Shown here: piece after piece, positions 1-41,760 of the stretch
Numbering within the stretch: position 1 is the stretch's first letter
Layout of the letters: each line of letters starts with the position of its first letter
Assembly (NCBI GenBank): GCA_021414105.1
Contig: JAIOPB010000059.1
Span: 1-41,760, forward strand
Reading direction: 5' to 3'
DNA: 41,760 nt
Source of the DNA: Nitrosarchaeum sp.
GTDB lineage: Archaea; Thermoproteota; Nitrososphaeria; Nitrososphaerales; Nitrosopumilaceae
The notes under the pieces: generated by a model
Told to the model about the DNA's origin: nothing
What the model saw: only the letters and a program-made list of their open reading frames with translations
Databases searched by the model: none
Translations under genes and position numbers: made by a program

Positions 1-99
1 AAAAACAATGCAAAGTGGTGGTCAAATGGACAAATTGATGATGAAACGTTTGTGCAGGGACTACAATATTTGATACAAAATAGAATTCTTCATATCTAG
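1..99 (+). CDS. C-terminal end of a WWS-repeat protein (partial)
   Basis: An open frame runs from base 1 to a TAG at 97-99 and encodes the last 32 residues of a protein whose start lies outside the window. The tail contains AKWWSNGQIDDETFVQGL followed by a hydrophobic YLIQNRIL end. This is the same Trp-Trp-Ser...Ile-x-Asp...Phe repeat found twice at the end of the next gene (177-1475), so the two genes are probably tandem paralogues or at least share this C-terminal module. No function can be assigned to the missing part. Confidence 0.75.
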   Translation, partial: KNNAKWWSNGQIDDETFVQGLQYLIQNRILHI

Positions 100-176
100 T
101 TGAAAACGTGAACTAATCTGTTTAAATCTATAAAATACATATTGTACTAAAACAAGAGAAATAACAGATTAATTAA

Positions 177-1475
177 TTGAAGACTATAGACCAAGCTCAC
201 TTGAAAAACCAATATTTGGATTCAAAAATATTATCGACTCTTACTAGTTTATCACAATCAAAAATAATATTTATTTTAATTGGATTCATGTTTACTGCAT
301 TACTGATTTCTCAATTTACATTTGCTGAGGTTTTCATACCGCCACAGGAATACCTTGGATATTTTGATTATGAAGGCGTATATACAGTTGGAGGCAATGT
401 AAAAAATCAAAATGATTATGCAGTAATTCCAACCATTTCAGTTTCTGTAATTGATGGAGAAAATACATTTACTAAAATAATATCGCATGTTCCAATTCCA
501 CCCAAAACAGATATTCCATTTAAGACAAAATTTCCTGAAGTTACAGGAGATGCTCCTATCTTACTAGAAGCTGAACTCAAATTTGTAAAAACACAAAAAG
601 ATCCAATATCAATTGAAATTCTTTATGATGAAACATTAATCAAACATGATGATGGTCATGTTACAGGGAGAATTCATAATAATGGAAATCAAACTATCTT
701 CAACCCAAAAATTCTTGCAATAGCTCATGGTAATGGAACAGTACTTGATGTTGTTCACAATGTTGAATATATTGATAAAATAGAACCTGATCAAATTCTA
801 GAATTTTCAATGTATCCTGATCCTTCAATAACTGATGATGTCTTTTTCTATAGTTGCTTTGCTCCTGTAGATACTACTGTTGTTCCTGTAACCACAAAGA
901 AAAATGGCGGCGATTTTGATTTTAGGTATGATTCAGGTGCGTGGTATTCTGCTGCTAAATTCAATGAAGAGGGAACAATTCTCACAATACGTGGATACAA
1001 TAGTTACCCGCTTGAGACTTATGCAAACTTTGAATTTCCACAAATTTCAGGTAAAGAAAAATTCAATGTCACTCTAAACGATAAACCTATAAAATTTATT
1101 CAAAGTATAGATGATACTGGATTTTGGCATGTTGCATTTACTGTAGAGCCAACATCACAAGGAATTCTAAAGATTACTGGTTTTGAAAAAGGTTTACCTC
1201 CTGAAACCTCCAAAATTCCACAATGGATAAAGACAAATGCAAATTGGTGGTCTACAGATCAAATATCTGATTCAGAATTTCTTGAAGGAATAGATTTCTT
1301 GTTTGAAAAAGGAATTGTCGTAGTAACACCAAAAGAAATGACTGCTCAATCAAATTGGAAATTACCGTCATGGATTAAAATAACCGCATCTTGGTGGTCT
1401 GAAGATAAAATTTCAGATGATGATTTTCTAAAGATGATTGAAAATCTTGTGAAACGAAAAATAATTATAATTTAA
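177..1475 (+). CDS. Membrane-anchored/exported protein with two C-terminal WWS repeats
   Basis: This 432-residue protein has a TTG start. Residues about 30-50 are hydrophobic and end in Phe-Ala, so they could be a signal peptide or an N-terminal anchor; the rest would lie outside the cell. Residues about 51-340 are rich in short beta-like stretches (GGNVKNQNDYAV, VTGRIHNNGNQT) and resemble stacked Ig/FxLYD-like folds. Two 37-residue repeats follow at 347-383 and 396-432, both of the form P-x-W-I-K-x-x-A-x-W-W-S-x-x-x-I-x-D-x-x-F-L. The preceding partial gene ends with the same repeat. I do not recognise a catalytic domain. A cell-surface binding or attachment role is only a guess. Confidence 0.8.
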   Translation: MKTIDQAHLKNQYLDSKILSTLTSLSQSKIIFILIGFMFTALLISQFTFAEVFIPPQEYLGYFDYEGVYTVGGNVKNQNDYAVIPTISVSVIDGENTFTKIISHVPIPPKTDIPFKTKFPEVTGDAPILLEAELKFVKTQKDPISIEILYDETLIKHDDGHVTGRIHNNGNQTIFNPKILAIAHGNGTVLDVVHNVEYIDKIEPDQILEFSMYPDPSITDDVFFYSCFAPVDTTVVPVTTKKNGGDFDFRYDSGAWYSAAKFNEEGTILTIRGYNSYPLETYANFEFPQISGKEKFNVTLNDKPIKFIQSIDDTGFWHVAFTVEPTSQGILKITGFEKGLPPETSKIPQWIKTNANWWSTDQISDSEFLEGIDFLFEKGIVVVTPKEMTAQSNWKLPSWIKITASWWSEDKISDDDFLKMIENLVKRKIIII

Positions 1476-1529
1476 TTTACTTAATATGATAAATCTTATT
1501 ATACAAACTTCAATCAAGCTTAATATCTA

Positions 1530-2303
1530 ATGTTTCCATTACGAGATGAAAACCCACATCCTCCAGGATACAAACCAAAAGTAACTTATGCACTAATTGC
1601 AATTAATGTTCTAATATTTCTTATTGAAATTGTATATACTGGACAATTTATAGAATTTACAAATAACAATGCATATAATTTATTTTATAATTGGGGGGCA
1701 GTACCAAATTGTGTTACAGGCGGAACCGTATCTAACATAGATTTTGGTGAAGGTCCACTACAAGTAGCATGCCCTGATGCACCATATCTCTCTCTTCTAA
1801 GTTCTATTTTCTTGCATGGTGGTGCAATGCATCTTGGTGGTAATATGTTATTTTTGTGGATATTTGGTGATAACATTGAACTAAAGTTTGGTAGAATAAA
1901 ATATCTAGCAATTTATTTAATATGGGGAATAAGTGCAGGATTGGTTCACATACTTGGTGATCCTGCCAGTGTACTTCCCGCAGTAGGCGCATCTGGTGCA
2001 ATATCTGGAGTACTTGGCGCATATCTTGTAATTTTTCCAAGAGCTAAAATTCAGACTGCTATGATGATGGGATTCTTTATGAGAATGATACATATTCAAG
2101 CAAGATGGTTCTTACCGTTTTGGCTTGTATTTCAAAATTTACTCCCATTTTTTATAGGAGGGTTTGGTGTTGCAGGAGGCGGTGTTGCATATCTTGCTCA
2201 TATTGGTGGATTTGTAGTGGGACTTGCTACTGGTTATTTATACAAGAAAACACACAGTTCTGATTTCACTTATGGAACAAGATATGGGTATAGGCCTAAC
2301 TAG
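1530..2303 (+). CDS. Rhomboid family intramembrane serine protease
   Basis: Rhomboids cleave transmembrane substrates inside the lipid bilayer with a Ser-His dyad. This 257-residue protein has at least six hydrophobic segments. The catalytic serine motif GASG is at 153-156 (Ser155), the paired histidine is in AHIGG (His224), and the conserved HLGGN of the oxyanion region is at 101-105. The long loop between the first and second membrane segments (about 40-85) contains two cysteines (61 and 81) that could form a disulfide if extracytoplasmic. It starts with ATG 54 bases after the preceding gene. Substrates cannot be deduced. Confidence 0.93.
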   Translation: MFPLRDENPHPPGYKPKVTYALIAINVLIFLIEIVYTGQFIEFTNNNAYNLFYNWGAVPNCVTGGTVSNIDFGEGPLQVACPDAPYLSLLSSIFLHGGAMHLGGNMLFLWIFGDNIELKFGRIKYLAIYLIWGISAGLVHILGDPASVLPAVGASGAISGVLGAYLVIFPRAKIQTAMMMGFFMRMIHIQARWFLPFWLVFQNLLPFFIGGFGVAGGGVAYLAHIGGFVVGLATGYLYKKTHSSDFTYGTRYGYRPN

Positions 2304-2344
2304 ATCTCTAAAGAATAAATCAATGAAACTTTTTCAAACTAATC

Positions 2345-2521
2345 ATGCCGTTGATTACAGTATCAATGTATCCAGGAAGAACTCAACAACAAAAAGACGA
2401 ATATGCAAAAGCAATAACAAAATCAGCAGTAGAGATTCTTAAAACAAAAGAAACTCACGTCATTGTAGTTTTTGAGGATAATCCAAAAGAAAATTGGTTT
2501 CTAGCGGGAAACCAACTTTAA
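2345..2521 (+). CDS. 4-oxalocrotonate tautomerase-like protein (58 aa)
   Basis: A short frame encodes 58 residues beginning MPLITVSMYPGRT and ending in FLAGNQL. After Met removal, Pro1 would be the catalytic base of the tautomerase superfamily. The first beta strand followed by a helix rich in Lys/Ala and a second strand (HVIVVFED) matches the short 4-OT fold, usually about 60 residues and hexameric. It begins 41 bases after the rhomboid stop, on the same strand. The substrate is unknown: members of this family act on keto-enol pairs, but many archaeal members are uncharacterised. Confidence 0.85.
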   Translation: MPLITVSMYPGRTQQQKDEYAKAITKSAVEILKTKETHVIVVFEDNPKENWFLAGNQL

Positions 2522-2548
2522 TTATTTTTTTTTACAAAGACTGGAATA

Positions 2549-2569
2549 ATCCCTCCTAATCAGAGGGAT
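2549..2569. repeat. 7-bp stem hairpin between tautomerase and nitrilase genes
   Basis: The arms ATCCCTC (2549-2555) and GAGGGAT (2563-2569) are perfectly complementary around a 7-base loop (CTAATCA). It lies 28 bases after the tautomerase stop. It is G+C-richer than its surroundings, but only AT-mixed sequence follows, not a clean T-run. It may be a transcript-end structure or a protein-binding dyad. Confidence 0.5.
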
Positions 2570-2686
2570 AGACATGCACATATTGGTCGGTTACATTGAC
2601 TGCAACCAATTTACATAATAACAAAATGGTATGTTTCATGTTTGTACCGCTTTATCCTTTTATTCTCATTTATAATTACAAATTTT

Positions 2687-3493
2687 ATGAAAGTTGCAGT
2701 TGTACAATTCAAGGCTTCCACCGATAAGGCAATTAATCTAAAAAAAATTATCAACTATATCACAAAAGCAGCCAAAAAAAAAGCAACACTTGTTGCATTT
2801 CCAGAATTTATGATGTTTTATACAAATTCATCGCAAACATCAAAACAACTTGCAAACCTAGCTGAAACAATTAATGGAAACTTTGTAAATACTATTGCAA
2901 AGACAGCCAAAGAAAACCACATCCAAGTTGTAGGTTCATTTTATGAAACAAGCACAAAAAAAAATCGAGTACATGATACTTCGTTTATTATTAATAAATC
3001 AGGTAAAGTAATCTCAACATATAAGAAAATTCATCTCTATGATGCCTTAGGATTCAGAGAATCAAAAAAAATGGTACAAGGATCAAAAATTGCAAAACCT
3101 GTACAGACTTCAATTGGAAAAATAGGAATGATGATTTGTTATGATCTGAGATTTCCAGAGATGTCAAGATCATTAGCTGCTGCAGGTTCTGAAGTTTTGA
3201 TTGCACCATCAGCGTGGGTAAAAGGTAACATGAAAGAAGAACATTGGATAACAATTAACAAAACACGAGCAATTGAAAATGGGTGCTATGTAATAGCGCC
3301 AGATCAAGTGGGAAATATCTATTGTGGGAGAAGTATTGTAGTTGATCCTTATGGAAAAATTTTACTTGACATGAAAAAGAAACAAGGAATCGGATATGTT
3401 AACATTGAATTAAAAAATGTAAAACAAATTCGTAAAGTTTTACCATTGCTAAAAAATAGACGAACTGATATCTATCCTACTTTGAAGATTTAG
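2687..3493 (+). CDS. Carbon-nitrogen hydrolase (nitrilase superfamily)
   Basis: Enzymes of this superfamily hydrolyse amides or nitriles through a Glu-Lys-Cys triad. All three are visible: Glu40 in AFPEF, Lys114 in YKKIHLYD and Cys151 in MMICYDLRFPE. The length of 268 residues is usual for the Nit/omega-amidase branch. I chose ATG 2687 (MKVAVVQF, the first core strand). An in-frame TTG at 2642 would add a hydrophobic 15-residue extension, but that stretch includes AT-rich, TATA-like sequence (tttataatta, about 20-25 bases upstream of the ATG), which suits a leaderless start. The 3' end overlaps the convergent zinc-finger gene by 17 bases. Omega-amidase/Nit2-like activity is a reasonable but unproven guess. 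Confidence 0.9.
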   Translation: MKVAVVQFKASTDKAINLKKIINYITKAAKKKATLVAFPEFMMFYTNSSQTSKQLANLAETINGNFVNTIAKTAKENHIQVVGSFYETSTKKNRVHDTSFIINKSGKVISTYKKIHLYDALGFRESKKMVQGSKIAKPVQTSIGKIGMMICYDLRFPEMSRSLAAAGSEVLIAPSAWVKGNMKEEHWITINKTRAIENGCYVIAPDQVGNIYCGRSIVVDPYGKILLDMKKKQGIGYVNIELKNVKQIRKVLPLLKNRRTDIYPTLKI

Positions 3494-3932
3494 ATTTTCT
3501 ACTGTCACAATTAAAATTGGAACATTGTTTTGTCCATTTCTGCTTTCTTGAATAACGAAAAATTACCATTGGCCATTTGCATACATCGCATGACATCTTT
3601 ATTGCTCTGAGTTTTGCTTTTTGTAAAAGTGGCGATGATGCCTTACATCCCCCATAAAAATTTGAACATCCCATGAATCGTTTTCTAGTCGTTCTAGATC
3701 TGATTATCATCAACTGACCTAATCCACATTCTGGACATTCTACTAGTCCATTTTTCGGAGAATTTGTCCCAAGAATCATATATTTTCTCTCTCTTGATGA
3801 CCAAGATAGGTATCCATTAGTGTCCAAGTACTGTATAATCTCTTTTTTGAAAATGTCTGTTTTTGACTTTGTAGCTTTTACAACATGTCTTGTTACTTGT
3901 ACAATTTGAAGGTCTGTTTTCTTTAAGGGCAT
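3477..3932 (-). CDS. Zinc-finger protein with two topoisomerase-type C4 fingers
   Basis: The 151-residue protein has a basic N-terminal part (1-55, rich in Lys and Arg) followed by two four-cysteine fingers. Finger 1 uses Cys66, 69, 89 and 96 (CPECG...GCSNFYGGC); finger 2 uses Cys115, 118, 137 and 142 (CDVCK...CSNFNC). The CPxCG...F-x-GCSNF pattern is that of the C-terminal fingers of bacterial and archaeal type IA topoisomerases, but no topoisomerase catalytic domain is present. I prefer the ATG at 3932, because the alternative ATG at 3986 reaches almost to the start of the divergent thiolase gene and leaves no promoter space. Nucleic-acid binding is inferred. Confidence 0.8.
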   Translation of the reverse strand: MPLKKTDLQIVQVTRHVVKATKSKTDIFKKEIIQYLDTNGYLSWSSRERKYMILGTNSPKNGLVECPECGLGQLMIIRSRTTRKRFMGCSNFYGGCKASSPLLQKAKLRAIKMSCDVCKWPMVIFRYSRKQKWTKQCSNFNCDSRKSKSSK

Positions 3933-3988
3933 TTTTTGTAATGAATTTACTAAAACAATTTTTATAGGGAATCTGGTCAGCGACATTA

Positions 3989-5143
3989 GTGGAAAAGGTC
4001 TGCGTTCTTGGTGCTGGTAGCACGAAATATGGAAAATTAGCTGATAGTATAGCCGACATTACTACTCAGGCGTCAGTGGCTGCCATAGAAAGTGCAGGAA
4101 TTGACCCTAAAGATATCAAAGCAGGATACATTTCAAACGTATTTGGAGTTGCTGATAAACAGGTACATCTCGGACCTGTCTTGATGAGCAACCTAGGAAT
4201 TTCAGATAAACCATCATTATCAATAGAGTCAGCTTGTGGAAGTGGTTCCGTATCATTTAGAGAAGCTTTTGCAAATGTTGCAGCCGGTTTTTACGATTGT
4301 CTTGTAGTGACAGGAGTTGAAAAAGTAACTCATACTGGAACAGAATGGACAACAACTTACTTTTCATATTGCTCAGACTTTTTCTATGAAGGACAAGCTG
4401 GTGCATCATTTCCTGGATTATTTGCATCAATGGCAAGAGCATACCTGACAGAATTTAATGCAACAGAAGAAGACTTTGCTAGAGTTGCAGTAAAAAATCA
4501 TGACAATGGATTTTTAAATCCAAAAGCTCATTTGCAAAAAAGGATCACAATTGATGATGTAATGAATTCCGCAGTTGTTGCAAGTCCACTAAAACTTTAT
4601 GATTGCTGTCCTTTCTCTGATGGCGCAAGTTCTGTAATTCTCTGCTCTGAAAAATTTGCAAAAGAAAATGGTAATAATTACATTGAAGTTATTGGTTCTG
4701 GCAGAGGTGGTTCACCTGCTGCGTTACAAGGTCGTGAACATTTGACTACAATTCCAAGTACAAAGATTGCAGCTGAGAGTGCTTACAAAATGGCAGGAAT
4801 CACTGCAAAAGATATTGATTTTGCAGAAGTCCATGATTGTTTTACAATTGCAGAAATTGTTGATACTGAAGATTTAGGATTCTTTGAGAAAGGAAAAGGA
4901 GTTCAGGCTGTTCGTGAAGGCAGAACAAAATTAAATTCTGATATTTCAATTAATCCTTCAGGTGGTCTCAAGTCAAAAGGACATCCAATTGGAGCTACAG
5001 GTGTTGGACAAGTAGTAGAAGTATTTGATCAATTAACTGGTAGAGCTGGAGCACGAACTGTCAAAAATGCAAAAATAGGCTTAACTCATAATTTTGGTGC
5101 AACTGGAGCTAGTTGTGCTGTTCACATATTCCAAAGTGTATAA
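3989..5143 (+). CDS. Thiolase (acetyl-CoA C-acetyltransferase, archaeal SCPx-like)
   Basis: This 384-residue protein is a thiolase-fold enzyme joining or splitting acetyl-CoA units. The nucleophilic cysteine lies in SIESACGSGS (Cys83), the catalytic His in GHPIGATG (His332), and the second cysteine near the end in TGASCAVH (Cys376). It starts with GTG. One base after its stop comes the DUF35 gene, the usual archaeal arrangement; in some archaea thiolase, HMG-CoA synthase and DUF35 form one channelled complex. In a Nitrosopumilus-like host it could serve the mevalonate pathway or the acetoacetyl-CoA cleavage step of the 3-hydroxypropionate/4-hydroxybutyrate cycle. Sequence alone does not separate the two. 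Confidence 0.93.
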   Translation: MEKVCVLGAGSTKYGKLADSIADITTQASVAAIESAGIDPKDIKAGYISNVFGVADKQVHLGPVLMSNLGISDKPSLSIESACGSGSVSFREAFANVAAGFYDCLVVTGVEKVTHTGTEWTTTYFSYCSDFFYEGQAGASFPGLFASMARAYLTEFNATEEDFARVAVKNHDNGFLNPKAHLQKRITIDDVMNSAVVASPLKLYDCCPFSDGASSVILCSEKFAKENGNNYIEVIGSGRGGSPAALQGREHLTTIPSTKIAAESAYKMAGITAKDIDFAEVHDCFTIAEIVDTEDLGFFEKGKGVQAVREGRTKLNSDISINPSGGLKSKGHPIGATGVGQVVEVFDQLTGRAGARTVKNAKIGLTHNFGATGASCAVHIFQSV

Positions 5144-5144
5144 A

Positions 5145-5510
5145 ATGTCTGTAAAAGAACAACTTATTGAAAAAGCAAAAGAAGGTAAAGTTCTTACTCA
5201 CAAATGTACACAGTGCGGTCATCTACACCTCTCTAATGTCTACTACTGCCAAAATTGTGGTAGTAAGGGATTTCAAGATGAGATTTTGGAGGGTATAGGT
5301 TCAGTAGCCACCTATACCATAATCACAGTTCCACCAGCAGGCTTTGAAAAATACACGCCATATGCCTTTGTTGTCTTACAGCTTGATAAGACTAATCTGC
5401 GGATTTCTGGATTTATGGCAGGAATAGCGACTCCTAAAGATCTTCCAGTTGGAACTAGAGCAAAAATCACTGGTTTTGATGAACGTGGCATTATCATTGA
5501 AAAACAGTAA
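5145..5510 (+). CDS. DUF35 Zn-ribbon/OB-fold protein, thiolase partner
   Basis: This 121-residue protein has a rubredoxin-like zinc ribbon (Cys21, 24, 35 and 38 in CTQCGHL and CQNCGS) followed by an OB-fold, the two-part build of the DUF35 family. In methanogenic archaea such proteins bridge thiolase and HMG-CoA synthase and hold the CoA pantetheine. Its ATG sits one base after the thiolase stop, so the two are almost certainly cotranscribed and probably translationally coupled. An in-frame start further upstream, inside the thiolase gene, is not needed. Confidence 0.92.
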   Translation: MSVKEQLIEKAKEGKVLTHKCTQCGHLHLSNVYYCQNCGSKGFQDEILEGIGSVATYTIITVPPAGFEKYTPYAFVVLQLDKTNLRISGFMAGIATPKDLPVGTRAKITGFDERGIIIEKQ

Positions 5511-5580
5511 AATTATTTGTTTGAATTATTAAAAAAAATCATAATCATTTCTTAATAATTTTGTAAAGATGATTATTTTG

Positions 5581-5742
5581 ATGTCTGTAGAAATTACATG
5601 TGGTAAATGTGGAGAAAAGATCGCTAACATGAAAATGCTCAAAGCTATAAAAGATGTGATGAATCCATATAATGGAAAGTGTCCATCATGTGGCCAAAAA
5701 TTATCAACGTCTGAATTTTCTCTGGATGTACAAGAAAACTGA
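5581..5742 (+). CDS. Small zinc-ribbon protein (53 aa)
   Basis: A short frame encodes 53 residues starting MSVEITCGKCGEKI, with a second knuckle GKCPSCGQKL. The two CxxC pairs (7/10 and 34/37 in this numbering) form a complete zinc ribbon with a helix-like linker between them. A second in-frame ATG at 5569 would add four residues. The gene follows the DUF35 gene by 70 bases and may share its transcript. No specific role is recognisable; protein or nucleic-acid binding is likely for ribbons of this size. Confidence 0.75.
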   Translation: MSVEITCGKCGEKIANMKMLKAIKDVMNPYNGKCPSCGQKLSTSEFSLDVQEN

Positions 5743-5887
5743 TCTAAGATCTAAAAATCTTTATAAATTTTTATTTTTTTGTACATTTGCAATATTACAA
5801 TAACATCTAAATTTTATTTTAATGAGAAAACTGATCTAATAACAATCTAGTCATAAGTCTTATTTACTCCTTTTTTAGTGAAATAGT

Positions 5888-7981
5888 ATGGAATTAGATG
5901 AAGAACTAGAAGAGCCAAAGCGAAGCGGAATTCTTCAATCTACATCAAAACGTGTACGAATGATCTTCTCTGTAATGGCAAGTCCAAACCGAATAGATAT
6001 TCTAAGAATTTTAAATTCAAAGGGCCCATTAACCTATTCTGAATTAAAGTCACTAGCAGGATTCAAATCCAAAAAAGAGAGTGGTAAATTTGCATATCAT
6101 CTAAGAAAATTATTGAGGCAATCCCTTGTAGCACTAAATAAATCTGAAAGACGTTATACAATTACAAATCTTGGAAAACTTGTCTTAAGCTTGGCAAGAC
6201 AAATTGAAGAACGTTCAATTATTGAAAGTGGAAAGATGTATGTTAGGACATCACATGAATCAATTGAAGAATTCAATTCACATAAAATTATTCAATCACT
6301 TGTACGTGAAGGTAGTCTTCCATTGGAATTAGCTCAAAAAATTACTGAAGAAGTTGAAAATAGAATTTACAAATATCAAACAACCTATCTTACTGGGTCA
6401 CTTATCAGAGAAATGGTAAACTCTGTTCTTTTAGAACACGGTCATGAGGAATACCGCAATAAACTAGCACGCCTAGGCCTGCCTGTATATGACATTCAAG
6501 AAATGCTCACAAATCTGGATAATGTAGATAATGGCGCAGAAGGCCTACTTTTCAATACTGGTCAGAAAGTGTTTGCAGAACATTTACTTACAAATGTATT
6601 ACCAAAAGATGTTGCTGATTCACATCTTTCTGGTGATATGCACATTTCAAATCCAGGAATTTGGTCAATGATACCTGATACCATATTTGTTAATGTAAAA
6701 GAACTGATTGAAGATGGAGTTATTCTTGGTGGAAAATATCTTGATGTATCAAGAATTACATCTTCAAAATCAATTGATGATATTGCATCTTCCTTGTCTA
6801 TAATCATATCATTACTTTCCAAAGAAGCTTCGCAAGAAATTGTACTTGACGGATTGATTCCACTCTTTACAAAATATTCAAAGAACATTCCAGAACTTGA
6901 ACAAAAACTAACAGATGCCTTTGCTACTGCATCTACCACATCCAAATACAATAGAAAAGCTACTAATGTTTCAATTAGACTTCAGTTAGGTTCTGATCTA
7001 AAAATTGTTAATGCAATAATTAATGCATACAAGAATTACACAAAGATAACTCCAATTCCAAAAATTGGTTTGATTGTAGATTTCGATAAAGGAAAAGTTG
7101 CTGATGTTTCCGAAGCATTAGCAGAAATAATTTCAATTGGTGGAAAAGTGATGTTTGCAAAAGGTGAAGTATCTAGTTATGGTATCACAAATGGTACAAC
7201 TAAAAATTCTGGCCCACTTGCAATAACACTACAATCTGTTTCAATCAATCTTCCAAGACTTGCATTTGAATCCAATAAAGATGAAACATACTTTAGAGCA
7301 AGACTTGCATTACTTATGAAACCTGCATTATCTTCTATGGCATTAAGAAAGAAAGATATTTCTGATCTTACTAGAAGAGGATTAAATCCAATTCTTGCAA
7401 AGAATACACAATATATGCAACGAAGTTCTGTGTCACTTATTGTTAATCTCGTAGGCCTAAAGGAATCTGTTTTCAATATTCTTGGATTCCAAGATAATAA
7501 AGAAGGAAGAGAGATACTCAATAAAGTAATAGAGACTGCAGTTGATGTTGCAGCTAAAAAAGGTAAAGAACTAGGAGATACCGTGGCTATATCCATGACT
7601 GAGACTGAGGGATCCAGCCGATTTGCAAACCTAGATGGTGAGAAATATGGTAAAAATTCGGCTCTTAGTTCTATGGATAGTGACTCTTACTCACAAGGAA
7701 TAGTTCTTAATGCCTCTGAAATAGGCGATTACACAAGTAAAACTGAGATTATATCTGAATGTAATAAACTATCTAAACTGCTTAATGGTGGTTTACTAGT
7801 CAGACTTGATATTGATCAGAACGCCACTCAAATTGATATCAAAAAATCAATTGAAAAAGCAGCAGAACTAACATCTTCATTCAAGCCTGTAAAGAAAGTA
7901 GCACTATGTGGTGAATGTGGGTTCAAAGATGAACACTTTGTAGACAAGTGTCCAAAGTGTAAGTCTTCATACGTAATCTGA
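5888..7981 (+). CDS. Winged-helix + ATP-cone + inactive NrdD-like protein (candidate nucleotide-sensing regulator)
   Basis: This 697-residue protein combines three modules. Residues 20-110 form an ArsR-like winged helix (SPNRIDILRILNSKGPLTY, then a wing ending at GKLVLSLA). Residues about 117-205 are an ATP-cone (YVRTSHESIEEFNSHKI ... GHEEYRNKLARLG). From about 215 on, the sequence resembles anaerobic ribonucleotide reductase NrdD (HLLTNVLPKDVADSHLSGDM at 232-251), ending in a C-terminal zinc ribbon with Cys674, 677, 688 and 691. The usual IHD after GD is changed to ISN, the only non-ribbon cysteine is one near residue 626, and the protein stops just after the ribbon, where the glycyl-radical segment should be. 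It therefore cannot be a working NrdD. Position directly upstream of nrdJ suggests a dATP/ATP-responsive regulator, an analogue of bacterial NrdR; this is inference. Confidence 0.85.
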   Translation: MELDEELEEPKRSGILQSTSKRVRMIFSVMASPNRIDILRILNSKGPLTYSELKSLAGFKSKKESGKFAYHLRKLLRQSLVALNKSERRYTITNLGKLVLSLARQIEERSIIESGKMYVRTSHESIEEFNSHKIIQSLVREGSLPLELAQKITEEVENRIYKYQTTYLTGSLIREMVNSVLLEHGHEEYRNKLARLGLPVYDIQEMLTNLDNVDNGAEGLLFNTGQKVFAEHLLTNVLPKDVADSHLSGDMHISNPGIWSMIPDTIFVNVKELIEDGVILGGKYLDVSRITSSKSIDDIASSLSIIISLLSKEASQEIVLDGLIPLFTKYSKNIPELEQKLTDAFATASTTSKYNRKATNVSIRLQLGSDLKIVNAIINAYKNYTKITPIPKIGLIVDFDKGKVADVSEALAEIISIGGKVMFAKGEVSSYGITNGTTKNSGPLAITLQSVSINLPRLAFESNKDETYFRARLALLMKPALSSMALRKKDISDLTRRGLNPILAKNTQYMQRSSVSLIVNLVGLKESVFNILGFQDNKEGREILNKVIETAVDVAAKKGKELGDTVAISMTETEGSSRFANLDGEKYGKNSALSSMDSDSYSQGIVLNASEIGDYTSKTEIISECNKLSKLLNGGLLVRLDIDQNATQIDIKKSIEKAAELTSSFKPVKKVALCGECGFKDEHFVDKCPKCKSSYVI

Positions 7982-8005
7982 AATTCGTAAATCAAAAACT
8001 ATCTC

Positions 8006-8033
8006 CGATCATTTTAGAAAATATTTTGATCAG
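8006..8033. promoter_or_regulatory. Weak third copy of the CGATCAT ... TTTGATCAG element
   Basis: CGATCAT (8006-8012) and TTTGATCAG (8025-8033) are the same two half-sites that mark the ends of the 41-bp repeats downstream, here separated by 12 rather than 19 bases. The element lies 24 bases after the stop of the NrdD-like regulator. The intervening bases do not match the other copies. Confidence 0.45.
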
Positions 8034-8040
8034 TTTCAGA

Positions 8041-8081
8041 CATACGATCATAGTTCTGAATCTATGACTATTTGATCAGAA
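8041..8081 (+). repeat. nrdJ upstream direct repeat, copy A
   Basis: This is the first copy of a 41-bp direct repeat in the spacer before nrdJ; 34 of 41 positions match copy B, which starts exactly 150 bases later. The conserved ends are CGATCAT (8045-8051) and TTTGATCAGAA (8071-8081), with CTGAA and ATGACT conserved between them. GATCA and TGATC are inverted, so each copy is also a dyad. TCATAG (8049-8054 region) and CTATGA can form an inner 6-bp stem in this copy. The layout suggests a repeated protein-binding operator. Confidence 0.7.
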
Positions 8082-8190
8082 CGGTTCTCGCTAAGTTAGT
8101 GACTATATTGACTTCTTTAAGTGTCTATATACAAGATCATAAACAGTATGAGCTAACAAAAATTCACTAATGGTTGTGCTGTAAATTTTT

Positions 8191-8231
8191 CATGCGATCA
8201 TCGCACTGAATTCATGACTGTTTGATCAGAA
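8191..8231 (+). repeat. nrdJ upstream direct repeat, copy B
   Basis: This is the second copy of the 41-bp repeat, from CATGCGATCAT to TTTGATCAGAA. Differences from copy A cluster in the middle (positions 12, 14, 15, 22 and 23 of the repeat) plus positions 4 and 30, while both half-sites are identical. It ends about 70 bases upstream of the putative TATA element of nrdJ. The inner stem of copy A is not kept intact here, which favours DNA recognition over an RNA fold. Confidence 0.7.
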
Positions 8232-8274
8232 AAACCATTACAACATCAATTGGACCGTTGTCAATATTTTTGAA

Positions 8275-8286
8275 CTGAAATTTCAG
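8275..8286. promoter_or_regulatory. Perfect 12-bp palindrome CTGAAATTTCAG before nrdJ
   Basis: CTGAAATTTCAG is a perfect dyad located 16 bases upstream of the TATA-like ATTTATAC at 8303-8310. Its position, just outside the basal promoter, is where archaeal activators or BRE-proximal repressors bind. Its CTGAA half also occurs in the centre of both 41-bp repeats. Confidence 0.5.
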
Positions 8287-8302
8287 AAAATACTGCCAAA
8301 TC

Positions 8303-8338
8303 ATTTATACCGTATTCTTTCTTACCTCTTGCGGGGAG
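8303..8338 (+). promoter_or_regulatory. nrdJ TATA-like element and Shine-Dalgarno sequence
   Basis: ATTTATAC at 8303-8310 is a plausible archaeal TATA box. GGGGAG at 8333-8338 lies seven bases before the TTG start at 8346 and is a good Shine-Dalgarno match. Most genes in this window lack such a site, so the leadered TTG start of nrdJ stands out and supports the chosen start. Confidence 0.55.
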
Positions 8339-8345
8339 ATTATAA

Positions 8346-10997
8346 TTGGATAAATCACAAATAGAAAGTACTCTCAATGAGATCCGTAAGCGCAGTGGCG
8401 CTGTAACGGCTTTCAATCAAGATAAAATTTCAAACGCTATATTCAGAGCGTTGGCAGCCACCTCTAAAGCCGACCGTGCGCTAGCCGATCAACTTGCAAA
8501 TAAAGTCGTGCAAAAATTAGTCGAACAAGGATTCACAAGTTCTAGAACTCCTACCGTTGAGGATATTCAAGATATTGTGGAATCAACCCTTATCGATTGT
8601 GGTAACAGCGACATTGCAAAGGCGTATATCGTTTACAGACATGAACGAAGAAAATTAAGAGACGAAAAAATGAAAGTCTTAAACACAAAATCTTTAGATA
8701 CTGTCTCAAAGAATTTTGATCTAAATTGCTTGAGGGTACTAGCATCTAGATATCTTTTCAGAAATAGTAAAAACGAAATCACTGAATCTCCAACTCAAAT
8801 GTTTGAAAGAGTAGCAATTCTAGTTGGAATTGGCGATATTCTATATGATGCCCAAGTATTTGATAAATCTGGAAATATTACTCAAAATATTGAAGAGGCA
8901 CGTACATATCTTGAGAAATTAGACAATTTTGATTACAAATTCAAGATTGGAGAATACTTTCTCAACAAGTGGCACTTTAGATCTTTAATCAACCACTATG
9001 TAACGCTTGCAAACAAAGGCCAGATGAAAGTCAACTTTAAAGATCTTCTGACACTACTTGCAGCCAAAAAATTTGATAACTATGCAGACAAGATCACAGA
9101 ATATTTTGAATTGATGACTGCACAAGATTTCCTGCCAAATTCACCAACAATGATGAATGCTGGTGGTAGATTGGGTCAGCTTTCTGCATGTTTTGTTCTT
9201 GGTATGCCCGATGATATGGAACAAATCATGAAATCAACTTCTGATGCAGCACTAATTTTCAAATCTGGAGGAGGAGTTGGAATCAACTATTCTGATCTTC
9301 GTGAAGAAGGCGATATTGTTGCATCAACATCTGGTGTAGCATCAGGTCCAGTATCTTTTATGAATATAATCAATACCGTAACTGAAGTTGTAAAACAAGG
9401 CGGAAAAAGAAGAGGAGCTAACATGGGAATCATTGAAGCTTGGCATCCTGATGTTGAAAAATTCATTACAAATAAAACAGAGCCTGGTGTATTGGAGAAC
9501 TTTAATGTCAGTGTAGGCATATGGGAAGACTTTTGGAATGCACTTGTAAACACAGATGACGGCAAGTACATGTTACGTAGTCCACGTGACAGAAAACCTG
9601 TAAGAGAAATCAACGCACATCAATTAATTGATTTGATAGCTATGTCTGCATGGAAGAGTGCAGAGCCTGGATTGATCTTCTTTGATCAAATTAACAAATA
9701 CAATGTATTTGCCAAAGCAAGACAATCTCCACTAAGAGCTACAAATCCATGTGGCGAACAGAGTCTATATCCATACGAATCATGCAATCTCGGTTCCATC
9801 AATTTGGTGAATCTTGTAAAAAGAAAGGCTGATGGAGAATACGAGTTTGATTGGCAAAGATACGAAGAAACAATCAGAAAGACAACCAGATTCTTGGATA
9901 ACATCATTGATGTGAATCATTATCCTGTAAAAGATATTGACATTGCATCTAAAGATTCTAGAAGAATTGGCTTGGGTGTAATGGGAGTCGCAGATCTCTT
10001 ATACAAATTAAAAATCCCATACAACTCCAAGGAAGGTTATGAACTACAATCAAAACTATCTGAAGCATTGACCTATTATTCAATGGAGGAAAGTGTTGCA
10101 CTTGCAAAATCTAGAGGTGAATTCCCACTTTGCTCAAAGACAGAATATCCAGAAGGAAAAATTCCAATTGCAGGATATTATGAGAAACCTAAAGAATCGC
10201 ATTGCTATGAATGGGATGCACTAATTGAGAAAATTAAGAAGCATGGAATAAGAAATGTCTTGACTACTACAGTAGCTCCAACCGGAACATTATCTATGAT
10301 TGCTGATTGCTCAAATGGAATGGAACCCGCATTTGCTTTAGTATTTGAAAAGAGAGTAACTGTAGGCAGATTCTTCTATACCAACAAGATTGTTGAAGAA
10401 GTACTCAAAGAACATGGCCTATACAGCGATGAACTCCTTGCAAAGATTGCAGACAATTATGGATCTCTAAAAGGAATTCCTGAAATCCCACAATGGATGC
10501 AAGATGTCTTTGTCACTGCAATGGATATTCACTGGGCAGATCATCTAATGGCTCAAGGTGTATGGCAAGATTGGATAGGAAATGCAATTGCCAAGACAAT
10601 TAACATGCCATATGATGTTACTGCAGATGATGTAAAATCTGCATATCTATTAGCTCATGAGTTGGGATTAAAAGGAATCACAGTATATCGTGATGGTTCT
10701 AGACATAAGCAAGTACTACATATGACAAGTGAAAATGCACAAAAAACATTTGATGTTACACCAAGTGAATATGTTACTGGATATGTAACAACTATGATTT
10801 CCAATCCATACATCAAATCTCAAGTCCATAGTGCACTTGAACTCAAAGTACATGATGAAGAAATTACATCTGAGCCTATGAGACAAGAAGAAGTATCTGA
10901 AGATCGTCTATGTCCAACATGCAAAAACAATCTCGTATTTGTAGAAGGATGTAGTATCTGCATAGAATGTGGATTCAGCGGTTGCACTTCTGGATAA
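8346..10997 (+). CDS. nrdJ: Ribonucleotide reductase, class II (adenosylcobalamin-dependent)
   Basis: The enzyme converts ribonucleotides to deoxyribonucleotides using AdoCbl to generate a thiyl radical, so it works with or without oxygen. The 883-residue protein has an N-terminal ATP-cone (about 15-105) for allosteric control, a first redox cysteine at Cys282 in LSACFVL, the active-site NPCGE motif (Asn467, Cys469, Glu471), and a Cys-rich C-terminal tail (Cys856, 859, 869, 872, 875 and 880) combining metal binding and redox relay, as is usual for NrdJ. The TTG start has a GGGGAG ribosome site. The upstream spacer holds a 41-bp direct repeat and palindromes. Cobalamin genes at the end of this window would supply the cofactor. 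Confidence 0.97.
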   Translation: MDKSQIESTLNEIRKRSGAVTAFNQDKISNAIFRALAATSKADRALADQLANKVVQKLVEQGFTSSRTPTVEDIQDIVESTLIDCGNSDIAKAYIVYRHERRKLRDEKMKVLNTKSLDTVSKNFDLNCLRVLASRYLFRNSKNEITESPTQMFERVAILVGIGDILYDAQVFDKSGNITQNIEEARTYLEKLDNFDYKFKIGEYFLNKWHFRSLINHYVTLANKGQMKVNFKDLLTLLAAKKFDNYADKITEYFELMTAQDFLPNSPTMMNAGGRLGQLSACFVLGMPDDMEQIMKSTSDAALIFKSGGGVGINYSDLREEGDIVASTSGVASGPVSFMNIINTVTEVVKQGGKRRGANMGIIEAWHPDVEKFITNKTEPGVLENFNVSVGIWEDFWNALVNTDDGKYMLRSPRDRKPVREINAHQLIDLIAMSAWKSAEPGLIFFDQINKYNVFAKARQSPLRATNPCGEQSLYPYESCNLGSINLVNLVKRKADGEYEFDWQRYEETIRKTTRFLDNIIDVNHYPVKDIDIASKDSRRIGLGVMGVADLLYKLKIPYNSKEGYELQSKLSEALTYYSMEESVALAKSRGEFPLCSKTEYPEGKIPIAGYYEKPKESHCYEWDALIEKIKKHGIRNVLTTTVAPTGTLSMIADCSNGMEPAFALVFEKRVTVGRFFYTNKIVEEVLKEHGLYSDELLAKIADNYGSLKGIPEIPQWMQDVFVTAMDIHWADHLMAQGVWQDWIGNAIAKTINMPYDVTADDVKSAYLLAHELGLKGITVYRDGSRHKQVLHMTSENAQKTFDVTPSEYVTGYVTTMISNPYIKSQVHSALELKVHDEEITSEPMRQEEVSEDRLCPTCKNNLVFVEGCSICIECGFSGCTSG

Positions 10998-11043
10998 AGA
11001 ACAGAATCGTAACTTTTTTACTTCCTTTCACTTTCCATTCAAT

Positions 11044-12162
11044 ATGGATAAGAAGATTCTAGGACTATCTGTTGGTATTGCGATAATTGCTATAATTGCA
11101 ATCGTACTGATTGTACCGAATTTAGACTCAGTTACCAATCAGAAACATAATGAAAAACTTGGTCTTGTAATTAACACACCAAATTCGTCCATCTCTTTGC
11201 AGGATTTGAAGCAAATTTACTCTGATGCATCTTCTACCGGAATTGGAAGAAGTAATGTGTATCTATTTTGGAATATAGTTGAGCCTGTAAGAGGCGAATT
11301 CAACTGGGAACAATCAGATATTTTGATGAGTTTTAATAAAAACAATGATCTTAAAGTTACATTATTTTTTTCTGTGATTAATGGAGAAACACTAGGACCT
11401 TTTCCAAACTGGATTGGAAAACCATCTCTTAACGCAATTGGAGAAGATAGACTAGTTAACGTTCTTGATGCAATATTATCTCGTTATGATATTATAGATA
11501 CAGTTGTAATTGCTGGTGAAACAGAATCACAATTTCGTTATTATGAACAAAATATTCCTGTATACAAAGAACTTTTCAACGGAGTATATGCTAAATTAAA
11601 AGAAAAACACCCTGATGTAAAGATAGGGAACGCATTTGCCTTACATAACGTACTCAATAAAAACCTGGAACATGTTGTAACTGACTTGGCACTTGGTGAC
11701 TTTGTTGCTTTCTCATATTTTCCAGTTGATAACTTGAATGATATAATTAAAACTCCACAAGAAGCTAAAGAGGATTTGCAAAAAATATTTGAAATCATAC
11801 CTGATAAAAAAATTGGGCTTTTTGAGATTAGTTGGAGCACATCTGATTTTGTAGGAGGAAATAATACATCTCAAAAAATGTTCTTGGAAAAATCATTTGA
11901 ATTTTATACAGAAAATGAATCTAAAATAGCATTTCTTACATGGTATAGACAATATGATAGACCTGACGGTACATGTGTTATTGAAAAACCAGCAATCGGA
12001 GATGAAAGTATCGATATAGGCGGTGGTTCTAGTTTAGGAAGTAGTGAGTATGTAATTGAACGATTAAGCCATTATATTTGTAGTTCTGGATTAGTGGATG
12101 TTAATGGAATTCCAAAACCTAGTTGGAATGAATTTAAAAATCAAATTGAAATGATCAACTAA
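11044..12162 (+). CDS. Membrane-anchored TIM-barrel glycoside hydrolase-like protein
   Basis: The 372-residue protein begins MDKKILGLSVGIAIIAI, with a strong N-terminal membrane segment at about 5-26, and the remainder should face outward. The soluble part resembles clan-A glycosidases: YLFWNIVEPVRGEFNW near the start, a glutamate in VVIAGETES (Glu159) suited to the acid/base role, and a glutamate in GLFEISWS (Glu261) suited to the nucleophile. The spacing of about 100 residues between them is normal for that clan. I chose ATG 11044; an in-frame ATG at 10969 would overlap the end of nrdJ and bury the membrane segment. Substrate and actual activity are unknown. Confidence 0.75.
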   Translation: MDKKILGLSVGIAIIAIIAIVLIVPNLDSVTNQKHNEKLGLVINTPNSSISLQDLKQIYSDASSTGIGRSNVYLFWNIVEPVRGEFNWEQSDILMSFNKNNDLKVTLFFSVINGETLGPFPNWIGKPSLNAIGEDRLVNVLDAILSRYDIIDTVVIAGETESQFRYYEQNIPVYKELFNGVYAKLKEKHPDVKIGNAFALHNVLNKNLEHVVTDLALGDFVAFSYFPVDNLNDIIKTPQEAKEDLQKIFEIIPDKKIGLFEISWSTSDFVGGNNTSQKMFLEKSFEFYTENESKIAFLTWYRQYDRPDGTCVIEKPAIGDESIDIGGGSSLGSSEYVIERLSHYICSSGLVDVNGIPKPSWNEFKNQIEMIN

Positions 12163-12163
12163 A

Positions 12164-12832
12164 ATGATCTCTCTAGTTTTAGCAGAATCTGCGTTAGAAC
12201 TTGTTCCTTTAGAACTACAAGATCATCCTTCAGTATTATCACATGCACAAAAACTAGGAAAAGATCCATCTGAAATCTTACTTGATAATTCTTGGCACTT
12301 TGCTGCCATGAAAGGAATCAATAATGAAATTAAACGAGGAAGACCTGATCTAGTTCATTTTTCTATATTAGAAGCAACTACAATTCCATTGTATTTACAA
12401 AATAAAATTAAAATCTATATTCATACAATTGATGATAAAGTAATTTACATTGGAGAAAATGTTCACATTCCAAAATCATATCATAGATTTGAAGGTTTGA
12501 TTGAAAAATTATTTCTGGAAAAAACCATACGATTTGATACTAGTCTATTATTAGAAATCAAAGAAAAATCATTTTCTGAATTAATTAATGAAATAAAACC
12601 ATCAAAAATTATTGGTTTTTCAACCAAAGGAGAACTTAGTTCATTTGAAAAAATTAGCTCTGAAATCTCAGATAATGCATGTCTAATTATTGGGGGATTT
12701 CAAAAGGGTCATTTTTCCGAATCAACAAAAAACAAAATAAATCACTTGTTTTCAGTTGATAACTTGTCTTATGAGGCACACGTGGTAATTGCGCGTATAT
12801 TGTATGAGTATGAAAAAACCGTTTTTATGTAG
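12164..12832 (+). CDS. nep1: 16S rRNA pseudouridine N1-methyltransferase Nep1
   Basis: Nep1 (Emg1) is a SPOUT-class enzyme that methylates N1 of a pseudouridine in small-subunit rRNA and assists ribosome assembly. The 222-residue sequence contains the family signature RGRPDLVHFSILEA (58-71) and a trefoil-knot end with LIIGGFQKGHFS and LSYEAHVVIARILYEYE. The ATG follows the glycosidase-like gene by one base, so the two are likely cotranscribed although functionally unrelated. Ribosome-related genes (rnp4, rps19e) follow after a tRNA. Confidence 0.95.
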   Translation: MISLVLAESALELVPLELQDHPSVLSHAQKLGKDPSEILLDNSWHFAAMKGINNEIKRGRPDLVHFSILEATTIPLYLQNKIKIYIHTIDDKVIYIGENVHIPKSYHRFEGLIEKLFLEKTIRFDTSLLLEIKEKSFSELINEIKPSKIIGFSTKGELSSFEKISSEISDNACLIIGGFQKGHFSESTKNKINHLFSVDNLSYEAHVVIARILYEYEKTVFM

Positions 12833-12854
12833 GAAATTAAGTTTGTTTTCTTGT

Positions 12855-12928
12855 GCAGTCATAGTATAGCCTGGTTAGTATTCGGGGTTTCCAACCCTGT
12901 GACGCGGGTTCGAATCCCGCTGACTGCA
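12855..12928 (+). tRNA. tRNA-Gly (anticodon TCC)
   Basis: The 74-base cloverleaf has a 7-bp acceptor stem GCAGTCA/TGACTGC with discriminator A at 12928. The anticodon stem CGGGG/CCCTG encloses the loop TTTCCAA, giving anticodon TCC at 12890-12892. The T-arm is GCGGG-TTCGAAT-CCCGC. CCA is not encoded and no intron is present. It reads GGA/GGG glycine codons. Confidence 0.95.
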
Positions 12929-12979
12929 TTTTTCTAATCTAAAGAGAACCAATTTTTAGGTGCATTATGAATAGTTATT

Positions 12980-13282
12980 GTGAAACCAGCTCTTAGAAAA
13001 ATTGCATTAGAAAGAATACAGATTTTAATCAACAATGCAATTTCTAACGCAAAAATGAATCCAGATCTTTCTCAACGACAAGCATCACTTGCGCGACGAA
13101 TTTGTACTAGATACAAAATTCGTATGCCTTATGAGTTGAGAATTGTTTTTTGTAAAAAATGCAAGTCATTTATTGCACCAGGACTAAATTCCAAAATTCG
13201 TCTTGGTAGAGCATCAGTAAAGTCGATCAGAATTTCATGTAATCTATGTGGGCATACTTATCGTAAAATAATATCTCAATGA
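12980..13282 (+). CDS. rnp4: Ribonuclease P protein component 4 (Rpp21/Rpr2 family)
   Basis: Rnp4 is a zinc-ribbon protein that pairs with Rnp1 (Rpp29) on the RNase P RNA, which trims 5' ends of precursor tRNAs. The 100-residue protein has an N-terminal helical part (LERIQILINNAI, RQASLARRICTRYKIRMP) and four zinc-binding cysteines at 58, 61, 87 and 90 (CKKC and CNLCG). The start is GTG. It follows the tRNA gene by about 50 bases and precedes rps19e by 31 bases. Confidence 0.93.
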   Translation: MKPALRKIALERIQILINNAISNAKMNPDLSQRQASLARRICTRYKIRMPYELRIVFCKKCKSFIAPGLNSKIRLGRASVKSIRISCNLCGHTYRKIISQ

Positions 13283-13289
13283 TTTATAA
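13283..13289 (+). promoter_or_regulatory. TATA-like element before rps19e
   Basis: TTTATAA lies overlapping and just after the rnp4 stop, about 27 bases upstream of the rps19e ATG at 13314. That spacing predicts a leaderless or nearly leaderless transcript for rps19e-pdcd5. Confidence 0.5.
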
Positions 13290-13313
13290 GACGATTCTCG
13301 ATTTTTTTACTTT

Positions 13314-13766
13314 ATGGCAAAGGTATACGATGTACCATCTGATGTATTGATTAGTAGGTTAGCAGGTGTTCTAAAAAATGAAGATATTCCTGCTCCCGCT
13401 TGGGTTCCATTTGTAAAAACTGGTGCGCATGCAGATAAACCACCTCAAGATAGAGAATGGTGGCATACAAGATGTGCATCATTAATGAGAAAAATTTACC
13501 TTCATGGTCCACTTGGAATTAATGAATTAAGAAAAATTTATGGCGGTGGAAGACCGTCTGGATATGGTGCAGCTCATCATAAAGATGCCGGTGGTGCAAT
13601 AATTCGTAATGCAGTTCAAGGATTAGAAAAACTTGGATATGTAGAAAAAGTTGAGAAAAAAGGCCGTGTTATTTCAAAACAAGGAATGCAAAAACTAGAT
13701 AGATTATCAACAGAAATTCTAAATGAACTTATCACTGAAAATCCTCAGCTGAAAGTATACTCTTAG
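13314..13766 (+). CDS. rps19e: 30S ribosomal protein S19e
   Basis: S19e is an archaeal/eukaryotic small-subunit protein of the head region. The 150-residue sequence shows the family hallmarks PAPAWVPFVKTGAHAD, DREWWHTRCASLMRKIY and GGGRPSGYGAAHH, followed by a winged-helix end (LEKLGYVEK). The start is ATG with a TATA-like element at the right distance. The PDCD5 gene follows after seven bases, a pairing conserved across many archaea. Confidence 0.97.
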   Translation: MAKVYDVPSDVLISRLAGVLKNEDIPAPAWVPFVKTGAHADKPPQDREWWHTRCASLMRKIYLHGPLGINELRKIYGGGRPSGYGAAHHKDAGGAIIRNAVQGLEKLGYVEKVEKKGRVISKQGMQKLDRLSTEILNELITENPQLKVYS

Positions 13767-13773
13767 ATTTAAA

Positions 13774-14052
13774 ATGAGTTTTCCTGAATCAACTGATCCT
13801 CACAATAAACAAAATCATGATCTAACTGCCCAAAAAGAACAAATCCTCAAACAGATACTTTCACCAGAAGCAAGAATGCGATTAAATAATATCAAAATGG
13901 TCAAGCCTGAATTATCTGATCTTGTAGAGCAGTATCTTATTGGAATGGCTACACAAGGAAAAATGAATTCACAGATTAACGACAATCAACTCAAACAAAT
14001 TTTGTTATCAATTCAACAACCAAAACGTGATTTTAAGATAAATCGTATCTGA
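13774..14052 (+). CDS. PDCD5-family DNA-binding protein
   Basis: This 92-residue protein has the three-helix PDCD5/TFAR19 pattern: KEQILKQILSPEARMRLNNI, then VKPELSDLVEQYLIGMAT, then a basic end (QQPKRDFKINRI). Archaeal members bind nucleic acids in vitro and may interact with chaperonin, but the physiological role is unsettled. It sits seven bases after rps19e and is surely in the same transcript. Confidence 0.92.
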   Translation: MSFPESTDPHNKQNHDLTAQKEQILKQILSPEARMRLNNIKMVKPELSDLVEQYLIGMATQGKMNSQINDNQLKQILLSIQQPKRDFKINRI

Positions 14053-14061
14053 TCTAAGAAA

Positions 14062-14069
14062 ATATAATT
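14062..14069 (+). promoter_or_regulatory. TATA-like element before the MDR reductase gene
   Basis: ATATAATT is centred about 28 bases before the ATG at 14093, which fits a leaderless transcript for the MDR reductase and the lyase gene behind it. Confidence 0.45.
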
Positions 14070-14092
14070 AGGGGTTAGACTCGAAATTATTC

Positions 14093-15172
14093 ATGAAAGG
14101 TCTAGTTTATGAAGAATATTCACCTGATGATAATTTTGCAAAAATTCTAAAAGTAAAAGAAGTACCTGATCCAAAACCTAAAGCTGATGAGGTAGTTTTC
14201 AAGGTTAAGTCTGCTGCTCTAAATTATAATGATATCTGGGGAATGAGAGGAGCACCAGTACCAGTTCCATTACCACACATTTCTGGTTCTGATGCAGCTG
14301 GAGATGTAATCGCAGTTGGTGAAGATGTAAAAAATATCAAAGTTGGTGATAAAGTAGTTTCACATTCTAACATGTCATGTAGAGTATGCAAAGCATGTAC
14401 TGATGGTAGAGAATTTGATTGTGTTAATAGAATAATCTGGGGATTTCAGACAGGTCCAAATTGGGGTGCATTTTCTGAAATTACACATCTTCCAGAAGTT
14501 AATATTTCAAAAATTCCACAAGGCGTAAGCTACGATGAAGCAGCAGCTGCCTCTATGACCCTTTTAACATCTTGGCATATGCTAGTTGGAAGAGCAAAGA
14601 TTCGACCAGGACAAACTGTCTTAATTATGGGTGGTGGTTCTGGAGTCGGAAGCTTTGGAATTCAAATTGCAAAGTTATACAATTGTGATGTTATTGCAAC
14701 TGCTAGTCCTGATAAATTAGATAAATGTCTAGAACTAGGCGCAGATTTTGCAGTAGATCACAGAAAAGAAGACTGGCATAAAGAAGTAAGAGCAATCTCA
14801 AAGGAATTAGCAAAGAAAAAAGATGAAGCACCAGGAATCGATGTATCATTTGATCACATTGGTCAAACTCACTGGAATCAACAACTTACACTACTCAAAT
14901 ATGGCGCAACATTGGTATCATGTGGTGCAACAACTGGATATGATGCAAAAACTGATCTTAGACATGTATTCTTTAAAGGAACAAACATTCTTGGTTCAAC
15001 ACAGGGAACTAAAGCAGAATTAGATCAAGGTTTGTATTGGATGGGTCAAGGTAAAATCAAAGCAGCAATAGACTCTGTTTATTCATTTGAGCAAGCAGCA
15101 GAAGCCCATACTAAAATGTTAACTGGAAAAGGACTCTTTGGCAAAATCTTAATGAAGCCAGAATCTGTCTAG
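14093..15172 (+). CDS. Zinc-containing MDR reductase/alcohol dehydrogenase (acryloyl-CoA reductase-like)
   Basis: The 359-residue protein is a medium-chain dehydrogenase/reductase. It has the GroES-like N-terminal half, a structural zinc site (Cys96, 99, 102 and 110 in CRVCKACTDGREFDC) and a Rossmann motif GGGSGVG at 180-186. The usual first catalytic-zinc cysteine is replaced in ALNYNDIWG, as in quinone/enoyl reductases, so it probably reduces a double bond with NAD(P)H rather than an alcohol. In a host using the 3-hydroxypropionate/4-hydroxybutyrate cycle, acryloyl-CoA or crotonyl-CoA reduction is an attractive but unproven role. A CitE-like lyase gene follows after seven bases. Confidence 0.85.
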   Translation: MKGLVYEEYSPDDNFAKILKVKEVPDPKPKADEVVFKVKSAALNYNDIWGMRGAPVPVPLPHISGSDAAGDVIAVGEDVKNIKVGDKVVSHSNMSCRVCKACTDGREFDCVNRIIWGFQTGPNWGAFSEITHLPEVNISKIPQGVSYDEAAAASMTLLTSWHMLVGRAKIRPGQTVLIMGGGSGVGSFGIQIAKLYNCDVIATASPDKLDKCLELGADFAVDHRKEDWHKEVRAISKELAKKKDEAPGIDVSFDHIGQTHWNQQLTLLKYGATLVSCGATTGYDAKTDLRHVFFKGTNILGSTQGTKAELDQGLYWMGQGKIKAAIDSVYSFEQAAEAHTKMLTGKGLFGKILMKPESV

Positions 15173-15179
15173 TTATTTA

Positions 15180-16049
15180 ATGACACGTCTTTTTAGAAGT
15201 CTTATTTTTGTTCCTGGAAACAATTCTAGATTTTTAGAAAAGGCAAAAAAACTTCAGGCAGATATAGTGTGTTTTGATCTGGAAGATTCTGTACCTGATG
15301 AAGAAAAAAAAAATGCTAGAGAATTAATTCAAACTGCACTAAAGTCTCGCACATCTTATCTTGCTTCAATTTTTGTTCGCACAAATTCCCCAAAATCTGG
15401 AAAAATTCCAGATGATCTCAAAGAAGTAATTCAAAAAGGAATTGATGGAATTGTAATTCCAAAGGTCAACAATGTTAATGAAATCAAGAAAATTGAAAAA
15501 AATCTTTTGTTATTAGAAAAAAATCGTAAACTAAAACCAATTCAAATAATTCCTTCTATTGAATCAGCAGAAGGTGTAGTAAATACATACAACATTGCAT
15601 CTTGTAGTAAGCGAATACCTGCAGTTGTTTTTGGAGTTTTTGATCTCTTAAATGATTTAGGAATTGAATACACAAAAGATACTGAAGGTGGAAGATACTC
15701 TAGAACAAAGATTCCTGTAGATGCCAAAGCCGCAGGAATCCATGCTATTGATGCTATTTGGCAGGATCTTAATGACATTAAAGGACTTGAAAAAGATTGT
15801 ACGATTGGAAAAAATCTGGGGTATGTCGGAAAAAGTATTATCCATCCTGATCAAATTTCTACAACCCATAAAATTTTCTATCCCAGTAAAACGGAAATTC
15901 AATGGGCAGAAAAAGTCTGCAAATATTATTTAAAATCTATAAAGAAAGGAAAAGGTGCAACAACCATCGATGGAAAAATGATCGATGAGGTTCATTTCAA
16001 ACAAGCTAAGGCAATACTTGAAATTATAAAAAATCATTCCATAATCTAA
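15180..16049 (+). CDS. CitE-like HpcH/HpaI-family lyase
   Basis: The 289-residue protein matches the citrate-lyase beta/malyl-CoA lyase family, TIM barrels that split or join acyl-CoA thioesters in a Mg-dependent reaction. Typical segments are RSLIFVPGNNSRFLEKA at the N terminus, VCFDLEDSVP (metal-binding Glu/Asp), IIPSIESAEGV, VFGVFDLLNDLGI and GKSIIHPDQI near the C terminus. Coupling with the MDR reductase suggests both act on CoA esters. Malyl-CoA, citramalyl-CoA or another substrate cannot be chosen from sequence. Confidence 0.88.
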   Translation: MTRLFRSLIFVPGNNSRFLEKAKKLQADIVCFDLEDSVPDEEKKNARELIQTALKSRTSYLASIFVRTNSPKSGKIPDDLKEVIQKGIDGIVIPKVNNVNEIKKIEKNLLLLEKNRKLKPIQIIPSIESAEGVVNTYNIASCSKRIPAVVFGVFDLLNDLGIEYTKDTEGGRYSRTKIPVDAKAAGIHAIDAIWQDLNDIKGLEKDCTIGKNLGYVGKSIIHPDQISTTHKIFYPSKTEIQWAEKVCKYYLKSIKKGKGATTIDGKMIDEVHFKQAKAILEIIKNHSII

Positions 16050-16084
16050 TGTCTTAATAAAATTATTTACAAATAGATGAATAT

Positions 16085-16684
16085 CTAATTGGTTATATTG
16101 ATGCTAGTACTTTCATCAAATATTTTTTTGTTTATCACTGTTTGAATCATGATATCGTTTTTTTTCATTCCTATTTTAATTTCATCAAAAACACATCTAT
16201 ATTTTGAAATTCTTTTACTTTCACTAAGAATTTTTCCTGATTCTAAAATTAACCCATTTATTATTAAATTTTCAATTTTTCTATATCCTGATGTTTTTGG
16301 AACTTTAGATTCCTTTAGAATTTGAGGAATAGTTAAATCATTATCAAAAAGACAAATGAGTATCTTTCTAGTTTCAATATCCCCACATAATTCTAATATT
16401 AAATCCCTTAGTTTTTGATCAATTATTTTAATAGAATAATTCTTATCTGTTTTTTTAATTTTAATAATTTCATTAATGCACTCATTTTCAAATTTTTTTT
16501 TATCTATGTTAGAAATATTTTTTAATGCTTCACGAAATTTATGAAAATGCTCTATTGATAGTTTTATTGACATTCCATATTCTAAGAATAATTTTCTTTC
16601 TAAGTTTTTTCGCTCATCCGAATTCAGTTTCTTTTTAATTATATGAGATAGTGATGTGGAAATCAATCTGTCAATTCCAGTCAT
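16085..16684 (-). CDS. Winged-helix protein with thaumarchaeal N-terminal domain
   Basis: The 199-residue protein has a Lys-rich N-terminal helical domain (MTGIDRLISTSLSHIIKKKL ..., to about 65) and a winged-helix segment at about 105-165 (CLFDNDLTIPQILKES, SGYRKIENLIINGLILESGK). The N-terminal domain resembles the archaeal output domains described from Nitrosopumilus signalling proteins, though I cannot fix which one. It is divergent from a CheY-like gene across a 51-base promoter region. A transcription factor acting downstream of the receiver is a fair inference. The target is unknown. Confidence 0.7.
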   Translation of the reverse strand: MTGIDRLISTSLSHIIKKKLNSDERKNLERKLFLEYGMSIKLSIEHFHKFREALKNISNIDKKKFENECINEIIKIKKTDKNYSIKIIDQKLRDLILELCGDIETRKILICLFDNDLTIPQILKESKVPKTSGYRKIENLIINGLILESGKILSESKRISKYRCVFDEIKIGMKKNDIMIQTVINKKIFDESTSINITN

Positions 16685-16735
16685 TATTACACTAAGAAAT
16701 AATACAAAATATTAAAGCATGTTTCATTAAACCTG

Positions 16736-17092
16736 ATGGATATGCAACGTTCAGTTATTGTAATTGATGATGATGAAGATACTGTTCGTCTATTTAGTGA
16801 ATTTTTGGAAGAAAAAGGTATCAAAGTAGTAGGAAATGGTTATGATGGTATAACTGCTATCAAACTTTACAAAGAAAAAAAACCTGATGTTGTACTAATT
16901 GATATGATGATGCCTAACGGAAGTGGATTTCATGCAATTAAAAAAATCCGAGATATCAATCCTAAAGCAAAAGTTATTGCTGTTAGTGGGGATAGTAGTT
17001 ATTCAACCGAAGATAAACTAGAAAAATTAGCTATTCCATTTATCCGCAAACCGTTTAACATGGAACAAATTCTTTCTATTATTAACGCCTAG
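16736..17092 (+). CDS. CheY-like single-domain response regulator
   Basis: This 118-residue protein is a complete receiver domain: acidic pocket Asp11-Asp13, phosphoacceptor Asp56 in VVLIDMMMP, switch Ser84 in AVSGDS and Lys105 in IRKPF. There is no output domain, so it must signal by protein contact. ATG 16736 is used; ATG 16742 is an equally good alternative. The divergent winged-helix gene, the RHH gene and the TPR gene nearby form a small signalling cluster, with no histidine kinase in view. Confidence 0.9.
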   Translation: MDMQRSVIVIDDDEDTVRLFSEFLEEKGIKVVGNGYDGITAIKLYKEKKPDVVLIDMMMPNGSGFHAIKKIRDINPKAKVIAVSGDSSYSTEDKLEKLAIPFIRKPFNMEQILSIINA

Positions 17093-17165
17093 TATTTCCC
17101 ATATTTGGAACATTTCATATAATGTTATATTCCAAACTTCATACAATAATTGTGGAGATATTATT

Positions 17166-17309
17166 ATGAGTAAACGTGTAACAATAATGATTGATGAAGA
17201 TCTAGACAAAAAAATAAGACTTCGCCAAGCAAAACTAATTCAACAAGAACAAACTTCATACAGCTATTCTAAAGTATTGAATGAAACGCTTCGAAAAGCT
17301 TTAAAATAA
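17166..17309 (+). CDS. Small ribbon-helix-helix (RHH/CopG-like) protein, 47 aa
   Basis: A short frame encodes 47 residues, MSKRVTIMIDEDLDKKIRLR... ending SKVLNETLRKALK. The pattern is an N-terminal beta strand (KRVTIMID), a helix, a turn and a second helix (SYSKVLNETLRKAL), typical of RHH dimers that bind DNA with the paired strand. No toxin gene adjoins it, so an antitoxin role is not supported. It lies 73 bases after the CheY-like gene and may be its regulator or an independent repressor. Confidence 0.8.
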   Translation: MSKRVTIMIDEDLDKKIRLRQAKLIQQEQTSYSYSKVLNETLRKALK

Positions 17310-17392
17310 TTTTTGTGTCTCTTATTACTTATCCATTCTTCAATTTTTCGAATAGAATAAAGACCTGATATTACATTATATAGTGATCTAAA

Positions 17393-18109
17393 TTGATTAA
17401 CTTACTTGATCCAACTGTTGTAATTACCCGAATGTTTGAATCTGGAAAATTTGATGATATGTACAATTATTGTACAAAGTTACTTGAAACCAATCCTGAT
17501 GATATGGTAGCCTTACAAAACTCTGCATTGGCTTTATTGCATTTAGAAAAATTTGAAGATTCAATCATTTATTGCGATAAAGTTTTAAAAATAAAAACAT
17601 TTGATATTTATGCCTTAAAAAATAAAATCTATTCACTTGAAAAATTAAAACGATATGATGATGCTTTAACATGCTGTAAAATTATTCTTGATGTAGATGA
17701 TAATGATGTATGGACCCTCAATAGTATGGGTTTATCATTAAATGAATTAGATAGACATCAAGAAGCTGTAGAATTTTATGATAAAACACTAAAACTTGAT
17801 AACAAAGATATTACTGCATTGATGAATAAGGCTATTTCTCTAAATCATTTAAGAAATTATGGAGAATCCATAGAATATTATGATAAGGCCCAAATGGTAG
17901 ATCCTAGTTTACATGAAGCATCAATTGCTAAATCTCAAGCATTTGAAAAATTAGGTATGGAAGATGAAGCATTTTTAGCTGCGCAGGGAGTTTTAGTTAA
18001 AGATATGGAGAAAATCAAAATTGACGCACAAAAAAATAAATGTTCAGTTTTTCATCAATATTGTCAAAATGAATTTGAAGAATTAAAAAATAAAAAACCA
18101 ACTTCATAA
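17393..18109 (+). CDS. TPR-repeat protein
   Basis: The 238-residue protein consists of about five to six tetratricopeptide repeats, recognisable by the recurring pattern of Tyr/Leu, Gly/Ala and Ala with YCDKVLKIKTFDIYALKNK, CCKIILDVDDNDVWTLNSMG and FYDKTLKLDNKDITALMNKA. There is no signal peptide or membrane segment, so it is a cytoplasmic scaffold. The start is TTG. It follows the CheY/RHH genes and precedes the riboflavin operon, with which it has no evident link. Confidence 0.85.
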   Translation: MINLLDPTVVITRMFESGKFDDMYNYCTKLLETNPDDMVALQNSALALLHLEKFEDSIIYCDKVLKIKTFDIYALKNKIYSLEKLKRYDDALTCCKIILDVDDNDVWTLNSMGLSLNELDRHQEAVEFYDKTLKLDNKDITALMNKAISLNHLRNYGESIEYYDKAQMVDPSLHEASIAKSQAFEKLGMEDEAFLAAQGVLVKDMEKIKIDAQKNKCSVFHQYCQNEFEELKNKKPTS

Positions 18110-18154
18110 TAACAAGAAAATCAATTTATACAAAGAAATTTTATACAATAAATG

Positions 18155-18739
18155 ATGTTTACTGGAATAATTGAAGGTATTGGACAAATTGAAAAAATTT
18201 CTACAAACACGAAAAACAGAAGTGCTATTCAAATGACTGTAAATTTAGGAAAATATGCCAAAGGTTTGAAAATTGGACAAAGTGTAGCTTTGAATGGGGT
18301 TTGTCTTACTGCTACAAAATTAGCTAAATCTAATTGTATTTTTGAAATGATAGAAGAAACTACTAGTAAAACTGATTTAGGCAATCTAAAATCTGGTGAC
18401 ATTGTTAACATTGAGCGAAGTCTAAAAACAGGTGACAGATTGGAAGGACATTTTGTTTTAGGTCATGTAGATGGAGTTGGTACCATTAAAAAAATACAAA
18501 ATAAACCTAAAGAAGTGCAAGTTTGGTTTGAAGTTCCAAAAAAATTATCAAAATATGTTGTAAAAAAAGGTTCAATTGCAGTTGATGGAATCAGTTTAAC
18601 CGTAGTAGATATTAAAAATAATCTTGCTTCTGTATGTTTGATCCCTCATACGATGGAAATAACTAATTTCAAAACAAAGAATGTCGGAGATAAGATTAAC
18701 ATTGAAACTGATATTCTTGGAAAATACATTTTAAAATAA
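18155..18739 (+). CDS. ribE: Riboflavin synthase (bacterial alpha-type)
   Basis: The enzyme dismutates two 6,7-dimethyl-8-ribityllumazines into riboflavin and the pyrimidine precursor. The 194-residue protein shows the canonical start MFTGIIEGIG and two homologous barrels, with GVCLTA in the first and DGISLTVV in the second; each barrel binds one substrate. An ATG three bases upstream (18152) is possible, but the family starts with MFTG. Many archaea use the unrelated pentameric RibC, so the trimeric bacterial type here is notable. The gene lies 80 bases before ribB and may have its own promoter (tttatac about 25 bases upstream). Confidence 0.94.
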   Translation: MFTGIIEGIGQIEKISTNTKNRSAIQMTVNLGKYAKGLKIGQSVALNGVCLTATKLAKSNCIFEMIEETTSKTDLGNLKSGDIVNIERSLKTGDRLEGHFVLGHVDGVGTIKKIQNKPKEVQVWFEVPKKLSKYVVKKGSIAVDGISLTVVDIKNNLASVCLIPHTMEITNFKTKNVGDKINIETDILGKYILK

Positions 18740-18761
18740 AATTGATCTTCTACTACTTTTA

Positions 18762-18773
18762 TGGTAATTACCA
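18762..18773. promoter_or_regulatory. Perfect palindrome TGGTAATTACCA upstream of ribB
   Basis: This 12-bp perfect dyad lies in the ribE-ribB gap, nine bases before a second dyad that frames the TATA-like element. The two dyad centres are 25 bp apart, about two and a half helical turns. It is a likely regulator site, possibly shared by one dimeric repressor. Confidence 0.5.
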
Positions 18774-18781
18774 ATTTTATA

Positions 18782-18803
18782 GTAAACTTTATAATTAGTT
18801 TAC
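18782..18803. promoter_or_regulatory. Inverted repeat framing the ribB TATA element
   Basis: The arms GTAAACT (18782-18788) and AGTTTAC (18797-18803) are exact inverted copies enclosing TTATAATT, which is TATA-like and centred about 28 bases before the ribB ATG at 18820. A protein bound here would block TBP, so this is a candidate repressor operator of the riboflavin operon. The FMN-sensing archaeal regulator RbkR is one possible ligand, but no rbkR gene lies in the window. Confidence 0.6.
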
Positions 18804-18819
18804 AGATGATTTTTCATAT

Positions 18820-19485
18820 ATGTCACTTGAATCAGGACTTGAATCACTAAAGAGAGGTGAGTTTGTATTGTTATTTGATTCTGTAGGAAGAGAAAATGAG
18901 ATAGATATGGTAGTTGCTGCAGAATTTGTAACGCCTGAACATGTTGCAAGAATGCGTCAACATGCTGGAGGTCTTTTATGCATTGCAATTGATCATACTT
19001 TTGCAAATTCTTTAGAATTAAGATATATGCATGAAATTTTAGCAGAATCGCCAATTTCAAATAAAGAAATGATCATGGGACTTGCTCCATACGGTGATCA
19101 TCCTACATTTTCAATTTCTATTAATCATTATCAAACTTATACTGGTATAACAGATAAAGACAGATCACTAACCATAAGAGAAATGGCAAATATTTTTAGT
19201 GTTGAGAACAAACAGAAAAAATTCGCTTCTTCTTTTAAAACTCCTGGACATGTTCCATTATTAATTGCATCAAAAGGACTATTAGCAAAAAGACAGGGTC
19301 ATACTGAAATGTCTGTTTATCTTACTCAAATTGCAGGTTTAACTCCTGTTACTGCAATTTGTGAAATGATGGATGCTGAAACTTATACTGCGTTATCTAT
19401 TGATAAAGCAGAAAAATATGCAAAACAAAATGCAATTCCACTGATTGATGGTAAAGAATTATTAGAATTTGCTAAGGTGCATTAA
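18820..19485 (+). CDS. ribB: 3,4-dihydroxy-2-butanone 4-phosphate synthase
   Basis: RibB makes the four-carbon unit of riboflavin from ribulose 5-phosphate with Mg. The 221-residue protein has the metal/catalytic segment VLLFDSVGRENEIDMV, the MRQHAGGLLCIAI segment, and C-terminal GHTEMSVYLTQIAGLTPV and ICEMMD. No GTP cyclohydrolase II domain is fused, as expected in archaea, where ArfA replaces it. It starts with ATG behind a dyad-framed TATA element and is followed two bases later by ribH. Confidence 0.96.
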   Translation: MSLESGLESLKRGEFVLLFDSVGRENEIDMVVAAEFVTPEHVARMRQHAGGLLCIAIDHTFANSLELRYMHEILAESPISNKEMIMGLAPYGDHPTFSISINHYQTYTGITDKDRSLTIREMANIFSVENKQKKFASSFKTPGHVPLLIASKGLLAKRQGHTEMSVYLTQIAGLTPVTAICEMMDAETYTALSIDKAEKYAKQNAIPLIDGKELLEFAKVH

Positions 19486-19487
19486 TT

Positions 19488-19904
19488 TTGAATATTGCTA
19501 TAGTGGTTTCGGAATTTAATGAAGAAGTGACATCTAGAATGCTTTCTGTAGCCGAAGAAAAAGCAAAAATTATGAAATTGAAAATAATCTATACCTGTAA
19601 GGTACCAGGAGTATATGATATGCCAATAATAGTCAATGCATTGTTACAAAAAAAAGATGTTGATGGGATAGTTACTCTTGGTGCTATAATTAAAGGGCAA
19701 ACAAAACACGATGAAGTAATTGCTCATTCTACAGTACAAGCATTAACTGCCTTATCCACTAAATATCAAAAACCCGTCTCTTTAGGAATAACTGGTCCTG
19801 GAATGCAGGAAAGACATGCATATGCTAGAATACGACCTGTAGCAGAACATGCAGTTGAATCAATTGTAAAAATCTTCAACGAATTACAGAGGATTCAGAA
19901 ATGA
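19488..19904 (+). CDS. ribH: 6,7-dimethyl-8-ribityllumazine synthase
   Basis: RibH condenses dihydroxybutanone phosphate with 5-amino-6-ribitylaminouracil. The 138-residue protein has the family segments VVSEFNEEVTSRML, VPGVYDMPI, TLGAIIKGQTKHDEVI and SLGITGPGMQER. It starts with TTG two bases after the ribB stop, and its own stop overlaps the arfA start in the sequence ATGA, indicating translational coupling along the operon. Confidence 0.95.
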   Translation: MNIAIVVSEFNEEVTSRMLSVAEEKAKIMKLKIIYTCKVPGVYDMPIIVNALLQKKDVDGIVTLGAIIKGQTKHDEVIAHSTVQALTALSTKYQKPVSLGITGPGMQERHAYARIRPVAEHAVESIVKIFNELQRIQK

Positions 19905-20653
19905 TTCAACTTAGCATATTGAAAATAAATGGCTATGGGCCTTGGACTCTAACCCTAGGTAGTGATAGAGAGCATGCACTTCAAATGCTTCAAGCATCAC
20001 TATACAAAGAGATTCAAAAATTATTCTCAGAAAAAAATTGTCTTGTTTTCTTAAATAGGGCCGATGAATTTTTTGTAGTTTCTAATGGTTTAATCTTAGA
20101 GGATCATATTGAAATTCAAAAAAATCTTGAAAAATCTTTTGATGTCAGACTATCTATGTCAATAGGCTATGCTGATTCTCCATTTGAAGCAAATCTCAAA
20201 GCATATGAAGGGAAAAAAACTGAGACTTTTCTAAGCAAGGAACATGCTATTTTTGGTTTTATTAATGGCAAGTTTGAACAAAAAGTTTCAATAATGCACT
20301 TTGATGTAGACAATCTTACTTCTAGGCGAAAAATAAATTCGCCATATGAGATTACTTCAGTAATTTTTGATTTATATGCAAAAATGTCAAAATTCTTTTT
20401 AACAAAAAATTCTCTTACATTTTTTATGGGTGGAGATAATTTTATGGTCGTTGCAAATGATGATGCTAAAAACTCTGTAAATGATTTCATTAAATTAATT
20501 GAAAAAGAAGATAATATTATTTTGAATTGTGGAATAGGTAATGCAAAAACTGCTAGAGAGGCTGTAAAACTTGCGACTAAATCTCTTGATACAATAAGAG
20601 AAATTAGAGATTCGGGAAAAGAAAAACTTAATGTTTATGAATTATCATGCTAA
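19901..20653 (+). CDS. arfA: GTP cyclohydrolase III (archaeal riboflavin/F420 pathway)
   Basis: ArfA opens GTP to the formamidopyrimidine FAPy nucleotide, the first archaeal step toward riboflavin and F420. The 250-residue protein has two ferredoxin-like halves resembling nucleotide cyclase folds, with GYGPWTLTLGSDREHALQ at the start and a GGDNF motif in the second half (FFMGGDNFMVVAN) that binds metal and triphosphate. It overlaps ribH by four bases and the following amidohydrolase by seven. The formamide hydrolase ArfB is not in the window. Confidence 0.93.
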   Translation: MIQLSILKINGYGPWTLTLGSDREHALQMLQASLYKEIQKLFSEKNCLVFLNRADEFFVVSNGLILEDHIEIQKNLEKSFDVRLSMSIGYADSPFEANLKAYEGKKTETFLSKEHAIFGFINGKFEQKVSIMHFDVDNLTSRRKINSPYEITSVIFDLYAKMSKFFLTKNSLTFFMGGDNFMVVANDDAKNSVNDFIKLIEKEDNIILNCGIGNAKTAREAVKLATKSLDTIREIRDSGKEKLNVYELSC

Positions 20654-21837
20654 TCAAAAATGCAAGTATTCTATTAGGTAAAGAGTTAGATTTTATTTCA
20701 AATACCAACATAAAGATTCAAGATCAAAGATTCAAACGAATCCAACCTAATCTAGGAGCTAGCGCAAAAGAAGAATCAATAGACTGTGAAGGATTATTAT
20801 TAATTCCAGGTTTTGTAAACTGTCATACACACATAGGTGATTCTATTGCAAAAGATATTACACTGAATAGTTCAGTTGACAAACGAATTCATCCTGTCTC
20901 TGGTGCTAAACCAATAATTCTAAAAAATACCGATAAAAACTATCTTGCAAGTTTTATGAAAAATTCCTGTCATTCCATGTTAAATAAAGGAATTACAACT
21001 TTTGTCGATTTTAGAGAGGGTGGAATTGAAGGAGTTTTACTATTAAAACAAGTTCTATCTGAATTGCCACTGCGTTCATTTATTCTTGGAAGATTAGAAT
21101 TCTATCAAGGACCAATTGAAATTAAAAAAAACATTCCTTTACCTAGACATAAAATGGATGAACTAACGGAATTACTAAAGAAATGTGATGGTATTGGAGT
21201 AAGTGGAGCAAATGAAAACAGTTCTTCTGTGCTAAATTATTATTCTAATACCCCCAAAATCCGAGCCATTCATTCATCGGAGACAAAGCAGAGTGTTTCT
21301 ATATCAAAGAAACTTACTGGAAAATCTGAAACTATACGTGCGTTGAATCTAAAACCCCATTTTCTGGTACATATGACTCACGCTTCATCAGGTGATATCT
21401 ACGCTGCAACAAAAAGAACCCATGGAATTGTGATTTGTCCTAGAGCAAACGCTGCACTTGCTGAAGGAATTCCTGACATTGAATTGATGAAAAAAGCCGG
21501 TTGTACAATAGCATTGGGTACTGATAATGTAATGATAAATTCTCCAGATATGTTTAGAGAAATGGATTATTTGTGGAAAGTAACTATGGGTATTCACAAG
21601 AAAAGAATCAACCCAAAAGAAATTCTAAAAATGGCAACTGTGAACGGTGGAAAAATTTTGAGAAAAGATATTGGAGTAATTGAAAATGGTAAATTTGCAG
21701 ATTGTATTTTCATAGATAAACATACATTGGATTTAGAGCCAATGCATAATCCACATGCATCTATTGTACATAGAGCATCCGAATCTGCAATTCGGGCTGT
21801 GATGATTGGAGGTAAAATAGTACATGGAAAAATCTAG
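20647..21837 (+). CDS. Amidohydrolase-superfamily deaminase, candidate riboflavin-pathway enzyme
   Basis: This 396-residue TIM-barrel metal hydrolase has every active-site position of the cytosine/guanine/SAH deaminase branch (COG0402 type): HTH at 60-62, His209 and Glu212 in IHSSET, His242 in FLVHMTH and Asp293 in LGTDN. The HxxE glutamate is the proton shuttle of deaminases. The gene overlaps arfA by seven bases and arfC by fourteen, so it is translationally coupled inside the riboflavin operon. The archaeal pathway needs a formamide hydrolase and a pyrimidine deaminase, and the latter has had no agreed gene. I infer that this enzyme deaminates the ribitylaminopyrimidine intermediate; the deformylase step is the alternative. 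Confidence 0.85.
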   Translation: MLIKNASILLGKELDFISNTNIKIQDQRFKRIQPNLGASAKEESIDCEGLLLIPGFVNCHTHIGDSIAKDITLNSSVDKRIHPVSGAKPIILKNTDKNYLASFMKNSCHSMLNKGITTFVDFREGGIEGVLLLKQVLSELPLRSFILGRLEFYQGPIEIKKNIPLPRHKMDELTELLKKCDGIGVSGANENSSSVLNYYSNTPKIRAIHSSETKQSVSISKKLTGKSETIRALNLKPHFLVHMTHASSGDIYAATKRTHGIVICPRANAALAEGIPDIELMKKAGCTIALGTDNVMINSPDMFREMDYLWKVTMGIHKKRINPKEILKMATVNGGKILRKDIGVIENGKFADCIFIDKHTLDLEPMHNPHASIVHRASESAIRAVMIGGKIVHGKI

Positions 21838-22480
21838 ACCGCATGTAATTCTAAGTGCGGCAATTTCAATAGATGGAAAAATTGCTACACGTTTAGGTGA
21901 TTCAAAACTATCTTCTAAAAAAGATAAAATTAGACTTCATAGACTTCGTTCAAAAGTTGATGCAATACTAGTAGGAAAAAATACAATACATAGAGATGAT
22001 CCATTACTTACTGTAAGATATGTAAAAGGGAAAAACCCTACAAGAATAATTTTAGATTCTCAAGGAACAATATCTATTAATTCAAAAATTTTACAAACAT
22101 GTAATAAAGTTCCAACTATTATTGCAGTTTCTAAAAGAATCAGTAAAGTAAATCTACAAAAATTAAAAAGATTCCCCGTTGAAATAATCATGACTGGTGA
22201 AAATTCAGTCAACATAAAATCCTTAATGAATAATCTAAGTAAAAGAAAAATTAATACAGTTCTGGTCGAAGGAGGTGGAACCGTTAACTGGCAATTTATT
22301 CAAAATAATTTGTTTGATGAAATTTTGATAACTATTACTCCATTTATCATTGGAGGTATTAATGCGATAACATTTGTTCAAGGACGAGGTTTTGATAAAA
22401 TCATAAAATCACCGAGACTTCGATTAAATACAATAAAAAGACTCGAAAATTACCTTGTTTTACATTATACAAAAGTGTAA
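21824..22480 (+). CDS. arfC: 2,5-diamino-6-ribosylamino-pyrimidinone 5'-phosphate reductase
   Basis: ArfC, a RibD C-terminal-type (DHFR-like) reductase, reduces the ribosyl side chain to ribityl with NADPH. The 218-residue protein shows HVILSAAISIDGKIAT at the N terminus, VDAILVGKNTIHRDDPLLTVR, NPTRIILD and the nucleotide-binding VLVEGGGTVNW. No N-terminal deaminase domain is fused, unlike bacterial RibD, which leaves the deamination to another protein. It overlaps the amidohydrolase gene by fourteen bases and is the last gene of the riboflavin operon. Confidence 0.93.
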   Translation: MEKSRPHVILSAAISIDGKIATRLGDSKLSSKKDKIRLHRLRSKVDAILVGKNTIHRDDPLLTVRYVKGKNPTRIILDSQGTISINSKILQTCNKVPTIIAVSKRISKVNLQKLKRFPVEIIMTGENSVNIKSLMNNLSKRKINTVLVEGGGTVNWQFIQNNLFDEILITITPFIIGGINAITFVQGRGFDKIIKSPRLRLNTIKRLENYLVLHYTKV

Positions 22481-22513
22481 GTTATTATACTTAATTCAAA
22501 ATATAACAAGAAA

Positions 22514-22765
22514 TTGGAAGCAAAAAAGAAAGCTATGACAAAAAAGAAAACTACAACTAAAAGCACTAGTAAAAAATCAAAGACTAAAGCAAAATCATCA
22601 AGCAAATCAAAATCTAGAAAACCAGCATTTGGTGGTTATGCAATTAATTTTGCAGGTCGTCAAGAAACTGTAGAACAAGTTTTTGGTAACAAACCTATTG
22701 CACCAAGTGAAATGACAAAAAAGATTTGGGCATTTGTTAAAGCAAAAAGCCTTTCTAATCGTTAG
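22514..22765 (+). CDS. Lysine-rich-tailed SWIB-like small protein
   Basis: The 83-residue protein has a very basic N-terminal third (Lys/Thr/Ser repeats such as KKKTTTKSTSKKSKTKAKSS) and a compact C-terminal part in which VEQVFGNKPIAPSEMTKKIW followed by AFVKAKSLSN resembles the first half of SWIB domains (a Gly/Pro turn, then E-x-x-KK-x-W-x-x-x-K). The other half of SWIB is absent. The TTG at 22514 is used; an ATG at 22535 would drop seven residues. The build (histone H1-like tail plus small fold) suggests a chromatin-associated protein, which is inference. Confidence 0.7.
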   Translation: MEAKKKAMTKKKTTTKSTSKKSKTKAKSSSKSKSRKPAFGGYAINFAGRQETVEQVFGNKPIAPSEMTKKIWAFVKAKSLSNR

Positions 22766-22773
22766 ACACAAAA

Positions 22774-22798
22774 TTGTTAACGAGTTACTCGTTAACAA
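22774..22798. terminator. 11-bp perfect hairpin after the SWIB-like gene
   Basis: TTGTTAACGAG (22774-22784) and CTCGTTAACAA (22788-22798) pair perfectly around the 3-base loop TTA, starting nine bases after the stop codon. T-rich sequence (ATTTCCTATCTTTT) follows. A transcript-end structure is the simplest reading; a protein operator based on GTTAAC is the alternative. Confidence 0.55.
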
Positions 22799-22870
22799 AT
22801 TTCCTATCTTTTAATTATTTATCTGAAAATTTGAATAAGATATAGATATTGGATTTCATTTGTAAATGTC

Positions 22871-23428
22871 ATGTCAACTGCATCTTTAAGACGAGATCAT
22901 GATCTAATAGAAAAAGTCATCAAAGCGATGGAATCTACAATTCAACTTCTAAATGATGGTAAACAAATTCCTGAATCTATATTATTGCCTGTTATTGATT
23001 TTTCAAAAAATTTCACTGATGTTTGTCATCATAGTAAAGAAGAGAATTCACTATTTCCTGCATTAGAACAAGCAGGAATGCCACGTAATATGGGTCCAAT
23101 AGCAATGATGTTAATAGATCATGAACGTTCAAGAGAAATTGGAAAAGAAATGGAAAATTCTGCTAAGGATTACATTTCATCTGGTAATTCTACAAAATTG
23201 ATTAGTGATATGCAACAATATGTAGAACATATAACAGAACATCTATGGAAAGAAAATAATAGATTGTTTATGATGGCTGAAGCACGTTTACAATATGTTG
23301 CAAAAAAAGTCGATAAAGAACTAAATGATATTGAGGAATTAAAACTAAAAGAAACTGGAAAAACCAGAGAACATTATGAACAATTAGCTGAAACACTAAT
23401 CCGAGATGTTTCTCAACCCAGAAATTAA
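22871..23428 (+). CDS. Hemerythrin-like (HHE) domain protein
   Basis: The 185-residue protein is a four-helix HHE-type bundle. Metal-ligand candidates appear in the expected order: RRDHDLIEKV, VCHHSKEENSLFPAL, LIDHERSREI and EHITEHLWKENNRLF. Proteins of this family carry a di-iron centre and bind oxygen or sense oxygen/nitric oxide/iron; which applies here is unknown. A short acidic protein gene follows after two bases and is likely cotranscribed. Confidence 0.9.
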   Translation: MSTASLRRDHDLIEKVIKAMESTIQLLNDGKQIPESILLPVIDFSKNFTDVCHHSKEENSLFPALEQAGMPRNMGPIAMMLIDHERSREIGKEMENSAKDYISSGNSTKLISDMQQYVEHITEHLWKENNRLFMMAEARLQYVAKKVDKELNDIEELKLKETGKTREHYEQLAETLIRDVSQPRN

Positions 23429-23430
23429 AT

Positions 23431-23697
23431 TTGTCTTACAGTATATTTGGTCAAGTTGTTGGAGTCAGAAAATATGCCAACGGGGATATTGATCTAGATT
23501 TCTATCATGACGATGAACTTACTGAATACAAATATTCCCCAAATTCTACTCTCTTGGATAATTTTCCTAAGGAACTAGCTGAAACTTTAGCCTCAACTCT
23601 GGCATCTGACATATGTGTTGAAATTTACTTTAATGAGAGTGGAAGTCCAACTCATATTGAGTTAGAAGAATGTGATTACGATGATGAAGAAAACTAA
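23431..23697 (+). CDS. Small acidic hypothetical protein
   Basis: The 88-residue protein, with a TTG start two bases after the hemerythrin gene, is very acidic (IDLDFYHDDELTEY, ELEECDYDDEEN at the end). It contains a KTPN-like beta segment typical of small KTSC-type folds (FGQVVGVRKYANGDIDLDFY ... YKYSPNSTLLDNFP) but I cannot place it in a family with confidence. The coupling suggests work with the hemerythrin-like protein. Confidence 0.7.
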   Translation: MSYSIFGQVVGVRKYANGDIDLDFYHDDELTEYKYSPNSTLLDNFPKELAETLASTLASDICVEIYFNESGSPTHIELEECDYDDEEN

Positions 23698-23737
23698 CAA
23701 ACTTAGGATAAATTCTAATTCTCATGATTAAGAGAAC

Positions 23738-25069
23738 TCATTCCACATAATGATGGTGGCTTAGATTATCATAGAATCTAACTGATTTAATGTTCACAAA
23801 TTCAAGAATTCCATATCTTGATAATTCTCTTCCAAATCCACTATGTTTTATTCCCCCAAATGGAATTCTTGGATCTGAGATTACCACATTATTGACACTA
23901 ACTATTCCCGATTCTATTCGCCTCGACATTTTTTCAGCTTTTGCTAAATCTTTAGTCCAAATACTTGCTCCTAATCCAAATTCTGTATCGTTCGCTAATC
24001 TTACAGCTTCACTTTCATTTTCAACTATTGTTATAGGGGCAACTGGACCGAATGTCTCTTCTTTTGCAATTCTCATATTTGGTTTAACATTTGTAAGAAT
24101 TGTGGGCTGATAGAAGTAACCCCTTCCCTCAATTTCTGAACCACCTAAAAGAATTTCAGCACCCTTCTCTTTTGCATCTCTTACAATTCCTGAAATAGTT
24201 TCTAAACTACCCTTACTTGATAAAGGTCCTATGTCAGTTTCAATTAAAGTAGGATCTCCAACTTTTAATTGAGATGCTTTTTTTATAAATAATTCAATAA
24301 AATCTTTAGCAATATTTTTACCAACAAAGAATCTTTTGGATGCAACACAACTTTGACCACAATTGATGAATCTACCTTTAACTGCCCCTTCTGCAGCTTT
24401 TTCAATAATTGCATCATCTAATACGATAAACGGATCACTTCCTCCAAGCTCCAAAACACATTTCTTTAAATTCATTGCAGCTCTTTGACCTACCTTAGCA
24501 CCTGCATCTGTACTACCTGTAAATGTCACCGCATTAACATCAGAATCTATAAGATGATTGGCAGATTCTACACTTCCTATAACTGTCTGAAATATTCCAT
24601 CTGGCATACCTGATTCAGTAAATGCTTTTTCAATCTCAATACCTGACTGCATGGTCACTCTAGATGGTTTCATTACTATGACATTGCCTGCCATTAAACA
24701 TGGTGCAGCAAATCTTAGAGCTTGCCAATAAGGAAAATTCCATGGCATAATTGAACCAATTACTCCAAGTGGTTCAAAAGTAAGAAAACTTTTTCTTGCA
24801 TCTGTGTTTAATACTTCATCAGCAAGAAAACTGTCTCCATGATCTGCATAAAACTCTAATGCCCATGCACATTTTTCAACTTCACCAATTGACTCTTTGA
24901 TTGTTTTTCCCATTTCAGAGGTTTCAATTTTTGCCAATTCCATTTTGTTCTTTTTTAAATATTCAACTAAATTGTAGATGTAACTTCTACGTTTTTCATA
25001 ATCTTTTTTCCATTCTGGAAAAGCTCTTCTTGCCTTTCCAACTAACTGGACTACTTGCTCTTTATCCAT
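23738..25069 (-). CDS. Aldehyde dehydrogenase (succinate-semialdehyde dehydrogenase-like), 5' end apparently frameshifted
   Basis: The NAD(P)-dependent enzyme oxidises an aldehyde to an acid. The 443-residue frame has the oxyanion Asn in MPWNFPYW, the general-base Glu in LELGGSDPF and the nucleophilic Cys in NCGQSCVASKRF. It resembles succinate-semialdehyde dehydrogenases. The open frame continues upstream of ATG 25069 through the conserved TTTNPATGEEIAKYTT, but with no in-frame start. A GTG at 25138-25140, preceded by a GGAG ribosome site (25147-25150), would enter this frame if the A6 run behind it had seven A's, giving about 467 residues, the family's normal length. So the true gene probably reaches 25140, with a one-base loss. 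Confidence 0.9.
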   Translation of the reverse strand: MDKEQVVQLVGKARRAFPEWKKDYEKRRSYIYNLVEYLKKNKMELAKIETSEMGKTIKESIGEVEKCAWALEFYADHGDSFLADEVLNTDARKSFLTFEPLGVIGSIMPWNFPYWQALRFAAPCLMAGNVIVMKPSRVTMQSGIEIEKAFTESGMPDGIFQTVIGSVESANHLIDSDVNAVTFTGSTDAGAKVGQRAAMNLKKCVLELGGSDPFIVLDDAIIEKAAEGAVKGRFINCGQSCVASKRFFVGKNIAKDFIELFIKKASQLKVGDPTLIETDIGPLSSKGSLETISGIVRDAKEKGAEILLGGSEIEGRGYFYQPTILTNVKPNMRIAKEETFGPVAPITIVENESEAVRLANDTEFGLGASIWTKDLAKAEKMSRRIESGIVSVNNVVISDPRIPFGGIKHSGFGRELSRYGILEFVNIKSVRFYDNLSHHHYVE

Positions 25070-25137
25070 TGTTGTATATTTTGCAATTTCTTCACCAGTT
25101 GCTGGATTTGTTGTCGTTATTTGATTCAGGATTTTTT

Positions 25138-25150
25138 CACTAAATTCTCC
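25138..25150 (-). promoter_or_regulatory. Shine-Dalgarno GGAG and GTG start of the aldehyde dehydrogenase
   Basis: On the minus strand GGAG (25147-25150) is followed after six bases by GTG (25138-25140) and then six A's (25132-25137). The spacing is ideal for initiation, yet the GTG reads only GTG AAA AAA TCC TGA in the present sequence. This decides the likely true start of the aldehyde dehydrogenase gene. Confidence 0.6.
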
Positions 25151-25284
25151 TATTTAATTTAGTGACCTCTTTCTTAAATTTTCAGATACTATGAAAGTAT
25201 TTTTGTGTATAATTTAATGATAATATGAGTAAATTCTTCATACGCTCATTCTGAATTGGTCTTTTTTCTAAATAGTATGTAAAA

Positions 25285-25800
25285 CTAGAATGTCTGTTGC
25301 ATATCTTTTTTAATTTCATCAATTTTTTTCGAGTATGCTTTTTTTGATTTGTCATTCTTTTTTAAATTCAATACATTTCCACATGATGGACACTTGAACA
25401 TTCCTTCTAATGCATCTTCAAATGTAACTCTGTGACAATCTTCGTTTCCACAATGATAAAAATCTGAATAATTTTCATAATCAAATCTTTGTTGTAATCT
25501 TTCTGTGATTTTCTTTTTTTGACTTTCTATGAAATGTTCTACTTCTTCCCTACGTGTTCTCCATCTATATACAAACCATCCTTTGCGTTCATCTTTGACT
25601 CTAATTCCAGTGATGAGTGATTTTCCAAATAGATCATACAAAACTTTCCTAACCATGTTGATCCTCAACCCTGTAGAACTTGCAATTTCCTCATCTGTCG
25701 CATCTTCTGCCTTCAAAAGCGATCTTGCAACCTTAAGATACTCATCTCCTCCTATCATGGATGCAATTCTAACAAAAGGGTCTTCGTATTTGTCTACCAA
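25285..25800 (-). CDS. tfe: Transcription factor TFE (TFIIE alpha homologue)
   Basis: TFE helps RNA polymerase open the promoter and stabilises early complexes. The 171-residue protein has the N-terminal extended winged helix (ATDEEIASSTGLRINMVRKVLYDLFG, then WFVYRWRTRREEVEHFIES) and the C-terminal zinc ribbon with CGNEDC and CPSCG cysteine pairs. The basic Lys-rich tail is common in archaea. The start is TTG at 25800. It lies in a minus-strand group behind trm56 and hflX, a neighbourhood seen in several archaea. Confidence 0.95.
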   Translation of the reverse strand: MVDKYEDPFVRIASMIGGDEYLKVARSLLKAEDATDEEIASSTGLRINMVRKVLYDLFGKSLITGIRVKDERKGWFVYRWRTRREEVEHFIESQKKKITERLQQRFDYENYSDFYHCGNEDCHRVTFEDALEGMFKCPSCGNVLNLKKNDKSKKAYSKKIDEIKKDMQQTF

Positions 25801-25826
25801 CTCTAGTCACTAATGATTTTCTATTA

Positions 25827-26357
25827 TTAATCCCTTGTTCCGCTTACTAGGACGTTTTTGCCTTTTCTTGTAGGTATGATCTTTCTTTTAGCCCCTGGAA
25901 AACTATTCTTAAACTGCTCTCCTTTTTGAATACGATCAAGAAGTATAGCTAAGGCACTAATTTCTGAATGAGGTTGACTCCCTATTCCTACGTTGTAATC
26001 CGCAAGTTCATAAATTTCTCTAGGTACTTTTTCTGCACCTACTACTATTAGTAAATTTTTCTCTTTTCTAAGTTGATCATCAACATCATTGATACTTTCT
26101 CCATACATAGTGAGATGTACTATTTTGTATTCCTCTTTTTTCTTTTTTACAATTGACTTCCAATTATCAATAAATTCTACAATAAAATTCCCGCCCCAAG
26201 TATTGTTGATTTTTTCTAAAGTATCTCTAATCTCTGGATTTACTTCGGTCATGAATATTTTGGCACAACCAAAAGCTCTTGCAACTAGAGCTACATGTGT
26301 AGTTACTCTATCATCTCTAACAAGACGTTGTCCAATCCTTACAACCTCAATTACCAT
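25827..26357 (-). CDS. trm56: tRNA (cytidine-56 2'-O)-methyltransferase aTrm56
   Basis: This archaea-specific SPOUT enzyme methylates C56 in the T-loop of tRNAs. The sequence starts [20 protein letters not shown] followed by [10 protein letters not shown], a signature of the family, and the knotted C-terminal part contains [20 protein letters not shown] and [21 protein letters not shown] chose ATG 26357 (176 residues) because the homologous proteins begin with that strand; an ATG at 26369 would add four residues. Its start overlaps the end of hflX by 11 bases, and tfe follows after 26 bases. Confidence 0.93.
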
Positions 26358-27468
26358 ATATGTTGTCAAACCCCTTCGGAGTTTCTTTTTTGAATTCTGG
26401 TGATTTTTGACTTTGAATAATATCTTTGATTAGATCTTTTAATTCATTAACATTATATCCTGTTTTAGCTGATACTGCAATCCTTTTTTTATAATCTTTT
26501 AAATTAAGAATCTCTATTTTTTCTTCAATTTCGTTAGTTGTCAATAAATCTGATTTATTTAAAGCAAAAATTATCCTATCCATTTCAACTCTTAATTCAC
26601 TTAAAGTTCGCATACAGCTTGCAAATTTCTTTCTCAACTCAAACAATGAATCACTAATATCAACTACAACTATTATGACATCAGTATGAATCAATTCCTC
26701 TAATGTAGATTTGAATGCATCAATCATGTACGCAGGTAACTTACTGATAAATCCAACAGTGTCTGCAATTAAAAATGGTTCATGATCAATGGAAAATCTT
26801 CTTGTAGTTGTAGAGAGAGTCGTGAATAGACTTTTGCTTTGTTCTTTGGACTCTCCTGTAATTTTATTAAACAATGTAGTTTTTCCAGATGAAGTATATC
26901 CTGCAAGAGATATGGTCTTGAATCCAAGTCTTTTTCTCCCCTGTCGATGAAGTTCTCTTTGTTTTCCAGCTTTTTCAAGTTTTGATTTTACAGATTGCAT
27001 TCTGTGTTTGATATCATCATGGTAAACATCGATCTCAAATTTTCCTATTCCCATAAATCCTGGCTGTTCTCCCATGCTAGAGAGACGCACTTTTTCTTTA
27101 GCCCTGACCAATTCATATCGTAGTTGAGCCAACTTCACTTGCAATTTAGATTCAGCACTGGATGCTCTACTTTCAAAAATTTCGAGAATTAATGCCTCTC
27201 TATCTAAAATTTCTCTATGTAATACAGAGGCTAAGTTATAATTTTGACTTGGCTTTAATATTTCATCAAAAACAATAACATCTGGTTTGAGTTTTTCTGC
27301 AATTTCTTCTAATTTCTCTAAAACCCCTCCACTAATTCCGTATTTTGGTTTCTTTAGAAAATGTTGTTTTATTGTATGTATGACTTGTATTCCTGCAGCA
27401 TCGCATAATCCTACAGCTTCAGTCACAGCATCTTCTTTATCATATGTAATTAGTATTGCCGAATTCAT
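26347..27468 (-). CDS. hflX: GTPase HflX
   Basis: HflX is a ribosome-associated GTPase that in bacteria splits or rescues stalled ribosomes. The 373-residue protein has the HflX N-terminal domain with its glycine-rich and helical region (residues 1-180, including the [10 protein letters not shown] and [14 protein letters not shown] segments), P-loop GYTSSGKTT at 190-198, G3 [10 protein letters not shown] and G4 NKSD (ALNKSDLL). The start is ATG. It is the first gene of the hflX-trm56-tfe group on the minus strand. Confidence 0.94.
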
Positions 27469-27500
27469 TTTATTTACAATATTCTCACGTATTACTCAAG

Positions 27501-28118
27501 TTAAAGCTTCACTAATTTTTTCATTACAAAAAAGAGTGCTTTTGGTAATGGTTTAAGCGTTCCATAATACACAGTATCTTTATTTTTCTTAATGTCAAAA
27601 TCATTCTTAAAATAATTTATTATTTCATCTCTGTAAAATTTATGAGGTCCTTTGTCATCTGGTATGTTTTTCTCATTTTTACTCATACATTTCAAAAAAA
27701 TCATTCCATTTTTCTTTAAAATTCGCTTTATTTGATTTAGATATGTTATTCTTTCATCAACTGATAACACATGAAAACATCCTCTATCTAATATGTAATC
27801 AAAAGATTCATTTTCAAACTTTGAATTTAGAATATCATCTATTACAAAATTCACATTACCTGTAAGTAATTTAGCTTTTTCAATAGCAGATATAGACACA
27901 TCAGAGCCAGTTACCTTAAACCCATTTCTAGCTAACTCTATTGCTTGTGTTCCAGGTCCTGTTCCAAGATCTAAAAACTTACCTTTTTCTAAGAACTAAA
28001 TTTCTTCAACTATGTCCAAATCAAGATTTTTTTCATACCATGGCATTGTTTCTACTTTATTTTGCTTATAGTATACATCCCAATCTGGAAATTCTTTTTT
28101 ATTGTCAGGCAAAGTCAT
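27501..28118 (-). pseudogene. Class I SAM-dependent methyltransferase interrupted by an in-frame TAG
   Basis: A single reading frame runs from ATG 28118 (MTLPDNKKEFPDWDVYYKQN) to the stop at 27501, about 206 codons, but a TAG at 27996-27998 splits it after 40 residues. The part behind the stop carries SAM motif I FLDLGTGPGTQAIELA and the acceptor strand GSDVSISAIEKA, then a complete Rossmann core (DYILDRGCFHVLSVDERITY, LKKNGMIFLKC). The N-terminal MPWYEKNLD is typical of TPMT/TehB-like methyltransferases. A gene call beginning at 27899 would lack the SAM-binding loop. It is either a recent nonsense allele or a base-call error; the TAG falls just before motif I. Confidence 0.8.
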
Positions 28119-28143
28119 TACCCGCCTCTGTTTTCACACATAA

Positions 28144-29187
28144 TCATGCTGTTTTCTTTAATGATTTTTCTATATTCATATTAAGAACAATTTCTGCTAT
28201 GTCACTAGCATATTCTGAAATCCTTCTAATATTTTCTGTCATTCTTCTAATTCTATAGATTTCTTCATCATCTTTGAGTGATTTTGATGCATCTCTTACT
28301 CTTTTTTCATATTTTATAATCTCATTTGTCTTCTCAATTGTTTTTTCAGCTTGTACATAATCTTCTTTGAATAATGCCAAACATGAATCGTCTAAAACAG
28401 ATAACGCAAATTCATTCATTTCTTCAATTTTCTCTACTATGTCTTTCTTTACTGGTTTTTTGAATTCCAACACATCCTTTGCAATAAATGCTGCATGATC
28501 CCCTGTTCTTTCAATATTTTTTACAACTAATCTATATCCAAGACAATCTCTAGCATTTCTAAAACCCATCTCTTTTAACATATGCTCATTTTGAATTGCA
28601 ATTTTTAACTGTCGAATAATATAAAATCCAAATCTATCTACTTCATCATCTGTGTTGATTACTTCCTGTGCAAGCTCCAAATTATTTTCTCTCATTGCTA
28701 AAATTGCATCATTTGACATTGATTTAGCCAGATGAATCATTCGCTTAAATGCTCCATCAACAGAGAGTTCTAGCAGATTAACAAGAACCTGAACAGTAAT
28801 TCCTCCACTAGAATCTGAAATGATCTCAGATCCCATTAGCATTCTTTTTACAGCTTCTTTTACAGTATTTCTTTGGTTTGGACTCAATCTTCCAGTTTTT
28901 GGTTTGATATTGATTGTTTTATAACCTAAAAAATACAAGGAAATTAATTTTCTTACAATCGATGATGTTTCCTCATCATCTATCTCAATTGTAGCATCTT
29001 CTTTCTTTTGAGATCTTGTTTCGAATTTTGGTGGGTAAATCTCTAATGTTGATGAGTCTTTTCTTACCATTCTAATTTGGTCTCCTTGTTTTAGTCCAAG
29101 ATCCATAACCCATTGTTTAGGTAGCGAAACTATGTATGACGACTTGCCTGTAAACTGAATTTTTCTTGTTTCCTCTCTTTCTTCCAT
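28144..29187 (-). CDS. PhoU-domain regulator with AbrB-like DNA-binding domain
   Basis: The 347-residue protein starts with a SpoVT/AbrB swapped-hairpin segment (RKIQFTGKSSYIVSLPKQWV, GLKQGDQIRMVRKDSSTLEI; about 7-52), followed by two PhoU-type three-helix bundles with the ExxxD metal patterns (EVINTDDEVDRFGFYIIRQL, FALSVLDDSCLALFKEDYVQ). This architecture is common in archaea, where such proteins are thought to control phosphate uptake genes. No pst genes adjoin it. The divergent PUA-NAC operon shares an 85-base promoter region. Confidence 0.9.
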   Translation of the reverse strand: MEEREETRKIQFTGKSSYIVSLPKQWVMDLGLKQGDQIRMVRKDSSTLEIYPPKFETRSQKKEDATIEIDDEETSSIVRKLISLYFLGYKTINIKPKTGRLSPNQRNTVKEAVKRMLMGSEIISDSSGGITVQVLVNLLELSVDGAFKRMIHLAKSMSNDAILAMRENNLELAQEVINTDDEVDRFGFYIIRQLKIAIQNEHMLKEMGFRNARDCLGYRLVVKNIERTGDHAAFIAKDVLEFKKPVKKDIVEKIEEMNEFALSVLDDSCLALFKEDYVQAEKTIEKTNEIIKYEKRVRDASKSLKDDEEIYRIRRMTENIRRISEYASDIAEIVLNMNIEKSLKKTA

Positions 29188-29272
29188 AATCTACATTAAA
29201 AAATCCAATCTATATAGTTTAGCTCTAATAGTATATACTAACATTGAACTAATATTTAGAAAAGATCGGGAT

Positions 29273-29752
29273 ATGCCTGTGGACCAAGTTTTAAAATTAA
29301 AGTATACGCTTGATGCATTATTTGGAAATGGTGTTTCCAAGTATTTGCCTAAAAACATTGAAATGACTTTCTCAAGAAAAACTGGCAGAATTAGAACGGT
29401 AACACATCAAGGAAAATTATTATGTACCTTGAGGATTGATGGCGGTCTTGCTATTAGTCCTTATTTTGCTCAGATTTTGTTGAAAAGTAAGAAATTCAAA
29501 GAAAATTGTTTAGAAATTAATCAAGACGCAGCACCATTTGTTGAAGAGGGAAAATCTGTATTCTGTAAACATGTTGTATGGTGTGGTAAAAACATACGAA
29601 TTGCGTCTGATACTCCAATATTGTATAAAGATAAAGTGATTGCAGTGGGAAAAGCAGTTTTATCCTCTGAGATGATTTCTGACTTTAATAGGGGAATGGC
29701 CATTAGAGTCAGAGATAGTTTAAAAAGTCGTAGCGGAGAATTACCATCATGA
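29273..29752 (+). CDS. PUA-domain RNA-binding protein
   Basis: The 159-residue protein has an N-terminal alpha/beta part (LKLKYTLDALFG ... LCTLRIDGGLAISPYFAQIL) and a C-terminal PUA domain (AAPFVEEGKSVFCKHVVWCG, then IRIASDTPILYKDKVIAVGK and AVLSS). PUA domains bind structured RNA in tRNA/rRNA modification and translation proteins such as MCT-1/Tma20. Its last four bases overlap the NAC start (ATGA), so it is translationally coupled with NAC, a pairing conserved in archaea that points to a ribosome-linked role. Confidence 0.88.
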   Translation: MPVDQVLKLKYTLDALFGNGVSKYLPKNIEMTFSRKTGRIRTVTHQGKLLCTLRIDGGLAISPYFAQILLKSKKFKENCLEINQDAAPFVEEGKSVFCKHVVWCGKNIRIASDTPILYKDKVIAVGKAVLSSEMISDFNRGMAIRVRDSLKSRSGELPS

Positions 29753-30090
29753 TGCGTGGCGGTAATCGTGAAATGCGAAGAATGATGGATAAGATGGGAC
29801 TAGATATGAAAGAGATCCCAAATGTCCAAGAGGTAATTATCAAGACTGACAAAAAAGAGATCATTGTATCAAAACCATCCGTTACAGAGATGAAAGCAAA
29901 GGATAATTCTATTTTTACAGTTACTGCAGATAGCTATGAGGAACGAGAATTAGATGTTCCAATATTCTCTGATGAGGATATTCAGTTAGTTAGTCAGCAA
30001 GCTGGTGTAGATGAAGAAAAGGCCAAAAATGCGCTAGAAGAAGCCAAAGGCGATCTAGCAAGAGCAATTCTACTTTTGACTTCTGGATAA
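29749..30090 (+). CDS. nac: Nascent polypeptide-associated complex protein (archaeal NAC)
   Basis: Archaeal NAC forms a homodimer at the ribosome exit tunnel and contacts emerging chains. The 113-residue protein has a basic, Met/Arg-rich N terminus (MMRGGNREMRRMMDKMGLDM), the NAC barrel (about 22-62, VQEVIIKTDKKEIIVSKPSV) and a C-terminal UBA domain (about 74-112, EDIQLVSQQAGVDEEKAKNA). This order is that of alpha-NAC. It overlaps the PUA gene by four bases. Confidence 0.94.
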   Translation: MMRGGNREMRRMMDKMGLDMKEIPNVQEVIIKTDKKEIIVSKPSVTEMKAKDNSIFTVTADSYEERELDVPIFSDEDIQLVSQQAGVDEEKAKNALEEAKGDLARAILLLTSG

Positions 30091-30166
30091 TTTTCTCCAT
30101 ATTTGTTCCTAAAAACACATCTAAACTGAATGATTTAAGTAATGGATTTGAAGAAATTGAAGTGTC

Positions 30167-30502
30167 ATGAGCAGTATGGCTGAATCCAAGGTCACCGTAA
30201 TCATTCAATCATTAAATGGATTAGAAGATGATCTGGATTCACTTAACAGTAAAGTTGCAGACATGAAAAAACAACTATCAGTAAAGGCATTAAATGAAAT
30301 TGACAAACTTTTAGACAAAACACGAGAAATGGCCACGAAAGAAGCTGAAATAACCATAAATGCCTCTAAAGCAAAAGCAACTGCAGAATCTGCAAAAATT
30401 GCTAAAGAAGGCCAATTGAAACTATCTGAAATTCAATCAAATATTGACGCACATTTTGATGAAGCAGTGAAACACGTCATGTCAACTGTTTTGAAAGCAT
30501 AA
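30167..30502 (+). CDS. Coiled-coil protein (A-type ATPase H-subunit-like)
   Basis: The 111-residue protein is almost wholly helical: heptads of Leu/Ile/Val and Ala run through LNGLEDDLDSLNSKVADMKK and on through an Ala/Lys-rich central stretch (TKEAEITINASKAKATAESA). The length and the Ala-rich heptads recall the peripheral-stalk H subunit of archaeal ATP synthases, but no other atp gene is nearby and the similarity is only of composition. It lies 76 bases after NAC. Confidence 0.65.
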   Translation: MSSMAESKVTVIIQSLNGLEDDLDSLNSKVADMKKQLSVKALNEIDKLLDKTREMATKEAEITINASKAKATAESAKIAKEGQLKLSEIQSNIDAHFDEAVKHVMSTVLKA

Positions 30503-30549
30503 ACCTAAATCATATATTTCGCTCCTCTAAAATATCGATCCATTACTTA

Positions 30550-31184
30550 ATGCTCGTATTGGAATTGCGACTACATATGGCAAACCATACTATAGATTTT
30601 CAACTTCACTAAAAACTCTAAAATTATCTTTTGATTCTATATTTCCTGAAGATATTCCAACTTATGATGGACATTTGGTTTTAACCACAAGAAGAGAAGC
30701 TCCTATAGAATGTGAAAAACCGATGCTACATGAGGATATTTTCGAGCACCATCCTACAGTCATCATGGGGCTGATGATTCAAAAACTATCTCTAGGTTAT
30801 GAGCAGGATCTAATAATTGGAGTCGATCCTGGACAACGAATAGGTCTTTCTATATTTTATTTTGGACGAGAGATTGAAAGTTCCTTTAATTCATCTGTTG
30901 AAGAACTAGTATTACATATTATCAGAATTTTAGGTGGTTTGAGAGCCAAACGCAAGATAGTCAAAATTGGAAATGGTAACATGAATATCGCAAAAGAAAT
31001 AGTAACAATGCTCAATCTGAGATTTTGTTCTTCTTTTGAGTTGGAATTTGTTGATGAACGTAAAACCAGTCTCAAAATTAAAAATTTTAATCAGAGAGGA
31101 AAACGTGATATGCTTTCAGCAAAATATATCTCACAAAGAGAAGGTTACCGACATTTTGTTTTACCACTTTCTATAACTGGGTAA
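30550..31184 (+). CDS. RuvC/YqgF-like RNase H-fold protein, start region apparently frameshifted
   Basis: The frame ending at 31184 is open back to 30531 and gives ARIGIATTYGKPYYRFSTSL ... GHLVLTTRREAP before reaching a TTG at 30675 that could only start a 169-residue version. No ATG, GTG or TTG lies further upstream in frame. An ATG at 30550-30552 lies one base out: a single extra G would give ATG GCT CGT ATT (MARIGIA...) and a protein of about 211 residues. The core shows RNase H-fold features: IIGVDPGQRIGLSIF, KIGNG, EFVDE and KRDMLSAKYIS, i.e. three to four acidic positions as in RuvC/YqgF. A nuclease or pre-16S-type role is possible. Confidence 0.7.
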
Positions 31185-31483
31185 TTTTTCCTAAATTTTA
31201 TAATTATAATTTGTATACATCAATTAATTTTTTCATATATTGTAATTAATGTGCCATCTATTTTCTACAAATTAATCAAACACCTATTTGATACCTAATA
31301 TTTTTTTTAAAAAATTCATCTCAAACTAGCTATACATATTTATTGAAGTTTTTGTGTTTTTCTTGCAAACAAATGATACTGATCGCACTATAACTTAAAA
31401 TTATTTCATTATTTATGTTAATATTTTGAATATTTTATCGATCCATACTTATATAGTTATGAATTCTATAATAAATTACTAAG
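31185..31483. other. 299-base AT-rich intergenic stretch
   Basis: I see no open frame with coding character, RNA fold or repeat here. The only recognisable feature is a TATA-like TTATATAG at 31449-31456, placed to serve the zinc-finger gene that starts at 31484 with a leader of about five bases. Confidence 0.5.
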
Positions 31484-31939
31484 ATGACTTGTAAAGGAAT
31501 TTGCGTTAGATACAAGGCTCAAAAGCCTGTTGGAACTGGAAGGTATGCTTCTGGACAACGACGATGTCAAATTTGCGAAATATTCATCAAATGGGAAGGT
31601 CTTTGGTGTCCATGTTGTGGATACAGATTAAGAACAAAACCACGAAACCTAAAGTACAAAGCAAAACTTCGTGCAAGAGTAGAAGCTGATTCTATTGAAG
31701 CAAAAGCAATTGCTGAAACTCAACCAGAAGTTGAAGAGGTTATAGTAGTTAAAGCAAAGCCTAAAGCAAAAATTGCTAAAGCACTAAAAACTGCTAAAAC
31801 ACTAAAAGCTACAAAAACACCAAAAGTTGCTAAAACACCAAAAACTGCTAAAACACCAAAAATTGCTAAAACACTAAAGGCTGCAAAAATAAAAGTGGAA
31901 TCTATCCCAGAAACTGAATCAATAGCAATAAAAGCATAA
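31484..31939 (+). CDS. Zinc-finger protein with KTAKTPK-repeat tail
   Basis: The 151-residue protein has two parts. Residues 1-60 are a compact Cys-rich domain (CKGIC, RRCQICEIFIKWEGLWCPCC, GYRLRTKPRN) with six to eight potential zinc ligands. Residues about 94-140 form a five-residue repeat of Ala-Lys-Thr-Pro/Leu-Lys type, like the C-terminal tail of linker histones and some bacterial nucleoid proteins. The repeat is visible in the DNA as about 15-base units (gctaaaacaccaaaa). The protein is likely to bind DNA or RNA. Repeat number may vary between strains. Confidence 0.8.
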   Translation: MTCKGICVRYKAQKPVGTGRYASGQRRCQICEIFIKWEGLWCPCCGYRLRTKPRNLKYKAKLRARVEADSIEAKAIAETQPEVEEVIVVKAKPKAKIAKALKTAKTLKATKTPKVAKTPKTAKTPKIAKTLKAAKIKVESIPETESIAIKA

Positions 31940-31956
31940 GATTTGTTCATAGCTCA

Positions 31957-32295
31957 TTGAACTCTCCGAGTGGGTTTTCACAGAAAACCGTTAATTTGGA
32001 GAGTCGCAGTTTTTCTTTACAGATTCTTAAATTTGAGAATGGATATTTTGTTTCTGTAACCGAAGGAACTAACAAATTAGGATCAATGGTAGTTTCACTG
32101 GCTACTGGCCCAACTGCTATTACTACAACTATAATCCCATCCAGATCTGAGTCTCTGTTTCTAAAATTAACTGCAGAAAGAATTAGTACCAGAATGAAAG
32201 GCATTGCAGTTGTTTCAGCATTCATTCAAAAAGAATTAGAACCAGATACTGCAAAAGCTATAATGACAGAAATTATGGAGATGGTTCAGAATTGA
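31957..32295 (+). CDS. Small conserved protein resembling proteasome assembly chaperone 3
   Basis: The 112-residue protein (TTG start) has alternating strand and helix: FSLQILKFENGYFVSVTEGT, KLGSMVVSLATG, AITTTIIPSRSESLFLKLTA, then IAVVSAFIQKEL and AKAIMTEIMEMV. The order and short motifs (VxVTE/Q...GxxVSL...TT...L) resemble eukaryotic PAC3/PSMG3 as I remember it; archaeal members of that fold family are little studied. It lies 17 bases after the zinc-finger gene and its stop overlaps the UbiD start in TTGA. The chaperone reading is tentative. Confidence 0.6.
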   Translation: MNSPSGFSQKTVNLESRSFSLQILKFENGYFVSVTEGTNKLGSMVVSLATGPTAITTTIIPSRSESLFLKLTAERISTRMKGIAVVSAFIQKELEPDTAKAIMTEIMEMVQN

Positions 32296-33623
32296 CTGAT
32301 TTACGAAATTATCTTTCACTAATAAGAAAGAGTGGTGATCTTAAAATTATTAAAACAAAGGTTTCAACAAAATATGAAATTGCAGGAATCACTGCAAAAG
32401 TTGATGGTTCTAATGCAGTTTTATTTGAGAATATCGCAGAAAGTGATTTTAATTTAGTTGCTAATCTTGTTGGTACTAGAAAAAGATTTGCTCAAGCAAT
32501 AGGAAGTACAGAAGAACAAATACATGAAAATATGATCTCTGCCATTAAAAAAGCAAAAAAACCCAAAGTTGTTTCCTCTGGGAAATTCATGGAAAATAAA
32601 TCAAGAAACATATCAATCATGCCTATTGTTACCCATATTGAAAAAGAATCTGGACCTTTCATAACCTCTTCAATTGCATATGTCAAGAATCCTGAAACCG
32701 GAGAGCAAAACTCATCATTTCATAGGATGATGCCAATTGATAAAACTCATTTTTCAATTAGAATGGTTGAAGGAAGGCATCTGCATCGATGTTTTATTGA
32801 TGCAAAAGAACACCATGAAGATCTCAAAATTGCAGTAACTATAGGTGTACACCCAGCAATATCCATCGCAGGTGCATATCAAGCTGAATGGGGTAAAGAT
32901 GAAATTAATATTGCAAATTCTCTTTTAGGATGGAAACTCACTTTGGCCAAACTTCCTTACACGAGATTACATGTTCCTTCTGGAACCGAAATTGTAATGG
33001 AAGGAAAAATTCTACAAGATAAAACTCATCCAGAATGGATGGTAGAAATGCTTCAAACTTATGATCATCATAGATCACAACCAATTTTTGAGTTAGAATC
33101 TTTGTATTATAGAAATAATCCGATTTTTCATGATGTTCTTTCTGGGTTTTCAGAACACCGGCTATTAATGGGAATGCCAATTGAATCAAAATTAAATGGA
33201 GAATTGAAAAAAGCATTTCCTCAAACTAAACATGTCTCAATGACAAATGGTGGATGTAATTGGTTACATGCAGTAGTCCAGATAAAAAAGAAAACTAACT
33301 CTGATCCGAAAAAAATAATTAAAAAAACATTCGAATTACATCGTTCATTAAAACAAGTCACTGTTGTAGATGAAGACATTGATCCTAATAATGCGGAATC
33401 TGTTGAATATGCAATGGCAACAAGATTTCAAGCTGATAAAGATTTGATAATACTAACTAATGTACGAGGTTCCAGTCTAGATCCTTCTAGTGATCAAAAG
33501 AACTTGAAGACTGCAAAAATTGGCATAGATGCAACAAGATCTCTTTTAAAACCCTCAGAGGGATTTGAATTAGCAAAAATCCCAAAAATAAACAAAATTA
33601 AACTAGAAAATTATTTCAAATAG
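32292..33623 (+). CDS. UbiD-family decarboxylase (anhydromevalonate phosphate decarboxylase candidate)
   Basis: UbiD enzymes use prenylated FMN for reversible decarboxylation. The 443-residue protein shows family segments SSIAYVKNPETGEQNSSFHR, the metal/prFMN region SIRMVEGRHLHRCF, IGVHPAISIAGAYQ and WMVEMLQTYDHHR. In archaea with the modified mevalonate pathway, a UbiD homologue decarboxylates trans-anhydromevalonate 5-phosphate on the way to isoprenoid lipids; a Nitrosopumilus-like host should use that route, so this is my preferred role. The TTG start overlaps the PAC3-like gene by four bases. The UbiX prenyltransferase is not in the window. Confidence 0.88.
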   Translation: MTDLRNYLSLIRKSGDLKIIKTKVSTKYEIAGITAKVDGSNAVLFENIAESDFNLVANLVGTRKRFAQAIGSTEEQIHENMISAIKKAKKPKVVSSGKFMENKSRNISIMPIVTHIEKESGPFITSSIAYVKNPETGEQNSSFHRMMPIDKTHFSIRMVEGRHLHRCFIDAKEHHEDLKIAVTIGVHPAISIAGAYQAEWGKDEINIANSLLGWKLTLAKLPYTRLHVPSGTEIVMEGKILQDKTHPEWMVEMLQTYDHHRSQPIFELESLYYRNNPIFHDVLSGFSEHRLLMGMPIESKLNGELKKAFPQTKHVSMTNGGCNWLHAVVQIKKKTNSDPKKIIKKTFELHRSLKQVTVVDEDIDPNNAESVEYAMATRFQADKDLIILTNVRGSSLDPSSDQKNLKTAKIGIDATRSLLKPSEGFELAKIPKINKIKLENYFK

Positions 33624-33692
33624 CAAGATTAAAGCATCATACGAAATTTAATATCTGATTTTTATGGAACAGTTTAAGAGTCTCAAAAATTA

Positions 33693-34115
33693 TTGTTAAT
33701 TGTGACCTCAGAAGAAAAATCAAATGAGTGGGATTCTCTTTGGCAAGAATATTCAAAATCGCTTGAAAACTGGAAAACCATGTTTGAACAAATCCAAAAT
33801 GCAACTAATGACATGCAAACCAAATTTAATGAGGTATGGGAAAAAGCCACCAAGGAATCTAGTGTTGATACTATGAAGTTATTTAGTGAAAATTGGCAAA
33901 AATCGCTTAGCGATGCTGGAATGAAATCATTTAAAGAATTTGGAGATGCTTGGCAAAAATCTCTCAATGAAGCTAATGCGTCAACTTTCAAACAATTTGT
34001 AGAAAATTGGCAAAAGACTCTAAATTCATCTGGGATGGAACAGATGAAAGCCTATGGTGAAATGATGAAAAAATTTGCAGAGACATGGAATAACATGTGG
34101 CCTAAACTAATGTAA
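33693..34115 (+). CDS. Trp-rich helical phasin-like protein, paralogue 1
   Basis: The 140-residue protein is all helical, with regularly spaced tryptophans and short units of the type FxENWQKSL...SGM (VDTMKLFSENWQKSLSDAGM, FKEFGDAWQKSLNEANA, FKQFVENWQKTLNSSGM). It shares the N-terminal W-x-E-Y-x-x-x-L-x-x-W and the C-terminal SG...KAY...F..TW patterns with the minus-strand gene at 35146-35616, so the two are paralogues. This look is that of phasins and PhaE subunits that coat polyhydroxyalkanoate granules. The start is TTG (or GTG at 33702). The granule role is inference. Confidence 0.75.
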   Translation: MLIVTSEEKSNEWDSLWQEYSKSLENWKTMFEQIQNATNDMQTKFNEVWEKATKESSVDTMKLFSENWQKSLSDAGMKSFKEFGDAWQKSLNEANASTFKQFVENWQKTLNSSGMEQMKAYGEMMKKFAETWNNMWPKLM

Positions 34116-34232
34116 TAAATTGTGAGAAATTTTTTCTTTTGCTATTTGTAATAATACACTGATTAATGAAATCTAGAATATCTATTTCCAGAATAATATC
34201 CACATTGTCAATTACATAATTTTTTCTCTTCA

Positions 34233-34610
34233 TTATTCTTTGTCAGAACTGATTGCAAATTTTGATTGCTTCTTTAAATTTTGCGCAAGCTCTTTGAAAA
34301 TTTCATTTACACTAACATCCACAAGATTTATTGTAGCATTTTCTATTACTATTTGCTTCTCAAATTTCTCTTTTATTGCAAAAGATACTGATGACCAATG
34401 AAGTATTCCCTTTAATTGCTCTTCTACTGTAACATTTGTTGTTGGAAAATTAGAAGGAGAAAAAACAACTCCATTTGTCCATTGCATAGTTGGAATTGCA
34501 CCCCCTGATGATCTAGTACTAAATGCTATTTGTTTTACCCAATCATCAAACTTGTATTCTATAACTTCATGAATCACTAATTTTTTCCATGGTTCAATTG
34601 ATATTTCCAT
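34233..34610 (-). CDS. Hypothetical protein between the phasin-like paralogues
   Basis: I do not recognise this 125-residue protein. It is mixed alpha/beta with no signal peptide, membrane segment or cysteine: MEISIEPWKKLVIHEVIEYK, WTNGVVFSPSNFPTTNVTVE, then ATINLVDVSVNEIFKELAQN. The start is ATG. It faces the CheY gene divergently, and a stretch of about 117 bases separates its end from paralogue 1, with which it converges. Confidence 0.7.
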   Translation of the reverse strand: MEISIEPWKKLVIHEVIEYKFDDWVKQIAFSTRSSGGAIPTMQWTNGVVFSPSNFPTTNVTVEEQLKGILHWSSVSFAIKEKFEKQIVIENATINLVDVSVNEIFKELAQNLKKQSKFAISSDKE

Positions 34611-34723
34611 TTGAAAATGAATTTAATAAAACCAATTATAATCCTATTTTTTGTGCCTAGATTAAGTGTAAGTATTCTTTGATACACTCATGCATCTAAA
34701 TTCCTTAATGTGTACTATGACAC

Positions 34724-35098
34724 ATGACTAGAACTATGATTATAGATGATTCTGAAGAATTACGTTTAGCAATGAAGGATTTTCTTTTGATACATAATCA
34801 TAATGTTGTAGCTGAGGCAAGTGATGGTATTGAAGCAATTGAGAAATATCATTCTGAAAAACCTGAACTTGTATTCTTAGATTTGACAATACCTAAACTT
34901 GATGGATTAAGTGTTTTAAAAAAAATTCGATTTCGAGATCCAGCTTCTAAAATTATAGTTATAACTGGTAATGATGATATGAAAATTTTTGAAGAATGTA
35001 CACGTTTGGGTGTTCTTGCATTTCTTATAAAACCATTTGATTTGAATGATGTTTTATCTGCTATTTCTTTTTCAAAGGAACCAATCATTATGAAATGA
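34724..35098 (+). CDS. CheY-like single-domain response regulator
   Basis: The 124-residue receiver domain has Asp8-Asp9, phosphoacceptor Asp53 in VFLDLTIP, switch Thr81 in VITGND and Lys103 in LIKPF. No output domain is fused. It is distinct from the receiver at 16736-17092, with low identity apart from the signature positions. It converges on the second phasin-like gene and diverges from the 125-residue hypothetical protein gene. No kinase lies close by. Confidence 0.9.
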   Translation: MTRTMIIDDSEELRLAMKDFLLIHNHNVVAEASDGIEAIEKYHSEKPELVFLDLTIPKLDGLSVLKKIRFRDPASKIIVITGNDDMKIFEECTRLGVLAFLIKPFDLNDVLSAISFSKEPIIMK

Positions 35099-35145
35099 TC
35101 TTAAACATTGAATTTTTATTTATAATAATTTAAAAAATATTAAAG

Positions 35146-35616
35146 TCATACATGACTTGTTTGCCAAGTTTGATTGAATTGTTTTATGGCTTCTTGATAT
35201 GCTTTAATTGAATCATCACCAGAAGTTTTTAGAAATTTTTCCCACTGTTCGTTGAATTTTTTGATTGAATCTATATTAGTTTCTTTAAAGATATTTTCAA
35301 TCATTTTTGTTTGTTGTTTTATGTATTCGGGACCTATTTCTTGCCAGGTATTTTCCCAACTTGAACTAACTTTTTTCAAGAGTTCGGTATCTGATTCTAA
35401 AGCTCTTTGACATGCATCATGATACGTCATCAATGTATCGTTTGTAGCTTTTTGCCACTGTGCAAGTGATTCTTTCCACACGCCTAAAGCAGAATTGTAT
35501 TCTTTCCATGCCTTTTCAAATTCTGGCTTTGATGAAGATTTTGTTTGTTTTATTGGTTTAGAAACTAATTCCTTTACATGCTTCTTTTTTGGACTAGTTT
35601 TTTTCTTTATAGCCAT
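35146..35616 (-). CDS. Trp-rich helical phasin-like protein, paralogue 2
   Basis: The 156-residue protein has a basic N-terminal tail (MAIKKKTSPKKKHVKELVSK) followed by helices with spaced tryptophans: FEKAWKEYNSALGVWKESLA, VSSSWENTWQEIG and KFNEQWEKFLKTSG, then SIKAYQEAIKQFNQTW. These align by eye with paralogue 1 at both ends (EYxxxLxxW, SGxxxxKAY). The basic tail is absent from paralogue 1. Phasin/PhaE-like granule or scaffold proteins are the best match. The gene stands alone on the minus strand. Confidence 0.75.
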   Translation of the reverse strand: MAIKKKTSPKKKHVKELVSKPIKQTKSSSKPEFEKAWKEYNSALGVWKESLAQWQKATNDTLMTYHDACQRALESDTELLKKVSSSWENTWQEIGPEYIKQQTKMIENIFKETNIDSIKKFNEQWEKFLKTSGDDSIKAYQEAIKQFNQTWQTSHV

Positions 35617-35683
35617 AAAATAGATTAAAAATAGTAGATGTTAAAGTTTTCAATTATTCCAGAATATGAAAATTCATAATTAT

Positions 35684-35848
35684 CTATTTTTCTTTAAATT
35701 TTGATGCCTTGCTAAAATTTGGTGCGTATTTTTCCTCCTTATTCTTAAATAAATTATAATGATACTCACATAGATTTCTCGTTTCTTTAAATCCTATTTT
35801 CACTGATTGATTGGCTCTAATCTTACACTCTGATATACTACATTTCAA
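35684..35848 (-). CDS. Small zinc-finger-like protein (54 aa)
   Basis: A short minus-strand frame from TTG 35848 to TAG 35684 encodes 54 residues, starting MKCSISECKIRANQSVKIGF and containing NLCEYHYNLFKNKEEKYAPN. The cysteines (3, 8 and 27) and His30 form a C-x4-C...C-x2-H pattern, as in small zinc fingers. A strong TATA-like element (TTATATAATT on the minus strand) is centred about 32 bases upstream, the right distance for a leaderless transcript. It occupies what would otherwise be a 390-base gene-free gap. Function unknown. Confidence 0.6.
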   Translation of the reverse strand: MKCSISECKIRANQSVKIGFKETRNLCEYHYNLFKNKEEKYAPNFSKASKFKEK

Positions 35849-35877
35849 TAATCTCTATGAATTTTATCTACTAATAA

Positions 35878-35888
35878 AATTATATAAT
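35878..35888 (-). promoter_or_regulatory. TATA-like element for the 54-aa zinc-finger gene
   Basis: The minus strand reads AATTATATAAT here, about 30-35 bases upstream of the TTG at 35848. This is the best TATA match in the 35617-36005 gap and supports a leaderless minus-strand transcript. Confidence 0.45.
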
Positions 35889-36005
35889 TATCATCGCTAA
35901 AAAAATAATTTTGATTTACTATTAAATGATGAATTAATTTCATTTGAATTAAACTGAATATCTATTTCATGTTATCTTTTTATGATTGGAAAATATTAAA
36001 AAATT

Positions 36006-36215
36006 ATGTCAGAAGATGAAAAAGGAAAACGATTCCTTGAATTAATTGATCAACAAAATAATGTTCAATGGAGTATTATTGCAAAATTGACTTTGCTAGT
36101 TAACTCTAAATGGAATTCTTCTCAATTACAAAATGAGATAGAATTACTTATCGAAACACATTCTAAAATCACAAAAGAGCTAAACAGTCTAGATAAAAAT
36201 AGCAGTATCTTATAA
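36006..36215 (+). CDS. Small helical hypothetical protein
   Basis: The 69-residue protein is predicted helical with heptad-like spacing (WSIIAKLTLLVNSKWNSSQL, QNEIELLIETHSKITKELNS). It has no cysteines or membrane segment. The ATG start follows an AT-rich stretch without a ribosome site, as in leaderless genes. Its last six bases overlap the end of the convergent ctaB gene. No family is recognised. Confidence 0.65.
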   Translation: MSEDEKGKRFLELIDQQNNVQWSIIAKLTLLVNSKWNSSQLQNEIELLIETHSKITKELNSLDKNSSIL

Positions 36216-37139
36216 TGCTGAATCTACCATTAACGCTATGAACAAAACTGCCAAATAAGGACTGGAAAACTTAAACAATGTCCACGATGCTTTTTCCATA
36301 GGTTTTGCAATTACCCAGGCTGATAATATGATCATTAAAGCACCTGATGCTATTGCAGTCCACAAGTAAACTGAACCAACCATTGATTCTCCACTTTCAG
36401 TTGTTAAAAAGAATGGTGCAATTGAAAATAATACCATTACAAACGTTGAACCCGCAATTGCTCTTGCTGATGTTTTCTCGGATTGTACAGCTGTTAACAT
36501 TGGAACATTAACTTTGTTGTAATCTTCTTTGAAATGTAAGGTTAAAGCCCAAATATGCATTGGAATCCAAATAAATACAAGTCCTGCCATTGCCAAACCC
36601 ATTGTCCACAAATCTGTCGTAGTAACAGCTACCCATCCTATCATTGGAGGAGACCCTCCGCATAAACCACCTAAAATTATGTTAGTTCTAGAATTTCGTT
36701 TTAATATGTATGAATAAACAAGAATGTTGTTTAGTAAACCAAATGCAATAAAGGTTGTTGCCCAAATACCTTGTTCTAAAGTAGTTGTAAATGAGATTCC
36801 AAATGCTAACACTAGAGAAATTCCAGCTAATGCAAGACCAAAGTTTCTAGCTTTTTCAGCAGGATAGATTCTTTTTGATGGAAGTGGCCTATTTTTTGTT
36901 CTCTCCATTATTGCATCTATATCCCTATCATGATAATTGGTTAGAGTATTTGCTGCAGCAGATCCTGCAGCAACAGAGAATAGCATCAATATCCATGTTG
37001 CAGGAGAAATTTCAATATTGTAAATATTTGATGCAGTTAAAGTTGCTCCAAATGCAGTAAAAACTAGTAAATACCAAATTTTTGGTTTTGTTAACTCATA
37101 ATATACTGCAACGCGAGATTCTGATTTCTGTTTTTGCAA
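36210..37139 (-). CDS. ctaB: Protoheme IX farnesyltransferase (heme O synthase)
   Basis: CtaB attaches a farnesyl group to heme b, making heme O for terminal oxidases, and is an integral membrane prenyltransferase of the UbiA type. The 309-residue protein has about nine membrane segments and the diagnostic NYHDRDIDAIMERTKNRP at 68-85 (prenyl diphosphate/Mg site), with a second aspartate-bearing loop HFKEDYNKVNVPML. It begins with TTG two bases after the Lrp-type regulator gene, so the two form one operon. Oxygen-respiring ammonia oxidisers need it for the heme-copper oxidase. Confidence 0.95.
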   Translation of the reverse strand: MQKQKSESRVAVYYELTKPKIWYLLVFTAFGATLTASNIYNIEISPATWILMLFSVAAGSAAANTLTNYHDRDIDAIMERTKNRPLPSKRIYPAEKARNFGLALAGISLVLAFGISFTTTLEQGIWATTFIAFGLLNNILVYSYILKRNSRTNIILGGLCGGSPPMIGWVAVTTTDLWTMGLAMAGLVFIWIPMHIWALTLHFKEDYNKVNVPMLTAVQSEKTSARAIAGSTFVMVLFSIAPFFLTTESGESMVGSVYLWTAIASGALMIILSAWVIAKPMEKASWTLFKFSSPYLAVLFIALMVDSAL

Positions 37140-37141
37140 TG

Positions 37142-37609
37142 CTAGTCACTATCCTTTAATGACTTATATGGCATTGCTTTTGCGCGCGACTTCATTTCAA
37201 TAAATGACTCTGATGACTGTATTCCTTCAATTCGTCCAATTTTTTCAGATACCATTTTGTGCATCTGATCCAACGATTTTGCATACATAGTTACTAAGAT
37301 ATCAAATCTTCCTGTAACTTCTGCAATTTCTCTTACTCCATCTATTTTGAATAATTCTTCAATTATATGATCTCGTTGTTTTGTATCCATGTTTATTCCT
37401 GTTAGTGCCTTTACATTGTAACCAAGCTCTGCATCATTTACAACAATTGTAAAACGTTCAATTAATTTTCGTTTTACTAGACGTTTAATTCTTGAGTATA
37501 CCACTGATGAATTAACATTAATTTTTTTTGATAATCTTGGAACTGAAATTGATGCATCATTAGATAATTCTGATAAAATTTGTAAATCTAATTCATCAAC
37601 TTTTACCAT
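37142..37609 (-). CDS. Lrp/AsnC-family transcriptional regulator
   Basis: The 155-residue protein has an N-terminal helix-turn-helix (DELDLQILSELSNDASISVP, RLSKKINVNSSVVYSRIKRL) and a C-terminal RAM/ligand domain (VREIAEVTGRFDILVTMYAK). Such proteins form octamers that respond to amino acids or act as chromatin-like organisers. It precedes ctaB by two bases in one operon and lies downstream of asd. Control of heme synthesis or of its own operon is conceivable but not shown. Confidence 0.92.
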   Translation of the reverse strand: MVKVDELDLQILSELSNDASISVPRLSKKINVNSSVVYSRIKRLVKRKLIERFTIVVNDAELGYNVKALTGINMDTKQRDHIIEELFKIDGVREIAEVTGRFDILVTMYAKSLDQMHKMVSEKIGRIEGIQSSESFIEMKSRAKAMPYKSLKDSD

Positions 37610-37680
37610 TTAAAACATCCAAAACGATCTAGATTTCTGGATCTTATAAAGTTATTATTGTAAAAATTACAAAAAATAGT

Positions 37681-38763
37681 CTAAATTTTACCTTTTTTGT
37701 AAAGCATCTCTGCTAACAAAACAGCACCTTTTGCTGATCCCATTTTTTTATTATGTGAGAATAGCACATACTTTAAACCATGATCAAACAATTTTTCTTT
37801 CTCCACTCTTCCAATTGTTGTAGTCATACCATCACCAACACTGCGTTCCATTCTTGGTTGAGGTCGTGTTGGATCTTCATGAAATGCATAATATTTCTCA
37901 GGAGATGATGGGAGACCTGATATGGTACTCTCTTTATTGGCATCATCATAGACTTGTTTTGCAATTTGTGGGTCTATTTCTTTTTCCGTTTCTACAAAAA
38001 CTGATTCTGTATGACCGTCAATTACTGGAACTCTGGTACACGTACAACTTACTCTGATATTGGCATCTTCAATTTTTCCATTCTTTAATTTACCCAAAAT
38101 CTTTCTAGTTTCAATTCTTACTTTTTCTTCCTCTTTTGCAATATATGGTATTATATTGTCAGTGATGTTCATTGCAGAAACACCAGGAGCACGACCCGCA
38201 CCAGATATTGCTTGCATTGAAGTCATCATCACCTTTTTTGCACCGTATTTTTCATAAAGTGGTTTTAAAGTAATTGCCAAACCTGTCGTAGTACAATTTG
38301 GGAGTGGTGCAACCCAACCCTTCCAATTTCTATTTTTCTTTTGTATCTCTAATAATTCTGATTGTTCATCATTGATTCCAGGAATTAGAATAGGTACGTC
38401 TTCTTCATAACGATAAGCAGAGCTAGTTGAAATTACCGGTACTTCTGCTGCAATCTTAGTCTCAATATCTCTTGCTGCATTTGATTCAACTGCAGAGAAT
38501 ACTAAATCTAATTGTGACAAATCTAATTCATCTGTATTTTTTACAGTCATCTCTTTAATGTACTCTGGAATTTGACCATCGACTTCCCAAGATATTATTC
38601 CACTGTTGGGATCTTTAATGGCATCAAGATATTTTTTTCCAGCAGAGCGCTCAGATGCTGCAATCTGTGTAACTTCAAACCAAGGATGATTATTTAGTGA
38701 TTGTACAAATTCTTGTCCTACAGAACCTGTAACCCCTACAATTGCCACTCGTTTCTTATCCAC
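37681..38763 (-). CDS. asd: Aspartate-semialdehyde dehydrogenase
   Basis: The enzyme reduces aspartyl phosphate to aspartate semialdehyde for lysine, threonine and methionine synthesis. The 360-residue protein has the nucleotide-binding GVTGSVGQEFV at 10-20, the catalytic Cys157 in PLPNCTTTGLAI and the active-site His in PVIDGHTESVF. The start is GTG at 38763. In Sulfolobales, malonyl-CoA reductase is a relative of this family, so a carbon-fixation role cannot be fully excluded, but the biosynthetic function fits best. Confidence 0.93.
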   Translation of the reverse strand: MDKKRVAIVGVTGSVGQEFVQSLNNHPWFEVTQIAASERSAGKKYLDAIKDPNSGIISWEVDGQIPEYIKEMTVKNTDELDLSQLDLVFSAVESNAARDIETKIAAEVPVISTSSAYRYEEDVPILIPGINDEQSELLEIQKKNRNWKGWVAPLPNCTTTGLAITLKPLYEKYGAKKVMMTSMQAISGAGRAPGVSAMNITDNIIPYIAKEEEKVRIETRKILGKLKNGKIEDANIRVSCTCTRVPVIDGHTESVFVETEKEIDPQIAKQVYDDANKESTISGLPSSPEKYYAFHEDPTRPQPRMERSVGDGMTTTIGRVEKEKLFDHGLKYVLFSHNKKMGSAKGAVLLAEMLYKKGKI

Positions 38764-38847
38764 AATCTAAAAAATCTTTTATTCAATTAATATTCGTTTT
38801 CTGAATTTGACCAAAACATACTATATCAGCACAGATTATTTCAAATT

Positions 38848-39921
38848 ATGAGGATAAATCCAAACATATCCGTACATAAGCGAATTTCTCATGGAGGACC
38901 TTTTTCAATAACATGTCCAAGTTCTGATATTTTGGATTTTAGCTCAAACATCAATCCTATGGGTATTTCTTCGCTGGTGCGTAAAACCGTAAAAAATCAG
39001 TTAGATACAATTCAAATCTATCCTGATTCAGAATCTACTCAACTTAGAAAAAATCTTCAACACTATACCAAAATACCATATTCTCAAATTGTGGTGGGAA
39101 ACGGTGCTACAGAAATAATTTATAATTTCTGTCAGGCCTTTTTATCAAATAAAACACCTGTTTTGATTCCAATTCCAACTTTTGGTGAATATGAATCTGC
39201 AGCAAAACTTAGTGGTGCCAAAGTTTCATTTTTTAAAACAATGAATTTAGAAAAAGATGTTGATGACTTTATTTCTAGGCTTCCAAATAATGGTTGTATC
39301 TTTATTTGTAATCCAAATAATCCAACAGGTAATTTAATTTCAAAAAAAACTTTACAAAAGATAATCATATCAGCAAATAAAAAGAAAACTTTGGTGTTCA
39401 TTGATGAATGCTTTATTGAGCTAGTACCAGATCATGACGAATCAATCATTAAATTCATAAAAAAATATAATAATTTATTCATTTTACGTTCTCTAACAAA
39501 ATCATTTGCTCTAGCTGGTTTACGAATTGGCTATGGTATAGGTTCAAAACAGATGATTTCTGTTTTAAATAAAATCAAAATTCCTTGGAATGTCTCAGGA
39601 TTAGCACAACAAGCAGCATCCGCTGCTCTTTTACATTCATTTTATTTAACCAAAGTAAAAAAAATGATTAAAAAAGAATCAATTTACCTAATTAATTATA
39701 TTTCTAAACTAAAAAATTTTCAATGTAATGCTACTTCGACAAATTTTATTTTAATAAAAACAAAAATGAAATCAAAAACATTACAAAAAAAATTACTTGA
39801 AAAGAAAATCCTAATTCGTGATTGTAGTACAATTCGCGGATTAAATAATAATTACATTCGTATTGCTGTAAAGACAAGAAAAGAAAATGAAAAATTAATC
39901 AAAGCTTTGGAGAGATTATGA
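38848..39921 (+). CDS. cobD: Threonine-phosphate decarboxylase / HisC-like aminotransferase
   Basis: This 357-residue PLP enzyme of fold type I has the N-terminal HGGPFSITCPSSDILDFSSN followed by INPMGIS, characteristic of CobD (threonine-O-3-phosphate decarboxylase), and the PLP lysine Lys218 in TKSFALAGLRIGYG. CobD makes (R)-1-aminopropan-2-ol phosphate, the linker of the cobalamin nucleotide loop. Histidinol-phosphate aminotransferases look alike, but the overlap of four bases (ATGA) with cobQ and the following cbiB, which uses the product, decide for cobalamin. Confidence 0.88.
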   Translation: MRINPNISVHKRISHGGPFSITCPSSDILDFSSNINPMGISSLVRKTVKNQLDTIQIYPDSESTQLRKNLQHYTKIPYSQIVVGNGATEIIYNFCQAFLSNKTPVLIPIPTFGEYESAAKLSGAKVSFFKTMNLEKDVDDFISRLPNNGCIFICNPNNPTGNLISKKTLQKIIISANKKKTLVFIDECFIELVPDHDESIIKFIKKYNNLFILRSLTKSFALAGLRIGYGIGSKQMISVLNKIKIPWNVSGLAQQAASAALLHSFYLTKVKKMIKKESIYLINYISKLKNFQCNATSTNFILIKTKMKSKTLQKKLLEKKILIRDCSTIRGLNNNYIRIAVKTRKENEKLIKALERL

Positions 39922-40757
39922 AATCATTAATGATTCAAGGCACATCATCAGGATCTGGCAAAACAACACTAGTTGCAGCACTCTGTAGAATTTTTTCAGA
40001 CAAGGGATTTTCAGTAGCACCATTTAAATCTCAAAATATGTCAAATTACGCCTACAAAACAAAAGATTTTGAAATATCCCGAGCCCAAGCTATACAGGCA
40101 ATAGCTGCCCGATGTGAAATCACCCCTGATCTAAATCCAATTCTTCTAAAACCTCTCGGTGATTACTATAGTAATGTATACCTTAATGGAAAAATATTCA
40201 AGAAAATGCATGCCACTGAATATTACCAAAACTTTGTACAAACCCAAGGATTGAATATTGCTACAAAATCACTCAAAGCTCTTCAAAAAAACTATGATCT
40301 TATTATTTTAGAAGGAGCTGGCTCACCAACTGAAATTAATTTAAAAAAATCTGACATAGCAAATATGAAAATGGCAGAAATATCTAATTCTTCAGTATTA
40401 CTAATTACTGATATCGATAAAGGAGGTTCATTTGCCAGTATTGTTGGCACTATGTCGCTTTTAGATAAAAGACATCAAAAATTAATCAAAGGTTTTGTTA
40501 TCAATAAATTTCGAGGTGATATTAATATTCTTAAACCAGGTTTTAAAAAAATTAAAGAGATAACAAAACGTCCAATATTAGGTACAATACCTATGATTGA
40601 CTTTGATCTACCTGAAGAAGATTCATTGAGTGGCAAAGCAAAGAATATCACTTGGAATAAAAAAAATCTAGACAAAATAGAAAGTGAAATTGACAAGCTT
40701 AGCAAATTAGTAAATTCAAATTTGAATATTACAGAAATAGAGAGGATGATAAGTTGA
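39918..40757 (+). CDS. cobQ: Cobyric acid synthase CobQ, lacking the glutaminase domain
   Basis: CobQ amidates four side chains of adenosylcobyrinate a,c-diamide. The 279-residue protein is clearly the N-terminal ATP-dependent synthetase half: P-loop GTSSGSGKTT at 8-17, VAPFKSQNMSNYAY, EISRAQAIQAIAARCE, NPILLKPLGD and LLITDIDKGGSFASIVGT. A normal CobQ has nearly 500 residues and a C-terminal class I glutaminase with a catalytic Cys-His-Glu; this is missing. The stop overlaps the cbiB start (TTGA), and the tail is a clean helix, so the short form looks natural rather than truncated. Ammonia may be used directly or come from a separate glutaminase. Confidence 0.9.
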   Translation: MKSLMIQGTSSGSGKTTLVAALCRIFSDKGFSVAPFKSQNMSNYAYKTKDFEISRAQAIQAIAARCEITPDLNPILLKPLGDYYSNVYLNGKIFKKMHATEYYQNFVQTQGLNIATKSLKALQKNYDLIILEGAGSPTEINLKKSDIANMKMAEISNSSVLLITDIDKGGSFASIVGTMSLLDKRHQKLIKGFVINKFRGDINILKPGFKKIKEITKRPILGTIPMIDFDLPEEDSLSGKAKNITWNKKNLDKIESEIDKLSKLVNSNLNITEIERMIS

Positions 40758-41725
40758 TAGCTGAATCAATACTAGTAGTATTTTTTGCACTTGTATTGGA
40801 TTTTGCAGTTGGTGATCCTAGAAACAAGTTTCATCCAACCGCTTGGATCGGTTCTCTGATTGCAAAATTAACTCCACATACAAAACATTCATCAGAAAAT
40901 TTAGAAAAACTTGGTGGTATTTTCATCATCTTGATTCCTAGCGGAATTGTTGTGTCTTTGCTTATCTCTCTAAATATTGGAATTAAATTAATTACTATGG
41001 ACTACATATACATTATAATTTCAATAATTGTAGGCGGTATATTGCTAAAGACAACTATAGCAATAAAAGGAATGGAAAGACACGCCCTTGCTGTAGTAAC
41101 TGCTCTAGAGCAAAACGACATCTCTTCTGCCAGAGACAATTTATCCATGATTGTAAAGCGAAATACCACGAATCTTGACAAAAACCATGTATTTTCAGGC
41201 GTGCTAGAGAGTATTAGTGAAAATACTGTTGATGGTATAACCGGACCTCTTTTCTACTTTGCAATTTTTGGTTTACCAGGAGCATTTGTTTACCGAGTAA
41301 TCAATACTGCAGATTCTATGATTGGATACAAGACAGATATTTTCAAAAATGTTGGATGGTTTGGAGCAAACTGTGACAAAATTTTGAACTACATTCCATC
41401 CAGATTAACAGGATTCATCATGATACTTAGTGCCATGATTCTTGGAAATGATTGGAGAAAATCTTATGAAATAATGATTCGCGATGGAAGAAAAACTAAA
41501 AGCCCTAATGCTGGATATCCTATGGCAGCTATTGCAGGTGCATTGGGAGCAAAATTTGAAAAGATTGATCACTATTCACTTGGTGATGGAAACATTTCAT
41601 TTACCAAAGATCATGTAAAATCAGCTATTTCAATAATGAAAGTTACATCAATATTGTTTTGTGGAATTGTAGTTATCCCAATTCTTTTATTTTTATCTTC
41701 TTTAGGATGGTGGATTCATGCTTAA
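40754..41725 (+). CDS. cbiB: Adenosylcobinamide-phosphate synthase CbiB
   Basis: CbiB (CobD in Pseudomonas naming) joins the aminopropanol phosphate to adenosylcobyric acid. The 323-residue integral membrane protein has several hydrophobic segments and the family motifs LDFAVGDPRNKFHPTAWIGS at the N terminus, SENTVDGITGPLFYFAIFGL, YRVINTADSMIGYK and RDGRKTKSPNAGYPMAAIAG. It starts with TTG overlapping cobQ by four bases and overlaps the cobS start by eight bases. Confidence 0.95.
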   Translation: MIAESILVVFFALVLDFAVGDPRNKFHPTAWIGSLIAKLTPHTKHSSENLEKLGGIFIILIPSGIVVSLLISLNIGIKLITMDYIYIIISIIVGGILLKTTIAIKGMERHALAVVTALEQNDISSARDNLSMIVKRNTTNLDKNHVFSGVLESISENTVDGITGPLFYFAIFGLPGAFVYRVINTADSMIGYKTDIFKNVGWFGANCDKILNYIPSRLTGFIMILSAMILGNDWRKSYEIMIRDGRKTKSPNAGYPMAAIAGALGAKFEKIDHYSLGDGNISFTKDHVKSAISIMKVTSILFCGIVVIPILLFLSSLGWWIHA

Positions 41726-41760
41726 AGAAATTGGTTCTGTCTTTTCATTTCTGACTATTA
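41718..41760 (+). CDS. cobS: Cobalamin synthase CobS, N-terminal fragment (runs off the window)
   Basis: An ATG at 41718, overlapping the end of cbiB by eight bases, opens a frame that reads MLKEIGSVFSFLTI to the window edge. The short hydrophobic start with FSFLTI is how CobS (adenosylcobinamide-GDP ribazoletransferase) proteins begin, and CobS is the expected next gene of the operon. Only 14 residues are visible, so the assignment depends largely on context. Confidence 0.65.
   Translation, partial: MLKEIGSVFSFLTI

Follow-up and report, generated by a model that had tools for sequence, protein, structure and literature searches.

A candidate regulator of ribonucleotide reductase genes in archaea, built on an inactive class III reductase

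In bacteria, NrdR represses the genes of ribonucleotide reductase. It is a protein of about 150 amino acids in which a DNA-binding zinc ribbon is joined to an ATP-cone (excerpt of PMC9110341), and it is called rare in archaea in excerpts of two papers (PMC9110341, PMC12176259). A protein of 697 residues is encoded in the window, by which the whole analysed stretch of 41,760 nucleotides from Nitrosarchaeum sp. is meant. It resembles NrdR in its ATP-cone, in the position of its gene beside ribonucleotide reductase (RNR) genes and in candidate sites that lie in helical phase; by analogy, it would be expected to read ATP and dATP and to act at RNR promoters. Unlike NrdR, whose DNA-binding zinc ribbon is N-terminal, it begins with a winged helix as the putative DNA binder, it carries a complete, dead NrdD body, and its zinc site, at the C terminus, is that of the enzyme. 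With the class III reductase NrdD (PF13597, TIGR02487) it shares the fold, the ATP-cone before the body and the C-terminal zinc site, but it lacks the catalytic cysteines and the glycyl-radical tail and has the winged helix in addition. The winged helix is of the HTH_20 type and may be like that of ArsR/SmtB regulators, although the PDB matches, to an ArsR protein and to SmtB, are weak (E 0.27); unlike in these regulators, the sensor part consists of an ATP-cone and NrdD.

Helix-turn-helix (HTH) domains fused to enzyme-derived sensors are found in MocR/GabR, ROK, BirA and NadR, and the 697-residue protein has the same combination of parts. We know of none among these that uses a ribonucleotide reductase. 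A search of titles and beginnings of abstracts in open-licence papers found no paper describing such a protein. Regulators with an enzyme-fold sensor and regulators of RNR genes are both known kinds, and the construction from a dead NrdD would be a new variation on them. For the control of dNTP supply in archaea without NrdR, the protein provides a named candidate together with a candidate binding site in the group of the ammonia-oxidising archaea, where this control becomes testable. If the reading given below is true, it would show plainly how a central metabolic enzyme can become a regulator of its own kind, taking on a job that in bacteria belongs to the quite differently built NrdR.

Architecture of the protein and its catalytic positions

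The positions of all features are listed in Table 1. In the profile search of the protein, a DUF7347/HTH_20 winged helix was found within residues 26-100 (Pfam); HTH_20 was over its cut-off, and HTH_5 and HTH_metalloreg were under theirs. The ATP-cone at residues 117-189 matched PF03477 with 1.1e-8, above the cut-off, and the NRDD profile PF13597 matched with an E value of 1.9e-27. The score against TIGR02487 (NrdD, NCBIfam) was 86.5 bits at a cut-off of 326.35, which is far too low for a member but expected of a diverged NrdD relative. TIGR00244 (NrdR) was absent among the NCBIfam matches of the protein. The ATP-cone of NrdR begins with K-R-x-G, and this start is absent from the cone of the 697-residue protein, for which a search of the PDB by sequence gave no match.

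Table 1. Positions of the features of the locus in the window.
Feature	Position	Strand	Basis
Conserved stretch upstream of the gene, putatively its own promoter, TAGTCATAAGTCTTATTTA	5848..5866	+	aligned upstream regions of relatives; putative function
TATA-like part of the gene's own promoter stretch	5859-5866	+	aligned upstream regions of relatives
HTH, ATP-cone and inactive NrdD-like protein, 697 aa	5888..7981	+	ORF with ATG start; Pfam, NCBIfam, fold search
Winged helix, residues 21-104	5948..6199	+	Pfam DUF7347/HTH_20, helices and two-strand wing of the model, conservation
ATP-cone, residues 117-189	6236..6454	+	PF03477 (1.1e-8), DNA-level match
NrdD-like barrel body without catalytic cysteines, residues 215-672	6530..7903	+	Pfam, alignments, fold search
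NrdD-type zinc site CxxC...CxxC, residues 674-691	7907..7960	+	alignment, conservation; no glycyl-radical tail after it
41-nt direct repeat in the spacer, copy 1	8041..8081	+	sequence repeat
41-nt direct repeat in the spacer, copy 2	8191..8231	+	sequence repeat
Candidate operator TGTCAA-N5-TTGAAC	8259..8275	+	aligned nrdJ upstream regions; sole exact copy in the genome
TATA-like box of nrdJ	8304..8309	+	29 bp past the operator core
nrdJ, for a class II (adenosylcobalamin-dependent) ribonucleotide reductase of 883 aa that has an ATP-cone of its own	8346..10997	+	ORF, Pfam, NCBIfam

An AlphaFold2 model of the protein was calculated from 56 sequences (pLDDT 74.8, pTM 0.69) and compared with the PDB using Foldseek. 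The 36 best matches were all class III NrdD structures, the first being 9d3x_A with an E value of 6.7e-21, and the TM-scores by target of the class III NrdD matches were 0.50-0.65. These were followed, among the best 50 matches listed, by class I and class II reductases and one other glycyl-radical enzyme. According to the model, the body is a NrdD barrel, and the first-pass annotation, which a fold unrelated to NrdD would have refuted, stands on this point. At the N terminus, helices and a two-strand wing as in a winged helix were modelled with moderate confidence.

The protein contains exactly five cysteines, at residues 625, 674, 677, 688 and 691, of which the last four form the CxxC...CxxC ribbon. 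The chain stops six residues past the last ribbon cysteine, without a glycyl-radical tail. In the alignment, the window's protein has Ile in the column of the thiyl cysteine (finger loop) and Thr in the T4-C79-type column, both positions being those that we assign from T4 and E. coli NrdD. The genome has two NRDD matches, both inside this gene. The first-pass annotation had described, in one 697-residue chain, an ArsR-like winged helix, an ATP-cone and a NrdD-like body that carries a GDMHISNP motif and ends in a zinc ribbon, with the active-site cysteines and the glycyl-radical tail absent. The profile matches and the predicted fold bear out winged helix, cone and body, the motif is present, and both losses were found, residue 625 and the zinc site accounting for all cysteines of the body. 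The ribbon was correct as to its four cysteines but not as an extra domain, being the zinc site of NrdD itself.

Conservation was unevenly distributed along the protein. Measured as the average frequency of the commonest residue in alignment A1, it reached 0.96 over residues 50-75, the most conserved region, which lies in the winged helix; over the HTH it was 0.86, over the cone 0.79 and over body and ribbon about 0.5, all of these figures including near-identical rows of one family. A putative DNA-contact helix that is near-frozen across an order, together with a drifting body, is the pattern to be expected of a regulator whose operator stays constant. The four zinc cysteines are present in 56 of 56 rows of alignment A3 and are missing in the shortened copies L030 and L055, both of which are outside A3. 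The four zinc columns are also kept in six canonical NrdD rows, two of which have His at one position.

Linkage to nrdJ and the candidate operator

As had been noted at first pass, the gene is directly followed by nrdJ, which starts at 8346 on the same strand after a spacer of 364 nt (7982-8345) and matches TIGR02504 with 2.8e-217 (NCBIfam). A survey of relatives bore out this neighbourhood, whose lack of conservation would have refuted the first-pass reading, with nrdJ adjoining in 56 of 60 and in 76 of 80 loci (best 80 of 573) of two sets. In the first set, a match was present in 59 of the 61 genomes searched, giving 60 loci (L001-L060) with one genome in two pieces. In 56 of these nrdJ lies downstream on the same strand; in three (L052, L054, L059) the contig ends in the gene, and in the one exception, L055, the copy has diverged and is shortened, and the 1982 bases that follow it contain no nrdJ. 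The second set comprised the best 80 of 573 confirmed loci (from 595 stretches, with a query from the order). In 74 of these best 80 of 573, nrdJ is the next gene without an intervening ORF of at least 100 aa, and tblastn added L168 and L173 to give the 76 loci with nrdJ on the same strand, while the contigs of the remaining four (L146, L174, L180, L198) end at most 250 bases from the gene. The nrdJ genes at L202 and L219 are 99% identical to that of the window.

The adjoining nrdJ genes belong to several divergent types and are not one orthologous gene, their identity to the window's nrdJ going down to about 30%. An ATP-cone is present in the types of the window, L041 and L123; the types of L049, L044 and L144 gave no ATP-cone match and have a TSCPD domain instead. 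Long nrdJ ORFs of 1046-1157 aa were seen in L039, L046, L047 and L184, and in the first three of these the nrdJ matches fall into separate pieces, which suggests inserted elements such as inteins. In L036, from a one-contig genome (G018), the regulator gene is split over two overlapping matches with a stop, either by real decay or by a sequencing error. Two bacterial records with the archaeal locus (L167 and L213, the latter titled Phycisphaerales) are probably mis-binned contigs.

Alignment of the nrdJ upstream regions showed a footprint TGTNAA-N5-TTGA, found at 8259-8275 in the window. A stricter expression, GTCAA-N5/6-TT[ACG][AC][AC], was searched on either strand in the last 150 bases before nrdJ, spacers of less than 60 bases being excluded; the spacers had been inspected before the motif expressions were drawn up, and these are thus post hoc. 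In spacers from the best 80 of 573 loci, it matched in 20 of 32 with the window's nrdJ type, in 4 of 5 with the L123 type and in 17 of 23 with the L049 type, and in none of the nine L104-type and five L044-type spacers, whose start codons are uncertain. For the other nrdJ types, the start was placed by extrapolation from the ends of the BLAST matches, and some of these placements were wrong (L183, L187). In the first set the expression was present in 22 of 48 spacers and absent in 26. Shuffled spacers gave means of 0.04 to 0.61, with 5 in the highest single shuffle, and the element before nrdJ was far above the shuffles in three of five nrdJ types. With the expressions fixed, 20 further loci gave 11 matches of the stricter and 17 of the looser form (shuffle means of 0.17 and 0.66), at least two of these loci (L081, L098) looking the same as the already seen L207 and L208.

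The distance between element and TATA-like box was determined in 69 spacers, 32 of the window's type (from the best 80 of 573) and 37 of the first set. The core lay 50-130 bases before the start in 47 of the 69, and 45 of these 47 had a TATA-like box 15-50 bases further on, counts which, like those of the motif, are not independent because the two locus sets share genomes (e.g., L202 and L005). The distance from core to TATA-like box in these 45 was 29 in 31 spacers, 39 in five and 40 in nine, and nothing else occurred. As the 29 bp and the 39-40 bp classes are about one DNA turn apart and differ in the sequence between, phase seems to matter. Both forms of the element occur within one long spacer in L010 and L094 (542 and 567 nt), as if there were tandem nrdJ promoters. 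The direct repeat in the window's spacer (two copies, 83% identical) was set aside as an operator, since its 36-base core occurs only twice in the genome, both times in this one spacer.

Upstream of the regulator gene itself, the stricter expression matched in 23 of 44 basal loci (from the best 80 of 573; shuffle mean 0.4, maximum 2), four of the 23 matches being a perfect GTCAA-N6-TTGAC. Of these 23, 18 lie near the start and overlap a TATA-like stretch that may itself contribute to the match. In the first set, 8 of 59 loci had the expression at this promoter, and in the window's own family it was absent from the 150 bp before the gene, with the exception of L037. A one-mismatch search of the window's genome gave 12 matches compared to 21 for the control. 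A regulon based on genome-wide matches was rejected, because in 12 of 16 genomes the reversed control matched as often as the loose motif or more often.

Proposed function

The gene product is quite probably a transcription regulator of RNR genes, derived from a class III reductase that lost catalysis, which would act on nrdJ. What sequence comparison and the structure model show is the architecture, the absence of the catalytic residues, the NrdD fold, the linkage to nrdJ throughout the order and a conserved element in nrdJ promoters. On the best reading, and by analogy, it would be NrdR-like in its working but independently built, and not an NrdR. The winged helix, in a dimer held by the NrdD body, would bind the GTCAA/TTGAC-like element before nrdJ; in basal lineages it would also bind the one at the gene's own promoter. 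The ATP-cone, perhaps together with remaining nucleotide sites of NrdD, would read ATP versus dATP/dNTP and thereby change DNA binding, and nrdJ transcription would fall when dNTPs are plentiful. Sensing of ATP/dATP is the natural reading of the cone and is probably its role.

Repression is mildly preferred over activation as the sign of this control, because the element of the L049-type lineages is located close to the nrdJ start codon, about 45-60 bp before it, and the own-promoter element of the basal lineages is close to the gene start, within about 30 bp of the estimated position and over the TATA-like stretch. The window's family has the element ahead of the TATA-like box, a place that would also suit an activator. 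This is the usual position for archaeal activators, and a protein recruiting TBP/TFB from the upstream element at low dNTP levels would agree with the distances of 29 or 39-40 bp between element and TATA-like box, which are in helical phase. Such an activator at the nrdJ promoter is nevertheless rather unlikely, as the element positions in the L049-type lineages and at the gene's own promoter suit repression.

Alternatively, the protein could be a partner of NrdJ, a dead subunit controlling it via the ATP-cone, with an HTH that is only autoregulatory. The strict gene order on the same strand throughout the order would fit such a partner, which could also supply a cone to the L049-, L044- and L144-type NrdJ that gave no ATP-cone match. 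However, the NrdJ of the window has its own cone, and the strongest constraint is on the DNA-binding region and not on the body that would contact NrdJ. The linked nrdJ also differs in type while the regulator gene stays, and a partner-specific protein contact is therefore unlikely to explain the linkage. We consider a role as NrdJ subunit distinctly improbable. Linkage throughout the order despite the divergent nrdJ types favours control at the DNA level.

Relatives outside the order, NrdR and origin

NrdR was over the cut-off in 35 of 398 genomes of the phylum, which we take to be Thermoproteota of GTDB; 34 of these belong to family f25 and one to f57. None of the order's 74 genomes in this sample had NrdR over the cut-off, and the only one with any match (G114) reached 20.8 bits at a cut-off of 124.65. 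The genome of the window had no TIGR00244 match and contains three ATP-cone proteins, namely the 697-residue protein, NrdJ and an ORF of 273 aa (L063, 475-1296, minus strand), the remainder of which looks nuclease-like. The 273-aa ORF was rejected as an NrdR. NrdR and the dead NrdD occur together in the f25 genomes G180, G419 and G446 (L108, L107 and L111), which weakens a simple replacement of one by the other there. In these three genomes the dead NrdD gene lies beside an ATCase-like gene and not beside an RNR gene.

The family profile matched 262 of 398 phylum genomes at E <= 1e-10, a number that includes ordinary NrdD and partial matches and is not a count of the family; this sample and that searched for NrdR were taken as identical. 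Outside the order, 40 matches (L103-L142) were chosen by hand, 7 from the same class and 33 from other classes. All 40 loci encode HTH, cone and NrdD-like body in one ORF, with a shortened body in L141. The architecture is not limited to one archaeal lineage, as the first-pass annotation had assumed, and its occurrence in other classes means that the recruitment is older. The independent NrdR-like regulator made from a dead reductase, which the same annotation had proposed, is supported in part. It has in its favour the dead NrdD body, the linkage to nrdJ, the lack of NrdR over the cut-off in the order's genomes of the sample, the candidate operator and the conservation of the HTH; its assignment to a single lineage had to be given up. 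When viral contigs were scanned once for a viral origin or spread, the 69 pattern matches included no relative.

In the seven loci of the same class, nrdJ is adjacent only in L123, where it is convergent. In the 33 loci of other classes, BLAST with RNR references showed nrdD following on the same strand in four (L106, L116, L117, L135) and nrdJ in one (L104). In 11 of the 33 the convergent neighbour is an ATCase-like gene, and in two more such a gene lies beyond nrdD. Five of these 13 ATCase-like genes were checked and proved to be aspartate carbamoyltransferase, and L136 and L141 have ornithine carbamoyltransferase. Aspartate carbamoyltransferase, an enzyme of pyrimidine synthesis, is encoded convergently or one gene away in L103, L108, L116, L131 and L139, and a link of the regulator to pyrimidine supply in the other classes is possible. 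The protein could also be an ArsR-like regulator of other genes, left beside nrdJ from a former RNR cluster. The mostly non-RNR neighbours outside the order, including the 11 convergent ATCase-like genes, and the loose motif matches elsewhere in the genomes would agree with this, but the gene has been kept beside nrdJ throughout the order although the nrdJ type differs, and in the window's genome an exact copy of the element exists at nrdJ alone. Control of other genes is given as little probability as the role of NrdJ subunit.

The catalytic positions were compared in an alignment of 73 HTH-bearing rows (33 of the order and 40 from L103-L142) and 27 rows without a clear HTH from the same phylum. 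The T4-C79-type cysteine was present in none of the 73 HTH-bearing rows, a cysteine at the thiyl position in two (L112, L116; L141 has a gap there) and Gly in the glycyl column in three (L112, L119, L130; L104 has Gly one position further on), and no row had all three together. Both cysteines were present in 24 of the 27 rows without a clear HTH, and all 20 of those with a complete tail had the Gly. The glycyl domain is missing in the 33 HTH-bearing rows of the order. In the other classes a degenerate remnant of it is often left, which looks like an intermediate state in these alignments.

A tree of 71 rows based on the body only separated the 20 canonical NrdD sequences from the HTH-bearing rows by a branch with an SH-aLRT of 100. 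This was a quick tree, from which L141, truncated canonical rows, L238, L246 and L247 were left out; it is consistent with one origin but, given its long branches and uncertain root, is no proof of it. A tentative scenario, about as easily doubted as believed, is that a class III reductase became a transcription factor once, early in the phylum, by gaining a winged helix and losing catalysis, its cone and fold making a two-input ATP/dNTP sensor. Since then it would have stayed beside the RNR gene of its host, nrdD in some hosts and one of several types of nrdJ in the order of the ammonia oxidisers, in the place of NrdR.

An active class III reductase with unusual chemistry, to which the retained zinc site and barrel and the catalytic positions kept by a few relatives in other classes (two in L112, one each in L116, L119 and L130) might point, was rejected with near certainty, because the catalytic residues are missing: in the window's protein, residue 625 and the zinc site account for every cysteine of the body and the glycyl-radical domain is lacking, and with both NRDD matches of the genome in this gene no true NrdD was found that could complement it. 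The three rows L238, L246 and L247 are NrdD-like without catalytic cysteines and without a clear HTH, and are perhaps further lineages of dead NrdD. L246 may have an HTH, its profile match beginning at position 56.
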